Assembly (NCBI RefSeq): GCF_001999965.1
Contig: NZ_CP019646.1
Location: 310,001-374,000 of the forward strand
Source: Limihaloglobus sulfuriphilus
GTDB lineage: Bacteria > Planctomycetota > Phycisphaerae > Sedimentisphaerales > Sedimentisphaeraceae
Direction of reading: 5' to 3'
DNA length: 64,000 nt
Below are positions 1 to 64,000 of the stretch, piece by piece (position 1 is the first letter of the stretch; every line of letters begins with the position of its first letter). The position numbers and the translations under genes are program-made. The notes under the pieces are model-generated. The model saw nothing but the letters and a program-made list of their open reading frames with translations, did not search any database and was not told where the DNA came from.

Positions 1-2
1 CG

Positions 3-188
3 TTTGCCATGCTCTGTCAGGTTACGTTCTTTATACTCCTGATGCAGTTCGTGCTAAAGCAGTCGCGGCAGATGTTTATAACTTTGAGCATATTTGCCGT
101 ATCAGCCGTAATACTCTACGTGGTCTGGTACAGCAAACTTGACAAGATGGATTATCCGGTTGAGCTCGAGCCGGAGGCTAAAGCCTGA
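3..188 (+). CDS. C-terminal end of an integral membrane protein (partial)
   Basis: An open frame runs from the window edge to a TGA at 186-188 and encodes the last 61 residues of a protein that starts outside the window. Two hydrophobic stretches (about residues 7-19 and 29-44 of the visible part) look like membrane helices, followed by a short acidic tail ending in PEAKA. This would suit a transporter C terminus, perhaps of the sodium:solute or major facilitator type, but no family motif is visible. It converges with the symporter gene that ends at 206, with only 17 bases between and no hairpin terminator seen. Confidence 0.6.
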   Translation, partial: FAMLCQVTFFILLMQFVLKQSRQMFITLSIFAVSAVILYVVWYSKLDKMDYPVELEPEAKA

Positions 189-205
189 TTCGAAAATCCG
201 TGCCG

Positions 206-1942
206 CTAATCCGTGCTTTGGGCAGTTTTCTTCATAGATGCTTTAAACATGACAATACCTGCTATCAGCAATGCGCCGCCGACGAAGATGTTCATCTTTA
301 ACGCATAGGCGTTTTCGATCCACGGCAGTATTGCCAGCATCATTACACCTATGGCGGCAACGGCAACGCCTACAACACGGAAAGGTGATATGGCAGAATC
401 TGAAGTGTCTGTTAAATTCAGGTTCTCCTCGCCGGGAAGTTTGCCTAAAGGCAGCTCGAGACGCTCGAAAAATTCATCAACGCGCTGCTTTACTTTTGGG
501 CTGTGGGCTGTCAGGAGACTGGTTATAATCATAACCAGGACTGTCGCGGAGGATGTTGATATAAGAATGACGTTTTCTTTTTGTATTTCCCAACCGAATA
601 ATTGCACGGACTTAGGCAAAGCGAAGAAAAGTATAAGGCCTGTTGTGATGCCTGCCAGGTATCCGTACAGGGAGCCTTTGTTGGTGATTTTCTTTGTCAA
701 TATGCCCAGAATCATCGGGAACGCTATTGGGGCGGTAAATACGCTGAAAAGCTGTACCATGTTCTTGAAGAGGTCTTCGCCGCCGGCCTCAACCATCAGC
801 AGTGCCACTCCCAATGCCAGCAGGCCGGTAATCAGAGTAGCGATACGCCCGGCAGTCAGCAGCTCTCTCTGGGAGGCGCCGGGGCGTAAGAATCTTCTGT
901 AAACATCGTTTGTCATAACATTTGCGACCACGTTGTAATCGCTGCTGAGCATTGACATCGTCGCCGCCAGCATCGCCGCGATAGTCAGCCCCAGAAGCCC
1001 TGTCGGCAGCAGCTGAAGGCATAGAAGCGGATAGACCTCTTTTGGCATTGTATCGGCGGGCAGAAACTGCCTTGCCGCCATCGCGGGAACATACATGATA
1101 ATCGGCGTTATCAGGCAAAGGGCAACGACCATGTAGCTGACCTTGCGGACATCCCTCTCTGTAGGCACACAGGTGTAACGCTGTATCAGCTGCCAGTGCA
1201 CACTTGACATAGAAAGGCTGTACATAAATATCATACACCCGATGTAAAACAGGTTATAATCGCCGCCGGTCAAGCGGAAAAAGCCTTCCGGTGAGTTCTG
1301 AAAAAACTCCCTTACGCCGCCGACCTGGTGAAGCGATAAAGGGAAAAGCAGCAAGATCGCTGCGAGCATGACTATGAACTGTATAAAGTCCGTTGTTGTT
1401 ACCGCCCATAAGCCGCCCATGAAAGTGTAGAGGAGTATAACAACAGCCGACCAGATCATGCTCTGTTTGAGCGGCAGGCCAAGCGTAGAGGATAGGAAAA
1501 TTCCGATTGCCACGATTTTGAGCGCATCATCAATGATTTTTACCGGCAAGCCCTGCCATGCGGAAAACTGGCGAAGTGTCGCCCCGAATCTGGTCTCGAG
1601 ATATTCAACAGGGCTGTCCAGACGTGCTCTTCTCCATCTTATGCCAAAGAAGAGTCCGCCCAGAAGCGCTGCCGGTATGTATGTCCAGAACAGGGTAATG
1701 GGCAGCCAGCCGTACTCATATGCCAGGGCAGAGTAAACCACAAAGCCAAACGCGCTGAAACAGCTCATGTAGAACGAAACGCCGCTGAGCCACCATGTTA
1801 TGTTGTTTGAGCCGCTGAAAAAATCCTTCATCACCCGCATACGCCTGTAAAAATACAGACCTATGGCGACCATTATAAGGAAGTAGGTGATAATAATAAA
1901 ATAATCAGGGTTCTTCAATTCTCTTGCAGCCAATAAAAACAT
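206..1942 (-). CDS. Sodium:solute symporter (SSS/SLC5 family)
   Basis: The 578-residue protein has about 14 hydrophobic segments and the usual length and layout of SSS permeases, which couple uptake of a sugar, carboxylate or amino acid to Na+ entry. Segments such as PVEYLETRFG near residue 110 and YTFMGGLWAVTTTDFIQ near residue 175 are typical of this family. The ATG at 1942 is preceded by GGGAG about eight bases upstream. It is last in a minus-strand run with a UroD-like gene (37-base gap) and a secreted toroid protein, so it probably imports the product released by the upstream enzymes. The substrate cannot be read from the sequence; a sugar or uronic acid is a guess from context. Confidence 0.88.
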   Translation of the reverse strand: MFLLAARELKNPDYFIIITYFLIMVAIGLYFYRRMRVMKDFFSGSNNITWWLSGVSFYMSCFSAFGFVVYSALAYEYGWLPITLFWTYIPAALLGGLFFGIRWRRARLDSPVEYLETRFGATLRQFSAWQGLPVKIIDDALKIVAIGIFLSSTLGLPLKQSMIWSAVVILLYTFMGGLWAVTTTDFIQFIVMLAAILLLFPLSLHQVGGVREFFQNSPEGFFRLTGGDYNLFYIGCMIFMYSLSMSSVHWQLIQRYTCVPTERDVRKVSYMVVALCLITPIIMYVPAMAARQFLPADTMPKEVYPLLCLQLLPTGLLGLTIAAMLAATMSMLSSDYNVVANVMTNDVYRRFLRPGASQRELLTAGRIATLITGLLALGVALLMVEAGGEDLFKNMVQLFSVFTAPIAFPMILGILTKKITNKGSLYGYLAGITTGLILFFALPKSVQLFGWEIQKENVILISTSSATVLVMIITSLLTAHSPKVKQRVDEFFERLELPLGKLPGEENLNLTDTSDSAISPFRVVGVAVAAIGVMMLAILPWIENAYALKMNIFVGGALLIAGIVMFKASMKKTAQSTD

Positions 1943-1979
1943 TAATTAAACTCCCATGTTAAGTGGTATAAATTAAAAA

Positions 1980-3146
1980 TTAAACGCAGCCGGGGAAATT
2001 CCTTACGCCTCGCAGCTCTGCGCTTGTTTCAAGAATTTTATCAAATTGCTCTTTTGTGACATTTTCCGGGATTCCGCCCGAATCCATAAGCATAAGACGC
2101 CCTTTTTTACGCCCTGCGCCGGTTAGATACTCCAAGTGCTCTCTCTGCCGCTGGAATGGCCAGTCCCAGAAACTTGCGGGGAATCCGCCGGTTACAACGA
2201 AACTGTCTCCGTAGCGGTCTAAGATTTTTTCTATATCAAAACCCTCTTCCGGATCAAAGGGGTTTACGAAATCAAATCCGCATTCCACCAGATCGTCAAG
2301 AAGGGGAGTGATGGCACCGTGGCTGTGCAGGTGAACGGTCGCTCCCCGGCTGTGGGCCAGGTCGCAGAGTCTGCTGTGCCATGGTTTGAAGAATTTTCTG
2401 TAATAATCCGGAGAAAGAAGCAGGGTTTGCTTTGAGCCCAGGTCATCGCATAATGCAATACTGTCGGCGCCGGCATTTATTATCATCTCAGCGGCCTTTA
2501 GGTTCCAGTTTCCCAGCTTATCCAGTGCCGCGTTTATAAGCTCAGGTTCGATTGCCAGAGCCATCAGGGTAACTTCGTAATCCATCAGGAAATAATGGAG
2601 GCCGGAGAAAAACCCGTTGAGCGAGACTGTCGTATATTCGCCGCGTGAGACAAGATATTCGATGTCCTTTTTGAGTCCTTCGTACCGCTGCGGTGCGGCA
2701 GGGTCGGGCAGCTCAAGCATCTCAATATCTTGTATGGTTTTAACCGGATGATTGTAAGCGTGAGTGAAGTGAGGCTTGAGCTGGGCCTTAACCAGGACGC
2801 CTGTTTCATACTCGGCAATAATTTCGTTTTCCTTTCGGCTGACAAGGCGAAGCATGAATTCGCCGGGCCCGCCGTGGCCGAAGGATATGTTGGCGAATTT
2901 GCCTAAACATGCCAGGCATCTGCCGGTATAGTTGTTAAATGAAATCATTTTGTCCAGCTGGGCCTCACCCATAGCAGAGCTGTCAAAATCCTTCGGCGCA
3001 TTATAGAGCCACATGGGTTTGTAATGACAGCTTTGGGGTGTAAGCTCTCTGGCAAGATTTCCGTTGAAAAAGGACATCCAGTGCTGCGGCAGGGGGGCAT
3101 CCTTATTGCCTGCTAGAATTTCCTGTATCCATTGTCTTTTATTCAT
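1980..3146 (-). CDS. Uroporphyrinogen decarboxylase-fold protein, methyltransferase-like
   Basis: A 388-residue protein of the UROD/MtaA/CmuA superfamily, a TIM barrel that includes haem-pathway decarboxylases and corrinoid-dependent methyltransferases. The C-terminal half carries the diagnostic layout: GADSIALCDDLG, then SPDYYRKFFKPW, then HLHSHGAI, then FVVTGGFP. It differs from true HemE because the N-terminal RQAGR substrate motif is absent, and it sits between a secreted enzyme and a transporter rather than with haem genes. It may act on methyl groups released from a methylated glycan, but no corrinoid protein lies nearby, so this is inference. A paralogue is encoded at 35107-36246. Confidence 0.75.
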   Translation of the reverse strand: MNKRQWIQEILAGNKDAPLPQHWMSFFNGNLARELTPQSCHYKPMWLYNAPKDFDSSAMGEAQLDKMISFNNYTGRCLACLGKFANISFGHGGPGEFMLRLVSRKENEIIAEYETGVLVKAQLKPHFTHAYNHPVKTIQDIEMLELPDPAAPQRYEGLKKDIEYLVSRGEYTTVSLNGFFSGLHYFLMDYEVTLMALAIEPELINAALDKLGNWNLKAAEMIINAGADSIALCDDLGSKQTLLLSPDYYRKFFKPWHSRLCDLAHSRGATVHLHSHGAITPLLDDLVECGFDFVNPFDPEEGFDIEKILDRYGDSFVVTGGFPASFWDWPFQRQREHLEYLTGAGRKKGRLMLMDSGGIPENVTKEQFDKILETSAELRGVRNFPGCV

Positions 3147-3179
3147 GATGTCAATGTTTCCAAAATTTTAAAGTTTTTT

Positions 3180-5936
3180 CTATTCAACCGGGAAGCCTTC
3201 GAGCAGGGTCGAGCCGGGCTCAAGCATTTCCATAAGCCATATCGAGCTGCACGAACCGGCGTATTTTGAGGCTGAAACAGAGTTTCCGTGGCTTGAATGA
3301 GAGAACCGCTGCGCAACCGAGTCCATGGACATACCCAGAGAATCGGAGCAGTGCTCCCATATCGCCTTTAGAAGAGATGCCCGAACTGCCGGTGTATCAT
3401 CCATGAAATTGTAGTAGTAAGCAAGGGTCAGCCAGAGCAGAGATCCCCTTGAGCCGTGAGAAAACCACTGATACTTCTTGCCGTTGATCACAGAAGGCAG
3501 AAATGATGTTTCCAGACGTTCTTTGATTGCATCTTTAAGGCCTTGATCCTTGAGGGTGTAGTACATCCAGAAGATTCCCTCCGCCTGAAAATAGCTTGCG
3601 GTTGAGTAATCGCCGTCGATAAAGTGCTTAGTATCCCGCACGGCTATATCATGGTAATACGGGCAGTCCTCCAGAACGTCCAGAGCCCCCATAACGCCGA
3701 TACATATACCAAGGACGTAATCAGGGCCTCTTTCTTCGCGTTTTCTTTCGTGCCATTGTTCTTTGGTATCCCAGTTGCTGGTCATATACCCAAAGCCGTA
3801 GTTGCCGGGGCGGGTCCATTTGTCTTTGCCGAATTTTTCCTGGAGCATTTTGGATTTTTCGGGGCTAATATAGAATGTGTGCCGCCAGTCCACGTAATTT
3901 TTAGCCGCACGCATACATCTCTCCGCCAGCTCAGGCTCAAATTCCAGAGCCATCTGTGCCAGCCCCAAAGCGACAGAGCCGTTGTCAGCCACCCAGCGGA
4001 TTTTTCTCATTTCGCTGTATCCCAGTGGTATAGAGCCGTCTGGGTCCTGAACGGAGCAGATCATGTCTGATAACTCCTCTGCCGCGCGGATAAAATCTTG
4101 AGGCCTGGTGTCCCCGAGAACATCCTGATTACGCTGCAGGGCGTCTTTGTTCTGCTGGAGGTATTTGCCCAGCTGAAGCATTGCCCGTGCCCCGTAAAGG
4201 TCGATAAAGAAGTGGTTGCTGATACGTTTGTCCCTGTGTGTTGTGCGAAGATCAAGCATGTTTTTGCCGACCTTGATCAGAGACTTTTCAATACTTACCC
4301 TGTCTTCTAAGATATCAACGCCTCTGTCTGTTTTGACCGTTACTTTCCAGTCAAAATCGAGCAGCGGGAAATCTCTGCCGATTTCACCCAGCTCCAGAAC
4401 ACACTCCTGTGTCTGGTCGGGGCCTATCTCAATCTCGCGGCTGACATTGATCTGATTTCCGCCGGCGATGAGGCTCAAACTTCCTTTGACTTGTGAGTTA
4501 AGCGGGTTGTCCAGAGACACCTGGCAAAGCAGATTTTCCGGATCCTGGTCAAACTCAGAGGTGAACAGAGTTATCTTTCGTATTTTGGGTTTATAAAGCA
4601 GGAAGTCGCACGTTTGCTTTAGTATCTTTCCCATAACCGAGTCTGCTGAATAATCCGCGCCTTCTATGCCGAAGAGGCCAAAGCCGGCTCGTTTGCGGGG
4701 GCCCTCGATATGGACACGGATTTCTGCCGCAGGTCCCATGATTCTGCCGTTATTGTCAACTGCGTTGAGAATGGGAATCCGTCTGATATTAGAATTGTGC
4801 AATGTCTCGTAGAGGCCTTTATCAGTGCCAAGGCTGGTTGTGCTCTTGTCGTTTCGCAGATAGGGGGGTATCTCATGCAGACCGGTATAGCTGAAATCAC
4901 ACTGGCCGTTATAAATATTCTGTCCAAGCGCAGGTTCAACCCGGGCGGCATCGTCAAACTTTACTGCGTCAAGGAAGGGGCTTACAACCCATTGGGGGTA
5001 TTGTGCAGAAGCCTGTTCGAGAGGGATTTTCCATTTACGCAGATCTGATGATGCGACGTTTTCAAACCGCGAGGCTCTTCCAAGATAAACCGGTCCCAGT
5101 GCAAAACTGCCCGGCTTGTCCCGCCAGAGATTTGACACGTCCAGGCCGATTTGCAGGCTCTTGAGATTTGACGGGTCGAGCGGGGCCGCGGCTTTTCGGC
5201 TCTTTTGCGGCATAAAGTCAAATACCGATACGGTGTAGTCCCGCCAGTCTCTGCCAAGCTCGACAAAACGATACCACTCGTCACCGTTGTTGTCAATAAT
5301 CTTGAGCGTCAGGATGTCCACCTCGTAGTCGCCTCTGGCCTGGAAGTTTAACACTGTCCGATGACGGTTATGATAACGGCTTAGAGGGATATCGACAAAA
5401 ATATCGCCCATAGCCAAATCCGGCGTGATCAGCCAGACTGCATCTTCATTGCCGCATGTTTTTATATTGAGCTGCTGAATTTTGTCGATGTCTTTGAGCT
5501 CTGAATCGTCTGGTTTGATAAGAGACCAAGTTTTTTTGGCGAAATCCGCGATCTGCACCGGCTGGACGCTTTTTCGGGAATAATCAAATGCCCCGGGTGA
5601 TAATAACACAAGGCTGTTTGGCCCCGAGAGGTATTTGTCAAGAGCGATTCTGGCCTGCGGAGGGAAAACTGTCTCCGGGCCGATAACGAGCAATGATGCA
5701 TCAATCTTGTCTATTTCCTCCAGCTCTGCGGGCTCAAGGATTTTTACGTCCGTACCGTCCTGAGCAAGCAGGTCTGCCAGAGGTTTTGAGTCTTTAGCCT
5801 GTGAGCAGTAAAGGGCAATTGTTTTTTCGTCTTTCGCCGCAGCTTCATTTGAAATTGCCGGAAGACTGGCGGCGGCTGCGATTAATACAAAAAAATACGC
5901 TGAAATTCTGGCTTTGAAGAAATTTTTAAGATACAT
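3180..5936 (-). CDS. Secreted alpha/alpha-toroid protein of unknown activity
   Basis: A 918-residue exported protein. I chose the ATG at 5936 rather than the in-frame ATG at 5948 because GGAG lies six bases before it and a basic-hydrophobic signal peptide begins there (to about residue 35). Residues 40-120 resemble a glutamine-amidotransferase-like Rossmann domain (ALYCSQAKD, then SLLVIGPE, then LVLLSPGAF) without an obvious catalytic Cys-His pair. A beta-rich middle follows, and residues 600-900 form a helical region typical of six-hairpin glycosidases (PDGSIPLGYSEMRKIRWVAD and GNYGFGYMTSNWD). The architecture suggests a polysaccharide lyase or glycoside hydrolase acting outside the cytoplasm. 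I do not recognise a CAZy family. It lies 33 bases upstream of the UroD-like gene in the same operon. Confidence 0.7.
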   Translation of the reverse strand: MYLKNFFKARISAYFFVLIAAAASLPAISNEAAAKDEKTIALYCSQAKDSKPLADLLAQDGTDVKILEPAELEEIDKIDASLLVIGPETVFPPQARIALDKYLSGPNSLVLLSPGAFDYSRKSVQPVQIADFAKKTWSLIKPDDSELKDIDKIQQLNIKTCGNEDAVWLITPDLAMGDIFVDIPLSRYHNRHRTVLNFQARGDYEVDILTLKIIDNNGDEWYRFVELGRDWRDYTVSVFDFMPQKSRKAAAPLDPSNLKSLQIGLDVSNLWRDKPGSFALGPVYLGRASRFENVASSDLRKWKIPLEQASAQYPQWVVSPFLDAVKFDDAARVEPALGQNIYNGQCDFSYTGLHEIPPYLRNDKSTTSLGTDKGLYETLHNSNIRRIPILNAVDNNGRIMGPAAEIRVHIEGPRKRAGFGLFGIEGADYSADSVMGKILKQTCDFLLYKPKIRKITLFTSEFDQDPENLLCQVSLDNPLNSQVKGSLSLIAGGNQINVSREIEIGPDQTQECVLELGEIGRDFPLLDFDWKVTVKTDRGVDILEDRVSIEKSLIKVGKNMLDLRTTHRDKRISNHFFIDLYGARAMLQLGKYLQQNKDALQRNQDVLGDTRPQDFIRAAEELSDMICSVQDPDGSIPLGYSEMRKIRWVADNGSVALGLAQMALEFEPELAERCMRAAKNYVDWRHTFYISPEKSKMLQEKFGKDKWTRPGNYGFGYMTSNWDTKEQWHERKREERGPDYVLGICIGVMGALDVLEDCPYYHDIAVRDTKHFIDGDYSTASYFQAEGIFWMYYTLKDQGLKDAIKERLETSFLPSVINGKKYQWFSHGSRGSLLWLTLAYYYNFMDDTPAVRASLLKAIWEHCSDSLGMSMDSVAQRFSHSSHGNSVSASKYAGSCSSIWLMEMLEPGSTLLEGFPVE

Positions 5937-6034
5937 CAATAACTCCATTTAAAATAACTGTTTGTAATTGGTTTTTCAGGTCTGTACAAATACCATTCTT
6001 GCATATATTCGGTGAATTTATTGCTTCTCTAATC

Positions 6035-7477
6035 TTATTTGCCGGCCGGCTTAGTGATCAGCCCGATACTCTCCAGCAGGCTTAATCCCGTATGGTAGTT
6101 TGGGTCAAGATCCGGCACAGCGGGTATCACATTTACCGGCAAGGCATTTTCGTCGATCGTCTGGTAAGCCAGCAGGTTCTTGCTGCTGTTTATATAATTA
6201 TTTATGAAAGCGTTATGGGATTTTATAAATATGTTTTCCAGCTCATCTCCAAGATTGTTTCCTGCGGGCAGATTCATACATAAAAGAGCTGCTCTGATCG
6301 TTTCAGGCAGTGACCACCAGGGCATCGTCGGATTATATGCGCTGCGGCTGCGAAGGTCAAAAAGTTTATATATACCGCCTGCTTGAGTGTTAAAGCCGAG
6401 ATTGAAATGGTGAACAAATATTTTTGGGACCAGCATTTCTATTTCCCTGATGTGGGAGAGCTGCTGCTGCGTTATGCCATTAAAACACCTGCACAATGCC
6501 GCGAATTTCAGCGTAAGTCCGACAAACTCCAGGACATGCCCCACGTCGCATAGAATATGCTCATCCTGCTTATAGGGCTTGCCGCTGTTGTCGATATATT
6601 CGCAGAAATCGTACTGCTCAAGCTCTTTGAACTGCTTTGTGCAGTTTACATAATTTTCCAGGATATAGTCTATCAGTTTAAGAGCCCGGTCGGCTGTTTC
6701 GATGTCCGGCTCGTTTTTCATCAGCAGGCATATCGCGCCGATTTGAATCATAAAATGGCTGTAGCCGTTTCTGCCGTTTTTATTTCCTACTGGGTTCAAC
6801 GGGTCGGTTTGCGGCTGGTCTGTCCTGAAGCTGCCGTTCCAGATAGCATGCTCTACCCGTGAAATATACTCGCGTCCGGTTCTCATGAGTTTCCTGTCGT
6901 TAAGGTAGCAGGCCGCGGCGTATATCCCCTTGCTGCAGAAAAGGTCGCTGAAATTGTAAGGGGAGTCTTCATCGAGTTTTACTTCTCTGACGCTGCCCTT
7001 TGGCTCAACAAAACAAGCCCTGCCCGAGGGTGAGATACAAAAAAACATGTGGCCGCAGTTTTTCTCTCTGGCAGCCAGTACGCTCTCAAGAACAGTTTTA
7101 AGAACTTTGTCAGTCCTTTGAGCAAGGCTGCCGCAGTCAGGGTCATCACAATTATTTTTAATCCAGTCGGCCAGAATACTCAGGCTTTCTAACGCTCTGC
7201 CCTGAATCCATGAGTAAACGGCGTTTTTTCCGCAGAAAGGGTCGCTTTCATCGGCATCAGAGCCGGTAATCAGATTGTATTTTGTGTCTATCCAGGGGTA
7301 GCTCTTATTGCGCTCGAATCGTTCTATTATAAATAAAAGATTTGAAAGCATTATGGCCTTGTAGTCACCTGCTGCCGCGTTGTAATCTTCAATCGAAGGT
7401 TTTTGCCCCAGAGTGATGCCGTAATAACGCAGGAGTGATTCACGCTTGTTAACAGAATTTTTTGTTAAAAGATTCAA
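6035..7477 (-). CDS. AGE-like (N-acylglucosamine 2-epimerase fold) protein
   Basis: A 480-residue soluble protein without a signal peptide. It shows features of the AGE/cellobiose-epimerase toroid: AVYSWIQGRALESL near residue 87, a His-bearing stretch HILCDVGHVLEFVGL near residue 310 resembling the conserved GH..E helix, and PWWSLPETIRAALLC near residue 380, like the family's W-E-R substrate region. Such enzymes epimerise or isomerise free sugars in the cytoplasm. The frame starts with TTG at 7477, preceded by AGGG at seven bases; no ATG occurs at the right place. It lies between a strong terminator upstream and the secreted toroid gene downstream, so it may head the operon 7477 to 206. Confidence 0.6.
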   Translation of the reverse strand: MNLLTKNSVNKRESLLRYYGITLGQKPSIEDYNAAAGDYKAIMLSNLLFIIERFERNKSYPWIDTKYNLITGSDADESDPFCGKNAVYSWIQGRALESLSILADWIKNNCDDPDCGSLAQRTDKVLKTVLESVLAAREKNCGHMFFCISPSGRACFVEPKGSVREVKLDEDSPYNFSDLFCSKGIYAAACYLNDRKLMRTGREYISRVEHAIWNGSFRTDQPQTDPLNPVGNKNGRNGYSHFMIQIGAICLLMKNEPDIETADRALKLIDYILENYVNCTKQFKELEQYDFCEYIDNSGKPYKQDEHILCDVGHVLEFVGLTLKFAALCRCFNGITQQQLSHIREIEMLVPKIFVHHFNLGFNTQAGGIYKLFDLRSRSAYNPTMPWWSLPETIRAALLCMNLPAGNNLGDELENIFIKSHNAFINNYINSSKNLLAYQTIDENALPVNVIPAVPDLDPNYHTGLSLLESIGLITKPAGK

Positions 7478-7521
7478 ATGATAACCCTGTTGTTTTCCCT
7501 TTTAAATCTGTTCTTCAAATA

Positions 7522-7549
7522 AGGGCCGGACCTTTAGAAGTCCGGCCCT
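7522..7549 (-). terminator. Strong hairpin terminator after the dockerin protein gene
   Basis: Perfect 10-bp inverted repeat AGGGCCGGAC / GTCCGGCCCT with an 8-base loop, 58 bases past the stop of the 7608-9356 gene. Reading on the minus strand it is followed by TTATTTG, a weak U tract. It separates that gene from the AGE-like gene, so it either ends transcription or acts as a partial attenuator. Confidence 0.8.
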
Positions 7550-7607
7550 CTGTTAAAACTTATCTGGTTAGAAAACAGTCATTTTTGACTGCAATTCTAA
7601 AATCTGA

Positions 7608-9356
7608 TTAAAAACATTCATTTGGGTCAGAAGAGTTGCACTCCAGCCAGCCGGCTGCCACCAGGCTGAAATCTGCGAGATTAACCTTACAGTTAGCATC
7701 GGCATCGCCGGGCAGTGGAACGTATTCCGGCTGAGCCTTGGCGTGTTCACATCCGTTGATATAAACCGTTACTATAACATTGTCTGTTACAATAAATTCA
7801 GAATCAGTAACCTCAACCTGGAACTCGTATTCGCCTGCTTCGGTGAAAGTTACAGTTGGGTCTTCGATAGAATCCGAATCAAAGCTGTACCCTTCGGGAC
7901 CAGAAACTTTAGTCCAGGTGTAAGCAAGCTCTCCGGGAGGCGTCGGCTCGCCGTCATCTGCTGCCGTAATATCAATCGCCGCAACAGCTTCATCTGGAGC
8001 AAGCCAGGTGTCAAGGTCTTCTCCCGCGTCAACTGTCGGTGAAGTGTTGTCCGGCGTTCCGGAGAAACGCACCTCGGAGAAAGCCACATTTGTCGAGCTG
8101 AAACTGCTGAAGCTGTCAAACTTTATATACTGATAACTCTGTGTGGGTGAGAGGGGGATGATTTTTGATGTATCCCACGGCCAGTCCAGGGGGTTATCCA
8201 GGCTGAAAGTTCCGAGGCTCTCCCAGTTAGCCTTGTCGTTTGAGACGCTGATTTCAAAGTTCGAAATGGCGCAGTTTTCCAGATAACCGCCATAGCTGTG
8301 GTTGAAATTCCAGATGCGCACGCCGTTTAAGCTTGTAGTGGTCTCCAAAGCAAAAACTATTTCTGCACTTGAAGGTGAATCTGCGCTGCACCAGTGGTAA
8401 TCGTAAGACGCCGCTGTGTGGTAACCGGTATCGTAGAGACCGTTTCCGTTGATGACATTTTCTGCCTCATAATACTGACTGTATGCGGTTGTAGAGCTGT
8501 CAACTGTCACCTCATCGATTTCTTTCCACCATTCGGGGATACATCTTACCGTTGTGAACTGGTAAACCTCATAGCTGGAATCATCAGCGCTGAGCTCCAG
8601 CTCGTAGAGTCCGTAATCGCTGAAAGTTACTTCCGTAGCAGGGTCTGAGGAGTCGGTAAAGGTTACATTTCCGGGGCCGCTGATTTTGCTCCAGCTGATG
8701 CTCGGCGTGCCGCCGTCATCTGTTACAGCTCCTTTGAGTGTAGCATTTAACCCCTTCAACTGTTGAGGTTTGCCTGCAAAGACGTACGGCGGTTCATTGC
8801 TTGTGCCGTTGCCGTAGAACTTTACTTCAGAAAGGCCTGCGTAACTGGCATCGCCGTAAGTTGTAAGAGGTACAAATTTAACATAAGTTACGGGCTCTGT
8901 ATGTGATATCGGGATTGTCTCGCCGGGGTAGTCGTCCTGACCTGTTCCGCGTCCAAGGGTAAACACGCCCAGGCTGGTATAGGAGCCTCCGTTACGAACC
9001 AGAATCTCCATCTCCTGAGTGCCTCTGCTGGTATAACCGTTTCTGTTGAAGTTCCAAATATGTATATCTGTGAGATAGTATGGAATCGGTCCGAGCTTGA
9101 ATTCTATAAACTGATCGCCGTTAACGACCTTTGTTCCTATTCCATTCATCCAGTAGGCGTATTCCCAGCGGTCTCCAGTGTGGAATCCTGTTTCAGTGTC
9201 AAGACCGTAGCCGTTGACGACGTAATCCGGATAGAAGTCGTAACGTGAGCCGTAATAATAACTTGAGTAATCCCAGACAACTACGTCCTGAATTTCAACA
9301 GCCGAAATAACACCTGAAATCAAAAAAATTGAAATTAAAAACAATGTTTTTTTCAT
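7608..9356 (-). CDS. Secreted two-discoidin, two-PKD-like protein with C-terminal dockerin repeat
   Basis: A 582-residue exported protein with a clear signal peptide (cleavage near VISAVE, residue 20). It has two discoidin/CBM32-like jelly rolls (about residues 20-185 and 275-430; both contain an IWNFN stretch and end in SEVKFYG or SEVRFSG), each followed by a PKD/Ig-like domain (about 190-270 and 435-535). The C terminus has a dockerin-like calcium loop (GDADANCKVNLADFSLVAAGW). No catalytic module is present, so it is probably a carbohydrate-binding adaptor or surface protein. AAGGAG precedes the ATG. It is followed by the hairpin at 7522-7549. Confidence 0.8.
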   Translation of the reverse strand: MKKTLFLISIFLISGVISAVEIQDVVVWDYSSYYYGSRYDFYPDYVVNGYGLDTETGFHTGDRWEYAYWMNGIGTKVVNGDQFIEFKLGPIPYYLTDIHIWNFNRNGYTSRGTQEMEILVRNGGSYTSLGVFTLGRGTGQDDYPGETIPISHTEPVTYVKFVPLTTYGDASYAGLSEVKFYGNGTSNEPPYVFAGKPQQLKGLNATLKGAVTDDGGTPSISWSKISGPGNVTFTDSSDPATEVTFSDYGLYELELSADDSSYEVYQFTTVRCIPEWWKEIDEVTVDSSTTAYSQYYEAENVINGNGLYDTGYHTAASYDYHWCSADSPSSAEIVFALETTTSLNGVRIWNFNHSYGGYLENCAISNFEISVSNDKANWESLGTFSLDNPLDWPWDTSKIIPLSPTQSYQYIKFDSFSSFSSTNVAFSEVRFSGTPDNTSPTVDAGEDLDTWLAPDEAVAAIDITAADDGEPTPPGELAYTWTKVSGPEGYSFDSDSIEDPTVTFTEAGEYEFQVEVTDSEFIVTDNVIVTVYINGCEHAKAQPEYVPLPGDADANCKVNLADFSLVAAGWLECNSSDPNECF

Positions 9357-9481
9357 TTTGAACTCCTTATTAAGATAAATTTAATTTTTTTACTTAAACT
9401 ATGTATAACAACACCGTAAAGAAGTATTCCTAAGCCATGCCTCCTTTCTTATTGATATAATATATTTGTCCTCTCATAAAA

Positions 9482-10294
9482 TCAGTCTAATTTCCAGAAG
9501 GGGTGTTTGGGGACATAAGCCCTGCCAAGTCTTTCCTGGTCTTCCCAGAGATCCTCGTATTGCACCCTTTCGACATGTCCATCCAGAAGCGTCACATTGC
9601 ATCCGCCGTAGTGAGCTTTAGGATTTCCGTAATTGAACGGTCTTGGTGCTCCGCCGTAGCTTATGATCGAATCCTTGACGCCATTGCGGTCATAATCGTC
9701 AACAAAGCCCATGCCTGGGTCACGGGGATTATAAACCCAGTGGCTTATCGCATCAGGGCCCAGCAGCCCCCCGCAGTCCATGTAAGCCATAGCAGAAGCG
9801 GTGTTTTTGACTTTCGACATTTTAAAGTGCGGGTATTCCTTACCGTAATAGTGTCCGTAATAGAACGGGGAAGTCTTGCCGTCCCAGCAGAAGTTGACCC
9901 CGATTCGTATAGGAGACTGCCTTGTGCTGGCCGGGCAGGTGCGAAGTTCAGTCGTGAACGCTTCACTTTCGTGCTTACTACCTTTTGAGCTGTCTTCGTT
10001 TATGCTTATGTAAGGAGCCAGCGCTTCATACCAGTAAACATTTGCTACACCGCTCGGGGGCTTGTCCGTAGTTGGACAGTAAGTAGCGAAATAAGGTATG
10101 ATGTCGGAGTTTGAAGTTGAATAGGCGTGGAGTGCGAGCCCGTACTGCCGCATTCTTGACTGGCATACAACAGATTTGGCCTGCTCTCGAACTTTGCTTA
10201 ACGCCGGCATGAGAATAGCCATCAGGAGTGCGATAATGGAGATAACAACAAGCAATTCGATCAGGGTAAAACCCTTTGATACTTTTTTAGCCAT
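9482..10294 (-). CDS. Prepilin-like protein with N-terminal methylation motif and H-X9-DG box
   Basis: A 270-residue protein beginning with a type IV prepilin leader: KGFTLIELLVVISIIALLMA, with cleavage expected after the Gly and an N-methylated Phe. The C terminus has HYGGCNVTLLDGHV, exactly the H-X9-DG motif of the planctomycete and lentisphaere family of prepilin-like proteins, which occur in many copies per genome and whose role is mostly unknown. It was probably exported and perhaps built into a pseudopilus or used as a surface-anchored accessory of sugar uptake. AGGAAGG precedes the ATG. It is divergent from the AraC gene across a 131-base control region. Confidence 0.88.
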   Translation of the reverse strand: MAKKVSKGFTLIELLVVISIIALLMAILMPALSKVREQAKSVVCQSRMRQYGLALHAYSTSNSDIIPYFATYCPTTDKPPSGVANVYWYEALAPYISINEDSSKGSKHESEAFTTELRTCPASTRQSPIRIGVNFCWDGKTSPFYYGHYYGKEYPHFKMSKVKNTASAMAYMDCGGLLGPDAISHWVYNPRDPGMGFVDDYDRNGVKDSIISYGGAPRPFNYGNPKAHYGGCNVTLLDGHVERVQYEDLWEDQERLGRAYVPKHPFWKLD

Positions 10295-10370
10295 AATGCT
10301 AAACCTTCCTGTAAAACAGATTATTAAGCGATCTTTATTTTTTTTATAAAAACCTTTTAATTTGTCAATT

Positions 10371-10440
10371 TTATTGTATTATAATGTTTAAAAATAGCTA
10401 ATCAATACACAATAAGAGCTTTTTATTGCACAATAATGAT
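10371..10440. promoter_or_regulatory. Divergent control region with two CACAATAA direct repeats
   Basis: The octamer CACAATAA occurs at 10408-10415 and 10429-10436, exactly 21 bases apart on the same face of the helix, a spacing typical of the paired half-sites of AraC-family activators. The right copy also forms an inverted repeat, TTATTG-CA-CAATAA (10423-10436). A TATAAT box is at 10380-10385. The right site overlaps the regulator's own start, so autoregulation is likely. A related segment lies at 27295-27367. Confidence 0.5.
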
Positions 10441-11382
10441 ATGTTCAGATATGTAAGAACAAAATCAGAAAGATGCCGCTGTCAGGCGATTAACCTTTTA
10501 CATGAGGGAAAGTGTTTTTTTCCTGTTATTCATCACGCCGCGGTTGACCAGAACAAGGTTTTGGGGGAGCGTTTCACACTGGGGGTTCATACTCATGAAG
10601 TTTATCACCTTAACCTATATACCAAAACAGCGGGTGAATTTCTCATTGACGATGAGTTCCACCCCGCCGAGACTGGTTCATTGGTTATAGTTTCGCCCTG
10701 GGAGAAACATGACTTTGTGACCCGATGCAGTTCTTTTGAATATTCTGAGATTACATTTTCATTTTTCGCAAATGACTCCGAAACCCTGAATATTCCCTTC
10801 CAGGAGCTTCTTTCACTCTATACAGGTACTGAGATAAAGTTGAAATCCGGCCGGCTGAAGCTGGATGCCCGTCAAATAAGCCAGTTTGTCTCTATTCTTT
10901 CCCGTATTATTGATTTTCTGGAAAGTAAAACTGAGATCGGTGAATTCAATGCTTACAGGACACTCGCCTCTCTTATAGATTTCATTATCCTCAATGTATG
11001 CGAGCTTGACAGTAAACAGCCTTCAAACGAAAACCCTGCAAACATTGTCAAAAGCTACATAGACGGCCATTTCATAGAGAATATAAGTTTGAGGACTTTA
11101 GCCGAAATCAGCTATCTCTCTGAAGGGCATATCATAAAGCTGTTCAAAAAAAGTTTCAAAACTACGCCGTTGAACTACCAGACAAATCTACGTATCGAAG
11201 CGGCTAAGACGCTTCTGAAATGTTCAAACCTGACCTGTTCGCAGATAGCAAAACGTATTGGATACGATAATAACCATTATTTCCATCGCCTATTCAAAAA
11301 GAACGTCGGTATTACGCCAAAACAATATCGGAATAGTTATGTTAAAGGGCAGGGGCTTAAAAAGAAAAAACAAAACATTTAA
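10426..11382 (+). CDS. AraC-family transcriptional regulator
   Basis: A 318-residue regulator with an N-terminal cupin-type sensing region (about residues 35-130; HTHEVYHLNLYTK, then GEFLIDDEFHPAETGSLVIV) and a C-terminal double helix-turn-helix (about 205-310) with ISLRTLAEISYLSEGHIIKLFKKS and the signature IAKRIGYDNNHYFHRLFKKN. Such proteins bind a sugar and activate utilisation genes. The start is probably TTG at 10426 (AAGAG seven bases upstream); the alternative is ATG at 10441. It is first of a plus-strand operon with only 26 bases to the next gene, and it is divergent from the prepilin-like gene. Confidence 0.9.
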   Translation: MHNNDMFRYVRTKSERCRCQAINLLHEGKCFFPVIHHAAVDQNKVLGERFTLGVHTHEVYHLNLYTKTAGEFLIDDEFHPAETGSLVIVSPWEKHDFVTRCSSFEYSEITFSFFANDSETLNIPFQELLSLYTGTEIKLKSGRLKLDARQISQFVSILSRIIDFLESKTEIGEFNAYRTLASLIDFIILNVCELDSKQPSNENPANIVKSYIDGHFIENISLRTLAEISYLSEGHIIKLFKKSFKTTPLNYQTNLRIEAAKTLLKCSNLTCSQIAKRIGYDNNHYFHRLFKKNVGITPKQYRNSYVKGQGLKKKKQNI

Positions 11383-11408
11383 GTTATTATTTAAAAGGAG
11401 AGACTAAA

Positions 11409-12506
11409 ATGTTGCCAAAAAGCTCTTATTGTAAAATCCGCATAACAGTTATTTTAATGATTACTGCGGTTTCATGTCTGTTCGCCGGAGAGGTTGATTT
11501 TAACGCTAAGTTCTTTGAACTTTGCGACAATGCCTGCGTTGAACTTGCCAGGGATAACCTGCATGTCAGAGGAAAGCAGCATTACAGGGATTCTTATTCG
11601 GTCAGGGCGCTTGGGGTTGCCTATGATATGACCGGAAACGAAGAGTATCTGGAGGCGTGTAAGAAGTGGTCGGACAAGATGATAAAACTTCAAAACGGCA
11701 TGACCCCTGCCGGCGCATATTACATGAATTACGGCAGGAAACCGGGTGAAACAACAGGTAACTGGTATGCAGCCGACTGCGCCAGTATTGCACAGGGTGT
11801 TCTCTCAACAGCGGTCAGATGCCCAAAAGGATCCGAGAAGAAAGTGTATATGGATTCGGTAAAGGCGTACGCTGATCTTGTGATAGAAAATTATATAAGG
11901 CCCGGCGGCGGAGTTACGGACGGCATCTGGTCAAAGTATGACGGCCCGTGGTGGTGCTCAACCGGAATATTCGGCGGCCTTGCGTTCAGTCTTTATTATG
12001 AAACCGGAGACGAAAAATACCTCAATGCCGGCTATGGCACTATAGACTGGCTAAACGCTCAGGACCTGACCAAAATAACTCCCTATACACTCGAAGAGCA
12101 GGGTCCGGCAATGTATATGTATGTACTCGAGGCCTACGCGGCGGGTCTGCCGTTTATAGAGCCGGACACGGCGAGGTATAAAAAGGTGATGGCCAGATAC
12201 GACGAAGCCCTTGCGTGGATGGAAAAAATGCAGGTCGGCAGAGGCGGCGATAATAAGTGGGACTACAATACCCAGTGGGGCAGCAAGAGCGGCGGACTTG
12301 CGTTTCACATGTATATCTACGCTAAACATGTCCCCGATATGTACCAGATCTGTAAAGAAGCCGACAAGGAATTAGAATACATTTGCAGCGAGCCGATAAA
12401 TGATCCGGACAAGGCTGTTGCAGAAAACACCTTCACACAGTTAATGAATTTTACAATGATGAGCCTGGCTGAGAGACTCTCGCCCGGAACCATGTACAGA
12501 CGTTAA
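11409..12506 (+). CDS. Secreted alpha/alpha-toroid protein, copy 1 of a tandem pair
   Basis: A 365-residue protein with a signal peptide (cleavage near SCLFAGE, residue 26). The rest is a regular helical repeat with YSVRALGVAYDMTGNEEYL, DCASIAQGVLSTAVRC, DGPWWCSTGIFGGLAFSLYY and DYNTQWGSKSGG, the layout of six-hairpin enzymes such as unsaturated glucuronyl hydrolases and polysaccharide lyases. I do not recognise a specific family. AAGGAG precedes the ATG. Its neighbour at 12568 is a close paralogue, so the pair arose by tandem duplication. Its place in the AraC operon indicates glycan breakdown. Confidence 0.75.
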   Translation: MLPKSSYCKIRITVILMITAVSCLFAGEVDFNAKFFELCDNACVELARDNLHVRGKQHYRDSYSVRALGVAYDMTGNEEYLEACKKWSDKMIKLQNGMTPAGAYYMNYGRKPGETTGNWYAADCASIAQGVLSTAVRCPKGSEKKVYMDSVKAYADLVIENYIRPGGGVTDGIWSKYDGPWWCSTGIFGGLAFSLYYETGDEKYLNAGYGTIDWLNAQDLTKITPYTLEEQGPAMYMYVLEAYAAGLPFIEPDTARYKKVMARYDEALAWMEKMQVGRGGDNKWDYNTQWGSKSGGLAFHMYIYAKHVPDMYQICKEADKELEYICSEPINDPDKAVAENTFTQLMNFTMMSLAERLSPGTMYRR

Positions 12507-12567
12507 ATGTTTTGGATAGATACAGTCAGTTTACAGCGAATAATTAAAATCTTAAAAGGAGACAAAA

Positions 12568-13659
12568 ATGTTTAAGCATAATTACAGAGTTTTACTCGCG
12601 GCCGTTTTTATGGCGGTTATTTGCTGCTCAGCTTTTGCGAATGAGGCAGTTTACAAGACAAAATTCTTTGAGATCTGCGACCTTGCCTGCCAGGAGCTGG
12701 TTAAGGATACCCTGCATATTTACGGAAAACACCATTACAAGGACTCCTATTCGGTCAGGGCGCTTGCCGTGGCCTATGACATGACCGGAGACGAAAAATA
12801 TCTGAATGTCTGCAAAGAGTGGTCAGATAAGATGGTTGAACTCCAGCATGGCATGGAACCTGCCGGCGCATATTACATGAACTACGGCAGAAAGCCCGGC
12901 GAAAAAACAGGCGAATGGTTTGTAGCCGACTGTGCAAGCGTGGCGCAGGGCGTGCTGGCAACCGCGGTAAGATGCCAGAAAAGCCCGGAGAGAACGGTTT
13001 ATATCGATTCAGTTAAGGCGTATGCAGACCTTGTAATAGCCAACTATGCACGTTCCGGAGGCGGAATCACTGACGGCCTGTGGTCAAAGTATGACGGGCC
13101 CTGGTGGTGTTCCACCGGAATATTTGGCGGCCTCGCTTTCAGTCTCTATTATGAAACCGGCGATGAAAAATATCTTGATGCAGGTTATGGAGCAATCGAC
13201 TGGCTCAATGCTGAAGATCTCACCAAGACAGGTCCCAGCACACTCGAAGAACAGGGCCCGGCGATGTATATGTACGTACTCGAAGCCTATGCCGCGGGAC
13301 TGCCGTTCATACAGCCCGGCAGCGACCGCTATAAAGAGGTCATGGCAAGATATGATGAAGCTCTCGAGTGGATGGCAAAAGGTCAGGCCGGCAGAGGCGG
13401 CGAAGATACATGGGATTACAACACCCAGTGGGGCAGCAAAGGCGGCGGACTGCCTTTCCATATGTATATTTACGCAAAACACGTACACAATATGCACGAA
13501 ATATACGCCCAAGCAGACAAAGAGCTGACCTATGTTTGCCAAGGGCCTGTAAACCAGCCGGATAAGAGAATTCCCGATAATGTGCATACGCAGCTTATGA
13601 ATTTTACACTTATGAGTCTGGCCGAGAGGCTCTCCCCGGGCACAATGTACAGGCGGTAA
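12568..13659 (+). CDS. Secreted alpha/alpha-toroid protein, copy 2 of a tandem pair
   Basis: A 363-residue paralogue of the preceding gene. Nearly every motif is shared: DSYSVRALAVAYDMTGDEKYL, GPWWCSTGIFGG, LEEQGPAMYMYVLEAYAAGLP and the identical end SPGTMYRR. It has its own signal peptide (cleavage near CSAFANE, residue 25) and a strong AAGGAG ribosome site. Differences cluster near the N terminus and in the loops around residues 225 and 330, so the two may differ in substrate or cleavage position. The 61-base gap to copy 1 holds no terminator. Confidence 0.75.
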   Translation: MFKHNYRVLLAAVFMAVICCSAFANEAVYKTKFFEICDLACQELVKDTLHIYGKHHYKDSYSVRALAVAYDMTGDEKYLNVCKEWSDKMVELQHGMEPAGAYYMNYGRKPGEKTGEWFVADCASVAQGVLATAVRCQKSPERTVYIDSVKAYADLVIANYARSGGGITDGLWSKYDGPWWCSTGIFGGLAFSLYYETGDEKYLDAGYGAIDWLNAEDLTKTGPSTLEEQGPAMYMYVLEAYAAGLPFIQPGSDRYKEVMARYDEALEWMAKGQAGRGGEDTWDYNTQWGSKGGGLPFHMYIYAKHVHNMHEIYAQADKELTYVCQGPVNQPDKRIPDNVHTQLMNFTLMSLAERLSPGTMYRR

Positions 13660-13699
13660 AAAGAGCTTAATCTATTCAGCTGCACACAGGAGGTGTAAC

Positions 13700-15193
13700 A
13701 TGAAACACAAGTTCAGCAGTCTCGGCAGGTTTGCCGTATTACTTGGCTTTATACTCTTGTTTTCTGCCGCGGAAAGTCTTTTCGCCATGCAGGCAAGTCA
13801 GCGGGATTCAAAAAAAACGCTGCAAAAAAACCTCAGCGGTAAAAACGACAGGAATATAATGATCGGCTATTTGTGGGGCTCCACGAACATAGGCGATGCG
13901 GCAATAGCGCCGGGACTGCTGGAGCTGCTTGGAAAAAATCTGCCCAAATACAGTACCAGCGCTCTGTGTTACAGCTTTAAGGATCCCCAAAAGGATGATA
14001 AACTTGCATGGCAGATAAACAGATTGTATCCCGATTGTAATGTCATCAATGGGGATGCATTTAAGGCCGCCCATGCATTCGCTTTGGAAAGGCTCAAGGC
14101 CGGCCACGGAGGCATTTTGCCTGAAAAAGAGCGGCTGGACACGGACTATATATTTGACACATTCGCGGCTGATTGTATCGACTATATCCGCGAAAACGAT
14201 TCAGACGTATATCGTGAATTTAGCCGGACAGACCTGTTTATCTACAACAGCGGCTGTGTTCTGGCGTATGGTCCGGGCACTCTTGGCGGCACAGATTTCT
14301 GGGATTATTGCCTTTACCGCTCACTTCCCCTGTTGCTTGCGAGGAAACTGGGCGTTCCCTACGGCATTTACAGCCATACGTTTGATGATTTTATCGGCGA
14401 GCCGGGTTATACCTACTTTAAAAATCTCCTTGAAGACGCTGAATTTGTCTTCTGCCGCGACAGCGATTCGCTCAGATACCTGCTAAGTGCCGGCATCAGG
14501 GCGAAAAATCTCAGTTTCGTGCCGGACAGCACCTTTTCTTCGCCATGGAAAGATCCTGAGTGGGCAGTTGATTTCATGAATGAAAACTCTCTTGAGGATA
14601 ATGAGTTTATGGCAGTTGTTATCTTTACCCGTCAACCCACGTCTAACTCGGGCAGGCCTATAGTCTCGCAGCAGCGGGTAGATGAGCATATGCGAAAGGT
14701 CAGGGAGATTATCCGCCACTGGGTGAAAACAACCGGCATGAAGGTCGTTCTCTGTCCGGAAGTCTTACGCGAGATGCAGCCGGCAAAAGAGTTGATTTAT
14801 GATAAGCTCGATCCCGAGACAAAATCCAAAACTGTTCGGATGGATACTTTCTGGACACATGACCAGGCAAAATCCCTGTTTGCAAGCGCACGGCTCGTCG
14901 TAAGTATGGAACTGCATTCTCTGCTGCTGGCTCTGCCGGAATCAACACCGGTGATACATATTCCGTTCAAAGAAGCCGGCAGAAAATCTTTTTTCATTGC
15001 CGACGCGGGTCTGGGTGAATATCTGCTTGATATTGACGGGGCAGGCCTTGATGCGATGCTTGATAAGGTAAGCTATATAAACGGTAATTACGAAACTGAA
15101 CGACAGCGAATCAAAAATACAATTATACCATACTGCCGTGAACGTGAAAAAGCGGCTTTTGAAATAATCAAAAATATATTAAGAGGTGAATAG
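13700..15193 (+). CDS. Exported polysaccharide pyruvyltransferase-like protein
   Basis: A 497-residue protein with the polysaccharide pyruvyl transferase fold: an N-terminal GYLWGSTNIGDAAIAPGLLE stretch (about residue 54), VPDSTF near residue 275, and a C-terminal SMELHSLLLALPESTPVIHI segment (about 400-420). Unlike normal members, which use cytoplasmic phosphoenolpyruvate, it has a clear signal peptide (KHKFSSLGRF then a hydrophobic core, cleavage near residue 29). The basic residue usual in the S-x-R-x-H motif is Glu here. It may be a binding or non-canonical transferase. AGGAGG lies before the ATG. It is directly followed by the next gene (TAG then ATG). Confidence 0.7.
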   Translation: MKHKFSSLGRFAVLLGFILLFSAAESLFAMQASQRDSKKTLQKNLSGKNDRNIMIGYLWGSTNIGDAAIAPGLLELLGKNLPKYSTSALCYSFKDPQKDDKLAWQINRLYPDCNVINGDAFKAAHAFALERLKAGHGGILPEKERLDTDYIFDTFAADCIDYIRENDSDVYREFSRTDLFIYNSGCVLAYGPGTLGGTDFWDYCLYRSLPLLLARKLGVPYGIYSHTFDDFIGEPGYTYFKNLLEDAEFVFCRDSDSLRYLLSAGIRAKNLSFVPDSTFSSPWKDPEWAVDFMNENSLEDNEFMAVVIFTRQPTSNSGRPIVSQQRVDEHMRKVREIIRHWVKTTGMKVVLCPEVLREMQPAKELIYDKLDPETKSKTVRMDTFWTHDQAKSLFASARLVVSMELHSLLLALPESTPVIHIPFKEAGRKSFFIADAGLGEYLLDIDGAGLDAMLDKVSYINGNYETERQRIKNTIIPYCREREKAAFEIIKNILRGE

Positions 15194-16291
15194 ATGCGAC
15201 TATATTGCAAAACGATTATCAATTCAGTATTACTTTTATGTCTTGTCTTTTCTTTGCAGGCTGAGGAAAATAAACAATTGCAGTGCGCTGAGCCGACGCC
15301 GCGGGATGAACTGGTTAAAAGCCTGATGGTTTATTACGGCGAAGGCCCCGGCCGGGAGGATATTGTAGATCCTGATGTGAAAATTGAGGACGAGAAAGAC
15401 ATGGGAGACCACATCAGGCAGACAATCAGCTATTTTGTAGAAAAAGACGAGCGGGTCAGAGCGTATCTGCTTTTCCCTGAAACTTTTGACAGGTCAAAAG
15501 AAAAACTGCCGCTTATACTCTGCCCGCATCCTACAAATCTGGTTGGCAAAGACTGTGTGGTGAACAACTATCCTGAACCGGCTAAAGACGAACAGGATGT
15601 TTATTTTCGCCAGTGCCGCCAGTATGCCTTAGACCTTGTAAGGCGGGGTTTTATATGTTTTGCTCCGGACAGGGCGGCTTACGGCGAAAGGCGGATTCTA
15701 AAGGGAGACAAAAAGTACACAGAGCAGATAGACGCTTATAAAAGCCGGCTCAAAGAACGCTGGCCAGATTGGGGCTTTACCACAGGCAAAGCGGTCTGGG
15801 ATCTGCAAAGGGCCCTGGATTTCCTTGTAGAATATGATTTTGTCGATACTGACCGGGTGGCTATTATCGGCCATTCACTCGGCGCCTGGGATTCAATGCT
15901 TCTCAGCTGCGTTGATGACAGAATAAAGGTCGCGGCAGCAAACGCCGGAGGGACAATTCATTTCGATGCCTCGCTGTGGACGGACTTAGAGCAGCGTAAA
16001 GAACTGCTCGATAAACCGATAGGTCTCAACAGGATGGCTAACCTGATGCTTATGGCTATCGCTCCAAGACCGTTCCTCCAGCTAAGGGCGATAAATGACT
16101 CGTACGAAAAGGGGCAGCCGAACCTGCTCGAAGGGTATCGTCTGCTCGTTGACTATTACCGTATGGCGGCGGGACAGACGAGAAGAACCTGGCATGCGCC
16201 GGTTGGAATTTATTTCCATTGTAATGAACATGGGTTTGACCATGACGCGAGAGAGCTGGCGTACGGCTGGCTGGAAATGCACCTGAAATAA
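15194..16291 (+). CDS. Secreted alpha/beta-hydrolase, acetyl xylan esterase-like
   Basis: A 365-residue exported protein (signal peptide to about residue 23, LVFSLQA). The nucleophile elbow GHSLGAWD is near residue 225, the acid is probably the Asp of RAINDSY (about 300) and the base the His of NEHGFDHD (about 345). RRGFICFAPDRAAYGERR is typical of the dienelactone hydrolase and acetyl xylan esterase branch. It probably removes acetyl or other ester groups from the target polysaccharide in the periplasm. Its start directly abuts the previous stop, and GAGGTG lies just before the ATG. Confidence 0.8.
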   Translation: MRLYCKTIINSVLLLCLVFSLQAEENKQLQCAEPTPRDELVKSLMVYYGEGPGREDIVDPDVKIEDEKDMGDHIRQTISYFVEKDERVRAYLLFPETFDRSKEKLPLILCPHPTNLVGKDCVVNNYPEPAKDEQDVYFRQCRQYALDLVRRGFICFAPDRAAYGERRILKGDKKYTEQIDAYKSRLKERWPDWGFTTGKAVWDLQRALDFLVEYDFVDTDRVAIIGHSLGAWDSMLLSCVDDRIKVAAANAGGTIHFDASLWTDLEQRKELLDKPIGLNRMANLMLMAIAPRPFLQLRAINDSYEKGQPNLLEGYRLLVDYYRMAAGQTRRTWHAPVGIYFHCNEHGFDHDARELAYGWLEMHLK

Positions 16292-16315
16292 TAAGTCTTG
16301 TAAAGGATAATTCTT

Positions 16316-19117
16316 ATGTCTTACTTAAAATCTATTCTGATTTCGATCCTGGTGGTTGTTTCATGTTCACAGGCGACGGTTTACTATGTTGATTCTAAGA
16401 CGGGCAGTGACGTCAATACCGGAACCAGCCCCGACCAGCCGTGGTACAGCCTTTTTAAGATTAACAACACGACATTTGCTCCCGGAGATAAGATACTCTT
16501 TAAATGCGGCAGTCAGTGGAACAACAATCAGCTATGGCCCAAAGGCTCCGGCACAAGCGGCAATCCAATCATTATAGACATGTACGGCGATATAGATGAC
16601 GGACTGCCGCAGTTCAACGGCAACGGCGCGGTTGTTGACGTTATTCACCTGTATAACCAGCAGTACTGGGAGATAAACAACCTCGAAATTACCAACTACC
16701 GTGAGGGTGATGACCAGAGCGACCCTGCGAACAAAAAACGCGGAATATATGTACTGGCAAAGGATATCGGAGAGGTAAACCACCTTCACTTCAAAAACCT
16801 TGTCATACACCATGTAAACGGTCTCTGCGGCGCCGGTTCGACCAATACCGGAAAAGATAACGGCGGTATATATTGTGAGATAACCCGTGATGCCGCTGTT
16901 GCCAACAGGGTCAAGACCTGGTTCAAAGACCTGCTTTTTGAGAACTGCCATATCTACGATGTTGACCGTACCGGCATAGCCAACGATACCGCATGGTGGT
17001 TGCGGACTCCTGACGATGATATGGATTGGACGCCGAGCCATGATGTTGTGGTCCGAAACTGTACAATTGAGCGCTGCGGCGTAAATGCTGTTATTATAAG
17101 GGTTACCGACAATGCTCTTGTTGAACACTGCGTTTTCAAGGATAACTGCATCAAGGGTGAGGGGAACCCGCAGGTTTTCTGCTACAACACCAACAACACC
17201 GTCTGGCAGTACTGCGAGGCGTACCAGACGCCCGAGCAGCAAACCACTATGGGTGCAACGGGATTTGATATCGACGGGCGGAACAAGGATGCGGTCATAC
17301 AGTACTGCTACAGCCATGGAAACCAGAGAGGCGGTATAGTAATCTACGCGGCGGCGTGGACAAGTCCCGACATTGCTCAATACCGCACCACTCTAAGGTA
17401 CAACATTCTCCAGAACAACGGGTTAAACGGTATAAGGGTTTACGGCGGAGTCAAAGACGCGGTTATCCACAACAATATAATATATACTGATACCCAGCAG
17501 TATTTCCCCGCTGACAGGCTTCTGTATCATGTTCATATCGGAGATGTCGCCCCGGACAACACACAGTATTACAACAATGTCATATACAACCTCGACCCGA
17601 GCACGTATTATTACATGGGAAACAGCACAAACAACCTGTTCAGCCATAATGTCTTCTACGGCTCTCACCCCGTTACAGAGCCGGCAGACGAATACAAGAT
17701 AACATCAGATCCGGGATATATAGCTCCCGGCAGCGGCCAGACAGGTATGGATACGCTTGAGGGTTACAGGCTTGGCTGGGATTCTCCGTGTATAGATTCG
17801 GGAACCCAAATACCTGCCGCACCCTATGCCGATGATTTCTGGGGCAATGAAGTACCCTTTGGCGTTATTGACCGCGGCGTACATGAATACAGGCCGCAGC
17901 CTGACAACCTGCCTCCCCAGCCCGATCCTATGGGCTGGAGTCTGCCGCCGCAACCGGCCGGGTCAGGCGCGATAGCTATGAGAGCTTCAAAGGCCGAAGA
18001 TGAGAATGCAGTGGAGTATTATTTTGAAAACCTCACAGACCCTTCGCACAGCAGCGGATGGCAGAGACGAAATTATTATTGCGACACAGGCCTTGAGCCC
18101 GGCATTGAGTATGAATACAGGGTAAAGGCGAGAGACCTTTCCCCGCAGACTAACGAGACAGGCTGGTCACAGCCCGCCGCGGCGACACCGGAGGCGCTTC
18201 CGGATACAGCGTTTTCTGTTTTTGAGCGGTTCGATGCGGACGCTGAAAATAATGGGTGGGTCAACATGAGTGCCGGCAGTACTGAATTTGCTTATAACTC
18301 CGGCCGCTGGCTTGATACCACTATCTGCCGCGACAGCGAAAACAGGGCTCTGTACTATGTAAATCTTCCCGCTGCGCTGGACGAGACATGCCGGTTCTGG
18401 TGGGAAATGGATATAGAAATGATAAGTGCTTCGTATCCTTACCAGCTTGGACTTTTCGGCGTATTCAATTCGGCTCAGCCCGACAATAATCACAGTGTGA
18501 TAGCGGACAGGTTTTTCTTTGACAGTTATGCAGGAAGTACCAGAGGCAACCGGCACGATATTTTCGGATATGACGACAGCGGCAATCAGCTATATACCGT
18601 CAGCGAGCCGTATGAGCCGGGGATAGCTTACAACAAACCGGTAAGGGTCAAGTGCCGTTATGAGTACGACAGCCAGAGCGGCGAAGGCAAAGCCTCTGTA
18701 GATGTATATGAAATTGATCCTGTTGACGGCGGCACAGGCGAGTGGATAATGGGCTCCGGCGGAAAACAGACGGTCATAGCCGCACAGGAAAGCCTTTCAT
18801 TTGATGTCTTCGGAATCGGCAACAGAACTGACGGCTCAAAGATATGCAGCAATATTTCCAGGATTGACAATGTGTATTTCTCTACCCTGCATGAAAACGT
18901 CAGCGAGACTTATCCCTCGTTTGGCGATTTTACAATACAGGGTGATTTGCAGCCGGATGACTATGTGGATTACAGAGACGCGGCGGTTATGGCCGGGCAA
19001 TGGCTTCAATCCTGCTCAGGGCCGGACTGGTGCGGCGGCTGCGATTTAAATGAGAGCGGAAATGTTGATGTTGCGGATCTTGAAATTCTGGTAGAAAACT
19101 GGCTCAAAATACGTTGA
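16316..19117 (+). CDS. Secreted right-handed beta-helix protein with FETFDSDP-type domain and dockerin
   Basis: A 933-residue exported protein. Signal peptide residues 1-20; a right-handed beta-helix (about 21-500) opening with VYYVDSKTGSDVNTGTS, the usual start of pectate-lyase-like helix proteins; an Fn3-like module (about 535-625); the locus-specific FETFDSDP domain (about 634-857, here VFERFDADAENNGW); and a dockerin-like pair (about 875-930) ending DLEILVENWLK. The beta-helix is probably the catalytic or binding part for a polyuronate or similar chain. It follows the esterase by 24 bases. Confidence 0.8.
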   Translation: MSYLKSILISILVVVSCSQATVYYVDSKTGSDVNTGTSPDQPWYSLFKINNTTFAPGDKILFKCGSQWNNNQLWPKGSGTSGNPIIIDMYGDIDDGLPQFNGNGAVVDVIHLYNQQYWEINNLEITNYREGDDQSDPANKKRGIYVLAKDIGEVNHLHFKNLVIHHVNGLCGAGSTNTGKDNGGIYCEITRDAAVANRVKTWFKDLLFENCHIYDVDRTGIANDTAWWLRTPDDDMDWTPSHDVVVRNCTIERCGVNAVIIRVTDNALVEHCVFKDNCIKGEGNPQVFCYNTNNTVWQYCEAYQTPEQQTTMGATGFDIDGRNKDAVIQYCYSHGNQRGGIVIYAAAWTSPDIAQYRTTLRYNILQNNGLNGIRVYGGVKDAVIHNNIIYTDTQQYFPADRLLYHVHIGDVAPDNTQYYNNVIYNLDPSTYYYMGNSTNNLFSHNVFYGSHPVTEPADEYKITSDPGYIAPGSGQTGMDTLEGYRLGWDSPCIDSGTQIPAAPYADDFWGNEVPFGVIDRGVHEYRPQPDNLPPQPDPMGWSLPPQPAGSGAIAMRASKAEDENAVEYYFENLTDPSHSSGWQRRNYYCDTGLEPGIEYEYRVKARDLSPQTNETGWSQPAAATPEALPDTAFSVFERFDADAENNGWVNMSAGSTEFAYNSGRWLDTTICRDSENRALYYVNLPAALDETCRFWWEMDIEMISASYPYQLGLFGVFNSAQPDNNHSVIADRFFFDSYAGSTRGNRHDIFGYDDSGNQLYTVSEPYEPGIAYNKPVRVKCRYEYDSQSGEGKASVDVYEIDPVDGGTGEWIMGSGGKQTVIAAQESLSFDVFGIGNRTDGSKICSNISRIDNVYFSTLHENVSETYPSFGDFTIQGDLQPDDYVDYRDAAVMAGQWLQSCSGPDWCGGCDLNESGNVDVADLEILVENWLKIR

Positions 19118-19137
19118 TTCAAATAGAAAGGAATTGT

Positions 19138-20112
19138 ATGACAGCTTTTAAAGATAATTGTTACAGCAAATCTAAGTTTGGTGTTTTGTGTTTATTTTTT
19201 GCGGTATTGCTTGCCGCGGATTTTGTTTTCAGTGAAAATAAAGAACTGCCCGCAAGTATAACCGATCCGGTAACCCATGTCTGCCGGTCAATGTATCAGG
19301 TGGAAATCAAAAAGGATGTATTCTATCTTGAGCCGGGCAGAGAAGAAAAGTGCGACCTGTACCTGCCGAAAAACCTGCCCGATGACAAGCGGGTTCCGGC
19401 AATAGTGATTATTCACGGCGGCGGCTGGAAGGGCGGTGACAAGGCCGACAAACGCGAGATTCATCTGGGGACATATTTTGCCAAATGCGGATACGTCGCC
19501 ATGAGTATTAATTACAAGCTCTGCAAAAACAAGGTTCCCTCCTGGCCGCAAAATATATATGACTGTAAGTCCGCTGTGAAATTTTTGAGAAAAAACGCCG
19601 CGAGGTTAAAAGTAAATCCAGACTTTATTGGTGCTATCGGCGGCTCTGCCGGCGGGCATCTGGTTTCAATGCTTGCGGTAACGGGTTCGTGCCAAGAGCT
19701 TGAACCGCCGCGTTTATACGAAGAGTTTTCTTCCAGAATCCAGGCGTGCGTTGACCTCTACGGCATATCTGACCATATATCACGGGGTAAGAGCTACCTG
19801 GCCGACATACTCGGGGCAACCCTTGAAGAAGATCCCGATTTATGGAAATTAGCCTCGCCAATTTACCATGTCTCGCCCGATACATGCCCGGTGTTGATTC
19901 TGCACGGACTCAAGGACACTACCGTCGATTATCAGCAGTCAATATCCTTTATTGAAGCCCTCAGCCGTGAATCGGTTCCCTCAAGGCTGATTCTTGTCAG
20001 CGGGGCGCCGCACACGTTTCCTCTGTATTACAACAGTTACAGCGATATGATGGCTGCGGTCATAAATTTCTTTGACGAAAGACTCAACCACCCGGATGTT
20101 AAGGCTGAATAA
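19138..20112 (+). CDS. Secreted alpha/beta-hydrolase esterase (HGGGW type)
   Basis: A 324-residue esterase of the BD-FAE/lipase-like group. The oxyanion motif HGGGW is near residue 94, the nucleophile elbow GGSAGGH near 170, Asp in LHGLKDT near 266 and His in GAPHTF near 296, giving a complete triad. The frame is open from TTG at 19114, but ATG at 19138 has AAAGGA just upstream and starts a good signal peptide, so I use it. It probably removes feruloyl or acyl groups from the same glycan as its neighbours and ends the AraC operon. Confidence 0.85.
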   Translation: MTAFKDNCYSKSKFGVLCLFFAVLLAADFVFSENKELPASITDPVTHVCRSMYQVEIKKDVFYLEPGREEKCDLYLPKNLPDDKRVPAIVIIHGGGWKGGDKADKREIHLGTYFAKCGYVAMSINYKLCKNKVPSWPQNIYDCKSAVKFLRKNAARLKVNPDFIGAIGGSAGGHLVSMLAVTGSCQELEPPRLYEEFSSRIQACVDLYGISDHISRGKSYLADILGATLEEDPDLWKLASPIYHVSPDTCPVLILHGLKDTTVDYQQSISFIEALSRESVPSRLILVSGAPHTFPLYYNSYSDMMAAVINFFDERLNHPDVKAE

Positions 20113-20123
20113 GCCTTAACATC
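20095..20123. terminator. Hairpin between convergent genes
   Basis: Perfect 12-bp inverted repeat GATGTTAAGGCT / AGCCTTAACATC with a 5-base loop, overlapping the stop codon of the esterase gene. The 1320-residue gene converges from the right and stops at 20142. There is no U tract on either strand, so it may be a weak or factor-assisted bidirectional terminator. Confidence 0.55.
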
Positions 20124-20141
20124 GCGGGCAGTATATACGGG

Positions 20142-23100
20142 TTATTCGGGATTCAGCCAGTTCTGGGCGAACACCCGGAAATCCAGGAAGTCTATTTTAA
20201 GGTTCTGGTCGTAGTCGTACTTGTATCCCGCATCCACGGTCTCAAGCCAGTCCGCGGTAAACTCCATAAGCTCTTCGCTGTCTATAACGCTGATAGTCGT
20301 AAAGACCGTCTCAACCGGCTGGGCAACCTGTGTTCCGTGAATATCTTTCACGCCGGCGGTTATAACAATCCTGTATGACTGGCCGGTTTCAAATTTTCCC
20401 GCGGCGGGGACAAATTTGTATGTTGTTCCGCCGTTTAGCCGCGTCCATGTGCCGGCTGTCTGCGTCATGTCAGAGGTCTTGTAAACCTTGATAGCATCGT
20501 CCGTATATACGGTTTCTGCGTCTATTACAGGAGCGAAGTTTATCCACACCGGCTCTGTGGGCAATACGTCTGTCCGCTGATCCCTTGGCTTTATAATAAG
20601 CGGAACCGGCGGCAGCAGCCCAGGTTTGAGGTATCTGTCGAAGAAATCAACGCAGACAAGGTAGCGGTCAATTCCCAGAACGGGGTCGTATCCGGTCGGC
20701 AGGTCATGCCCGACATCATACATCAAAAATGCCGTATGCGGAACGTCCATCTCCTCGAGTTTTTCAACGAGTTTCGGCCAGCGGTCCGGCTCATAATGTC
20801 CATAGTCGTCCCTGTCGCCGCAGACTGTAAGTGTCGGCACATAGTCAGCGGTAACAAACTCCGGATGGTCATCGCCAAGGCCCATGCTCTGGTATCCGCA
20901 GGTTATAGTGCTGGGATACTCGATGTTGGGCTGAGGTTCGGGGCTGCCCTCGGGGAAGCCGGTGAAACTCGGACGCAGCTCCTGCCCGGAGGCATTGTTC
21001 GGGTCGCTAAGGCGCGTTACGCCGTACTGGCCCTTGGAGTGTCCCCAGCCGCCGATAAGGCTTGAGTCTATGTTGTAGTCGTCGGCGTGTTTGTGTATGT
21101 AGCGAATGAAAGCGGCGTTATGCTTCAGCCCGTTCCACCAGTCCATCTCGGATGCTGGGAACGCGCCGTACCAGTACACCAGCGGGTCGAAACAATGCGC
21201 CGGGTTTGCCCAGGCGTAGCCCCGCATGACAAAACCTGCGAAATGATACCTTCTTGTGGCAGGTGAGGTCATCATGTTTCTGTACGTGGCGGTTCCGTTC
21301 CAGTACACCAGAGGCACCTTTTCCCCGCTGGTCTGCGACGGATAAACGATGTCAAACGTGGCGTTATAATCAATCGGGGCACCGCCCGGCTGGTACATCT
21401 GGGCAGGGTCTGTTACCGGATCGAGGAAATAATTGTCAACGACATAGGTGTTCCAGTGGCCCATGATGTTATCCAATGTACCGTATGAGCCGTGTATATC
21501 GGTCTGGAAGAAGGTCACATCTCTTTCAATCCGGTATCCCTCGGGCAGATACCAAAGCCTGCCGTCGGAGTCCGGAATAAGTTCTGTGCCTTCCAGCGGA
21601 CTTGTTCTGCCGCCGTAGGAGATGACCTCTTTAAAGAACTCGTGAAGGTCTTCTTCTATAAACGGTGAAACTGCCTGCGGGTTGTTGTAGAAATCAGCTG
21701 TTATGACAATATACCCATCGTTTATAAGGTCCGGCAGGATTGTCGAATCAGGTTCCTGGCCGATTCTGGGCATTGCCAGATTCATGCAGTAAACGATAAC
21801 CGGTGCCTCTCCGCCCGCCGGCGGTGTAGCTTCGTTTATGTAATGAATTCTAAGAAGTGCTTCTTGGCCAATGCCGCTGAAATTCCAGAACGTTTGCCTG
21901 CGCAGATACTGTGATATGGGCGGCTCGGGTTTAGTTACAATCGCGTAAGAATCGGACCATTGCGTGGTGTTGTAGTTGGCTGATATGTCGCGAACCCGAA
22001 CGGCGTATTCATACTCTGTGTTTCGTTCGAGGCCGGTATCAATGAAATCCGGTTCATACTGCCAGCCGCTGTCGTGTGCGGGGTCGGTCAGGTTGGCAAA
22101 ATAATACTGCACCGGCTCGCTGCCTTCGCCGTCCATGGCGGTCTGGGCAGACATGTATATCTTGCCCGGGACTTTTTCATTCGGGTATTCGCTCCAAACT
22201 GCCGGATCCGGCGAGGGCGGGTTGGTGTCCGTTTCAACAGGGGTAACATCGCTGCTTTGGACTGACCACGCAGTCTCATTGTGGTTTAGCGAGAGGTCTC
22301 TGTATTTCACCTGGTAAGTGTATTGCGTGTTGTCATTAAGGTGCATGTCAACATATACAGGGCTGCTTTGCCAGCCGCTGTCATGGGATGGGTCTGTAAC
22401 ATTGTTAAAGTAGTATTCAACCTCATTGAAATCGCCGGCGGTTTGAGCGGTCATGGATATCTGGGTCGGCTTTATTGCCGCCGGGGCTGATGCCCACTGA
22501 GCCGGATCGGGCTCGGGCGGGTCTTCGTCCGGCCATGAGGGGTGCGGACGGCTCTGTCCCAGAGATGTAAAATACTCATCAGCCGGCCCGACAACAGAAA
22601 AATAAACGTTATCCGCCCATATCCGGTCGCTGTAGCTGCGGGTGACGGAGTCTGAAGGGGTGTTGGCAAAGCCGAGTATGTTATACATCACATCGTATCC
22701 GTCTTCGTGGCCTGCTTCAAGGATTTTGACGCTGTGACTGGAAAGGAGCTGGTTGTGGACTATATCCCACGTCTCAATGTCCAGCATTCCCTCGTCAAGG
22801 TCGTTAAGGTAATAGTGGAGTTTGGTTCTGGCGTGCAGTGCATTCGAGGCGGGGCGGGTGTATTCGGGCGTGTTGTCATAAGTCTGGCTGCCGTACATGC
22901 TTGTTCCGTTGAGCCGGAAATATTCCCCGTCATCGCCGGAATCGTGGAACATGTAATAGGCAGCTACCACGTTTCTGTCATTGCCGGTGTATTGATTGAA
23001 TACGCCGAAATACGCCTTTGGATACATATAGAAACTTTGCGGCAGCCAGTCAAATTCAAACCAGAACTCCGTGTTTCGCCGGTATGTTCCGGATAGAGGA

Positions 23101-24104
23101 ATCGCGATCCGCTGGGGATCAGGAGTGCTCCAGAACTCTATGTCTATAAAGCCGTTCTGGTCATAGCTGTAGATATGATCGCTGCCTGTCTGCTCCCAGC
23201 CGCTTGCCAGGGGATCAGAGCTGAATGTCTCAAAAACCGTTTCATCAGCCTCTGGTGTGGTAGTTTCAAACATAAACGCGTAATAATCAGTGTCAATAAA
23301 TGACACGTCCGGCTCGGGCAGGCTTTCGTCGGAGAGGTACTGGCTGAGCGGCTTCTCGGTAGAAAAGTAAAAATTATCTACATGCATATCATTATGATAG
23401 TTGCCGAACGAGCCGGAAGTGCGGTTGCACAGGCCGAAGACATCAAAGTCCAGACTGCTCTGCACCAGGTTGCTCTTGGTCGCCGTCTGGATAAGTCCGC
23501 CTGTCCGGCCGCTGCCGTCAACTTCTATATGGTAAAGGCTTATCTGCCCCTTTCGTATGCCCTCTTCTAACCAGTATCTGCCTTCAACGCGGAACGGCTC
23601 TCCCGGTTCTATCCACGGACAGGCGGGCTTGCCGTATTCAAACGAAGTTGAGCCGTTGGCATAGTAGGCGTAAATGTCGTGTCTGTTGCCAAGCGGCGTC
23701 ATGTATTTTCTGTACGGAAACAGATCAACAATCGCGTTGTGGTGGTTGTCGGGAGTGGTCGAATTAAACACGCCGAAACAGGACTCTGAATATATTCCGT
23801 TGTGAGAGGGAAGGATCACGCAGTCAAAACCGAACCAGAACTCTGTAGGGTTTGTATAAGCGCTATAGGTCTGGCTGAGCTGCTTGACGTATCTTGCGAC
23901 GTTTGACGGGTCGCGGTGGATTATTGCCTCGAGATACCCATCCGGCTTATAATTGAAATATGTATTTCCGCATTCGGTGTTTATCCAGCCCCGGGTTTCG
24001 GGGTCGCTGTCAAACGTCTCAAATATCGTCTCACTCAATGCGCAGGAGACCAGAATCAGTACGGCCGCAAAGGCCTTTACAAACACTTTACTCATTTTAA
24101 ACAT
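20142..24104 (-). CDS. Giant multidomain secreted alpha/beta-hydrolase with two FETFDSDP domains
   Basis: A 1320-residue exported protein. Signal peptide to about residue 24; two FETFDSDP domains (about 25-258 and 282-505); two Fn3-like modules (about 530-625 and 628-725, both with the DPSHDSGWQ or DPAHDSGWQ stretch); an alpha/beta-hydrolase region (about 735-1170) with nucleophile elbow GWGHSKGQ, an Asp in VCGDRDD and His in YDVGHDLP; an Ig/Big5-like domain (about 1175-1265); and a final repeat resembling one half of a dockerin (DYDQNLKIDFLDFRVFAQNW). It is probably a glycan esterase or lipase-like enzyme delivered outside. It is downstream of the beta-helix gene by 21 bases, so the three genes are co-transcribed. 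Confidence 0.78.
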   Translation of the reverse strand: MFKMSKVFVKAFAAVLILVSCALSETIFETFDSDPETRGWINTECGNTYFNYKPDGYLEAIIHRDPSNVARYVKQLSQTYSAYTNPTEFWFGFDCVILPSHNGIYSESCFGVFNSTTPDNHHNAIVDLFPYRKYMTPLGNRHDIYAYYANGSTSFEYGKPACPWIEPGEPFRVEGRYWLEEGIRKGQISLYHIEVDGSGRTGGLIQTATKSNLVQSSLDFDVFGLCNRTSGSFGNYHNDMHVDNFYFSTEKPLSQYLSDESLPEPDVSFIDTDYYAFMFETTTPEADETVFETFSSDPLASGWEQTGSDHIYSYDQNGFIDIEFWSTPDPQRIAIPLSGTYRRNTEFWFEFDWLPQSFYMYPKAYFGVFNQYTGNDRNVVAAYYMFHDSGDDGEYFRLNGTSMYGSQTYDNTPEYTRPASNALHARTKLHYYLNDLDEGMLDIETWDIVHNQLLSSHSVKILEAGHEDGYDVMYNILGFANTPSDSVTRSYSDRIWADNVYFSVVGPADEYFTSLGQSRPHPSWPDEDPPEPDPAQWASAPAAIKPTQISMTAQTAGDFNEVEYYFNNVTDPSHDSGWQSSPVYVDMHLNDNTQYTYQVKYRDLSLNHNETAWSVQSSDVTPVETDTNPPSPDPAVWSEYPNEKVPGKIYMSAQTAMDGEGSEPVQYYFANLTDPAHDSGWQYEPDFIDTGLERNTEYEYAVRVRDISANYNTTQWSDSYAIVTKPEPPISQYLRRQTFWNFSGIGQEALLRIHYINEATPPAGGEAPVIVYCMNLAMPRIGQEPDSTILPDLINDGYIVITADFYNNPQAVSPFIEEDLHEFFKEVISYGGRTSPLEGTELIPDSDGRLWYLPEGYRIERDVTFFQTDIHGSYGTLDNIMGHWNTYVVDNYFLDPVTDPAQMYQPGGAPIDYNATFDIVYPSQTSGEKVPLVYWNGTATYRNMMTSPATRRYHFAGFVMRGYAWANPAHCFDPLVYWYGAFPASEMDWWNGLKHNAAFIRYIHKHADDYNIDSSLIGGWGHSKGQYGVTRLSDPNNASGQELRPSFTGFPEGSPEPQPNIEYPSTITCGYQSMGLGDDHPEFVTADYVPTLTVCGDRDDYGHYEPDRWPKLVEKLEEMDVPHTAFLMYDVGHDLPTGYDPVLGIDRYLVCVDFFDRYLKPGLLPPVPLIIKPRDQRTDVLPTEPVWINFAPVIDAETVYTDDAIKVYKTSDMTQTAGTWTRLNGGTTYKFVPAAGKFETGQSYRIVITAGVKDIHGTQVAQPVETVFTTISVIDSEELMEFTADWLETVDAGYKYDYDQNLKIDFLDFRVFAQNWLNPE

Positions 24105-24125
24105 CCTTAAAATTGTAACAATATG

Positions 24126-26222
24126 TTAGTTTGTATTTAACCACCGCATCGCTAAGGCAGACAAATCATAATAGTTTATCTCTCCGTCTCCCGCCAGCGG
24201 GGAAATGTCAATATGAACAGAAACCGGCGGATTTGCATTCTGCCAGTTTTTGGCCAGCATGTAAAAGTCATCAAGATTAACAGAACCATCTTCATTGTAA
24301 TCGCCAATCAGACATTCTTCACACCGGTCCATAACCGGATCCGTATGGTTTAAAATATCAAAGATAGCAGCAGTACCGCTCCAGCCTTTAGATACAGCCC
24401 CGTAATTGGGAAAAGAGCCGAAAGTCGCTTTATACTCGTGATTCTGGTAAAGGTTGCCCATAACCCGAACCTGGTCTGTGTCAATGCCGCAGTTGGTCTT
24501 GAGCAGATTCTTTTTTTGCTGGGCAGTTCCGTTTAGCAGTATATCTCCCTCTGCAGCCGTAAGCAGGTTGTTGTATCCTTCAGGGTCGTAGCCGGAATGA
24601 AGAAAACGTATGGCTGTTCTTGTGCCGCCGGAAGGGTAAAACGTAAAATCATTATCCATAAATCTGTAGTAAGTTCCGAAATACTCATCTCCGGGGTCAA
24701 CATCGTTGAACAGCGGCATGGAAATGAACACCTCGTTGTATGCAGGGTCGGTACTGACAAAGGTGCAGCCGATGACCTCAGCGCAGTCGGTGTGGTCTCT
24801 GAATCGTACATAATCTCCGGTGCAGTCCTGGAAATAGCAGTCTATTATTGATATATGATGTGAATCGTAGGCGTTGTAAAGCATATGCTCGCCGCCAGTC
24901 GGGCCGACACGTTCAAATACGCAGTTCATGAATGTAACGTGATGGCTGCCGCTTTTAACGCCGCTTGCTCCCCATTGAACTGTCAGGTCTTTCCACGTGC
25001 AATCGCGGACAAGCACATTCCGTGAGCCGGCGGTTACCGAATGGACATATCCATTTCTGCTGCCGGTAAAGTGCATCCGCTCGAAAGTGCAGTTGTTTAC
25101 TCCGTGGAGCCCAAAATAGCTGTCTTTGAAGACAACACCCTCGGCTGATTCACCTGCGATGATTAGCCTGTTATTGTCATTGCCGATATCTGAGAGAGCC
25201 AGAAATCCTGTATATTCACCGTCTAGAAAATAAACTGTAACAGTTCCCTCTGCAAGTGCGTTTCTGGCTGTATCCCACAGTGAAGAGCTTGTGTAAAGAG
25301 CCGCGTTGCCGGCAGAGCTGCCAGAGCCTGTGCCCTGCATAGTTGCGGCCGCCCAGAGGGTTATGTCTTTTTCGGGTTCCTTGAAAAAGTCCGGTGCGGT
25401 GGGCGTATTGTTACTGCCGGAAGTGGAAAAATAAAGATTGTCAACAATGTTGAGATTATAAAAGCCGCTGCTTGGTGTGGCGTTGCTTCTGTTGGCAAAG
25501 CCGAATAAATCAATAAAGAGGCTCTTTGCCGGCCCTATAACCGCGGCAGGCGAGCCGCCGTTAGAGTAGAGCAGTCTGCCCTCTGTGCCGTCGGCGTTTA
25601 TCTTGTACACTTCGAGTGTTGCCATGCCGGTGTTAGATGATGCATCGTACCAGTAATGCATCTTGACCCTTTGAGGATCGCCGTATTCGCAATCAGGAGC
25701 GACCGTCTGGTCAAGGTGAATGTTTGGTGAAAGGGAACTTGCTTCACTGCCGTTTGAATCGTAAACATACAGGTCGTGTCTGTTAGCGCGGTAACTGGTA
25801 TATTCGCCGTAGTTATGCCTGTCGCAGACAGCGTTTGTTTCGTTGGAGGGGGCAGAGCTGTTAAAAACGCCGAAATTGCCGTTTTGATAAACTCCCGCCT
25901 CATAATGAAGTATATCAAACTCCATCCAGAATTCCGCTGTTTTGTCAAGCTCATCTATCGGATGTGAGAACCTGAATACGTTTGATGAGTCTCTGGACAT
26001 CTTGATCAGCATATAGCCCAGCGGGTTGTATTCAGCATAGTTGCCGGGGTTGAGCCCTGTCATAGACCAGCCGCGGGGGAGGGGATCACTGTCGAAGGTT
26101 TCAAAAATGGTCTGGCCGGATGCCGCGGCGCAGAGAGAAATGGATATTATACTTATGAATATGATTGTGTTTTTGGCGGCGCACTTACCTAACGCGTTTA
26201 ATAAATTAAACTTATAAAACAT
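24126..26222 (-). CDS. Secreted beta-helix protein with N-terminal FETFDSDP domain and dockerin
   Basis: A 698-residue exported protein. A long signal peptide (about 1-36) is followed by an FETFDSDP domain (about 38-275; IFETFDSDPLPRGW) and a right-handed beta-helix (about 290-600) with VFKDSYFGLHGVNNCTFERM and regular NCVFER/GCTF turns. The C terminus holds two dockerin-like calcium loops (GDYNEDGSVNLDDFYMLAKN; AGDGEINYYDLSALAMRW). It has the same ingredients as the 16316 protein in the other order, suggesting domain shuffling. Likely role: polysaccharide lyase or binding protein. Confidence 0.78.
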   Translation of the reverse strand: MFYKFNLLNALGKCAAKNTIIFISIISISLCAAASGQTIFETFDSDPLPRGWSMTGLNPGNYAEYNPLGYMLIKMSRDSSNVFRFSHPIDELDKTAEFWMEFDILHYEAGVYQNGNFGVFNSSAPSNETNAVCDRHNYGEYTSYRANRHDLYVYDSNGSEASSLSPNIHLDQTVAPDCEYGDPQRVKMHYWYDASSNTGMATLEVYKINADGTEGRLLYSNGGSPAAVIGPAKSLFIDLFGFANRSNATPSSGFYNLNIVDNLYFSTSGSNNTPTAPDFFKEPEKDITLWAAATMQGTGSGSSAGNAALYTSSSLWDTARNALAEGTVTVYFLDGEYTGFLALSDIGNDNNRLIIAGESAEGVVFKDSYFGLHGVNNCTFERMHFTGSRNGYVHSVTAGSRNVLVRDCTWKDLTVQWGASGVKSGSHHVTFMNCVFERVGPTGGEHMLYNAYDSHHISIIDCYFQDCTGDYVRFRDHTDCAEVIGCTFVSTDPAYNEVFISMPLFNDVDPGDEYFGTYYRFMDNDFTFYPSGGTRTAIRFLHSGYDPEGYNNLLTAAEGDILLNGTAQQKKNLLKTNCGIDTDQVRVMGNLYQNHEYKATFGSFPNYGAVSKGWSGTAAIFDILNHTDPVMDRCEECLIGDYNEDGSVNLDDFYMLAKNWQNANPPVSVHIDISPLAGDGEINYYDLSALAMRWLNTN

Positions 26223-26259
26223 AGATGCCTTTTCCGTTATAATGATGTAGAACTATAAC

Positions 26260-26286
26260 GCCGCGGCAGTTAAACGCCGCCGCGGC
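26260..26286 (-). terminator. GC-rich hairpin between two secreted-protein genes
   Basis: Two copies of the self-complementary octamer GCCGCGGC at 26260-26267 and 26279-26286 can pair around an 11-base loop. It lies in the 79-base gap between the PEP-CTERM gene (upstream) and the 24126 gene. No U tract follows, so it is better read as an attenuator or mRNA-stability element than a full terminator. Confidence 0.4.
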
Positions 26287-26301
26287 ATATTATGGAACAA
26301 T

Positions 26302-27180
26302 TTATTTCCTTCTGCCTTTTATAAGCAGCATTCCGCAGCCCAGAAGTATCATGCTCGCCGGCTCAGGGACAAAGTCCGGAGCAACAGGATTCTGGTTCCA
26401 GCCCTCTGTGGAATAGTACAGGTTGTCGTATTCATTGATGTTGTGGTAGCTGTTATTCTGGCTGCCGGATGTGCGGTTGAACAGGCCGAAAGCATCTCCA
26501 TAGAAAGCATCGCCCGGTTCTATCAGGTCGCTGAGTGTCCCGTCGCTGCCGTAGAGAAAATCGCCGAGAGTTCCGTCACCGTTGATGCTGTAAACCTCCA
26601 GCATGGCAAATCCCTCGTCGGTTGCTGATTCATACCAGTAATGGATTTTTGCTCTCTGCGGCTCGCCGTAATCACAGCCGGGGATCAGAGGGTCGTGTAC
26701 ATAGGTTGACAGCTCATAATGTTCTGTGCCGCCTGAAGAATAACCATAGAGATCCATGCGGTTGCCTCTGAAACTTGTATAACGGGCATAGTTGTGCCGG
26801 CCCGTGATCATGTCCGTTTCGTGATTTGCAGCCGAAAGGTTGTGCACACCAAAATTAGCATTTTGGTAAAGACCGCATTCATAATGGATTATATCCATTT
26901 CAATCCAGAACTCCGTAGTTTTGTCGATCGGGGTTATCGGCACAGCATATTGAGCCGGGTCGGCATTGTCCCGATAGATATGGCCATAGAGAAAACCGGA
27001 GCTGCTTTCAGCTCTTCTACTCTCTGACATGTATGTCCAGGTGGTTGAAGTACCCTGAGCGTTCCAGTCGCCTATAGTGGGGTCTGTATCAAATGTCTCA
27101 AATATTGCCTCTGCAAATGATGCAGTGCATACGGTAATTACAAATAAACCAACTAACAAAAATACTGCTTGATTTTTCAT
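26302..27180 (-). CDS. Single FETFDSDP-domain protein with PEP-CTERM tag
   Basis: A 292-residue exported protein made of a signal peptide (about 1-24), one FETFDSDP domain (about 25-265; IFETFDTDPTIGDW, then FWIEMDI, then NRMDLYGY, then GLFNRTSG) and a PEP-CTERM tail: VPEPAS, a hydrophobic helix and the basic end KGRRK. PEP-CTERM proteins are processed by an exosortase (none in this window) and anchored or released at the surface, often with exopolysaccharide. It shows that the domain can stand alone. AAAGGAG precedes the ATG. It heads the operon, with a promoter at 27304-27331. Confidence 0.85.
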   Translation of the reverse strand: MKNQAVFLLVGLFVITVCTASFAEAIFETFDTDPTIGDWNAQGTSTTWTYMSESRRAESSSGFLYGHIYRDNADPAQYAVPITPIDKTTEFWIEMDIIHYECGLYQNANFGVHNLSAANHETDMITGRHNYARYTSFRGNRMDLYGYSSGGTEHYELSTYVHDPLIPGCDYGEPQRAKIHYWYESATDEGFAMLEVYSINGDGTLGDFLYGSDGTLSDLIEPGDAFYGDAFGLFNRTSGSQNNSYHNINEYDNLYYSTEGWNQNPVAPDFVPEPASMILLGCGMLLIKGRRK

Positions 27181-27234
27181 TTCTTTTCTCCTTTAATAAA
27201 TTTTTCTCTTTTCAGACCAAACAAGTAAATGAAA

Positions 27235-27255
27235 TCATGGGGGAATGGTTTTCAT
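27235..27255 (-). CDS. Possible six-codon leader peptide (MKTIPP-stop)
   Basis: Inside the leader between the predicted promoter and the PEP-CTERM gene, an ATG at 27255 is preceded by a perfect AAGGAG (27263-27268) at seven bases. It opens a six-codon frame, Met-Lys-Thr-Ile-Pro-Pro, then TGA. It ends 54 bases before the main start. A Pro-Pro at the stop codon is known to slow ribosomes, so translation-coupled control is possible. It could also be a chance frame. Confidence 0.35.
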   Translation of the reverse strand: MKTIPP

Positions 27256-27294
27256 GTATTTTCTCCTTATAAAATTTTCACTAACGCTCAAAAC

Positions 27295-27367
27295 TTATTG
27301 TACATTATAGAGGTATGTTCTGCGTATTCAATGCATTAAACCATTATTTTGTTGCACAATACTGATA
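27295..27367. promoter_or_regulatory. Second copy of the AraC-type control region
   Basis: Compared with 10371-10440, the pieces TTATTGTA, TCAAT and TTGCACAATA(A/C)TGATA occur in the same order and strand. The right-hand 40 bases align without gaps at 29 of 40 positions (counted by eye). The octamer half-site is at 27355-27362, with a weaker match 21 bases before it. It covers the promoter of the minus-strand operon, so the 10426 regulator may control it. Confidence 0.45.
27304..27331 (-). promoter_or_regulatory. Sigma-70-like promoter of the 27.2-20.1 kb operon
   Basis: Reading on the minus strand, TTGAAT (27331-27326), 16 bases, TATAAT (27309-27304). It lies about 125 bases before the ATG at 27180, leaving a long leader. 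It falls inside the segment conserved with the AraC control region. Confidence 0.6.
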
Positions 27368-27556
27368 AAACAGTGAATTTTTGAAATCCTGGTCTCTTTT
27401 CGGGCTGCCAGTGGAATTGAAAGCCTGTACGAAGAAATAAGTTTAAATTTTGATAAAGTTTTATATCTGGATATTTTCTATATTTAGATAAAAATCTGCG
27501 GTATTTGAGCAGGTACATATTTAAAACCGGCTTGTAAGATTTCGCTTTGATGTTAT

Positions 27557-27562
27557 TATAAT
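27557..27562 (+). promoter_or_regulatory. Probable -10 box of dnaE
   Basis: A perfect TATAAT lies 69 bases before the chosen dnaE start. The best -35 is weak (TTGTAA at 27532-27537, 19 bases away), so only the -10 is called. The rest of the gap 27368-27556 shows nothing else. Confidence 0.4.
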
Positions 27563-27631
27563 CCGTACAGGTTTACATAAGATTAGATGTACTCATTTGA
27601 ATTTGACTTCAACCGCAGGCAGGTTTATAAT

Positions 27632-30600
27632 ATGTCCGACAAAGGCTTTTGCCATCTACATTTACATACTCAGTTCTCATTGCTCGATGGAGGTATAGTG
27701 CCCAAGAAACTCTTTGCCCGCTGCAAAGAGCTGGGCATGGATACCGTGGCGATCACCGACCATGGAAACCTCTTCGGGATTATCGACTTTTACAGAAACG
27801 CCATTGCTGCGGGTATAAAACCCATAATCGGCATGGAGGCGTATTTCTCGGCGACTTCGCGTTTTGACCAGAATACAACCTCAAAAGACAACCATCATCT
27901 AATTCTGCTTGCCCGCAATAAAGAGGGCTACCAGAACCTGCTTAAGCTCAGCTCTCTGGCTTATACCGAGGGTTTTCGCTACCGCCCGCGTATCGATGAG
28001 GAGCTTCTTCGTCAGTTCGGCAGCGGGCTTATAGGCACCAGCGCCTGTATGTCCGGCGAGATTCCGCGTCTTCTGGCGATGGACAGGCCCCAGGAGGCAC
28101 GGGCCGCGGCAGAAAGGTACTGCGACATATTCGGAGAGGGCAACTTTTATATTGAGCTTCAGCGGCATGATTTTGTAGAGCAGGATGTGTTTGATCAAAC
28201 TCCGATGCTGGCCGACCTCGCCCGTGAGATGGGGATTGGCATGATCTGCTCAAATGATGTGCATTTTCTCAACAAAGACGACTACGAGGCCCATGATGCG
28301 CTTACCTGTATCAGCACCGGCAAGCTGGTCAGTGACAAAAACCGCATGAAATATCCTCCAAGCGTGTACCTCAAGAGCCCCCTGGAAATGCGGGAGCTGT
28401 TCCATGATTTCCCCGAGGCCTGCGACAACACGCTTGAGATAGCTAAACGCTGCGATATTGAAATCGATCTTCAGGCTCGGCACGCCCCGTCTTTTACTCC
28501 GCCAAAAGGCGCCGCCCCGGGCCAGTACCTGCGTGAGCTTGTATATGACGGAGCAAAAAGGCTTTATGGCGAAATAACCGATGAAGTCCGCCGCCGTATA
28601 GAGCGCGAGATAGAAGTTATAGACGGCAAGGGTTTTTCCAGCTATTTCCTGATTATATGGGAGCTGTGCAACTGGGCGGCAGAACACGGCATACCCACCG
28701 GTGCCAGGGGCAGCGGTGTCGGCACAATAGTGGGCTATTGTCTGGGTCTGTGTAATGTCGATCCGATAAAATACGGACTTCTCTTTGAGAGGTTTATGGA
28801 TCCCGAGCGTAATGAGATGCCGGATATCGATATTGATATGTGCCAGGACGGCAGGCCGCGTCTGCTTGAGTATGTCAGAGAAAAGTATGGTGATATTGCC
28901 CAGATTACCACGTTCGGCACCATGAAAGCCAAGGGCGTTGTGAGGGATGTCTCCAGGGTGCTCGACGTTCCTCTGGCAAAGGCCAATGAGCTGGCGAAAA
29001 TGATACCTGAAGACTTGAAAATGACCCTGGATAAGGCACTTGAAGAAAACAGAGAGATCAAGGATAAATATGAAAGCGATCCGGAGGTAAGGCATGTTTT
29101 CGATATCGGCAGGAAACTCGAAGGTCTTGCCCGCCACAGCTCTGTTCATGCCTGTGCAGTGGTTATTGCCGATGAGCCGCTGACCAACTTTTTACCGGTT
29201 TATAAACAGAGCGGCTCCGATGACCTTATTACGCAGTTCGAGGGCCCTGATGTTGAGGCCGTGGGGCTGCTGAAAATGGATTTTCTCGGCCTTAAAACAC
29301 TTAGCGTGATCGAAGCGGCAAAAAAATGGGTAGAAGCAATCCACGGTGAAAAAATTGATATAGAAGCAATCAATCTCGAAGACCCGAAAGTCTTTGAGGT
29401 TTTTGGTTCCGGCCGCACGAAAGGTGTTTTCCAGTTCGAGTCCGACGGAATGGCGGATTTGCTGATGAAGCTCAAGCCCGACCGTGTGGAGGATCTCATC
29501 GCCGCTAACGCACTGTATCGCCCTGGCCCGATGGCGCTTATACCCGATTTTATCGCCTATAAGCACGGCGAAAAGCAGTGGAGCGTGCCGCACCCTATCA
29601 TGGAAGATATCCTTGAGGAAACCTTTGGTATAATGGTTTACCAGGAGCAGGTTATGCAGGTCTGCCACAAGCTCGGCGATATCAAGCTGCGGGAGGCGTA
29701 CAAACTGATTAAGGCGATCAGCAAGAAAAAAGAAAAGGTTATCGCCAAAGCCAAGGAGCAGTTCGTTAAAGGCTGTGTTGATAAGGGCCTTCAGGCAAAA
29801 CAGGCCGATGAAATATTTGAGCTTATCCGCAAGTTCGCCGGCTATGGTTTTAATAAGAGCCACGCAAGCAGGTATTCGATAGTCGCGTATCAGACCGCCT
29901 ATATGAAGGCGTATTGGCCGTGTGAATTTATGGCCTCACTGCTGACCTACGAGCATGAAACTTCCAAGATTGTGCTTTATATCAAAGAATGCAAAACACT
30001 TGGGATCGATGTATTGCCACCGGATATAAATGAGAGCTTTACCAATTTTACTGTGGTTTATGACAACGAAGATGCCCGCAAAGCCCGTGAGGGTAAGATA
30101 CGTTTCGGGCTTGGTGCGGTTAAGGGTGTTGGCGGCAAAGCTGTTGATAAGGTTATAGAAGCCCGTGAGAAGGTCGGCAGCTTTAAGAGCCTCTTTCATT
30201 TCTGTGAAAATGTTGACTTGAGAAGTCTGAATAAGCAGGTGATTGAAGCTCTTATAAAGGCCGGCGCGTTTGACCGTCTTGGCGGCAGCCGTGCGCAGCA
30301 TATGGCGGCTGTGGAAAATGCTATAAAGTTTGGCCAGGATTCTCAGGCCGATGCCAAATCCGGCCAGATGAGCCTGTTTGGCGATATGGAAGATGCCGCT
30401 TCACTTGGCAAATCTGATGCCGCGAGTCTGCCCGATGTTCCCGCATGGCCGGAGATGCAGATGCTGCGTTATGAAAAAGACGTGCTCGGCATGTTTGTTA
30501 CGTCCAACCCGCTCAGTAAACACGCCGACACAATCACGGCGTATTCGACCGCCCATACCGATGAGCTCTCTTCGCTGGGCAGCGATGCGGACGTGGTCAT

Positions 30601-31093
30601 TGGCGGTATCATAACCCAGATAAGATACAGAATTGTGCAAAAAGGTTCCCGCGCCGGCTCTAAATGGGCTATTGTTCATATAGAGGATTTTAACGGAGAG
30701 ACAGAGGCAAAACTCTTTACCGAGGTGCTCTCGCGTTACGGTCATCTGCTTGAAGAAGACAAAGTCGTCTTCATTCAGGGCAAGATAGATCATTTTCGCG
30801 AGAAACCGTGTATCAGCTGCGAAAAGGTAATCGACCTTTCCTGTGTGGATAAAGAGCTCTCTACCACAATCCGTTTGAGATTCCGTTCGGAGGATATCAA
30901 ACCAGATCTGGTAAGCAACATCAAAGCTCTATGCCGTCTGCATCCGGGTAAAAGTCCCGTCTATGCCGTTGTGCAGTCCGGAGATATGCTGGTGCAGCTG
31001 GATCTGGGCTGCCGGGTTGCCCCACTGGTAGAATTCAGGGATCAGCTCAGGCAGATAGTCGGCGATACGGGTTTTGAGCTGGCACGCCGGTAG
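27632..31093 (+). CDS. dnaE: DNA polymerase III alpha subunit
   Basis: The replicative polymerase, 1153 residues with the chosen start. The N-terminal PHP domain begins HLHLHTQFSLLDGG, as in DnaE1 proteins; the catalytic acids sit in PDIDIDMCQDGR near residue 398 and in the palm and fingers beyond, with YQEQVMQVCHKLG and GYGFNKSHA further on; a helix-hairpin-helix and an OB domain (about 960-1060) follow. Frames open from ATG 27587, but ATG 27632 starts at the usual MSD-KGFCHLH position and has CAGG nine bases upstream. It is the housekeeping boundary between the glycan region and the rest. Confidence 0.97.
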   Translation: MSDKGFCHLHLHTQFSLLDGGIVPKKLFARCKELGMDTVAITDHGNLFGIIDFYRNAIAAGIKPIIGMEAYFSATSRFDQNTTSKDNHHLILLARNKEGYQNLLKLSSLAYTEGFRYRPRIDEELLRQFGSGLIGTSACMSGEIPRLLAMDRPQEARAAAERYCDIFGEGNFYIELQRHDFVEQDVFDQTPMLADLAREMGIGMICSNDVHFLNKDDYEAHDALTCISTGKLVSDKNRMKYPPSVYLKSPLEMRELFHDFPEACDNTLEIAKRCDIEIDLQARHAPSFTPPKGAAPGQYLRELVYDGAKRLYGEITDEVRRRIEREIEVIDGKGFSSYFLIIWELCNWAAEHGIPTGARGSGVGTIVGYCLGLCNVDPIKYGLLFERFMDPERNEMPDIDIDMCQDGRPRLLEYVREKYGDIAQITTFGTMKAKGVVRDVSRVLDVPLAKANELAKMIPEDLKMTLDKALEENREIKDKYESDPEVRHVFDIGRKLEGLARHSSVHACAVVIADEPLTNFLPVYKQSGSDDLITQFEGPDVEAVGLLKMDFLGLKTLSVIEAAKKWVEAIHGEKIDIEAINLEDPKVFEVFGSGRTKGVFQFESDGMADLLMKLKPDRVEDLIAANALYRPGPMALIPDFIAYKHGEKQWSVPHPIMEDILEETFGIMVYQEQVMQVCHKLGDIKLREAYKLIKAISKKKEKVIAKAKEQFVKGCVDKGLQAKQADEIFELIRKFAGYGFNKSHASRYSIVAYQTAYMKAYWPCEFMASLLTYEHETSKIVLYIKECKTLGIDVLPPDINESFTNFTVVYDNEDARKAREGKIRFGLGAVKGVGGKAVDKVIEAREKVGSFKSLFHFCENVDLRSLNKQVIEALIKAGAFDRLGGSRAQHMAAVENAIKFGQDSQADAKSGQMSLFGDMEDAASLGKSDAASLPDVPAWPEMQMLRYEKDVLGMFVTSNPLSKHADTITAYSTAHTDELSSLGSDADVVIGGIITQIRYRIVQKGSRAGSKWAIVHIEDFNGETEAKLFTEVLSRYGHLLEEDKVVFIQGKIDHFREKPCISCEKVIDLSCVDKELSTTIRLRFRSEDIKPDLVSNIKALCRLHPGKSPVYAVVQSGDMLVQLDLGCRVAPLVEFRDQLRQIVGDTGFELARR

Positions 31094-31105
31094 TAATCAG
31101 GCGTT

Positions 31106-31765
31106 TTAGCCCGCGGAAAAGGTGTCCGCGTCAAGTCCGCTGGTTTTGGCCTGTTCAATCTTTTCTATATTGTCAACGCAGATCGCAGACCAGCTTTCCA
31201 GGCTCTCGCGCACTTCGTGCAGCTCGCCTGCGGTCATGAAACCCAACTGGGTTATCATTTGTTCGCGTTTTTCAACATTCGCCTCGGCAAGATCCCAGTA
31301 ATGCACCACGCCCAGGTGCACACTGCCCACCTCGTTGGACTCATCGTTGAGCAGGGCGGCGATGTGGTCGGTGCGGCTGCTTTTAACCGAGACTTCTTCG
31401 TCAACTTCCCGCTCAACCGCTCTCAGGTATGTCGCGAAATAGTCCACATCGAAGAGCGGCATGTCGTCAGGCGGATCGATATGGCCGCCGATACCTATCG
31501 AGCGGTTTCCGACAAGGCGTTTCTCGCCGGCACGTTTGCCGCGGACGTAGCTTAGGTAAGTTCCGTTGTAAACCATTATTACGTAGGGTATTAGCTGTTT
31601 GAAATCGGGGTTTTTCTCCGCGGCGGATCTGGTCATAAACCGCGGCACATCTCGGGCAAATATCCGCTCGAAATACGGCTTCACATCAAACATAAGCCCT
31701 TCAAACATGCCGACCTGTTCGATTACCTTTCGCTCAACGACGAGAACTTTTTCCTCGGTGTTCAT
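31106..31765 (-). CDS. Nudix-fold protein with an extended Nudix box
   Basis: A 219-residue cytoplasmic protein. The core reads GIGGHIDPPDD, then a long insertion, then AVEREVDEEV. This keeps the Gly start and the REVDEE end of a Nudix box (GX5EX7REUXEEXGU) but places them about twelve residues further apart than the standard box. Proteins like this are annotated variously as phosphoesterases or Nudix hydrolases. If active it would cleave a nucleoside diphosphate linked to another group. It converges on dnaE with 12 bases between and has its own promoter at 31828-31855. Confidence 0.6.
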   Translation of the reverse strand: MNTEEKVLVVERKVIEQVGMFEGLMFDVKPYFERIFARDVPRFMTRSAAEKNPDFKQLIPYVIMVYNGTYLSYVRGKRAGEKRLVGNRSIGIGGHIDPPDDMPLFDVDYFATYLRAVEREVDEEVSVKSSRTDHIAALLNDESNEVGSVHLGVVHYWDLAEANVEKREQMITQLGFMTAGELHEVRESLESWSAICVDNIEKIEQAKTSGLDADTFSAG

Positions 31766-31827
31766 ATATTATCCTTGTATCAAGAGTGTTTTCTGTAAAA
31801 GTTAAAACTGATTAAACCGCATAATTG

Positions 31828-31855
31828 AATATACTGTTTTTGCGTGTATTGTAAA
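31828..31855 (-). promoter_or_regulatory. Sigma-70-like promoter of the Nudix-fold gene
   Basis: On the minus strand: TTTACA (31855-31850), 16 bases, TATATT (31833-31828), 63 bases before the ATG. AAGGA sits five bases before that ATG. Confidence 0.45.
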
Positions 31856-31900
31856 GCAATATAATGCCGCGGCGAAAGCGAGCAGGTTGAACTTGTGCTT

Positions 31901-32662
31901 TTACTGCTGATTGTCCGGTACACCGAAGTCGGCGAGACTGCTCTCGTCTCGCAGGCGTATATACATTCGTGTCTGGATGCATATAGTCAGCGGCAGCGTA
32001 AAGATCAGAAGTACATGTGAGATAACCATTTGTCCGCTCATCGCTGTCATTATATACGGGGCCTGAACCAAAAGGCACAGCAGCTCAACGGCGATAACCT
32101 GAAAGATGCAGTCGCCGGAGAGACGAGGCGAGGCCTGTATCGCGGTAAGCGGCTTAAACAGAAGGTCTATCACCAGAAATATGGCGAATCTATAACGAAC
32201 GAGTGTTATTGCCATTGCCGGTATGAGAATCAGCATCAGCAGCACTCCAAAAGGCCCCAGCCCAGCCGCAATCGCCGCCAGCAGCGCGTATGGGATTATC
32301 AAACCCATGAAAATAAGTGATGCGGCAAGTACAGACAGGTAACAGCTTTGCGTTTCAAAAATCCGTGTTACTTTTGGCTTTAGCCCCTGGAATAATTCCA
32401 GAGAGATTGTAATCAGGCCGGCATGTACAGCAAGGGATATCAGCATCGATACTATGAAAAGCAGCCCGGAAAAAAGTTTAACCCTTTCTTCGGCCATGCC
32501 TTCGAGCAAAAGGCCGGGCAGCTGCACCGCCGCCATTATCGCCGAGGATACAACTCCTGCTGATATAAATGTACCAACATTTTCCCTGAACATAGCAAGA
32601 GCTTCAGATAATACCTGCGATGGCGAGAGTTTGTTTGGATTTTGCGGCGGCAGAAAAGCCAT
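31901..32662 (-). CDS. Polytopic membrane protein of unknown function
   Basis: A 253-residue protein with about six hydrophobic segments (roughly residues 25-55, 65-90, 105-135, 135-160, 165-180, 190-225). It starts PNKLSPSQVLSEALAMFRENVGTF, the kind of amphipathic beginning seen in several poorly described families of small membrane proteins. Its ATG directly follows the stop of the upstream membrane protein gene, so the two are translationally coupled. No enzymatic motif is visible. Confidence 0.65.
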   Translation of the reverse strand: MAFLPPQNPNKLSPSQVLSEALAMFRENVGTFISAGVVSSAIMAAVQLPGLLLEGMAEERVKLFSGLLFIVSMLISLAVHAGLITISLELFQGLKPKVTRIFETQSCYLSVLAASLIFMGLIIPYALLAAIAAGLGPFGVLLMLILIPAMAITLVRYRFAIFLVIDLLFKPLTAIQASPRLSGDCIFQVIAVELLCLLVQAPYIMTAMSGQMVISHVLLIFTLPLTICIQTRMYIRLRDESSLADFGVPDNQQ

Positions 32663-33595
32663 TTATGAGCTTTCCTCCGCTGCTTTATCAGTACCGCCGT
32701 TTTTCTTGTGTTTTTCGCGGCAGTATGAGCACCCGCCGTGGCTGAAAGCAACGGGAAATACTATGTCACTCAAGCAGCACGGCACCCATACAGCTATAAA
32801 GAGAACTACCAGAATCCCTGCCATTGTGTAAATAGTCAGATCCTGCGTGAGGTTGAGCATTATATGACATGAAGAGGCCCATGTGCTGATAAGCACGTGT
32901 ATTGCGTGCGGGAACTTCGTCGCGGGAAAGAACATAGCCATGAAGATTCCCAGCAGGGCGGCCGGTGTGACAATCTCCCAGTCGTCTATAAATGCCAGAT
33001 GCAGATCCGCCGGCAGACCTAATTTCTCATAAATAAAACCGTCATGGTGATGGTTGTGCTGGTGTTCGCATTCGTCAGTGTGAACGTGCTCAGCGGTGTC
33101 TTCCCCGGCATGATCCTGAGTCATTTCTTCGCCGTGCTCGTGCATTGTTTCGTCTGCATTGGCAATATCCGTATCGTCGGAATGTTCTGAATGAAGGGCA
33201 GCGTGAACCGGAACCGAGATTCCCATTATCCGTTCTCCAAAATAAGGCAGTACGCAGTCGCTGAGAGTTGCTATGCCTATAGAGCCTACGTAGCCGATGA
33301 TACAGAGTTTTATTATACCCGTTTTAGGATTGTTAATCTTGTAGAGAGAGGTGGTTACAAACGCCGACAACAAAACGTGGCCGGGGTGGAAAACCATAAA
33401 AAGGCTATGCAGAGCCGCCGTTGAGAGGTCTTTAAAAAGCAACATAAAAACAAGCCCTAAAAACGCTCCGAATAGTGTAAACGGGCTATGGTGGCGAAGC
33501 TCAACGAGTATCGCTTTGATTCTCTCCATCAATTTATTCATAGCTGTATATATATCCTTATTTATAGGTAGTATTATTCTGTTCAAACGAAACAT
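32663..33595 (-). CDS. Membrane protein with histidine-rich loop, probable metal handling
   Basis: About 310 residues, with around six membrane helices in two groups separated by a long soluble loop (about residues 145-195). The loop is packed with His and acidic residues (MHEHGEEMTQDHAGED, then ECEHQHNHHHDG). A pair CC and a CSYC element lie near the C terminus. Such loops bind Zn2+, Ni2+ or Cu+ in transporters, so metal export or import is likely, but the family is not recognised. The start is uncertain: the frame opens with TTG at 33622; I use ATG 33595 (AAGGG just before it); ATG 33541 is also possible. It is coupled to the downstream 31901 gene. Confidence 0.6.
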   Translation of the reverse strand: MFRLNRIILPINKDIYTAMNKLMERIKAILVELRHHSPFTLFGAFLGLVFMLLFKDLSTAALHSLFMVFHPGHVLLSAFVTTSLYKINNPKTGIIKLCIIGYVGSIGIATLSDCVLPYFGERIMGISVPVHAALHSEHSDDTDIANADETMHEHGEEMTQDHAGEDTAEHVHTDECEHQHNHHHDGFIYEKLGLPADLHLAFIDDWEIVTPAALLGIFMAMFFPATKFPHAIHVLISTWASSCHIMLNLTQDLTIYTMAGILVVLFIAVWVPCCLSDIVFPVAFSHGGCSYCREKHKKNGGTDKAAEESS

Positions 33596-33622
33596 ATTAC
33601 CCTTTTGTTCACTGTAATTCAA

Positions 33623-34045
33623 ATCATTTTATCTTTATTAGGAGTGGAAAGTGTGTCTCCTCTCTGGCTGATAGTGTGTAAAAGCTGTTTTAATAGATAT
33701 TTATGTTGGATTTAGAGCTGAATTTTTCGGATTGAAGGCATGTAGGGCAGATTTTCTTATCAGCCGCAGCTAATTCTACACCATGCCGCTGAAATTGAAC
33801 CAGAGCATAAATGGTTCTCTGGTATATGATGCCCGGCTTGTATGATATGCGTTTATGTTGGAATTCGTGTTCTAAACCGTCTGCAGTCTATACAATATAG
33901 CCGCCGCTAAAGACTCTCAGTAGCAAATAAATGCGATAAACCCACAAAAAAACTCTGTTGGGGCTTGTGTTTTTGTGGTTTTATCGTAATATACTGTGTT
34001 ATTTATATTTTAAATTTCAGTATATTTTTTAAATACGGATAAATT
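33623..34045. repeat. Divergent intergenic region with a 17-bp inverted repeat
   Basis: No gene is visible in this 423-base gap. At 33934-33950 and 33970-33986 lie the arms CGATAAACCCACAAAAA and TTTTTGTGGTTTTATCG, pairing at 16 of 17 positions around a 19-base loop. It is AT-rich and lies between divergent genes, where a terminator is not expected; an operator, a MITE remnant or a structured leader of the EIIA gene are possible. Confidence 0.55.
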
Positions 34046-34504
34046 ATGCAGTTATCGCAGATACTTAAACCAGAAAGTGTAATCACACCACTCAAAGGCA
34101 GTGATAAAGACAGTATAATAGAAGAACTCGTGGACGTACTTGCAGGCAGCGGCCAGATTAGTGATCGCGAGAAGGTGCTTGATTCGGTGATGACGCGGGA
34201 AGAAACCCGCAGCACCGGCATCGGCAGCGGCATCGCCATACCCCACGGCAAGAGCAGCGGCACAAGTGAGCTGGTTATGTCGGTTGGAATCTGTCCGGCA
34301 GGTATTGATTTTGACAGTATTGACAACAAACCGGTAAATATCGTTTTGCTTTTGGCTTCACCGGTTGATAAGACCGGCCCGCATATTCAGGCTCTGGCAC
34401 GAATCAGCAGGGTGATGCTCGATGACGAGCTGAGAAAAGCGATTATTGCCGCAAAAGACCCAAAAGAAGTGTACGAGCTTATAACCAGCCGCGATTCAGA
34501 ATAG
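34046..34504 (+). CDS. PTS EIIA-like phosphotransferase (PtsN/fructose type)
   Basis: A 152-residue EIIA domain with the active-site His in the typical GIGSGIAIPHGKS segment (His68), preceded by TREETRSTGIG. The C-terminal HIQALARISRVMLDDELR is also typical. EIIA proteins receive phosphate from HPr and either feed a sugar transporter or, as PtsN, regulate nitrogen and potassium. No EIIB or EIIC is nearby, so the regulatory PtsN-like role is more likely. It is a single gene with the hairpin at 34614-34646 after it. Confidence 0.85.
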   Translation: MQLSQILKPESVITPLKGSDKDSIIEELVDVLAGSGQISDREKVLDSVMTREETRSTGIGSGIAIPHGKSSGTSELVMSVGICPAGIDFDSIDNKPVNIVLLLASPVDKTGPHIQALARISRVMLDDELRKAIIAAKDPKEVYELITSRDSE

Positions 34505-34613
34505 GGATTTCGTGTAAATTTACGCAGAAATCAAAATGCGTATCATATACGTATCTAATGTTCGAGCATTAAGAGTTTTTTGTAAACAAATCCTTTAAAT
34601 CTGGAACAACCCA

Positions 34614-34646
34614 AACCACCGGGGCCGTTAATTCTATCCGGTGGTT
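34614..34646. terminator. Hairpin terminator between convergent EIIA and GroES-like genes
   Basis: Perfect 9-bp inverted repeat AACCACCGG / CCGGTGGTT with a 15-base loop, in the 140-base gap between the two stops; its right arm covers the GroES-like stop codon. There is no strong U tract on either strand. Confidence 0.55.
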
Positions 34647-34950
34647 AAGACTTGCGGAATACCGCTACTACATTTTCAACATCAACTACGAAGAGTCTGT
34701 TGTCGCCCTCAAAATCTACGGGAATAGCGCCCTTAGGGTTGAAAAGCACCTTGTCATACTGCACAAGTGGTATCTCCGGGGTCTTCTCAACTTCTGCCGA
34801 GACAGTTATAACCCTGCCGGTGATCGTAGGTATTTCAATATTATCAGGCAACTGGATACCGCCTTTTGTTTGCTTTTTATCCTCATCTTTGCGTATCAGA
34901 ACCCGCTTCCCGATGGGCTCTACTGTCTCGAATTTATCTGTGTCAGGCAT
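34645..34950 (-). CDS. Divergent GroES-like co-chaperonin
   Basis: A 101-residue Cpn10-fold protein. It has the expected VEPIGKRVLIRK start, a mobile-loop position at about residues 25-38 (EDKKQTKGGIQLPD) and a C-terminal DRLFVVDVENVVAV-like strand (NRLFVVDVENVVAV). The mobile loop, which grips GroEL, is kept as GGIQLPD, whereas the rest differs greatly from the standard groES at 43372. It is not next to a groEL gene. It may be a specialised co-chaperonin for one of the two GroELs. GAGGA precedes the ATG. Confidence 0.75.
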   Translation of the reverse strand: MPDTDKFETVEPIGKRVLIRKDEDKKQTKGGIQLPDNIEIPTITGRVITVSAEVEKTPEIPLVQYDKVLFNPKGAIPVDFEGDNRLFVVDVENVVAVFRKS

Positions 34951-35046
34951 ATTTATTGTATTCCTCGTGTTACTGATTTAAAACAACGCCCACATTATAA
35001 CAAATCCAGAATAAATAGGCAATAGCTCTATGCCGGCAAAAATTTA

Positions 35047-35074
35047 TTGATATTGTTTTTAAGTTTGTTATAAG
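35047..35074 (+). promoter_or_regulatory. Sigma-70-like promoter of the second UroD-like gene
   Basis: TTGATA (35047-35052), 16 bases, TATAAG (35069-35074), 32 bases before the ATG at 35107, which has GAGG upstream. Confidence 0.55.
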
Positions 35075-35106
35075 AAAGAAAACCTTATTTAAAAACGAGG
35101 AAAAAA

Positions 35107-36246
35107 ATGGCAAAAATGACCCCAAAAGAACGTTTTCTGGCGGCTATAAACGGAGAAAAGGCCGACAGGCTACCTGTTACAACTCACCATGTAATGCAGT
35201 CTTTTTTGAATCATCAGCTTGACGGGGCGAGTGTGCCGGAATTTTTTGACCGGTTTGGACTTGATCCAATAAACTGGATTCTGCCAGTTAAGGGCGACGA
35301 AACGGCGGGAACATACAAAAACGACATGGATATGATCGTCTCTGATAACTGGCGGATCGAGACCGAGGATGTCTCCGGCCAGGAATACCCCACAAAACGC
35401 TACAATATCATCACGCCAAAGGGTACGCTCACTACCGTTATGCAGTCAAATGAGCATACAAGCTGGGTGACTGAACACCTGATTAAGGAGAAAAAGGATA
35501 TCGACCTTATCGGTGAGTTCTGTCCGAGTCCGCTCTGTGATGTCGCGGTGGTTAATAAAGAGGCAAACGAATATGGCGAAAAGGGGCTTCTGCGAAGCCA
35601 CATAGTCTGCTTTGACATCTTCGGCCAGCCGGGCACCTGGCAGGACGCGTCGTGCCTCTACGGTATTGAAAAGCTGATGATGGCAACCTTTGATGATCCC
35701 GAATGGGTACACAGTTTTCTCGAGATACTAAACAACCGTAAGGCCGCGTATATAAAATCAATGTCAGGTGCAAGATATGATATACTCGAGCTGGGCGGCG
35801 GTGATGCCTCGACTACGGTTATATCGCCTGATATATTTGAGAAATTTGTTGCTCCCTACGACAGCAGGCTGGTAGAGCTGGCACACGAAGCCGGCCAACG
35901 AATAGTTTACCACACCTGCGGCGGTATGATGCCGATACTGGAGAGTATCGCCGCGATGAAGGTTGACGCGATGGAGACTTTTACACCGCCGGCAATGGGA
36001 GGCGACACAGACCTTGAAGAAGCGCGGCGGCGCCTCGGCAGTAAAATGTGCATGATAGGCGGATTTGACCAGTTCCACTACTTTACCGGTTGCAGCCCCG
36101 AAGAAACCCGTGCGGAGGTTCGCAGGTGCTTTGAAGCCGCCGGATACAATGGAGCTTACATAATCTGCCCGTCAGACCATTTCTTTGAGGCTGACCTGGC
36201 AAATCTTGAGGCTTTCGCCGACGAAGCCAAAAAATGTGTTTATTGA
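35107..36246 (+). CDS. UroD-fold methyltransferase-like protein, second paralogue
   Basis: A 379-residue member of the UROD/MtaA superfamily. It opens TPKERFLAAINGEKADRLPV, typical of the methyltransferase branch, and has VYHTCGGM near residue 270. The His-x-Cys pair is the zinc-ligand motif of MtaA/MtbA-type corrinoid methyltransferases, making that role more credible than for the paralogue at 1980. A HICFDIFG-like stretch (SHIVCFDIFGQPGTW) precedes it. No corrinoid protein or activator is adjacent. It stands alone with its own promoter. Confidence 0.78.
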   Translation: MAKMTPKERFLAAINGEKADRLPVTTHHVMQSFLNHQLDGASVPEFFDRFGLDPINWILPVKGDETAGTYKNDMDMIVSDNWRIETEDVSGQEYPTKRYNIITPKGTLTTVMQSNEHTSWVTEHLIKEKKDIDLIGEFCPSPLCDVAVVNKEANEYGEKGLLRSHIVCFDIFGQPGTWQDASCLYGIEKLMMATFDDPEWVHSFLEILNNRKAAYIKSMSGARYDILELGGGDASTTVISPDIFEKFVAPYDSRLVELAHEAGQRIVYHTCGGMMPILESIAAMKVDAMETFTPPAMGGDTDLEEARRRLGSKMCMIGGFDQFHYFTGCSPEETRAEVRRCFEAAGYNGAYIICPSDHFFEADLANLEAFADEAKKCVY

Positions 36247-36364
36247 TTTCTTTGCGGCAAAGAGTTTCGTACTTGCAGACATATTTCCTTTTTAAGTCTT
36301 ATTAGAAAAGCATTTAAGATTGATACTTGCGTTTATGTTCGCTATCTGTATAAATGCTTTGACT

Positions 36365-36392
36365 TTGACAGTGATTTCCATATACTTATCTT
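36365..36392 (+). promoter_or_regulatory. Sigma-70-like promoter of the GxGYxYP gene
   Basis: TTGACA (36365-36370), 16 bases, TATCTT (36387-36392), 55 bases before the ATG at 36448. The ribosome site is AAAGGAAG. Confidence 0.5.
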
Positions 36393-36447
36393 GCGAAATG
36401 ACAACTTTTTTCATTGACAAATAAATCAAAATAAAAGGAAGCTGAAC

Positions 36448-39324
36448 ATGCTCAAAGACTTGAGGCCGCTTTACCGGAAAATATTTTTTGCGTTTATCCC
36501 CTTTATGGCAACCGTTTTACCGGCCGCTGAGCTTTATAACTCGGCGAGCAGCCATGTTGTAAACGGCTCTGCGGAAAATGGATGGGACAGCTGGTTTCAT
36601 GCGGCTAATGCAGAGATTGTTTTTGGCGGACCTTCGGGCTCGGGCAGTTGTTTTTCGCTTAATCCATCTGCCGGTGCCCACTCTGATATCCGCACGGCGC
36701 GTATGCCGGCAAGCGGTATGGATGAGTTTATCTTTGAGTTTGACTGCCGCACAATGCCAGGTGCCGAACCAGGCACAAATTCTAACGCAAAAGTCCGCAG
36801 CTATGACTATACCGGTACGTTTATCGGGCAGACGAATATCCCTGTAGAAACAACCGGCGGGCAGTGGCATCATTATTCTTATCAGGTTACAGTTGAGCAG
36901 GATGCTTTCGAGATTGATGTAACTTTCCTGATGGGTCCCGAGGGTGATGCCTCTGGGGAGTTCCGCTTTGACAATGTCAGGCTCTATCGGGAGATTCACC
37001 CGCTTAACCACGGTATCGGGATGCCGGAAAATCTTTACGTAATCCGGCGAAATACACTCACTAATGCGCAATTTGTTGTAATGCAGACACTTCAGGGAAT
37101 CCTTGCACAGGATAAGCCGCTGATATTTATTGACCAGGGCGATTCGACTTATATCGATGATTTGCGCTATAACCACGGGATACCATACACGAGGATTGAC
37201 TCGTTTTTCTGGTTCATGAACCGCTACAAGAGCTGGCTCGAAGGATATGTTCTTTTTGATTTCAATGATAAACCTTCACTCAGCGCCGCCACTTCGCTCT
37301 GCGGGCTGCTCAACGCGGTAGCGGTGGATGTCTCTCTTGAATCATCGATGCAGACAAACTACGGACTTAGTAAAATAGCTGATGTAAGGGGCAAAAATGA
37401 CAAGTGGGTGTTCGATAATTACTGGCACCAGCTCAATCGCGACGCTTTGATTGTGCACACCAATGATCCTGATTACCACGGCAGCGCATACGGTCTTCGC
37501 GACTGGCCCGCGGCGATAAAGGCGCTTGACTGGTGGAATTCCAGCGATACTTACTCCGCCGAGGTTTACGACGCAGTTCATGATTCCAGCCCTGTTTACG
37601 GCTGGGATGATGGTGCCGCGTCCGGAGAGCTCGGCTCGGTTGAGCTTCACAGCTCGCATAATATGTATCAGGTGCCTTGCGACTGGCTGCTGAACCTCTC
37701 GACCTACGCGGGCATGGCTTCGCGGCCGCAGCCGTGGCAGTTTACCCAGAGTTTTCGTGATAATCAGCAGCCTCCGCAAAAGGAAACCGGCGTTCATTAT
37801 CTCGTGTTCAATCTCAGTGATATGGACAATATACTCACACTTTTGAGCCCGAATAATTTCGGCACTAACAGTAAATATTATGCAAATCCCAACCGCGGCA
37901 GTTTCGAAATGTGCTGGGGGATGCCGGCTTCTCTTATCGAGCTGGCACCCAGTGTTACCGACTACTGGTACCGCAATGCCACCGAAAAGGACTGTTTTAT
38001 CGCGCCGGCATCAGGTATGGGGTATTTCTATCCGTCCAAATTCGACGACCTTGGCAAGCATACCACAAAGGTAGAGCACCTTATGAAAAAGGCCGACCTG
38101 AAAGCCATTGCCATCAGCGATAAAGTCTGGCCCGGCGACCTTACCTATTCGGGGTACCGTTACGTAGGCGAGAGCTACGCGGCTATCGAACAGGCACGCG
38201 GTATGTATTATTTCGATGTAAACGGCGATTACGCCCGCTACGGCGGCAAGATACTCTGGTTTGACGGAAAACCGCTGATCACCACACGTTATACGCTCTG
38301 GGACGGGGGGCAGTATGAAGGAATCAGCCGCACACCCGCTCAGCTTGCGGCAAGCATAAACGCTCTTCCCACGGATCCCTCAAATCCAGATTCCTACAGC
38401 TTTGTTATGGTGCACGCCTGGAGCTATGGTCTCGATGATATCGCTGAAACAATCAGTCTGCTCGATTCAAACGTTAAAGTAATCAACGCCGAGGAGATGA
38501 TCGAGCAGCTCTATCTGAATACACAGACCGCCTACTGGCCCTTTGAGGGCAGCCTTGCAGATGCATTCGGCAATGGCAATGACGCTTCGGCTCAGGGCGG
38601 TGTTGAATACGCGGCAGCCGGCGGCGCGCGTTTGGGCGATACAGCGCTTATGCTTGGCAGAGAGGACGTCCCGCTGGAAGTAAACACGTCTGCCGGTTCA
38701 GATAAACTGTTGACAGTGATGTTCTGGGTCAAACCGGCAGACAGCGGCGATCATTCTGTGATAAGCAAAGCATCAACTGCTTCAAGCACAAGAGGCTGGG
38801 GTGTTTATCTAAGCTCGGACAGCTCGGCGGAATTTTATGTTGGTGGGCCTTCCCAATACGCTCCTGTATCCGCGGATAACGCCTGGCAGCCCGGGCAGTG
38901 GACACACGTTGCGTGTACATTCAACTCCGGAGTCGCGGCAATCTATATAAACGGTGAGCTCAAGAATGAAGTGTCCAATATAAGCAATACTGTTGACAAC
39001 TCTTCGGCCATGCTGAAGATTGGCGGCGCAGAAGCCGTTACTGCCCAGTTTGCCGGTGTGCTCGATGAGATAGCGATTTATTCACGTCCGCTTGGTCAGG
39101 CGGAGATACATGAGCTTGCCGCGAAGGGGGTAATGCCTAAATGCGGCGAATGGCTTGCCGGCGACGTGAACAATGACTGTGCAGTTAACATTCTGGATGC
39201 AGCCAGGCTAAGCGGGAGCTGGAAACAAACCGGCTCACTGCTTCAGGGCGATTTGAACGAAGACAGAGAGGTTAATATTGAAGACTTCAATATTATAGCT
39301 GAAAACTGGCTGAATACAGACTGA
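36448..39324 (+). CDS. GxGYxYP-family secreted protein with LamG and dockerin
   Basis: A 958-residue exported protein. After the signal peptide (about 1-26), residues 28-185 form a carbohydrate-binding-like jelly roll; residues 190-650 hold the GxGYxYP domain, whose signature is seen as GMGYFYP near residue 522, preceded by SFEMCWGMPASLIELAPSV. This family is thought to be a glycoside hydrolase. A LamG-like domain (about 690-880; AYWPFEGSLADAFGNGNDAS) and a pair of dockerin-like loops (about 895-958; GDVNNDCAVNILDAARLSGS, then GDLNEDREVNIEDFNIIAEN) follow. Its promoter is at 36365. It converges on fmdB with 84 bases between. Confidence 0.85.
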   Translation: MLKDLRPLYRKIFFAFIPFMATVLPAAELYNSASSHVVNGSAENGWDSWFHAANAEIVFGGPSGSGSCFSLNPSAGAHSDIRTARMPASGMDEFIFEFDCRTMPGAEPGTNSNAKVRSYDYTGTFIGQTNIPVETTGGQWHHYSYQVTVEQDAFEIDVTFLMGPEGDASGEFRFDNVRLYREIHPLNHGIGMPENLYVIRRNTLTNAQFVVMQTLQGILAQDKPLIFIDQGDSTYIDDLRYNHGIPYTRIDSFFWFMNRYKSWLEGYVLFDFNDKPSLSAATSLCGLLNAVAVDVSLESSMQTNYGLSKIADVRGKNDKWVFDNYWHQLNRDALIVHTNDPDYHGSAYGLRDWPAAIKALDWWNSSDTYSAEVYDAVHDSSPVYGWDDGAASGELGSVELHSSHNMYQVPCDWLLNLSTYAGMASRPQPWQFTQSFRDNQQPPQKETGVHYLVFNLSDMDNILTLLSPNNFGTNSKYYANPNRGSFEMCWGMPASLIELAPSVTDYWYRNATEKDCFIAPASGMGYFYPSKFDDLGKHTTKVEHLMKKADLKAIAISDKVWPGDLTYSGYRYVGESYAAIEQARGMYYFDVNGDYARYGGKILWFDGKPLITTRYTLWDGGQYEGISRTPAQLAASINALPTDPSNPDSYSFVMVHAWSYGLDDIAETISLLDSNVKVINAEEMIEQLYLNTQTAYWPFEGSLADAFGNGNDASAQGGVEYAAAGGARLGDTALMLGREDVPLEVNTSAGSDKLLTVMFWVKPADSGDHSVISKASTASSTRGWGVYLSSDSSAEFYVGGPSQYAPVSADNAWQPGQWTHVACTFNSGVAAIYINGELKNEVSNISNTVDNSSAMLKIGGAEAVTAQFAGVLDEIAIYSRPLGQAEIHELAAKGVMPKCGEWLAGDVNNDCAVNILDAARLSGSWKQTGSLLQGDLNEDREVNIEDFNIIAENWLNTD

Positions 39325-39408
39325 TTTCCGGCTTTAATTTTTAACTAACAGCATACAGACAGAAAACCGTCTGCTTGCCGGTATCAATTTTGCCGGATTG
39401 GTATATTA

Positions 39409-39738
39409 TCAGCCGGCGTCTTTTTTCGCAGCGGTGGTTGAAGTTGCGGTTTTTTCAGGTTTTGGAGCGGGTTCTTTTTTCGCAGCTGTTTTTGTGTCTG
39501 CTGATTTGCTCTCTGAACCTGAATTTTCCGATTTTGCGGCTTGTTTATAGCTGTCGCTGCGGTAGTCTGTTTCATAGAAACCGCTGCCTTTGAAAATGAT
39601 CCCGGCACCTGTTCCGATGAGACGTTTGAGTTTCATTTTGCCGCATTCGGGGCATTTTCGCAGAGCCGAAGCGCTCATTGACTGGAATTTTTCAAACTCA
39701 TATCCGCAGCCTTCACACATATAATCATAAGTCGGCAT
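39409..39738 (-). CDS. FmdB-family zinc ribbon protein
   Basis: A 109-residue protein with an N-terminal zinc ribbon: MPTYDYMCEGCGYEFEKFQ then CPECGK, two CxxC pairs. The rest (about 60-109) is low-complexity, rich in Lys, Ser, Ala and Thr, ending in KKDAG. FmdB-like ribbons are believed to be regulators or RNA/DNA-binding proteins. It is last in the chaperone cluster, six bases after the grpE stop. Confidence 0.85.
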   Translation of the reverse strand: MPTYDYMCEGCGYEFEKFQSMSASALRKCPECGKMKLKRLIGTGAGIIFKGSGFYETDYRSDSYKQAAKSENSGSESKSADTKTAAKKEPAPKPEKTATSTTAAKKDAG

Positions 39739-39743
39739 CTTAG

Positions 39744-40400
39744 TTACTCCTGCTTGTCCTGGGGTTTTTCAGGGGTTGATTTATCTGATGAATCCTCTGC
39801 CGTTTCGCCGGCGTCATCATTAGAATCATTTTCAATTTTATTTACTATAACCATAGCCGGACGGAGTACTTTTTCTTCTATGAGATACCCCTTTTGATAT
39901 TCAACCAATACAGTATTGTCCGGTTTTTCGGGGTCACTCTGCTGCATCATAGCCTGATGTTTTACAGGGTCAAACTCTTCGCCGGCAGATTGCATCTGGA
40001 CTACACCATGGGCCTTGAGTGTGTCTAAAAAGTTTTTATATACCAGCTTAATTCCCTCTATTATTTTGTCTGCATCATGATTTTGTTTTGCTGATGCGAG
40101 GGTATGTTCAAAGTTATCCATGCTCGAGAGCATAGACTTCAGGATAGATTCCTTCTGATAGGAGATCCCGTCCTGTATCTGCCTTGGAACACGTTTCTGG
40201 AGGTTGTCATATTCAGCGCAGACACGATGATATTTATCCCTCATGGCAGCGAGCTCAGCCTCAAGCTGCTGAATCTTTTCTTCAAACTCGTTTAATTCAG
40301 ATTTTTTATTTTTGTCTGAATCCTTAACCTCACTCCGGGTTTTGGCATCTTCGTGAGTTTTGGCTTCTTTATTATGTTTTTTCTTGCTCATAATATTCAT
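39744..40400 (-). CDS. grpE: Nucleotide exchange factor GrpE
   Basis: A 218-residue GrpE, the factor that releases ADP from DnaK. A charged N terminus (Lys, Glu rich, about 1-35) is followed by a long coiled coil (about 35-90, [18 protein letters not shown]) and the C-terminal beta domain with [19 protein letters not shown]. Its ATG overlaps the dnaJ stop by four bases (ATGA), so translation is coupled; ATG 40391 is an alternative start. The dnaK partner is not in this window. Confidence 0.93.
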
Positions 40401-41530
40401 TTAGGAAATAAGTTTTTCAGCTTTTCAAAAAAGGTTTGTCTTTCAGGAAAGAGGTCTTTGTCCTCTGTTTTTGCAAATTCCATGAGCAGTTCCTGCTGGT
40501 TTTTGCTGAGCTTGCGTGGGATTTCTATCGTTATCCTTACAAGCTGGTCACCTTTGCGGCCTGTTCTGATATCCGGCAGACCCTGGTCTTTTATGCGGAA
40601 TACATCGCCGTACTGCGTGCCGGGCCTGATTTTGAGCTTGCGTTTCTTGTCAATACTGGGAACATCGATCGTGTCGCCGAGAGCAGCCTGGGTGAAACTC
40701 ACAGGTACAGACGCGATAAGATTTGATCCGTCTCGAATCAGGAACGGATGCTGCTTGAGCTGTACATAGCAATACAGGTCTCCTCTCGGGCCGCCGTTTT
40801 TACCGGGTTCACCTTCGCCGGCAACCCGCACGCTTTGTCCCTCGTGCACGCCGGCGGGTATTTTGACTTTTAGATGGCGTTTAACGGCTACAGTTCCTCT
40901 GCCGTGACATTTCGGGCAGGGGTTCTTTATGATTGTGCCTTCGCCGCGGCATGTCGGGCATGTCGAGGCCATCTGGAAAAACCCGCCGAGGTTAGACTGT
41001 ACAACCTGGCCGCTGCCTTTGCAGGTGGGGCAGGTCTCTGGTGAGCTTCCCTTGCAGCAGCCGCTGCCGCTGCATTCAGGACAGCTGTCCTGGCGAGTAA
41101 ATGTTATATCTTTTTCAACACCATGCGCAACGTCCTCAAGAGTAAGCACAACGGCGTATTCAAGGTCAAGCCCGCGTTGCGGGGCATTTCTGCGGCTGCC
41201 GCGGCGCCTTCTGGAACCGCTGAAGATATCACCGAACATATCGCCAAATATGCTGGAGATATCGTCAAAATTCATGTGCGAGAAGTCGTGCATCCCCTGA
41301 CCGCTAAGGCCTTCATGGCCGTACTGGTCGTACAGCTTACGTTTTTCTTCATTGCTGAGAACCTCGTAAGCCTCTGCGCATTCCTTAAACTTTGCTTCTG
41401 CTTCTTTGTTGCCGGGGTTCTTGTCGGGATGATATTTTAGAGCCATTCTTCTGTAGGCCTTTTTTATCTGATCCGCACTGGCATCTCTGCCAACGCCAAG
41501 AACCTCGTAGTAGTCTTTTTTAGCAGCCAT
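40397..41530 (-). CDS. dnaJ: Chaperone DnaJ
   Basis: A 377-residue type I DnaJ. The J domain holds HPD in [12 protein letters not shown] (about 29-40); a Gly/Phe region follows with [20 protein letters not shown]; four zinc-finger repeats are seen as [24 protein letters not shown] and CPKCHGRG (about 150-215); the C-terminal substrate-binding domains follow. It presents unfolded proteins to DnaK and stimulates its ATPase. It is preceded by a hairpin (41586-41617) that may set the ratio to groEL. Confidence 0.95.
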
Positions 41531-41585
41531 TTATTACCTTATTTTAGAATACAGCGTTTAATTCATTAAATAAACAGAAAACGCA

Positions 41586-41617
41586 GCCGCAGAGGCGTCT
41601 AATCCATCCGCAGCGGC
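41586..41617 (-). terminator. Imperfect hairpin between groEL and dnaJ, attenuator or terminator
   Basis: On the minus strand GCCGCTGCGG and CCTCTGCGGC pair at 8 of 10 positions and are followed by TGCGTTTTCTGTTT, a T-rich run. It lies in the 188-base gap after groEL, so it may end most groEL transcripts and allow partial read-through into dnaJ-grpE. Confidence 0.5.
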
Positions 41618-41718
41618 GAATTCTGTTTACTGAATTATCTGTTCTAAATTCGCAAGGACAGCAGCAGCAATTTTATATTCTTGCCGCTGCCGTCGAATTT
41701 GTTCTTATTAAAAATTAC

Positions 41719-43335
41719 TTAGCAAACCGCACCGGCTATAAGCTCATCATCTTTTTTCTCATCATAATCCGTGATAAGAACGTTTGTTGTGAGCATAAGT
41801 CCGGCAACAGAAGCCGCGTTCTGCAGAGCACAGCGAGATACCTTTGCAGGGTCGATGATGCCTGCCTTGACCAGGTCTGTAAATTCGCCTGTTGCGGCGT
41901 TGTATCCGGTATTACCGGTTTTCTCAAGTACCTGTTCAACGATTACATCTCCGTCCAGACCGCCGTTGTTGACAATCTGGCGTGTTGGAGCCTTGAGGGC
42001 TTTGGCAACGATGTCGTAGCCCAGCTTCTCGTCGCCTTTGACTTTTGAACGCCCGTCGGCAACCTTGCTGATAGCACGCAGGAAGATAACGCCGCCGCCA
42101 ACGACAACGCCTTCTTCTGTCGCTGCCTTTGTAGCGCAGAGAGCGTCATCGAGCAGGTCTTTGCGTTCCTTCATTTCCGCCTCTGTAGCCGCACCGGCTT
42201 TGATCACCGCTACGCCGCCGGTGAGTTTGGCGAGGCGTTCCTGGAGCTTCTCACGGTCGTAATCGCTGGTGGTCTTCTCGATCATGCCGCGTATCTGGTC
42301 GCAGCGGGCAGATATGTCTTTTTTCTTGCCGCCGCCTTCGATGATTGTTGTGTCGTCTTTTCCGACAGCAATCTTTTTGGCCCTGCCAAGCTGTTCAAGT
42401 TCAATGGCATCAAGTTTGATACCGAGGTCTTCTGTGATCACCATACCGCCGGTAAGAACCGCCATATCCTGGAGCATTGCCTTGCGGCGGTCGCCAAAGC
42501 CGGGGGCCTTGGCGGCACAAATCTTCAGTACGCCCTGGAGACGGTTTATAACCAATGCTGTGAGGGCTTCACCTTCGATATCCTCAGCAACGATGAAAAG
42601 GGGAGCATCAACCTGCGCGACTTTTTCCAGAAGCGGAACAAGCTCGCGAAGATTTGATATTTTCTTCTCGCAAAGGAGAATGTAAGCATCCTCAAGGACA
42701 GCCTGGAGCGTGTTGGGATCGGTCATGAAGTAAGGCGAGATGTATCCGCGGTCGAACTGCATACCCTCGACTACGTGGAGCTCGGTTTCCATACCTTTGC
42801 CCTCTTCGATCTCTATGACGCCTTCCTTGCCGACTTTGTCCATAGCATTGGCGATCATCTCTCCGACTTCGGTATTGTTGTTCGCACTTATCGCGGCTAT
42901 TTTGGCTATATCCGCATGTCCTTTAAGTGTTTTTGAGCTTTCTTTAATGAAGTCCGTAACTACCTGGGCGGCCTTGTTGATGCCTTTCTGTACCGCGACA
43001 GGGTTTGCCCCGGCAGCAACATATTTAAGGCCTTCGGTGTAGATAGCTTCAGCCAGAACTGTTGCTGTGGTTGTGCCGTCGCCGACATTATCACTGGTCT
43101 TGCTGGCTACCTGGTTGACCATCTTTGCGCCCATGTTCTGGAACTTCTCAGCAAGCTCGATTTCCTTACTTACGGAAACGCCGTCTTTGGTTACCTTGGG
43201 CGAGCCGAAGCTCTTGTGCAGGAGTACATTTTTGCCCGTAGGACCGAGTGTTACCTTGACGGTTTCAGCAAGTCTGCTCAAACCTTCTTTGAGCTGATTC
43301 TGCGCCGCCGTCTCAAATATCATTTGTTTTGCCAT
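41719..43335 (-). CDS. groEL: Chaperonin GroEL, tail-less paralogue
   Basis: A 538-residue Cpn60. The nucleotide site [14 protein letters not shown] (about 83-96) and the [11 protein letters not shown] region (about 405) are intact, so it should be an active ATPase. It lacks the usual GGM C-terminal tail and ends DELIAGAVC. It is the second groEL of the cluster, downstream of groES by 36 bases. Its tail-free end suggests a specialised substrate range, since the tail lines the folding cavity of ordinary GroEL. Confidence 0.93.
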
Positions 43336-43371
43336 TTTTGATATCCTTCGTATCTATCCGCTAAAAAGCGA

Positions 43372-43662
43372 TTACTTCTCGATTACGCCAAGGATTTCGC
43401 TTTCGTGCAAAATCTTGTATTCTTTACCGTCAATTTTAACATCGCTTCCGCCGTACTGGCCAAAAGCAACAACGTCACCCTTTGAAACGCTCATAGGGGC
43501 GCGTTTGCCGTTATCCAGCAATTTGCCGGTACCGACAGCTACGACCTTGCCCATAAGCGGTTTTTCCTTTGCTTTATCCGGCAGGTAAATGCCGCCGCTT
43601 GTCTTTTCCTGTGCTTCTTCGGGAGCTACTACAACTCTATCGTTTAAAGGTTTAATTTTCAT
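43372..43662 (-). CDS. groES: Co-chaperonin GroES
   Basis: A standard 96-residue Gro[20 protein letters not shown], mobile loop TSGGIYLPD (about 21-29), roof and C-terminal SEILGVIEK. It caps GroEL rings. It lies between the two groEL genes (gaps of 95 and 36 bases), an arrangement that could supply the same cap to both chaperonins. Confidence 0.96.
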
Positions 43663-43757
43663 TTTTCTGTTTCCTTTTTAAAATCTCAAATCCAAATTTC
43701 TAACTTCAGATTTAATTTAAATTCATAATACAAATTCACAAAGCGGGTCAGGGCGGA

Positions 43758-45458
43758 TTACATCATCCCCATGCCGGGCATACCACCCATTCCGCCCATG
43801 CCGGGCATACCGCCCATTCCTCCCATGCCGCCCATACCACCGCCGGGCATTCCGCCGGCAGGCATTTCAGGCTCATCCTTAGGCAGCTCTGTTACGACAC
43901 AGTCTGTCGTTAGCAGCAGGCCTGCAACTGATGCGGCATTCTGGAGTGCAATACGGGTAACCTTGACAGGGTCGATTACACCTGCCTCTACAAGGTCTTC
44001 GTATTTATCTGTATTAGCGTTGTATCCAAAGTTTCCGGTTCCTGAGGCAACTTTGTTAACAACGATATTGCCGACTGCGCCTGCGTTGTCGGCGATGTGG
44101 AAACACGGCATTGTCAGAGCCTTAGCTACTGTCATTGCACCGGTTTTTTCGTCGCCGCTGAGTTTGAGCGATTCAACAGCTTTTACGCAGCGAACAAGTG
44201 CTACGCCGCCGCCGGGAACGATACCCTCATCGATAGCAGCACGTGTGGCGTGCAGCGCATCTTCGATACGGGCTTTCTTTTCTTTCATCTCGGCTTCACT
44301 GGCTGCACCAACGTTAATCTGTGCTACGCCGCCGGTTAGCTTTGCCATGCGTTCCTGGAGTTTTTCGCGGTCATAGTCGCTGGTTGTGGTTTCAATTTCC
44401 TGGCGAATCTGTTTGATGCGTCCCTGGATCGCGGCTTCTTCGCCGGCACCTTCAACGATAATTGTGTTGTCATTATCGATGGTTACTTTCTTGGCGACAC
44501 CAAGCTGGCTTACTTCTACCTTGTCCAGCTCAATTCCCAAATCTTTGAATATCGGCTCAGCGCCGGTCAGGATCGCGATATCTTCAAGCATCGCTTTGCG
44601 CCTGTCGCCGTAGCCGGGAGCTTTTACTGCCGCTACGTTAACAACGCCGCGTATTTTATTAACGACGAGTGTTGCAAGTGCTTCGCCCTCAACGTCTTCT
44701 GCGATTATAATCAGCGGACGGTTAGTCTTGGCGACTGCCTCGAGCAGGGGAACAATCTTCTGAACGTTGCTGATTTTGTCTTCATAAACAAGTATGAACG
44801 GCTTCTCAAGCTCACAAACCATGTTGTCCTGGTCGGTAACAAAATGAGGAGAGAGATACCCGCGGTCAAACTGCATACCTTCTACGAAATCAACAGTTGT
44901 ATCGAGTCCTTTGCCCTCTTCTACGGTGATAACGCCGTCTTTGCCGACGCGTGTAAAGGCCTCTGCCATCTGTTTTCCGATTTCGGCGTCATTATTAGCC
45001 GATATTGAGGCGATGCTGATTATGTCGTTCTTTTTGGCCATATCAATGGGCTTGGCGAGCTTTTTGAGCTCTTTGACTGACGCGTCAACAGCCGCCTTTA
45101 TGCCGCGATTCATTGACATCGGGTCAGCGCCGGCCGCGAGATTTTTGTAGCCTTCTCTGAAGATGGCTTCTGTCAGCACGGTAGCTGTGGTTGTGCCGTC
45201 GCCGGCTGATTTTGATGTCTTGCTCGCGGCTTCTTTGACGAGTTTTGCCGCCATATTCTCGGTCTTGTCGAGAAGATCGACTTCCTCGGCAACTGTTACG
45301 CCGTCCTTGGTTACGGTTGGTCCGCCCCAACCTTTATCGATTATCGCGCATCTGCCGCGTGGGCCCAGCGTCGATTTCACCGCCGAGGCGAGCTTCTCGA
45401 CGCCCGCCAGCAAAGCGGCTCTTGCTTCTGAGTCAAATTCTAACTTTTTTTCTGACAT
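43758..45458 (-). CDS. groEL: Chaperonin GroEL with GGM tail, first gene of the chaperone cluster
   Basis: A 566-residue Cpn60 with ATP-site [14 protein letters not shown] (about 86-99), catalytic Asp region and [11 protein letters not shown] (about 410). The C terminus is a long GGM/PGM-rich tail (about 30 residues), longer than in E. coli. It folds proteins in the cytosol with GroES. AGGAG lies ten bases upstream of the ATG and a promoter is at 45496-45524. I saw no CIRCE element (TTAGCACTC-N9-GAGTGCTAA) in the leader. Confidence 0.96.
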
Positions 45459-45495
45459 TGTTATGTTTCTCCTGTTTTTCTTGAAACAAAATTAG

Positions 45496-45524
45496 TTACT
45501 ACCCCTGTCAGTATGCAAATTCAA
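45496..45524 (-). promoter_or_regulatory. Probable promoter of the chaperone cluster
   Basis: On the minus strand: TTGAAT (45524-45519), 17 bases, TAGTAA (45501-45496), 38 bases before the groEL ATG. It resembles a housekeeping promoter; the sigma-32 -10 (CCCAT) is not seen, so heat control, if any, uses another signal. The rest of the gap 45525-45793 shows no gene. Confidence 0.45.
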
Positions 45525-45793
45525 TGCCACATAACGCCATTCAAAACACGAAAACATCTAAAGTATTGTACAGGAATAACTTATCTAATTTAAGGCTGCC
45601 CAGTAGCTTGGTCTCGAAAGCCTGCTTTACTGCCAAAGCAACCCCGGATATGCCATCTTGTCAGACTGATTTCGCGGTGTAATATGAATTCGTCTTACAA
45701 ATTTATCTACACTAACCTTTCGATAAAGCCGGCATACTCTAAAAAATCGGATTTTTAGATTCAGATTTAAATTTATAAATTTTCAGATATATC

Positions 45794-45822
45794 TTGAATA
45801 CATGACTGACCCTCTATATTAT
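45794..45822 (+). promoter_or_regulatory. Sigma-70-like promoter of the PEP-CTERM gene
   Basis: TTGAAT (45794-45799), 17 bases, TATTAT (45817-45822), 105 bases before the ATG at 45928, leaving a leader with no obvious hairpin. Confidence 0.45.
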
Positions 45823-45927
45823 AAAAATGTAATGGGTGTTTGTTGTAGAGCACTGAAGAAGAAAAGTGAATTATAGGCACAGTCTTTTAAGGTATGTGTC
45901 TGCGAATGAAGATTTGGAGAGAAAAAA

Positions 45928-47004
45928 ATGAAGAAGTACACACTGATACTCCCGCCTCTTATTGTCCTTTTGATGTTAGCCGAAGTCTCCCAGGCAATAG
46001 ATTATAAGTTGTTCACTATTGCAGACGGTGAAGCTTCCCGAACATCATCAGACGGCACCACCAGGATAATGTGGGCCGACAACAGTTCTTCGGGCAGCTA
46101 TGCCAGACGTGCGGTGTTGATGTTTGATACATCACAGGTAAGCCAGTATCAATTGCGAGGTGCTGAGCTGAATATGTGGGGCGGCCGCTCGAGTTCCGAC
46201 GGAGTGCCTACACTTAGCATACGCCACTATTATTACGACGCCTGGAGCGATTCCTCTGTGCCCTATGCAAGTACATCCGGGAGTCTCCTGGCACAAACAC
46301 AGATACCCGAAGTACTCAACTCCTATTATCCCAACAGAAATAAATATGCTATATCTATAGGCGGTAATATGCCTTATGACGGTGATAATCGACTCTCACT
46401 GGTAATGACAGCCAGCGGCGGCAGTGCGGCATTTTATACGAGAAACACAGTTTCCTGGGACGGCTCCAAAGGACTAGAACCCTATCTTGCATACAGAACC
46501 TGGGGCGCAACTACAACTCTCAACAGCACTTTCAACAATGATAGTCTGGCAGATACTGCCTGGGATGTTGTCAGCGGAGGGGGATCTGCACAGATAGTTA
46601 ACCACCGCAATGATCGCAGCGCGGAGCTGACCACAGGTTCACCTGTAAAAATACAGCAATCACTCGACACACCAGAGGATCCATTTTATATACTGTTTGA
46701 CTACGAGTTCCTAACAACTACAGGGGCCTTGGAGATAACGCTGACAAATCGTGATGGTGTTGAGTTTGTCGCCGGAGAGCTCGATGCGCCGGGTGAACTT
46801 GCGGGCAAGATGAATGGCGCCGCACTGCATGTAACCGATCCAGGTTGGCTGTACCTCGACAACGTATCTCTGGGGTTTGAGCTGGACGGTATTACAGGGT
46901 CACAGATAATTCTCGACAATGTCGAATTTTCAAACGTTCCTGAACCTGCAGCCATCGCGATATTTGGACTTGGAGCCCTGATTCTTAAAAGAAGGAAAAG
47001 ATAA
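45928..47004 (+). CDS. PEP-CTERM protein with DNRLRE/CBM96-like domain
   Basis: A 358-residue exported protein. Signal peptide to about residue 23 (AEVSQA); a DNRLRE-like beta domain (about 25-190; RRAVLMFDTSQVSQYQLRGA is typical) and a second beta region (about 200-330); then the PEP-CTERM tail VPEPAA, a hydrophobic helix and KRRKR. Expected to be processed by an exosortase encoded elsewhere and displayed on the surface or in a matrix. GGAG lies before the ATG. A hairpin follows at 47151-47183. Confidence 0.8.
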   Translation: MKKYTLILPPLIVLLMLAEVSQAIDYKLFTIADGEASRTSSDGTTRIMWADNSSSGSYARRAVLMFDTSQVSQYQLRGAELNMWGGRSSSDGVPTLSIRHYYYDAWSDSSVPYASTSGSLLAQTQIPEVLNSYYPNRNKYAISIGGNMPYDGDNRLSLVMTASGGSAAFYTRNTVSWDGSKGLEPYLAYRTWGATTTLNSTFNNDSLADTAWDVVSGGGSAQIVNHRNDRSAELTTGSPVKIQQSLDTPEDPFYILFDYEFLTTTGALEITLTNRDGVEFVAGELDAPGELAGKMNGAALHVTDPGWLYLDNVSLGFELDGITGSQIILDNVEFSNVPEPAAIAIFGLGALILKRRKR

Positions 47005-47150
47005 GAAGTCTCTTTTTTTGAAATAGGACATATAATTATTGCCCGGAAGATACCGTTTCCTTTGTACAGATATCGGTATTGTCGTTTGCCTCAGTATCAG
47101 TCCCAGCTCCCAGATTTACTCCTGAATTGGCCTCGAAACCCCAATAAGAC

Positions 47151-47183
47151 CGGATATTGACAGTGTCTTTCTGTTAATATCCG
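47151..47183 (+). terminator. Hairpin after the PEP-CTERM gene
   Basis: CGGATATTGACAG and CTGTTAATATCCG pair over 13 bp with one G-T wobble around a 7-base loop. It sits 147 bases past the stop of 45928-47004 and before the next promoter. No U tract follows. The rest of the 322-base gap holds the promoter region described next. Confidence 0.5.
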
Positions 47184-47230
47184 TCAGGCAAAATCTCAAA
47201 AAACCTTACAAACGAAATCGCTTGCTTTAT

Positions 47231-47278
47231 ATTTGTGCGTACAAATCATTTGACTTGTAAACATTTTGATTTTACAAT
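47231..47278 (+). promoter_or_regulatory. Promoter with two operator-like inverted repeats, 47327 gene
   Basis: TTGACT (47250-47255), 17 bases, TACAAT (47273-47278). Between the boxes TTGTAAA (47255-47261) and TTTACAA (47271-47277) form a perfect inverted repeat, overlapping both. Just upstream, ATTTGTGCGTACAAAT (47231-47246) is a near-palindrome. A repressor binding either would block the polymerase. Confidence 0.6.
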
Positions 47279-47326
47279 TATGCAATATTAAACTAAAAAC
47301 AAAAACTAAGTTCAGGCGAGGTTCCA

Positions 47327-50300
47327 GTGTTTGCAAAACCTTTACATAAAGCTGTTTATAATAGCTCTAAGCAATTTTTTTTCTTTTTCTTTTTGGCAAT
47401 CTGCGTCTCATTGTGCCTTGCCGCAAACGACTGGACAGACGCCGCGGCAGACGGCAACCCGTTTTATTCGGATTTTCTCGAACCGGCCAACTGGTCGCTT
47501 GGCAATCCGGCAAATCAGTCATGCAGAATATTCACCCCGAACCTGGGCAGTCCGGTTATCGGGGGAGATATCACTGTGCAGCAGCTTATCATCGGTGATA
47601 ACAATGACTTAGGGTCATGCCAGGTCTTTGTTTATTCCGGCGGTGAGATATCTACCCAGACAGACGGTCATTTCTATATAGGCCAAAACACCAATGGAAA
47701 CGGGATATTCAACATTACCGGCGGGAAAGCCTACGCGGCGGGTAAAGGCAGGTTTGTAGTAGGCAATAAAGGCACCGGCACTCTTAACATATCGAACACC
47801 GGCAGGGGGGAGGCGTTTGTAATTCTTGCCGGAAACCAGAGCGGCTCGCACGGATGTATAAACATCTCCGAGGGCGGTTATCTTCACTGCCGCGACTGGT
47901 CTGCGATCGGTTACAACGGACACGGAACCCTGCACATGACCGGCGGTGTATATTACAGTGAAAACGCCCGCCTTATTGTAGCTCCCTGGTGGGTAACGCC
48001 GCAAAGCGGGCATGTCCAGCTTGACGGAGGTGTTATTGATGTGCCCAATTTTGAGATCGGGCCCGCCGGCGAGGGCAACATCGGGACAATGGATGTAAAA
48101 AACGGCAAACTTATAGTTCGTGAGTTTGATAGAGTCGCATATCTTAAAGCTGTCGCGGCAGAAGGACGGATTAGCGCGTTCGGCGGAGACGGCGAGCTTA
48201 ATATTGTCTGGGACGGGTCAGATACAATTGTGGATGCCCGTCAATACCTGCCGCAGCAAGCGCACCTGCCAATACCGGCAATCGGCGAGGCGGTCAAAAA
48301 TACATCACTGACTCTGGAATTTACCCCCGGCACGGGTGCCGTATCACATGATATATACCTTGGCACAGATTTCGATGCTGTGTCATCAGCCGCCCGCGGT
48401 GTCGGCGATATAGACGGCGACGGCCGAACTGATCCGGCAGATATCGCCGCGATTGCCGCTCAATGGCTCAGCGGTACAGCGGCAGAACCGGCTGACCTCA
48501 ATTCTGACGGCTCAATAAATCTCAAAGACATATCAATTTTCGCGGCTAACTGGAAACAATCCGCCGCCGGCGAGTTCAAGGGCAACACAACCGCAGCCGG
48601 CTGGTCAACCGGAGAGCTGGCTTCCGGAACAACATACTACTGGCGGGTTGACGAAATAAGCCCCTCCGGCATAACCAAAGGGCTTGTATGGGAATTCACA
48701 ACCCCGCTGCCGCCCGGCACATGGCATGTATCTCCGGATACGCTCATATCCGGTCAAAACACAGATATCCGCCTCATCTATACAAATGGTTCAGAAGCTC
48801 TGCCGGCCGGCAGTCTGCATCATGTATTGATAGAACCGCTTAGCGTTCAGAGTCTTTTCCACTGCAAACCCAGCGTTGATTACGAGATAGTCCCGCATAT
48901 CGGTACTTTGCCCAACATCGTCCTGCATCAGGAGCCGACAAACGGCGTGGGATTTACTGAGGTTACATTCACTTTCCCCGATGGCCTCGCCGCTGGAGAT
49001 TCCTTCGCAATGAAAATGGGCAACAGCGGCGCCGGCGGCATCATCGGACTTGTAAATCCTGTGCCGGTACACAGCCTGACATTCGAAACATATTCAGATT
49101 TCGGAGACGGCGAGGTGAGCTGGCTTAGTAAAGGCTGGGCCGGATCGCTTGGCAGGGTAGATATTGAACCCGCTGCGGCTGCTGCGATGCGTCTGTTCCT
49201 GCCGTCTCTGGTTGAAACGAGCAGCGAATTCAGGCTCAGGCTATCGGTTACGGATATGTTCGACAGCGCCGCGAACCCCGCGTTTGCCGGCACAATAACA
49301 CTTAGCTCAAACGGGCTCACCGGTTTGCCCACAGATGTGACATGCACACCTGCCGACAACAACTCGATAGTTATAAGCGGACTCTCAGCCGCGGCAGAGG
49401 GCATTTACAGAATATCCGCGTCCATTCTCGGAATCGGGACGTTCGAGAGCAACCCCTGCGTGGTTCGCGACATCGTCGAGCGGCCTATATACTGGGGCAA
49501 CATACACAACCACGGCTGTTACTCCGAGGACTGGGGCGACGATATGGACAATTTCTACAGTTTCGCCCGCGACATATCCGGCATGGATTATGTCGCCGCC
49601 TCTGACCATACAGCAACAACGCCGACTTTGACCGCAAACGGCAGCCGTCTGCTGATGTGGAGACTAAACAGACATGTAAGCCGGCTCGAGGCGTGGCTGG
49701 ATACAATCGAGACCGCAAATCGGTACAACCAGCCGTCGGATTTTGTGACGCTTGTCGGCTATGAAAACGGTTTTGAGGACGCCGGCCATTACAACGTGTA
49801 TTATGAGAACCCGACGGCGGAAAATATGTCTGACATCTACACGGACACCCGCGTTGATATCGACACCTTCCGCTCCTATATCGCCGCCAAAGATGTGCTC
49901 TGCATCCCGCATAAGCACGCGGCGTATTTTGAGTACTCGCTGCTGGACGATACGATCGTAAACTCCGCCGGCAAACAGCTCACACCGGTTATAGAGGTAT
50001 ATTCCGACTGGGGCGGCTCATTCAGCCCCTACGGCACATGGAACACCGAATCACTCTTCGGCGGGCTTCGTTCGGTCAGCGGCAAGAGCTATCAGTGGGC
50101 GGTTGAAAACGGATACGACATCGGTTTGATAAGCGATTCTGATTCTCATACCGGTCTTCCCGGCAGGCGAAACCCCGGAGGCATAGCTCCCAACCACGAC
50201 CACCCGCAGGGTATCACCGCCGCCATGACAAACGACTACTCACGCAGGGGGATTATGGACTGCTACCACGACAAGCATACCTACGGCACGACCGGCGAGA

Positions 50301-50590
50301 GGATTTTTATCGATGCAAGAATAAACGGCGCAATCCCGGGCGATACGCTCAACGTAAGCGGGCCGTTCGAGTTTAATGTTGAGATTGCCGCGACAGATCT
50401 GATAGATTATATTGATCTCTACCGCGGGCTTACGCTCATAGAGCGGAAGTATGTCGGCATTTCAAGAGACATTACAACAACATTTAACTGCCCGGCGGTT
50501 ACCGGAAACAAACTGCCTTATATGATTATGGCAGTCCTCAAAGACGAAAACCGCGCATGGACAACCCCGATCTGGGTAAACGCGAACTGA
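47327..50590 (+). CDS. Secreted beta-solenoid and PHP-domain protein with nested dockerin
   Basis: A 1087-residue exported protein that starts with GTG (GAGG six bases upstream). Signal peptide to about residue 33; a beta-solenoid of short repeats (about 80-300; FNITGGKAYAAGKGRFVVGN, then GTLNISNTG); an Fn3-like module (about 330-460) interrupted by a dockerin-like insert (about 357-412; GDIDGDGRTDPADIAAIAAQ, then LNSDGSINLKDISIFAANW); a beta region; and a PHP/DUF3604-like metal-dependent domain (about 720-1010) with YWGNIHNHGCYSED, ASDHTAT, IPHKHAA and SDSDSH, the expected metal ligands. Likely a secreted phosphoesterase or hydrolase attached to a surface or matrix. Confidence 0.8.
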   Translation: MFAKPLHKAVYNSSKQFFFFFFLAICVSLCLAANDWTDAAADGNPFYSDFLEPANWSLGNPANQSCRIFTPNLGSPVIGGDITVQQLIIGDNNDLGSCQVFVYSGGEISTQTDGHFYIGQNTNGNGIFNITGGKAYAAGKGRFVVGNKGTGTLNISNTGRGEAFVILAGNQSGSHGCINISEGGYLHCRDWSAIGYNGHGTLHMTGGVYYSENARLIVAPWWVTPQSGHVQLDGGVIDVPNFEIGPAGEGNIGTMDVKNGKLIVREFDRVAYLKAVAAEGRISAFGGDGELNIVWDGSDTIVDARQYLPQQAHLPIPAIGEAVKNTSLTLEFTPGTGAVSHDIYLGTDFDAVSSAARGVGDIDGDGRTDPADIAAIAAQWLSGTAAEPADLNSDGSINLKDISIFAANWKQSAAGEFKGNTTAAGWSTGELASGTTYYWRVDEISPSGITKGLVWEFTTPLPPGTWHVSPDTLISGQNTDIRLIYTNGSEALPAGSLHHVLIEPLSVQSLFHCKPSVDYEIVPHIGTLPNIVLHQEPTNGVGFTEVTFTFPDGLAAGDSFAMKMGNSGAGGIIGLVNPVPVHSLTFETYSDFGDGEVSWLSKGWAGSLGRVDIEPAAAAAMRLFLPSLVETSSEFRLRLSVTDMFDSAANPAFAGTITLSSNGLTGLPTDVTCTPADNNSIVISGLSAAAEGIYRISASILGIGTFESNPCVVRDIVERPIYWGNIHNHGCYSEDWGDDMDNFYSFARDISGMDYVAASDHTATTPTLTANGSRLLMWRLNRHVSRLEAWLDTIETANRYNQPSDFVTLVGYENGFEDAGHYNVYYENPTAENMSDIYTDTRVDIDTFRSYIAAKDVLCIPHKHAAYFEYSLLDDTIVNSAGKQLTPVIEVYSDWGGSFSPYGTWNTESLFGGLRSVSGKSYQWAVENGYDIGLISDSDSHTGLPGRRNPGGIAPNHDHPQGITAAMTNDYSRRGIMDCYHDKHTYGTTGERIFIDARINGAIPGDTLNVSGPFEFNVEIAATDLIDYIDLYRGLTLIERKYVGISRDITTTFNCPAVTGNKLPYMIMAVLKDENRAWTTPIWVNAN

Positions 50591-50625
50591 AAAGTATATA
50601 AAACAAGACCGCATCAAGTAGTCGC

Positions 50626-50695
50626 GGCAAATACTGCAATTCACCTCAGCGGGACAATGCCACCGGCTGCAATTTCTATTGACAGTAATTGTGCC
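50626..50695 (+). repeat. Left copy of the 70-bp direct repeat flanking the TrlF-like cassette
   Basis: Three blocks match the right copy at 53746-53817 in the same order and strand: GGCAAATACTGC (50626-50637, 12 of 12), AATGCCACCGGCTG (50656-50669, 13 of 14) and TTGACAGTAATTGTGCC (50679-50695, 16 of 17). It lies 35 bases past the stop of 47327-50590. Unlike the right copy, no good -10 box follows the TTGACA. Confidence 0.7.
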
Positions 50696-50792
50696 TATTA
50701 ATGAAAGTTTTTACCGTAAAAAGAGGTTTGCCCCTTCAATTCTTCTCCTGTCATTAGATGTTTCACAAAACAAAGAAACTTTACCCCTTTCA

Positions 50793-51137
50793 CTATACCT
50801 CGGTTGGATCATCTTCGCCTGCATCCTCGGCATCTTCCTGTGATGGGTCATCTCGATATGTCTTATATTCCGACAAATACAGTCGCTCTGATTCATCTTT
50901 GAACTCCTGTCTTCTCTCTTTGATATTTTGCAGTTTCTCGAATACACTTTTGTAGATGATCTTATGTGCTTGATTCTTGAGAGTATCATCGTTGAACTCA
51001 TCAAACTCCACCTCTTCCTCATCCAGCGTTAGATTCACTAGCCTTAGAATATCATCTTTCGTGATCTTATCTACGGTAGCAAAATCGTCTCGGGTTACGA
51101 AATATCCTTTATTGTCATCAATTTTTAATAGCTTCAT
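50793..51137 (-). CDS. Small acidic partner protein of the TrlF-like ATPase
   Basis: A 114-residue protein starting MKLLKIDDNKGYFV; I use ATG 51137 because AAGGAG lies ten bases upstream, rather than the open frame from 51179. It is strongly acidic in the middle (DEEEVEFDEFNDD) and at the end (DDPSQEDAEDAGEDDPTEV), with a charged helical stretch between (KSVFEKLQNIKERRQEFKDE). It begins 20 bases inside the end of the ATPase gene, so the two are coupled. I know no function for it; an inhibitor, antitoxin or DNA mimic that restrains the ATPase is one possibility. Confidence 0.6.
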   Translation of the reverse strand: MKLLKIDDNKGYFVTRDDFATVDKITKDDILRLVNLTLDEEEVEFDEFNDDTLKNQAHKIIYKSVFEKLQNIKERRQEFKDESERLYLSEYKTYRDDPSQEDAEDAGEDDPTEV

Positions 51138-53142
51138 ATCCTTGTCTCCTTTTAATATAGGCGTCATGGCCTGCCTCAAGTGAGTCCAGCATTACCTCAT
51201 GGTTGTTAATTGTTGTACCGTCCAGTGACTTAAGTTCTTGGTCTGTTGGGTGACCAGAATACAACTTGTACACTGGCCCTCCTTCTTTAATTTCTTTTTT
51301 TGCGTACAGTAAATAATCAGCTCCGACTGAAGCACCGACTGTATTGTTATGCGTAACCACAACTACTGGCATTGATTTTGAGATATCTTTAATGATATTG
51401 TTGACGTCGCTATTGAGAAACAGGTTATCAAATGAAGATTCCGGCTCATCAATCAGTAAGAAGTCGTGATTTTGCGAATCTTTTATTTTCCGCAGCAGCC
51501 TAAATTCAGATCGCTCACCACCTGACACCTCGACTCCATCTCGATTTAGAATCCTATAGCTTATCTTTGCAAACAATTTGTAGAGTTCGGATCGCATCAG
51601 GTTCTCATCGGCCAGTAGTGTTTGCAAATAAAGATAAGGTTTTCCATATTGCTTGAACTGTTCTCGGAATGCTCCCTTTCCACTGTTTGCTTCCTTTATT
51701 TCTCCAGCGCCTGCAAATGCACCCTTTTCTACAACAACGCTGAACGCTTGAATGCTTTCTTTCCAGATTGTTGCCTCCTTCTGCAAAAATTTGACAATCT
51801 CTGAAAATCTATCGACTTTCCTCTTTTCGATACTTACGCGATACAAGTCTATATCTTCGATAGGCTCACTCGCTGATCGTAATTGCAGACTTTCTTTAAT
51901 ATCTCGTATTAAAGAGTTCACTAGCTCCTTCTTCTTTGTTTCAAGTTTCTTTGACCGAAGTAGTTCGATCAATTCACATATAAGCCGCTTCATGGAATTA
52001 AGGTCTATATGCTTTTCAATAATACCCCGGAATTCAACATTTTCTATTACTTGTTGAACCGATTCAATCAAATCACGCAACGTCTTGTCTTCACTTATAG
52101 AAAACAATGATTCATCAAATAGGGCTGTTTTGGAATAGACATCTCTCCTGTCTGCGTCCTCAGCGGCCCTGAGAAGAGTATCAACATATTTCTCAATTGA
52201 TCGTTCATTCGCCTGCAAGTCAACACTCATAACATCATTCAAAACCACCTTAAATTCAGACAAATAGTCTTCGAGAATCTGACTTTGATTATTTTGAAGA
52301 TGTTTTTTAAAATCGCGTTTGTCTTTAGCGTCGTCTTTCTGAACCAATGAAAACTGTTCGATATACTTTACATTGTTATTTAATTTATTGATCTTATTCA
52401 ATGTCCAGGTTTTTCCGGATGACCTTTCGCCGAGAAGGACATTCAATCCCGTTGACAACATCTGGCCATCATCAAAGACCTGAAACAGATTATTCCCTTT
52501 GGTTTCAGATAGAGCAACCTTCCCCTTGTCTTTCAGGCATGTTTTTATAGCGTTTAAAGTCAACTCACCGCAGTCTATAAAAGTTTGTCTTGTGGGGAGA
52601 CTGTCTAACTCGTCAGATATTCTCTCATCGCTAAATAAAACGGGAGTAAGCATTGTCTTATCTTTAATGGCGCGGATAAATTTCTTGGGGCTATCTACCT
52701 CACCAACTGATACGTAACTCGCAATCCACTTTAAAGCTTCCCCTTGGATTGCCGGCCCTTTTTGGTAATGCGGTATCACCAAATAATCATTTAGATCATT
52801 AAATATTGTTTCAAGCTCATCGACAGTAATGCGGTTTTCAATTTGGGTGATTTTTTGAGCAACTAATTTAGCTTTGCCTTCGAAGTCTTCCAGGTCAGTT
52901 GAATCGCTGATTATCAAAATATGACCACAGTCTAGGCTAATCTCTATTCCCGGAAAAACAACAACTCCTAATGCTTTGCTAATCATATTAAACTGCTCTC
53001 CATCAAACATATTATGATTTGTTATTGCAATAGCATCCAGCTTTGCTTTGGAGATGTATTTTTCTAGGTTTGCTATATCAAAGTTAAAATCACTATCCCA
53101 GTCAGTTGATATTGTATGAATATGTAAGTCAATTTTTTTCAA
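51118..53142 (-). CDS. PHP-domain ABC/SMC-type ATPase (TrlF-like)
   Basis: A 674-residue protein starting with TTG (AAGGAG six bases upstream). The N-terminal PHP phosphoesterase has DLHIHT (5-10), AITNHN (39-44), FPGIEIS (63-69), VIPHY (122-126) and ALSETKG (210-216), a full set of possible metal ligands. The ABC/SMC-like ATPase has Walker A LLGERSSGKT (236-245), a coiled-coil region (about 265-530), signature SGGERSEF (540-547), Walker B FLLIDEPESSFD (561-572) and an H-loop VVVTHNN (594-600). This PHP-plus-ABC layout is known from predicted conflict systems and is named TrlF family by annotators. Base composition is lower than around it (28-40 percent G+C in lines sampled by eye against 52 percent in a neighbouring gene line), indicating transfer. 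Confidence 0.82.
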   Translation of the reverse strand: MKKIDLHIHTISTDWDSDFNFDIANLEKYISKAKLDAIAITNHNMFDGEQFNMISKALGVVVFPGIEISLDCGHILIISDSTDLEDFEGKAKLVAQKITQIENRITVDELETIFNDLNDYLVIPHYQKGPAIQGEALKWIASYVSVGEVDSPKKFIRAIKDKTMLTPVLFSDERISDELDSLPTRQTFIDCGELTLNAIKTCLKDKGKVALSETKGNNLFQVFDDGQMLSTGLNVLLGERSSGKTWTLNKINKLNNNVKYIEQFSLVQKDDAKDKRDFKKHLQNNQSQILEDYLSEFKVVLNDVMSVDLQANERSIEKYVDTLLRAAEDADRRDVYSKTALFDESLFSISEDKTLRDLIESVQQVIENVEFRGIIEKHIDLNSMKRLICELIELLRSKKLETKKKELVNSLIRDIKESLQLRSASEPIEDIDLYRVSIEKRKVDRFSEIVKFLQKEATIWKESIQAFSVVVEKGAFAGAGEIKEANSGKGAFREQFKQYGKPYLYLQTLLADENLMRSELYKLFAKISYRILNRDGVEVSGGERSEFRLLRKIKDSQNHDFLLIDEPESSFDNLFLNSDVNNIIKDISKSMPVVVVTHNNTVGASVGADYLLYAKKEIKEGGPVYKLYSGHPTDQELKSLDGTTINNHEVMLDSLEAGHDAYIKRRQGYEAIKN

Positions 53143-53189
53143 GGGCAGCTCCTTTTTAAGATTCCGCTGGCCAGCTACGGACCTTTTTT

Positions 53190-53204
53190 CCGCCCTGTGG
53201 GCGG
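53190..53204. promoter_or_regulatory. GC hairpin in the leader of the TrlF-like gene
   Basis: CCGCCC and GGGCGG pair perfectly around a 3-base loop, 48 bases before the TTG start (minus strand). On the plus strand it is followed by TTATTTT, like a terminator for incoming transcription; on the minus strand it is a leader hairpin. No other gene uses it. Confidence 0.5.
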
Positions 53205-53745
53205 TTATTTTCTCGTAACTCCATTATTTATAAGACTTACCCGCCTTTTTGCTTGTTTAATCTGTCGCATATAACGCTTACTTTGCCTTGGTTGTTTTGG
53301 TTCAGCGTAAATTGGACAAAATCACTTTTTAATTTAAAGAGGGAATTAAGGGGTGAAGTCTCTTTTTTTTTGCAATACATCACATATGTCCTTTATAAAC
53401 AAAGTTTTACAGCTTAAAATCTGGCCATATTTTAAAGTGTTATTCATATCATTCCTGTTCTGGTCTTCCCTGCCCGACATTCACAGCGGACAGGAATACC
53501 CACTCTACCAATGTCAACCAAGACGGTTGACCTGCTTAGGGTCATACGGCCTTTGTTATCATAACAATACATTGTCGGCATTATCGCATATAAAACCCTT
53601 ATTGTCAACAGAATTATACTGGTTACTGCCGGCGTTTACGCTATAGCTGTCAGTGTTGGGAGAGAAATAAAGGGCCACGGGTTCTTTTAGTTGTAAAGTA
53701 CTAAATTACAATAATTTATAAAATAAAGTACCGTCAATTGTTCTT
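53205..53745. other. Intergenic region between the TrlF-like gene and the right repeat
   Basis: No convincing gene. An open frame at 53353-53646 on the plus strand lacks a ribosome site and any domain. The minus strand near 53570-53690 reads as a short protein-like stretch (LYFSPNTDSYSVNAGSNQYN, then VDNKGFICDNADN) broken by stops, which might be a decayed secreted-protein gene. Near 53250-53265 GCATATAACGC resembles an integron attC core end, but its partner is not found. AT-rich runs flank it. Confidence 0.3.
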
Positions 53746-53817
53746 GGCAAATACTGCCGTTACCGCCCCAGCAGGTGAATGCCGCCGGCTGATATTTAAA
53801 TTGACAGTAAGTGTGCC
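53746..53817 (+). repeat. Right copy of the 70-bp direct repeat
   Basis: Matches 50626-50695 in three blocks: GGCAAATACTGC (53746-53757), AATGCCGCCGGCTG (53778-53791) and TTGACAGTAAGTGTGCC (53801-53817). The spacing between copies is 3.12 kb and encloses the TrlF-like pair. The last block provides the -35 box of the sialidase-like gene's promoter. Confidence 0.7.
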
Positions 53818-53828
53818 GATGTTATAGT
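53801..53828 (+). promoter_or_regulatory. Sigma-70-like promoter of the sialidase-like gene
   Basis: Perfect TTGACA (53801-53806), 16 bases, TATAGT (53823-53828), 42 bases before the ATG at 53871. The ribosome site is AGGAAGG. Confidence 0.65.
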
Positions 53829-53870
53829 AGGGCGAAACAGACGCGAAATGCAAATTCAGGAAGGTAAATC

Positions 53871-55052
53871 ATGTATTCAAAAAGATTGTTCGTAGTACTT
53901 GTTTTGGCCGGCTTGGCTTTCGCCGTCGCCGGAAGTGAGGGTTATATAGTAAGATGGTCGGCTCCCTGGCCGGATCCGGCAAAGCCCGATGCCGGACTGC
54001 CTCTGCTGGCGGGCGTTAAACACTATGAGATTTTCCACGGCAGCAGTGAAATGGGAATGTACAACCACGGTCCAGTTTCAATCTGCAATAACGGCGTGTT
54101 TTATGTGATGTGGTATTCTCATAAGAACTGCGAAGATGCTTCCGGCCAGAGAATCCTGTTTGCAGACTCGCCGGATGGCATGCAGTGGGCTGACACCGAA
54201 ATCCTCTTTGATTCGCTCAGCCCGTTCGCCTATCGCGGGGTGGAGGGTATAAACATGTTTCCTTCGGGTTTCTACACCGTCGGGGACCGGCTGTATGCAA
54301 TCGCCAGGGTGAACTATATAAAATGGCCGCAAGGCCCTGTCACCGAAGGCGGTTCGGTTTATGAGCAAATCGGCTACCTTGCCAGGTGTATCAAAACGCA
54401 GGGAACATCTGGAAAGGCATTCTGGCTTCTCGAAGAACTGCCGGAGGATGAGAGCCTTCTGAAATACCCGTGTTATCCGGATACGAACACTCAAACAGCG
54501 GCGGACGCCCTGGAGCTGCTGGAAAATATCCGCAACAGGGGCAGGCGTAAAGGTAAATATCCAGAAGCCCCTGAGGGAGTCAAACTCTGCGAGGACAGTA
54601 TATACACCCGCGGCGACGGCCGGCAGGTAAGGCTTTTCAGGGATGACGGCCGCTCACTGCGTATGTTCGCGTCTATAAGAAGCTCTGAAGATGATAAATG
54701 GTCAAGGCCCGTCAAGACGAATATTCCCGATAGCTGCGCAATGACCGTCAGCGGGCGGCTGTCCGACGGCAGGGTTTATATGATAGGCAACAATATCCCA
54801 AAACTATGGCTTCGCAGCCCGCTGTTAATTACCCTTTCGGATGACGGCGCGGATTTTGATCAGTCATGGGTAATTCGCTGCTGTGATCCAGAGCTTCGTG
54901 AGAAAAAATCCATGGACGGCAAAGGCCCCGGTTTTCAATACCCCAATGTGTGCATGTCTAAGAGCGATATGTGGGTTTTTTATTCTGTCGGCAAAGAAGA
55001 TATTGGCGTAACACGCATTCCACTGGAAACACTCCCGCAAAAAAGTGATTAA
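53871..55052 (+). CDS. Secreted sialidase-like (BNR propeller) protein
   Basis: A 393-residue exported protein (signal peptide to about residue 21). The pattern fits a six-bladed beta-propeller of the exo-alpha-sialidase-like group: VFYVMWYSHK, LFADSPDGMQW, and near the end GFQYPNVCMSKSDMWVFYSV followed by KEDIGVTRIPL, the usual last blade. Many planctomycete members have unknown substrates, so sialic acid is not assured. It has its own promoter overlapping the right direct repeat. Confidence 0.75.
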   Translation: MYSKRLFVVLVLAGLAFAVAGSEGYIVRWSAPWPDPAKPDAGLPLLAGVKHYEIFHGSSEMGMYNHGPVSICNNGVFYVMWYSHKNCEDASGQRILFADSPDGMQWADTEILFDSLSPFAYRGVEGINMFPSGFYTVGDRLYAIARVNYIKWPQGPVTEGGSVYEQIGYLARCIKTQGTSGKAFWLLEELPEDESLLKYPCYPDTNTQTAADALELLENIRNRGRRKGKYPEAPEGVKLCEDSIYTRGDGRQVRLFRDDGRSLRMFASIRSSEDDKWSRPVKTNIPDSCAMTVSGRLSDGRVYMIGNNIPKLWLRSPLLITLSDDGADFDQSWVIRCCDPELREKKSMDGKGPGFQYPNVCMSKSDMWVFYSVGKEDIGVTRIPLETLPQKSD

Positions 55053-55158
55053 CAAGCCTAATTAAAAAATTGGTGTATAATGATTTACGCGGATTCAACT
55101 CCCAAGTGCAATTAAGTTAAATCCTGTTTTGTTATCCGGTTAGGTATAATTACTAAGC

Positions 55159-55258
55159 CGGCAGGAGCCGGGCATTTCCGCAGGCAAGCTCAAGCTCGAA
55201 TCCCTGCCGACGGAGTGATTTGTAAAATGTCTAAGTGGCAGAATGCCTGCTATCAGGC
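55159..55258. other. Structured segment between convergent genes
   Basis: In the 259-base gap between the sialidase-like stop and the uppS stop, CGGCAGG (55159-55165) pairs with CCTGCCG (55203-55209), and GCCTG-CTAT-CAGGC (55245-55258) forms a second hairpin. Neither is followed by a U tract. It could be termination signals or a small RNA; the CTCGAATCC piece inside resembles a tRNA T arm, but no cloverleaf can be drawn. Confidence 0.35.
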
Positions 55259-55311
55259 TTCAGGGGGATATAAACCAGATACGAAAATGAAATCCGTTAA
55301 ATGAAAAGGAT

Positions 55312-56076
55312 CTAATTCTTGTTAACCCCGCCAAGGCGTCTGTCACGGTTGGCGTAAGAGATGATGGCCTTTTCTACGTCTTCGAGCTTGAAGTCCGGCC
55401 AGAGAGTGTCGGTGATGTAGAATTCGGTATAGGATATCTGCCATAGCAGAAAGTTGCTTATTCGCATCTCTGCTGATGTTCGTATCAGCAGCTCAGGATC
55501 AATCATATCGGCTGTGCACAATGCTTTTGAGAACTTTTCTTCGTCGATATCGTCGGGCTTGAGTTTGCCTTCAACGCAGTCGGCGGCGAGTTTTTTTGCC
55601 GCGTCAATGATCTCCTCCCTCGAGCCGTAGTTCAGAGCCAGCCCGAGTTTCATGCCGTCGTTGGCCCTGGTCATCTCCATGCTCTTATCAAGCTCTTCGA
55701 GCAGCTCATCGCTGAGCGGTTCTCTGCGTCCCAGATGGATTAGCTGCACATTGTTCTCCATCAGGGTCGGGCGTATCTCCACGAGGTAGCGGGTAAAGAG
55801 CTGCATCAGGAAATCAACCTCCATCTGCGGGCGTTTCCAGTTTTGCATACTGAACGAATAGAGCGAAAGCGCTTCAATGCCCATCTTGACACAATCCAGC
55901 ACGATTCGTATAACGACCTTTGCGCCTTCCCTGTGCCCGATGAATCGCGGCTCATCCCGCTGCTCGGCCCAGCGGCCGTTGCCGTCCATAATTATGGCGA
56001 TGCTTTTTGGCATTTTATCTGCCGATATGCCGAGCTTCTCGGCAGCAGCTTGTCTTTTCTGCTCAAAGTCACTCAT
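55312..56076 (-). CDS. uppS: Isoprenyl transferase (undecaprenyl diphosphate synthase)
   Basis: A 254-residue cis-prenyltransferase that makes the C55 carrier lipid for cell-wall and surface-glycan assembly. The catalytic region IAIIMDGNGRWAEQR (about 25-40), YSFSMQNWKRP (about 80) and the C-terminal RTSAEMRISNFLLWQISYTE (about 200) are typical; most members have RTSGE, so the Ala is a small departure. GGGGTG precedes the ATG. It lies 34 bases after purA in the same direction and is probably co-transcribed. Confidence 0.94.
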   Translation of the reverse strand: MSDFEQKRQAAAEKLGISADKMPKSIAIIMDGNGRWAEQRDEPRFIGHREGAKVVIRIVLDCVKMGIEALSLYSFSMQNWKRPQMEVDFLMQLFTRYLVEIRPTLMENNVQLIHLGRREPLSDELLEELDKSMEMTRANDGMKLGLALNYGSREEIIDAAKKLAADCVEGKLKPDDIDEEKFSKALCTADMIDPELLIRTSAEMRISNFLLWQISYTEFYITDTLWPDFKLEDVEKAIISYANRDRRLGGVNKN

Positions 56077-56110
56077 TTTTCACCCCGGGAGTCTGCTGAA
56101 AACAGATTTG

Positions 56111-57388
56111 TTATTTCTTGTAAATGATATCACTTCTTTTAGGGCCTTTGCCGATCATTGTAACCGGAACATTGGTGATTTTTTCTACCAGTTCAATATA
56201 TTTCTTTGCGTTTTCCGGCAGTTCATCATAAGTGCTGATCTTGCTGATGTCCTCTTTCCACCCGGGCAAAGTTTCATACACCGGCACGGCTTTGGCCAGC
56301 TCGCCGGCATCCGAGGGGAAGAAGTCAGTTTCCTGGCCGTCGATGGAGTATGCACGGCAGACTTTCAGCTCATCAAAACCGCTGATCGTATCGAGGTGCA
56401 TCATTGCCAGCTCATTGATTCCGCCGATAAGGGCAGAATACCTGACGACTATGCCGTCAAACCAGCCGCACCTGCGGGGCCTGCCGGTAGTTGTTCCGTA
56501 CTCATTGCCGCGTTCACGGATAGTCTGGCCGATCTCGTTGTCAAGCTCGGTTGGGAAGGGGCCTGCCCCGACGCGTGTTGTGTATGCCTTTATCACGCCG
56601 ATGAACCGTTCAACCATCTTGGACGGTACCCCGCAGCCGGGACCCATGCCAAGCGCCGATGCGTTGGAGCTTGTTACAAAGGGAAATGTTCCGTGGTCAA
56701 GGTCCAGAAGTGCGCCCTGGGCACCTTCAAACAGCAGCGATTTGCCGCCGGCTATCATCTCGTGAAGCACCTTAGTTGTGTTGCATACGTATTTTAGCAG
56801 TTTATCCGCCGCGGTTTGGCAGTCCTGGAATACCTCGTCAACGCTTATCGGCTCTGCTCCGTAAAGTGCGGAGAATACCTTGTTCTTATATTCAATTATC
56901 TTTGTCAGTTTTTCTTTGAGGCCGTCAAGGTCTCGGAAATCCGCCATGCGAACGGCAAAACTTCGGCCGATTTTATCGGCGTAACACGGTCCTATGCCGC
57001 GGTTTGTGGTGCCGATTTTGTTCTTGCCCAGCGCCTCTTCTCGCAGGCCGTCTTCGATTTTATGGTATCTTAGCACAACATGGGCATTTTCGCTTATAAA
57101 CAGCCTGCCGTCCATGGAAATATCCTTTTTAGTCAGGCCTTCAAGTTCTTGTATAAAGACTTCCGGGTCGAATACCACGCCGTTACCGATTACGCAGGCT
57201 GTTCCCGGGCGAACCGCGCCGCTGGGCATCAGGTGAAGGGCGAATTTATTCTCGCCAATGATAACGGTGTGTCCGGCGTTGGCACCTCCGGCAAAACGTA
57301 CCACGGCGTCGCACTGCTCGGCGAGGATATCAACTACCTTGCCTTTGCCCTCGTCTCCCCACTGCAATCCTACGATGCAACAGTTCAT
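56111..57388 (-). CDS. purA: Adenylosuccinate synthetase
   Basis: A 425-residue enzyme that joins IMP and aspartate using GTP in AMP synthesis. The N terminus NCCIVGLQWGDEGKGKVVDI holds the GTP loop; NRGIGPCYADK, GTFPFVTSSNAS and GTTTGRPRRCGWFD follow. The frame is open further upstream to 57592, but ATG 57388 places GDEGKGK at the standard position and has GAGG eight bases upstream. Confidence 0.97.
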   Translation of the reverse strand: MNCCIVGLQWGDEGKGKVVDILAEQCDAVVRFAGGANAGHTVIIGENKFALHLMPSGAVRPGTACVIGNGVVFDPEVFIQELEGLTKKDISMDGRLFISENAHVVLRYHKIEDGLREEALGKNKIGTTNRGIGPCYADKIGRSFAVRMADFRDLDGLKEKLTKIIEYKNKVFSALYGAEPISVDEVFQDCQTAADKLLKYVCNTTKVLHEMIAGGKSLLFEGAQGALLDLDHGTFPFVTSSNASALGMGPGCGVPSKMVERFIGVIKAYTTRVGAGPFPTELDNEIGQTIRERGNEYGTTTGRPRRCGWFDGIVVRYSALIGGINELAMMHLDTISGFDELKVCRAYSIDGQETDFFPSDAGELAKAVPVYETLPGWKEDISKISTYDELPENAKKYIELVEKITNVPVTMIGKGPKRSDIIYKK

Positions 57389-57662
57389 TATATAAAACCT
57401 CAATTTTAATAGAGTTAACATAATTAAGCCGCACGGCAGACACAGCCGGTGCGGCATACGAACATATTCTATGCAAAAAGGGGCTTTTAGCAAATACTTT
57501 TTCGCCGCGTCGAGCCTTTCCGGCGGCAGACGGAGAGTTTTGTGAAATTCCCCATGGGATATCTTGAGTTTAATGCCCACCTGGCAAAGCATTTATATTT
57601 GCCAAAACATCGATTTCTTTTGCGGTTTTGATTGTAATAATTCGCAGACATTCAATAAAATG

Positions 57663-57690
57663 TTGACTTTAGATGATGATGTTGTAGAAT
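57663..57690 (+). promoter_or_regulatory. Promoter of the nqr operon
   Basis: TTGACT (57663-57668), 16 bases, TAGAAT (57685-57690), 57 bases before the GTG of nqrB. The rest of the 359-base gap after purA shows no gene. Confidence 0.55.
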
Positions 57691-57747
57691 TTTTTTAATA
57701 ACTACTTACATAAAACAGCTTTAGTTTAAAATCAGGATCGGGCGGTT

Positions 57748-58794
57748 GTGAAACAGAAAACAACAAAAAAGATTTTGCGTAAACAGATGCCGATGCGGCG
57801 GGTACTTCTGGCTCTTTTGCCTTGTGTTGCCGGCAGTATTTACTTTTTTGGCTGGCGGAGTCTGGCGATGGTTCTCTACGCGGCGGTTATCGGCTTTATC
57901 ACAGAGCTTATATTCTGCCGGATTCGTAAAGAATCTGTCAGCGAGGCAGTGTTTGTAACCACCACAATATTCTCGCTGATCATGCCGCCGGCAGTCGGTT
58001 TTCATGTTATGACAGTCGGCGTGGTATTCGCGGTGATGTTCACCAAGGAGATTTTCGGCGGTTTCGGGCGAAACATTTTCAACCCCGCGCTTGCCGGACG
58101 TTGTTTTGTATATGTATGCTTTCCCGTGGCGCTTACAGGTGCCTGGAGCCCACCCGCACAGGGTGTCTGGGGAGCGTTAGATCAGTGGACTACCGCAGTT
58201 ACGGCAGACGCGATTACAGGCGCCTCGCCAATGGGCAACCTCAAAGCTGGTAAAATCGTTCTCTCCGGCGATGAATCGGCGGCAGAGACTGTTCCATTTG
58301 ACATAGATGAAGGCGAAACTGTCGAGCTGAAACGCACAGCGCTTCTCAAAGGGCTTCTGCTGGGCAGGATCAGCGGCACAATGGGTGTTACCAGCGTGCT
58401 TCTGATACTGATCGGCGGCGTGTATCTCTATGTTACAAAGACGGCAAGCCGCAAGATTATCCTTTCAACCATAATCACTTATGCCGTTGTCAATCAGGTC
58501 TTGTACTGGTTCGGGGTTGACCCTGTTCCGGGGGCATGGCCGGCGGTTCTTGGCGGTGGTTTCCTTTTTGGGGCGTTCTTTATGGCGACAGACCCGGTTA
58601 GTGCACCCAGAACTGAAGAGGCCAAAATATTTTACGGCATAATCATCGGCGTATTCACAACGGTTATCAGGAATTTTTCGATATTCAACGGCGGGCTGAT
58701 GTTCTCGATACTCATCGGCAACATGTTCGCACCGATTATCGATTACGGTGTGCGGGCATATAAGGCCAGAAAAAGTGAAAAGGAGCCGGCATGA
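57748..58794 (+). CDS. nqrB: Na+-translocating NADH:quinone reductase subunit B (RnfD-sized)
   Basis: A 348-residue membrane subunit of the NQR/RNF family, starting with GTG. It keeps FGRNIFNPALAGRCFVYV (about 110-130) and many helices. The covalent-flavin motif normally reads Dxx(S/T)GAT; here DAITGASP (about 156), so the attachment Thr is replaced by Ser. It is about 50 residues shorter than typical NqrB and nearer RnfD in length. It begins the operon and overlaps nqrC by four bases (ATGA). Confidence 0.85.
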   Translation: MKQKTTKKILRKQMPMRRVLLALLPCVAGSIYFFGWRSLAMVLYAAVIGFITELIFCRIRKESVSEAVFVTTTIFSLIMPPAVGFHVMTVGVVFAVMFTKEIFGGFGRNIFNPALAGRCFVYVCFPVALTGAWSPPAQGVWGALDQWTTAVTADAITGASPMGNLKAGKIVLSGDESAAETVPFDIDEGETVELKRTALLKGLLLGRISGTMGVTSVLLILIGGVYLYVTKTASRKIILSTIITYAVVNQVLYWFGVDPVPGAWPAVLGGGFLFGAFFMATDPVSAPRTEEAKIFYGIIIGVFTTVIRNFSIFNGGLMFSILIGNMFAPIIDYGVRAYKARKSEKEPA

Positions 58795-59414
58795 TTGCAG
58801 ATAAAAAATGGTTTCCCGTTTTGTATATGTTCGTTATAACCGCTTTGTGCAGCTCGGTTTTGATTGGTTTTACGCGTGTTACTTCTGAGCGTGTGGATGC
58901 CAACCAGCTGCTCGCGTTTGAAAAGGCTGTATTGGAGGTTCTGCCGGGGGTTTACGAGCAGGGGCAAAACGCATCGGGGGTAGATGTCCATAAAATGTTT
59001 ACTGAAAAGGTTACCGAGCCCGATGAGTCTTCCGCCGGCGCGTACACGTTAAGAGAAGACGGCAAAATAGCCGCGTACGCTCTGCCGGTCAGCGGCCAGG
59101 GATTCTGGGCGCCGATTGACGCGATTATTGGGATCGCCGCCGACGCTGAGACAATAACCGGCATAGCTATATATGAGCAGAACGAGACACCCGGCCTCGG
59201 CGCAGAGATTACCAAGCCGCAATTCAAGTCCCAGTTTGACGGCAAGGTGCTTTTAGAGGGCGATAAGCCACTCAGCATCAAACGCCCGGGCAGTGAGCTC
59301 GACGATAGCAGCGTGCACGCCGTTACCGGAGCCACCCAGACAAGTGTGCGGTTTGAGAAGATTATCAATGACGGCGTAAAGAAGTGGCGGCAGGAGATGG
59401 GAACTATAAAATAG
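58791..59414 (+). CDS. nqrC: Na+-NQR subunit C (FMN-bearing)
   Basis: A 207-residue subunit with one N-terminal membrane helix and a periplasmic flavin domain. GQGFWAPIDAIIGIA and NETPGLGAEI are typical of the NqrC/RnfG family. The flavinylation motif is HAVTGATQTS (about 178), with the attachment Thr intact but His in place of the usual Asp. AAGGAG precedes the ATG. Its stop codon lies inside the first unit of the heptamer repeat. Confidence 0.88.
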   Translation: MIADKKWFPVLYMFVITALCSSVLIGFTRVTSERVDANQLLAFEKAVLEVLPGVYEQGQNASGVDVHKMFTEKVTEPDESSAGAYTLREDGKIAAYALPVSGQGFWAPIDAIIGIAADAETITGIAIYEQNETPGLGAEITKPQFKSQFDGKVLLEGDKPLSIKRPGSELDDSSVHAVTGATQTSVRFEKIINDGVKKWRQEMGTIK

Positions 59415-59480
59415 GCAATAGGCAATAGGCATTAGGCATTAGGCAATAGGCAATAGGCAATAGGAAATAGGCATTAGGAA
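59411..59480 (+). repeat. Ten tandem heptamers WTAGGMA between nqrC and nqrD
   Basis: Ten uninterrupted seven-base units: ATAGGCA x3, TTAGGCA x2, ATAGGCA x2, ATAGGAA, ATAGGCA, TTAGGAA. The first contains the nqrC stop codon (59412-59414). The last supplies AGGAA, the only ribosome site before the nqrD ATG at 59489. The array is therefore in position to affect nqrD translation if its copy number varies. Confidence 0.9.
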
Positions 59481-59488
59481 ATGATGAT

Positions 59489-60103
59489 ATGAATGCAGAG
59501 AGTAAAAAACTGATATACGAGGGGTTATGGAAAAATAATCCCGTCTTTCGGCAGGTGCTGGGTATTTGCAGCACGCTGGCGGTAACAAACCTTGTGATGA
59601 ACACTGCTGTTATGTGTGTGGCGCTTATCTTTACTCTGTCACTGAGCTCGGCATCGGTTTCGATTCTTCGCAACATCACACCCCGCAATATACGAATGAT
59701 GGTCGAGACGCTTATAATCGCTTTTTATGTTATCATCGTTGACATTATCCTCAAGGCATACTGGCCCCAGATGAGCACGAACCTCGGGCCGTATGTGGGT
59801 CTGATAATTACAAACTGTATTGTGATGGGCCGCTGCGAGGCGTGCGGCATAAACAACCCGCCGGCAACCGCCTTTATCGACGGTATGTTCAATGCACTGG
59901 GCTATTCGTTTGTACTGCTGATAATCGCTACTTTCCGCGAGATTCTGGGAATGGGGACGTTTCTGGGTTTCTCGGTGCCGTATTTCAGCGGGCCCGGCTG
60001 GGATAAATGGATCATAATGGTCATGCCGCCCGGGGCGTTTTTTATGCTCGCAATAGTGGTATGGGTGTTCAGGTCTATCCAGGATAGAAAGGAGCAAAGC
60101 TGA
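59489..60103 (+). CDS. nqrD: Na+-NQR subunit D
   Basis: A 204-residue, about six-helix membrane protein of the NqrD/RnfE family. LWKNNPVFRQVLGICSTLAV and the half-channel segment GLIITNCIVMGRCEA, with the conserved Cys of the membrane iron site, are intact. The start ATG 59489 uses the ribosome site made by the repeat. It ends one base before the nqrE start. Confidence 0.92.
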   Translation: MNAESKKLIYEGLWKNNPVFRQVLGICSTLAVTNLVMNTAVMCVALIFTLSLSSASVSILRNITPRNIRMMVETLIIAFYVIIVDIILKAYWPQMSTNLGPYVGLIITNCIVMGRCEACGINNPPATAFIDGMFNALGYSFVLLIIATFREILGMGTFLGFSVPYFSGPGWDKWIIMVMPPGAFFMLAIVVWVFRSIQDRKEQS

Positions 60104-60104
60104 T

Positions 60105-60707
60105 ATGAATTTTGGTTCTGAAATTTCACAGGCCTTTGTAGTCTGTATATCCGCGATATTCACGCAGAATATTCTGCTCTCGTATTTCCTTGGGCTTTGC
60201 CCGTTTATCGGCGTTTCCCGTGAGGTTAAGACCTCGATCGGGCTGGGGCTGGCGGTGATATTCGTTATGACATTTACCGTGATGCTCAACTGGCTGGCGT
60301 ATCATTATGTGCTTGCTCCGCTGAACCTGCATTTTTTCCGGTTTATAATGTTTATCATCATAATCGCCGCGTTTGTTCAGTTTATTGAGATGGCAATAGA
60401 CCGCTTTTCGCCGGTGCTGTACCAGAATCTGGGGGTTTTCCTGCCGCTGATAACGGTAAACTGCGCGATACTGGGTGTCTCGCTGTTTATGGTGATACGT
60501 GACTACAGCTTCATAGTTACCATCGGCTACGGCCTGGGCAGCGGTATCGGCTGGTTTCTGGCGATTATCGCAATGGCGGGCATTCGCCAGCGGCTGGCAA
60601 ACGAGCGGATACCAAAGGGGCTCCAGGGTGCAGGGATAACGCTCATTGTTGCCGGCATAATGGCGCTGGCATTTATCGGTTTTACAGGTGTTTTGCAGGG
60701 ACAGTAA
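60105..60707 (+). CDS. nqrE: Na+-NQR subunit E
   Basis: A 200-residue membrane protein of the NqrE/RnfA family, with inverted topology to NqrD. ISAIFTQNILLSYFLGLCPF and LPLITVNCAILGVSLF carry the paired Cys positions; GLGSGIGWFLAIIAMAGIR follows. AAAGGAG precedes the ATG. Together with NqrD it carries electrons through the membrane iron centre. Confidence 0.93.
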   Translation: MNFGSEISQAFVVCISAIFTQNILLSYFLGLCPFIGVSREVKTSIGLGLAVIFVMTFTVMLNWLAYHYVLAPLNLHFFRFIMFIIIIAAFVQFIEMAIDRFSPVLYQNLGVFLPLITVNCAILGVSLFMVIRDYSFIVTIGYGLGSGIGWFLAIIAMAGIRQRLANERIPKGLQGAGITLIVAGIMALAFIGFTGVLQGQ

Positions 60708-60735
60708 AGTCTTGGCTCTATAAACAGGAATTTAA

Positions 60736-61839
60736 ATGTTTACAACAATACTGATATCCGTACTTATAATAAGCCTGATAGCTGCGGCGCTTGCGGCGGT
60801 TCTGGCAGTCTCCGAGAATTATCTCGGCGATTACGGCCCGTGCAAGATTACTATCAACAAGGAAAGCGAGCTGGAGGTCCGCGGCGGCAAGAGCCTGCTG
60901 GCGCTGCTTTCCCAGGAGAAGATATTCATCCCGAGTGCCTGCGGCGGACGGGGCACGTGCGGCATGTGCAAGCTCAAAGTTCTCGAGGGCGGCGGGCCGC
61001 TGCTGCCGACAGAAGAGCCGTTTCTAAGCGATGAAGAACGTGATTCAAACGTGCGTCTCTCATGTCAGGTTAAGGTTAGAAACGATATAGAAATACAGAT
61101 ACCTGATGAGATATTTGCCGTTCAGGAGTTTAAATGCAGATGTGCTGATATCCTCGAGCTCACCCACGACATCCGCCAGTTCACCTTCGAGCTGATTGAG
61201 CCGGAGAAGATTGATTTTGTGCCGGGCCAGTATGTACAGCTCTTTACCCCCGCCTATGAAAAGAGCAGCGAAGAGGTTTACCGCGCGTACTCGATATCAT
61301 CTGATGCCCGTAATGACGGCAAGATTGAGCTGATTATCCGGCTTGTACCAAACGGCATCTGCACGACGTACTGTTTCGATTATCTCAAAGAGGGCGACGA
61401 GGTGAAGCTCAACGGCCCTTACGGCGATTTTCAGCTTTCCGATACAGAGGCACCGATAATTTTCATCGCCGGCGGTTCGGGCATGGCTCCGATAAAGTCG
61501 ATGCTGCACCAGATGGTCAATACCGATAATAAACGCAAGGCCTCGTACTTCTTCGGAGCAAACAAGGTCAGTGAGCTTTTCCTGGGCGATTTGATGAAGG
61601 ATTTTGAGTCGCAGCTGGCAGATTTTACGTATGTGCCGGTAGTTGCCAACCCCGAGCCGGAAGAGAACTGGGACGGCGAAACCGGTCTTGTAACTGAAGC
61701 TGTCAAGCGGCAGATCGACGATGCCTCGGTTTGTGAGGCGTACCTGTGCGGCAGCCCGGGCATGATCGACGCTTCAATAGCCGTTCTAAAAGAGCTTGGC
61801 ATGAAAGAAGAAAATATTTTCTACGATAAATTCGCTTAA
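60736..61839 (+). CDS. nqrF: Na+-NQR subunit F (NADH dehydrogenase, 2Fe-2S and FAD)
   Basis: A 367-residue subunit that takes electrons from NADH. One N-terminal membrane helix; 2Fe-2S domain with ACGGRGTCGMC and a later Cys in RLSCQVK; FAD-binding FVPGQYVQLFTP and RAYSISS; NAD-binding IFIAGGSGMAPIKSML. It is somewhat shorter than the usual 400-410 residues. It closes the B-C-D-E-F set; nqrA is not before nqrB, where it normally is. Confidence 0.94.
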   Translation: MFTTILISVLIISLIAAALAAVLAVSENYLGDYGPCKITINKESELEVRGGKSLLALLSQEKIFIPSACGGRGTCGMCKLKVLEGGGPLLPTEEPFLSDEERDSNVRLSCQVKVRNDIEIQIPDEIFAVQEFKCRCADILELTHDIRQFTFELIEPEKIDFVPGQYVQLFTPAYEKSSEEVYRAYSISSDARNDGKIELIIRLVPNGICTTYCFDYLKEGDEVKLNGPYGDFQLSDTEAPIIFIAGGSGMAPIKSMLHQMVNTDNKRKASYFFGANKVSELFLGDLMKDFESQLADFTYVPVVANPEPEENWDGETGLVTEAVKRQIDDASVCEAYLCGSPGMIDASIAVLKELGMKEENIFYDKFA

Positions 61840-61858
61840 AGCAGAGGGGCAGTTGAAT

Positions 61859-62311
61859 ATGAAAGAATCACCGCAATCAAAAAAACTCGAAGCTATGCTC
61901 AGGTCATCAAAGCTCGTGGCGGGCGGCTTTCTCGGCACGGACAACCGCAGCGTCTCGGAGATTATTGAAACTGACCGGCAAACGGCTGCCGCGGCTGGGT
62001 ATTCAACCGCAGAGATCGCCCGGCGGATGCAGGAGATTACCGACATCGCAGTTACGGGTTTGGGTAATTTTGTGCGGATTGATGAGGGCCTGGAAGCGAT
62101 GGTCGAAGAGGCAAAGGGCTCGCTCGTATGCCCCTGGCCGCACCCGGGAACTTACGCAAAACGTGTAACGATACTTAGAGATACAAAAAACCAGAAGTTG
62201 CTCCAATGGTCAGATTTGAATATCCACATGATCGCGGAGCACGGATTTTTCGAGGGCAGGGGCTCAACGTTTAGGTTGGAACCTGATGAGCTGGCAGATG
62301 TGATATTTTGA
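61859..62311 (+). CDS. Conserved-looking small protein of unknown function
   Basis: A 150-residue soluble protein. I use ATG 61859; TTG 61853 is an in-frame alternative. Segments such as GGFLGTDNRSVSEIIETDRQ and WSDLNIHMIAEHGFFEGRGS look like those of a folded domain, but I recognise no family. It follows nqrF by 19 bases in the same direction, so it is probably expressed with the NQR operon. Confidence 0.6.
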   Translation: MKESPQSKKLEAMLRSSKLVAGGFLGTDNRSVSEIIETDRQTAAAAGYSTAEIARRMQEITDIAVTGLGNFVRIDEGLEAMVEEAKGSLVCPWPHPGTYAKRVTILRDTKNQKLLQWSDLNIHMIAEHGFFEGRGSTFRLEPDELADVIF

Positions 62312-62457
62312 AAGTCTGCCGTTTTGTGGGAGACTGGATAACCCTGAATGTTTTTTTTAGTCCAAGTTTCAGCTTGTTCTTAGAAAACGCACTAAAGTGC
62401 GAACTCTTGCGTGGTGCGGATATTCCTTATCCGCTAATTATTCAAACAAATTTTTAA

Positions 62458-63594
62458 TCAAAGCAGATCACTTACAATCATATCAGCCACAGTATCGCTT
62501 GTGTTGACTGCCGCCATTGGGCGGACGATCTCCAGCAATTCATGGTTTATCTGTTTCATGTCTTCAGGTTTTTTGAGCAGGTTTTCAGCCGCGGAGATTA
62601 TCGGGTCAACCGAAGTAAAATACGGCATAAACTCTGGTACAAGCTTCCTGCCGGCAAGGATGTTGACAAGCGAAAGGTGCTTTATCCTTATCAGCCATCG
62701 CCCTACAATGTGCCACAAAATTCGGTTCGACTGATACATCACAACCATTGGGCAGCCCGACGCGGCGACCTGAAGCGTAGCGCTGCCGCTGGCGACAAAC
62801 GCCAGGTCAGCATTTCTGCACTGCTTAAAAAGGTCACCCGTACTGAACTCGCATTCGAGCCCGTCAATGCGCGAAGCCTTGAGTTTGTCCAGTTTTTCCG
62901 TGTCGCAGGCAACCGCGTGTACCGAGATGTCAGGGAAGCTGCCGCGAAGATGCTTTGCTATTGTCTGCATCGGCTGCCAGAGGTGTTCGATCTCGGCATC
63001 ACGTGAGCCGGGCAGCAGCACAATCCTTGCTTTATCGGCTGAGAAATTTCCATAATCCCGCCGCATGGAATCGACGTTGAGATCCATATCGTCAAAGAGC
63101 GGATTTCCCACAAACCGGCAGTTTATGCCGCGGCTTCGAAACCACTGCTGTTCAAACGGCAGTATGCACGCCAGCGTATCGCAGCACCGCCGGAGTTTGT
63201 GAATTCGCCATGGCGCCCATGCCCACAGCTGCGGTGCTACATAGAAGAAGGTCGGAATATCAAAGCGTTTGGCGAGTTTTGCAACGTGAAAATTAAAAGC
63301 CGGAGAATCGCATACCACGATTTTGCTTATTTCGCTGCCTCTGAAATATTCTTTTACATCCTTGAGCAGGCGGCGGTAGTAGCCGATCTGTTTGAATGCG
63401 TTGTAAATCATCGCCGCGTTTTTGACGGTGTTTGCCAGAAGCTCGCATCCCGCCTCTGCCATCCGGTCGCCGCCTATGCCGACAAACCGCAGATGCGGCT
63501 CTCTGGCCCTGAGGCTGCGTATAAGATTGGCGCAGTGGGCGTCTCCGCTGGCTTCGCCGGCACTTAGGAATATAGTGTCGTGCCGGTTACTCAT
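62458..63594 (-). CDS. lpxB: Lipid-A-disaccharide synthase
   Basis: A 378-residue glycosyltransferase that joins UDP-2,3-diacylglucosamine and lipid X in lipid A synthesis. IFLSAGEASGDAHCANLIRS at the N terminus, VCDSPAFNFHVAK, FYVAPQLWAWAPWRIHKLRR, LPGSRDAEIEHL and ASGSATLQVA are family landmarks. Its presence supports an outer membrane with lipid A. Its ATG overlaps the upstream gene by eight bases. Confidence 0.95.
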   Translation of the reverse strand: MSNRHDTIFLSAGEASGDAHCANLIRSLRAREPHLRFVGIGGDRMAEAGCELLANTVKNAAMIYNAFKQIGYYRRLLKDVKEYFRGSEISKIVVCDSPAFNFHVAKLAKRFDIPTFFYVAPQLWAWAPWRIHKLRRCCDTLACILPFEQQWFRSRGINCRFVGNPLFDDMDLNVDSMRRDYGNFSADKARIVLLPGSRDAEIEHLWQPMQTIAKHLRGSFPDISVHAVACDTEKLDKLKASRIDGLECEFSTGDLFKQCRNADLAFVASGSATLQVAASGCPMVVMYQSNRILWHIVGRWLIRIKHLSLVNILAGRKLVPEFMPYFTSVDPIISAAENLLKKPEDMKQINHELLEIVRPMAAVNTSDTVADMIVSDLL

Positions 63595-64000
63595 CTTCGT
63601 ACATCGTGTCGATTTCTTCTCGCTTTATACCGGCCTTTTTGAGGTGTCTCTCCGGCACGCTCTTTAGTATCTCGCGTGCCTGCTCGGCGTATATTGAGCC
63701 GCGGAATGTATCCATAACCTCGAGGCAGTCGCTGATGCATTTGTTCGAGCTGCCCAGACGCGTCAGGCTTTTGCGGTGCATGGTCGCGCTCTGTATCAGC
63801 CGCTCGGCCATTGCCTTGTGTTCTTCTGAGAGCTCTTTGTATTCAGGTTCTTCCTTTTTCTGTTCTCCGCCGGAATAATCACCGGGGCCGGCGTTGGGGT
63901 TCATCATTCCCATCATCGGATCGGCAGCCGGACCAAAGTTCATATCCTCAGAGTAGCCTGCCTGACCGCTTTTTCTCATACGTTCTATGTCATCTGGGTT
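63587..64000 (-). CDS. Uncharacterised protein, 5' end beyond the window
   Basis: The frame is open to the window edge (residues NPDDIER precede the first visible Met at 63979), so the true start may lie outside. About 137 residues are visible. The first part is rich in Met, Gly, Pro and Asn (MMGMMNPNAGPGD); the second is helical and charged (LSEEHKAMAERLIQ, then SVPERHLKKAGIKREE). No family recognised. It overlaps the lpxB start by eight bases and is co-transcribed. Confidence 0.55.
   Translation of the reverse strand, partial: NPDDIERMRKSGQAGYSEDMNFGPAADPMMGMMNPNAGPGDYSGGEQKKEEPEYKELSEEHKAMAERLIQSATMHRKSLTRLGSSNKCISDCLEVMDTFRGSIYAEQAREILKSVPERHLKKAGIKREEIDTMYEDE

Follow-up and report, generated by a model that had tools for sequence, protein, structure and literature searches.

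A 64,000-nucleotide window of the Limihaloglobus sulfuriphilus genome contains two overlapping genes on the minus strand, one encoding a PHP-ATPase fusion (gene A) and the other a small acidic protein (gene B), in a stretch of low G+C content that lies between two similar copies of a short sequence. The first-pass annotation regarded this pair as a candidate defence module that had arrived as a unit, bounded by the repeats. The locus thus raises the questions of what the two genes encode, whether they spread horizontally, and whether their base composition and the flanking repeats tell how they came to be there. Positions below are those of the window unless the host contig is named.

Gene A (51118-53142, minus strand) encodes a protein of 674 amino acids, in which a PHP phosphoesterase is fused to an SMC/RecN-like ABC ATPase; it begins with a TTG start codon, upstream of which lies a ribosome-binding-like AAGGAG. 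The PHP domain (residues 1 to ~215; 52498-53142, minus strand) carries the DxHxH motif, D16, TNH (41-43), E67, H74, H125 and SDxR (171-174), and the ABC/SMC-like ATPase (residues ~216-674; 51121-52497, minus strand) carries a G238-x4-GKT P-loop, Q263, SGGE (540-543), DE (565-566) and H598. An AlphaFold2 model built from 64 homologues reached a mean pLDDT of 88.7. In structure comparisons, the PHP fold was nearest to Endonuclease Q (Z 15.9), TM0559 (14.6) and RNase AM (11.8), and Foldseek matched the ATPase part to RecN, MukB, JetC and Smc; the search ranked PHP and ABC families alone, and the absence of other families is uninformative. Endonuclease Q, RNase AM and TM0559 have the PHP fold in common with A, but not the fused ABC ATPase. 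RecN, MukB, JetC and Rad50 share with A the ABC/SMC-like head with its P-loop, Q-loop, signature, Walker B and H-loop, but they possess a long coiled coil, where A has a short helical insert in the head (about residues 270-510), in addition to its N-terminal PHP domain. A PriC match in A, falling in a helical stretch and scoring 23.5 against a cut-off of 23.3, was treated as chance, and an Rfam search returned zero matches.

The catalytic ABC motifs of A are all invariant or nearly so among the 64 homologues, with G238, G243-K244, Q263, SGG, DE and H598 being invariant. In the PHP domain, H7, H9, T41-N42-H43, E67, H125 and D172 are present in 64/64 sequences, and D16 (63/64), H74 (58/64) and R174 (62/64) are nearly invariant. 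The ligand set of PHP enzymes usually ends in SDxH. The A family has SDxR at this place in 62 of the 64 proteins, and TNH replaces the usual TDH in all of them. A therefore has a PHP site that keeps most of the usual metal ligands, with an invariant N42 and a nearly invariant R174.

PADLOC assigned A to PDC-M49A (975 bits, residues 1-674 of 674) and the adjoining B to PDC-M49B (114 bits, model positions 1-95 of 97). Since both genes match, the locus joins an already catalogued, uncharacterised candidate type; PDC-M49 comprises the same two genes in the same arrangement, and no difference from it is detectable at the window locus. The PDC-x systems are described (PMC11811056) as an unpublished candidate set from Payne et al. 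2021, and a literature search for experiments on PDC-M49 found none. When tried in a single native host, two other PADLOC candidates, PDC-M63 and PDC-S04, were inactive (PMC12409345).

A profile comparison by hhalign connected the A family to Ppl. Aligned with five Ppl-model proteins of the same phylum, the family gave a probability of 99.1 and an E-value of 1.3e-18 over residues 3-255, co-linear across the PHP domain and the P-loop, and the likeness extends to the overall order of an N-terminal PHP domain, a linker and a C-terminal ATPase part. The PADLOC Ppl model itself did not match A at E <= 0.1. There are also clear differences: A has 674 residues against about 920-945 in Ppl, with a shorter ATPase part; Ppl is a single-gene system, whereas A is accompanied by B in 77 of 80 loci; and the TDH and SDxH of Ppl, which the five same-phylum proteins retain, are TNH and SDxR in A. 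The TrlF family likewise combines a PHP domain with an AAA-like ATPase, and the NCBIfam TrlF model (NF045780) scored 78.2 bits on A, far under its curated cut-off of 350; a TrlF protein from the relative G012 has MDYW at the place of TNH and keeps SDAH. With respect to MADS, PADLOC found a partial mad3 match in A (29.8 bits), and the adjacent genes belong to DUF3604, BNR-repeat and CBM96 families. The proposed TrlF-like fusion of a PHP domain with an ABC/SMC-type ATPase was borne out by motifs, structure and hhalign as a TrlF/Ppl-like PHP-ATPase. By sequence, the A-B pair is an uncharacterised member of PDC-M49 and looks like a relative of the anti-phage nuclease Ppl.

Gene B (50793-51137, minus strand; PDC-M49B) encodes 114 amino acids from an ATG start that lies within the end of A, overlapping it by 20 nt, with AAAGGAG upstream. 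A candidate sigma-70-type promoter for the A-B operon is found at 53580-53608 on the minus strand (TTGACA-17-GATAAT, 11/12 of the consensus), the total number of such matches being no more than in shuffled sequence. The view of B as a small acidic protein coupled to the PHP-ATPase held well beyond this genome. Its pI is 4.4, compared with a median of 4.8 and a maximum of 5.4 in 61 relatives, and a B gene directly follows A in 77 of the 80 homologous loci, across many phyla. These loci came from a scan of genome contigs with an alignment query, a single-sequence query having found none. Of the three loci in which no B follows A, two lie at contig ends and one has a truncated A. Among the 77 coupled loci, 67 show an overlap of 20 nt and eight one of 23 nt, and two Bacilli MAGs have ATA at the position of the B start. 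This strict coupling suggests that B is a stoichiometric subunit. B had no credible relative in Pfam or the PDB, including no match to a Pfam antitoxin, and its single-sequence structure model is helical and of low confidence (pLDDT 57), with no DNA-binding fold seen. B may be a brake or a structural subunit.

The distribution of the pair is very patchy. A was present in 3 of the 98 relatives' genomes searched, the window's own genome included, and a profile search of a phylum sample detected it in 2 of 392 genomes. The nearest relative, G014, belongs to the same order as the host; in the A tree, the window protein lies beside a Sedimentisphaerales MAG, and its next neighbours come from Omnitrophota, Hydrogenophaga, Fermentimonas, Hydrogenedentota and a Planctomycetota MAG. 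A relatives were found in 56 plasmid records, 48 of them typed as mobilizable or conjugative, and PDC-M49 occurs on enterococcal, staphylococcal and rhizobial plasmids and in many phyla. Relatives' loci also lie at prophage edges, and A relatives are carried on two viral contigs; an annotated phage collection contained no A relative. The neighbourhoods of A in the 80 loci, given as plain tallies without a formal control set and with clusters named by inspection, include HsdR-like (11), HsdM (6), HsdS (4), Fic (8), resolvase/integrase (8) and C5 methyltransferase (4) genes. With one HsdR per 4-Mb genome and random placement, we would expect well under one HsdR in the flanks of 80 loci. Family scans of the immediate neighbours matched REase_I, MTase_I, IIG, DrmA/DrmD, BrxH, MADS and SoFic models; some of these models also hit helicases. 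In G230, by inspection, the pair has HsdR-like and YgjP-like genes on one side and an ArdA-like protein on the other, and an AbiH-family gene lies within a few kb of one Rhizobium copy. A homologue on a Rhizobium plasmid is 43% identical. Given the restriction, plasmid and prophage settings and the tree that mixes phyla, horizontal transfer is well supported. The earlier proposals of horizontal transfer and of a defence role both gained from these data, the latter as a candidate role: the genes are PADLOC's PDC-M49A/B, and the search for the pair beside other defence genes found type I restriction genes adjoining it in other genomes.

Some of the loci collected here are worth recording in their own right. 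On one viral contig (L103:8001-15502), tail-like genes are followed by A and then by HsdR-M-S-like genes, as judged by inspection, an arrangement of prophage-borne defence cargo. On another (L105:8001-10127), a distant PHP-ATPase of 709 residues shows a two-part PDC-M49A match together with HEC-02A/AriA-like ATPase matches, and may represent a further branch. A DUF2130 gene adjoins A-B in a Sedimentisphaerales genome (L023:3230-4513), and a similar gene lies beside a PHP-ATPase of the TrlF family in a second genome of that order (L135:34-1278); a functional link between DUF2130 and PHP-ATPases is possible. Near-identical A genes occur in a Melainabacteria MAG and in Bacteroides congonensis (L081/L084), reflecting either recent transfer or a binning error.

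The base composition of the locus is indeed unusual for the window. Gene A has a G+C content of 38.3% and a GC3 of 37%, the lowest among the 37 ORFs of 200 aa or more in the window, for which the means are 49.3% +/- 3.4 and 54.8% +/- 5.7, respectively. Likelihood change points at 50670 and 53905 delimit a block with 38.6% G+C inside and 52.3% outside; the second of these change points places the right edge of the block past repeat copy 2, within the AT-rich leader of the following gene. Two other window genes, at 10426-11382 and 39744-40400, are also low in G+C (40-41%). Across the homologous loci, A was below its flanking genes in G+C in all 66 with enough flank, by a mean of 9.8 points, and in GC3 in 61 of 63, with its GC3 tracking that of the host (r = 0.86). 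Low G+C is therefore a family trait of A and does not date its arrival: the compositional contrast noted in the first-pass annotation is real, but its use as a sign of arrival is not upheld. The surroundings consist of a DUF3604/dockerin protein, a BNR-repeat protein, a CBM96/PEP-CTERM protein and a purA-uppS pair (purA and uppS by inspection), and among the genes immediately beside the window pair, no other defence gene and no recombinase was recognised. The gene order after purA-uppS differs in all four same-family genomes compared, and the locus is not syntenic; no empty site was found in them.

The two repeat copies, at 50626-50698 and 53746-53820, are on the plus strand and about 3,120 bp apart from start to start. 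They align over 75 columns with 79% identity (E about 4e-12 in the window), so that the flanking pair described earlier does exist, on one strand and about 3.12 kb apart, but as imperfect copies of a sequence that also occurs elsewhere. A sequence model of the element, from whose building the copy at 85873 was left out, gave eight genome matches at E < 1e-6, all on the same strand and six of them away from the locus (host contig 1: 85873, 360626, 363746, 466288, 2052093, 2269490, 2270961 and 2356644), and none at that threshold in G002, G004, G007, G014 or G025. The repeats belong to an intergenic element of about 75 bp that is specific to this lineage and present in eight or more full or half copies. 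Its right half contains TTGACAGTAAG and its left half GGCAAATACTGCCGTTACCG, and several copies combine TTGACAGTAAG with a -10-like hexamer. The second window copy has TTGACA with TATAGT at 53801-53828, a promoter-like site before the plus-strand gene 53871-55052, and the first has a degenerate -10 region. Since convergent genes flank some of the copies or half-copies, the element is more than a promoter. Elsewhere in the host genome (2269490-2270999), a gene for a secreted protein is preceded by a right half-element and followed by a left one, with 1.4 kb between the two halves. The stretch of DNA that resembles the copy in G014 (81%) covers 50833-53144; it begins inside B, ends at A's start and stops short of the repeats. 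The proposal that the repeats mark the boundaries of a cassette accordingly fails: the repeat, examined as an element that might recur genome-wide, proved to be dispersed in eight or more full or partial copies, of which one carries a promoter-like site, and the similarity to G014 ends near the gene ends, well inside the repeats. A target-site duplication was rejected on the same grounds, as near-identical and unique terminal repeats would be expected, against 79% identity and dispersed copies.

How the pair might work is best approached from Ppl. According to a review, E. coli Ppl is a PHP ssDNA 3'-5' exonuclease; bound NTPs inhibit both its PHP and its NTPase domain, and activation needs nucleotide depletion together with 3'-OH ends (PMC12904381); in S. 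epidermidis, Ppl correlates with phage resistance (PMC13152194). Given the homology between A and Ppl and the intact ATPase motifs, an NTP-gated nuclease is the most likely reading of A. We place about an even chance on the pair being a horizontally mobile, PDC-M49-type anti-phage module that functions as a Ppl relative with two subunits. In such a module, A would dimerise through its SMC/RecN-like heads and would sample nucleic acid, with DNA ends or single strands as the probable targets. NTP bound at the heads and the PHP site, together with the co-translated acidic B, would hold the PHP phosphoesterase quiet in the healthy cell. Infection, through nucleotide depletion or through unusual DNA ends or structures, would release it, and the metal-dependent PHP site would then hydrolyse phosphodiesters of the phage nucleic acid. 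Because TNH is found in all homologues and SDxR in 62 of 64, the PHP chemistry of A may differ from that of Ppl or be lost; the altered site may act on a changed substrate or may have ceased to be catalytic. A more far-reaching version, which we advance tentatively, is that PDC-M49 makes up a branch of its own within the Ppl class, built of two subunits and spread over many phyla. Single-chain NTP control would here have given way to a conserved, remodelled PHP metal centre (N42, R174) and to a dedicated acidic partner tied in by the 20-nt overlap, with another substrate or trigger as the outcome.

The same features can be read in other ways. If A were a toxic nuclease or ATPase and B its bound antitoxin, the loss of B on infection would kill the cell, a form of abortive infection that would suit a small, acidic B that always adjoins and overlaps A and a module found on plasmids. 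However, antitoxin genes usually precede the toxin gene, and B comes after A; the model of B, albeit of low confidence (pLDDT 57), lacks a DNA-binding fold, and Pfam offers no antitoxin match, so that we consider toxin-antitoxin action unlikely. It is more improbable that the PHP domain of A has ceased to be a hydrolase and become a nucleotide or metal sensor, leaving the output to the ATPase with B. The invariant N42 and nearly invariant R174, in place of the corresponding TDH and SDxH residues of Ppl, point in that direction, but the invariance of H7, H9, H43, E67, H125 and D172 among the 64 proteins, and the near-invariance of D16 and H74, are hard to explain without metal chemistry.

The structural matches, with Endonuclease Q (Z 15.9) and RNase AM best for the PHP domain and RecN for the ATPase, would also agree with an enzyme that repairs or processes DNA or RNA and has no defence role. 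Repair genes are usually kept vertically, whereas the pair is found in only 3/98 relatives and 2/392 genomes of the phylum sample, in a tree that mixes phyla, and in plasmid and restriction-island settings; we hold this reading to be quite improbable. As for the mode of arrival, delivery as a repeat-bounded mobile cassette, by target-site duplication or by recombination between element copies, appears the least probable of the explanations weighed here. The two copies do flank the block and are mutual best matches in the genome, but their 79% identity, the six other copies, full or partial, at distant places in the genome, the end of similarity to the closest relative near the gene ends, and the lack of a recognised recombinase among the genes beside the pair all argue against it. 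The preferred reading remains that of a two-subunit, Ppl-related anti-phage module.

To conclude, A-B is a real, horizontally spread defence candidate, and its delivery as a repeat-bounded cassette is unsupported. Low G+C and flanking repeats, taken by themselves, are misleading guides to the manner and timing of a defence module's arrival. The link between PDC-M49 and Ppl, whose mechanism was recently described, gives concrete residues to mutate, and raises a concrete question about the family, namely the role of its obligatory acidic subunit B.
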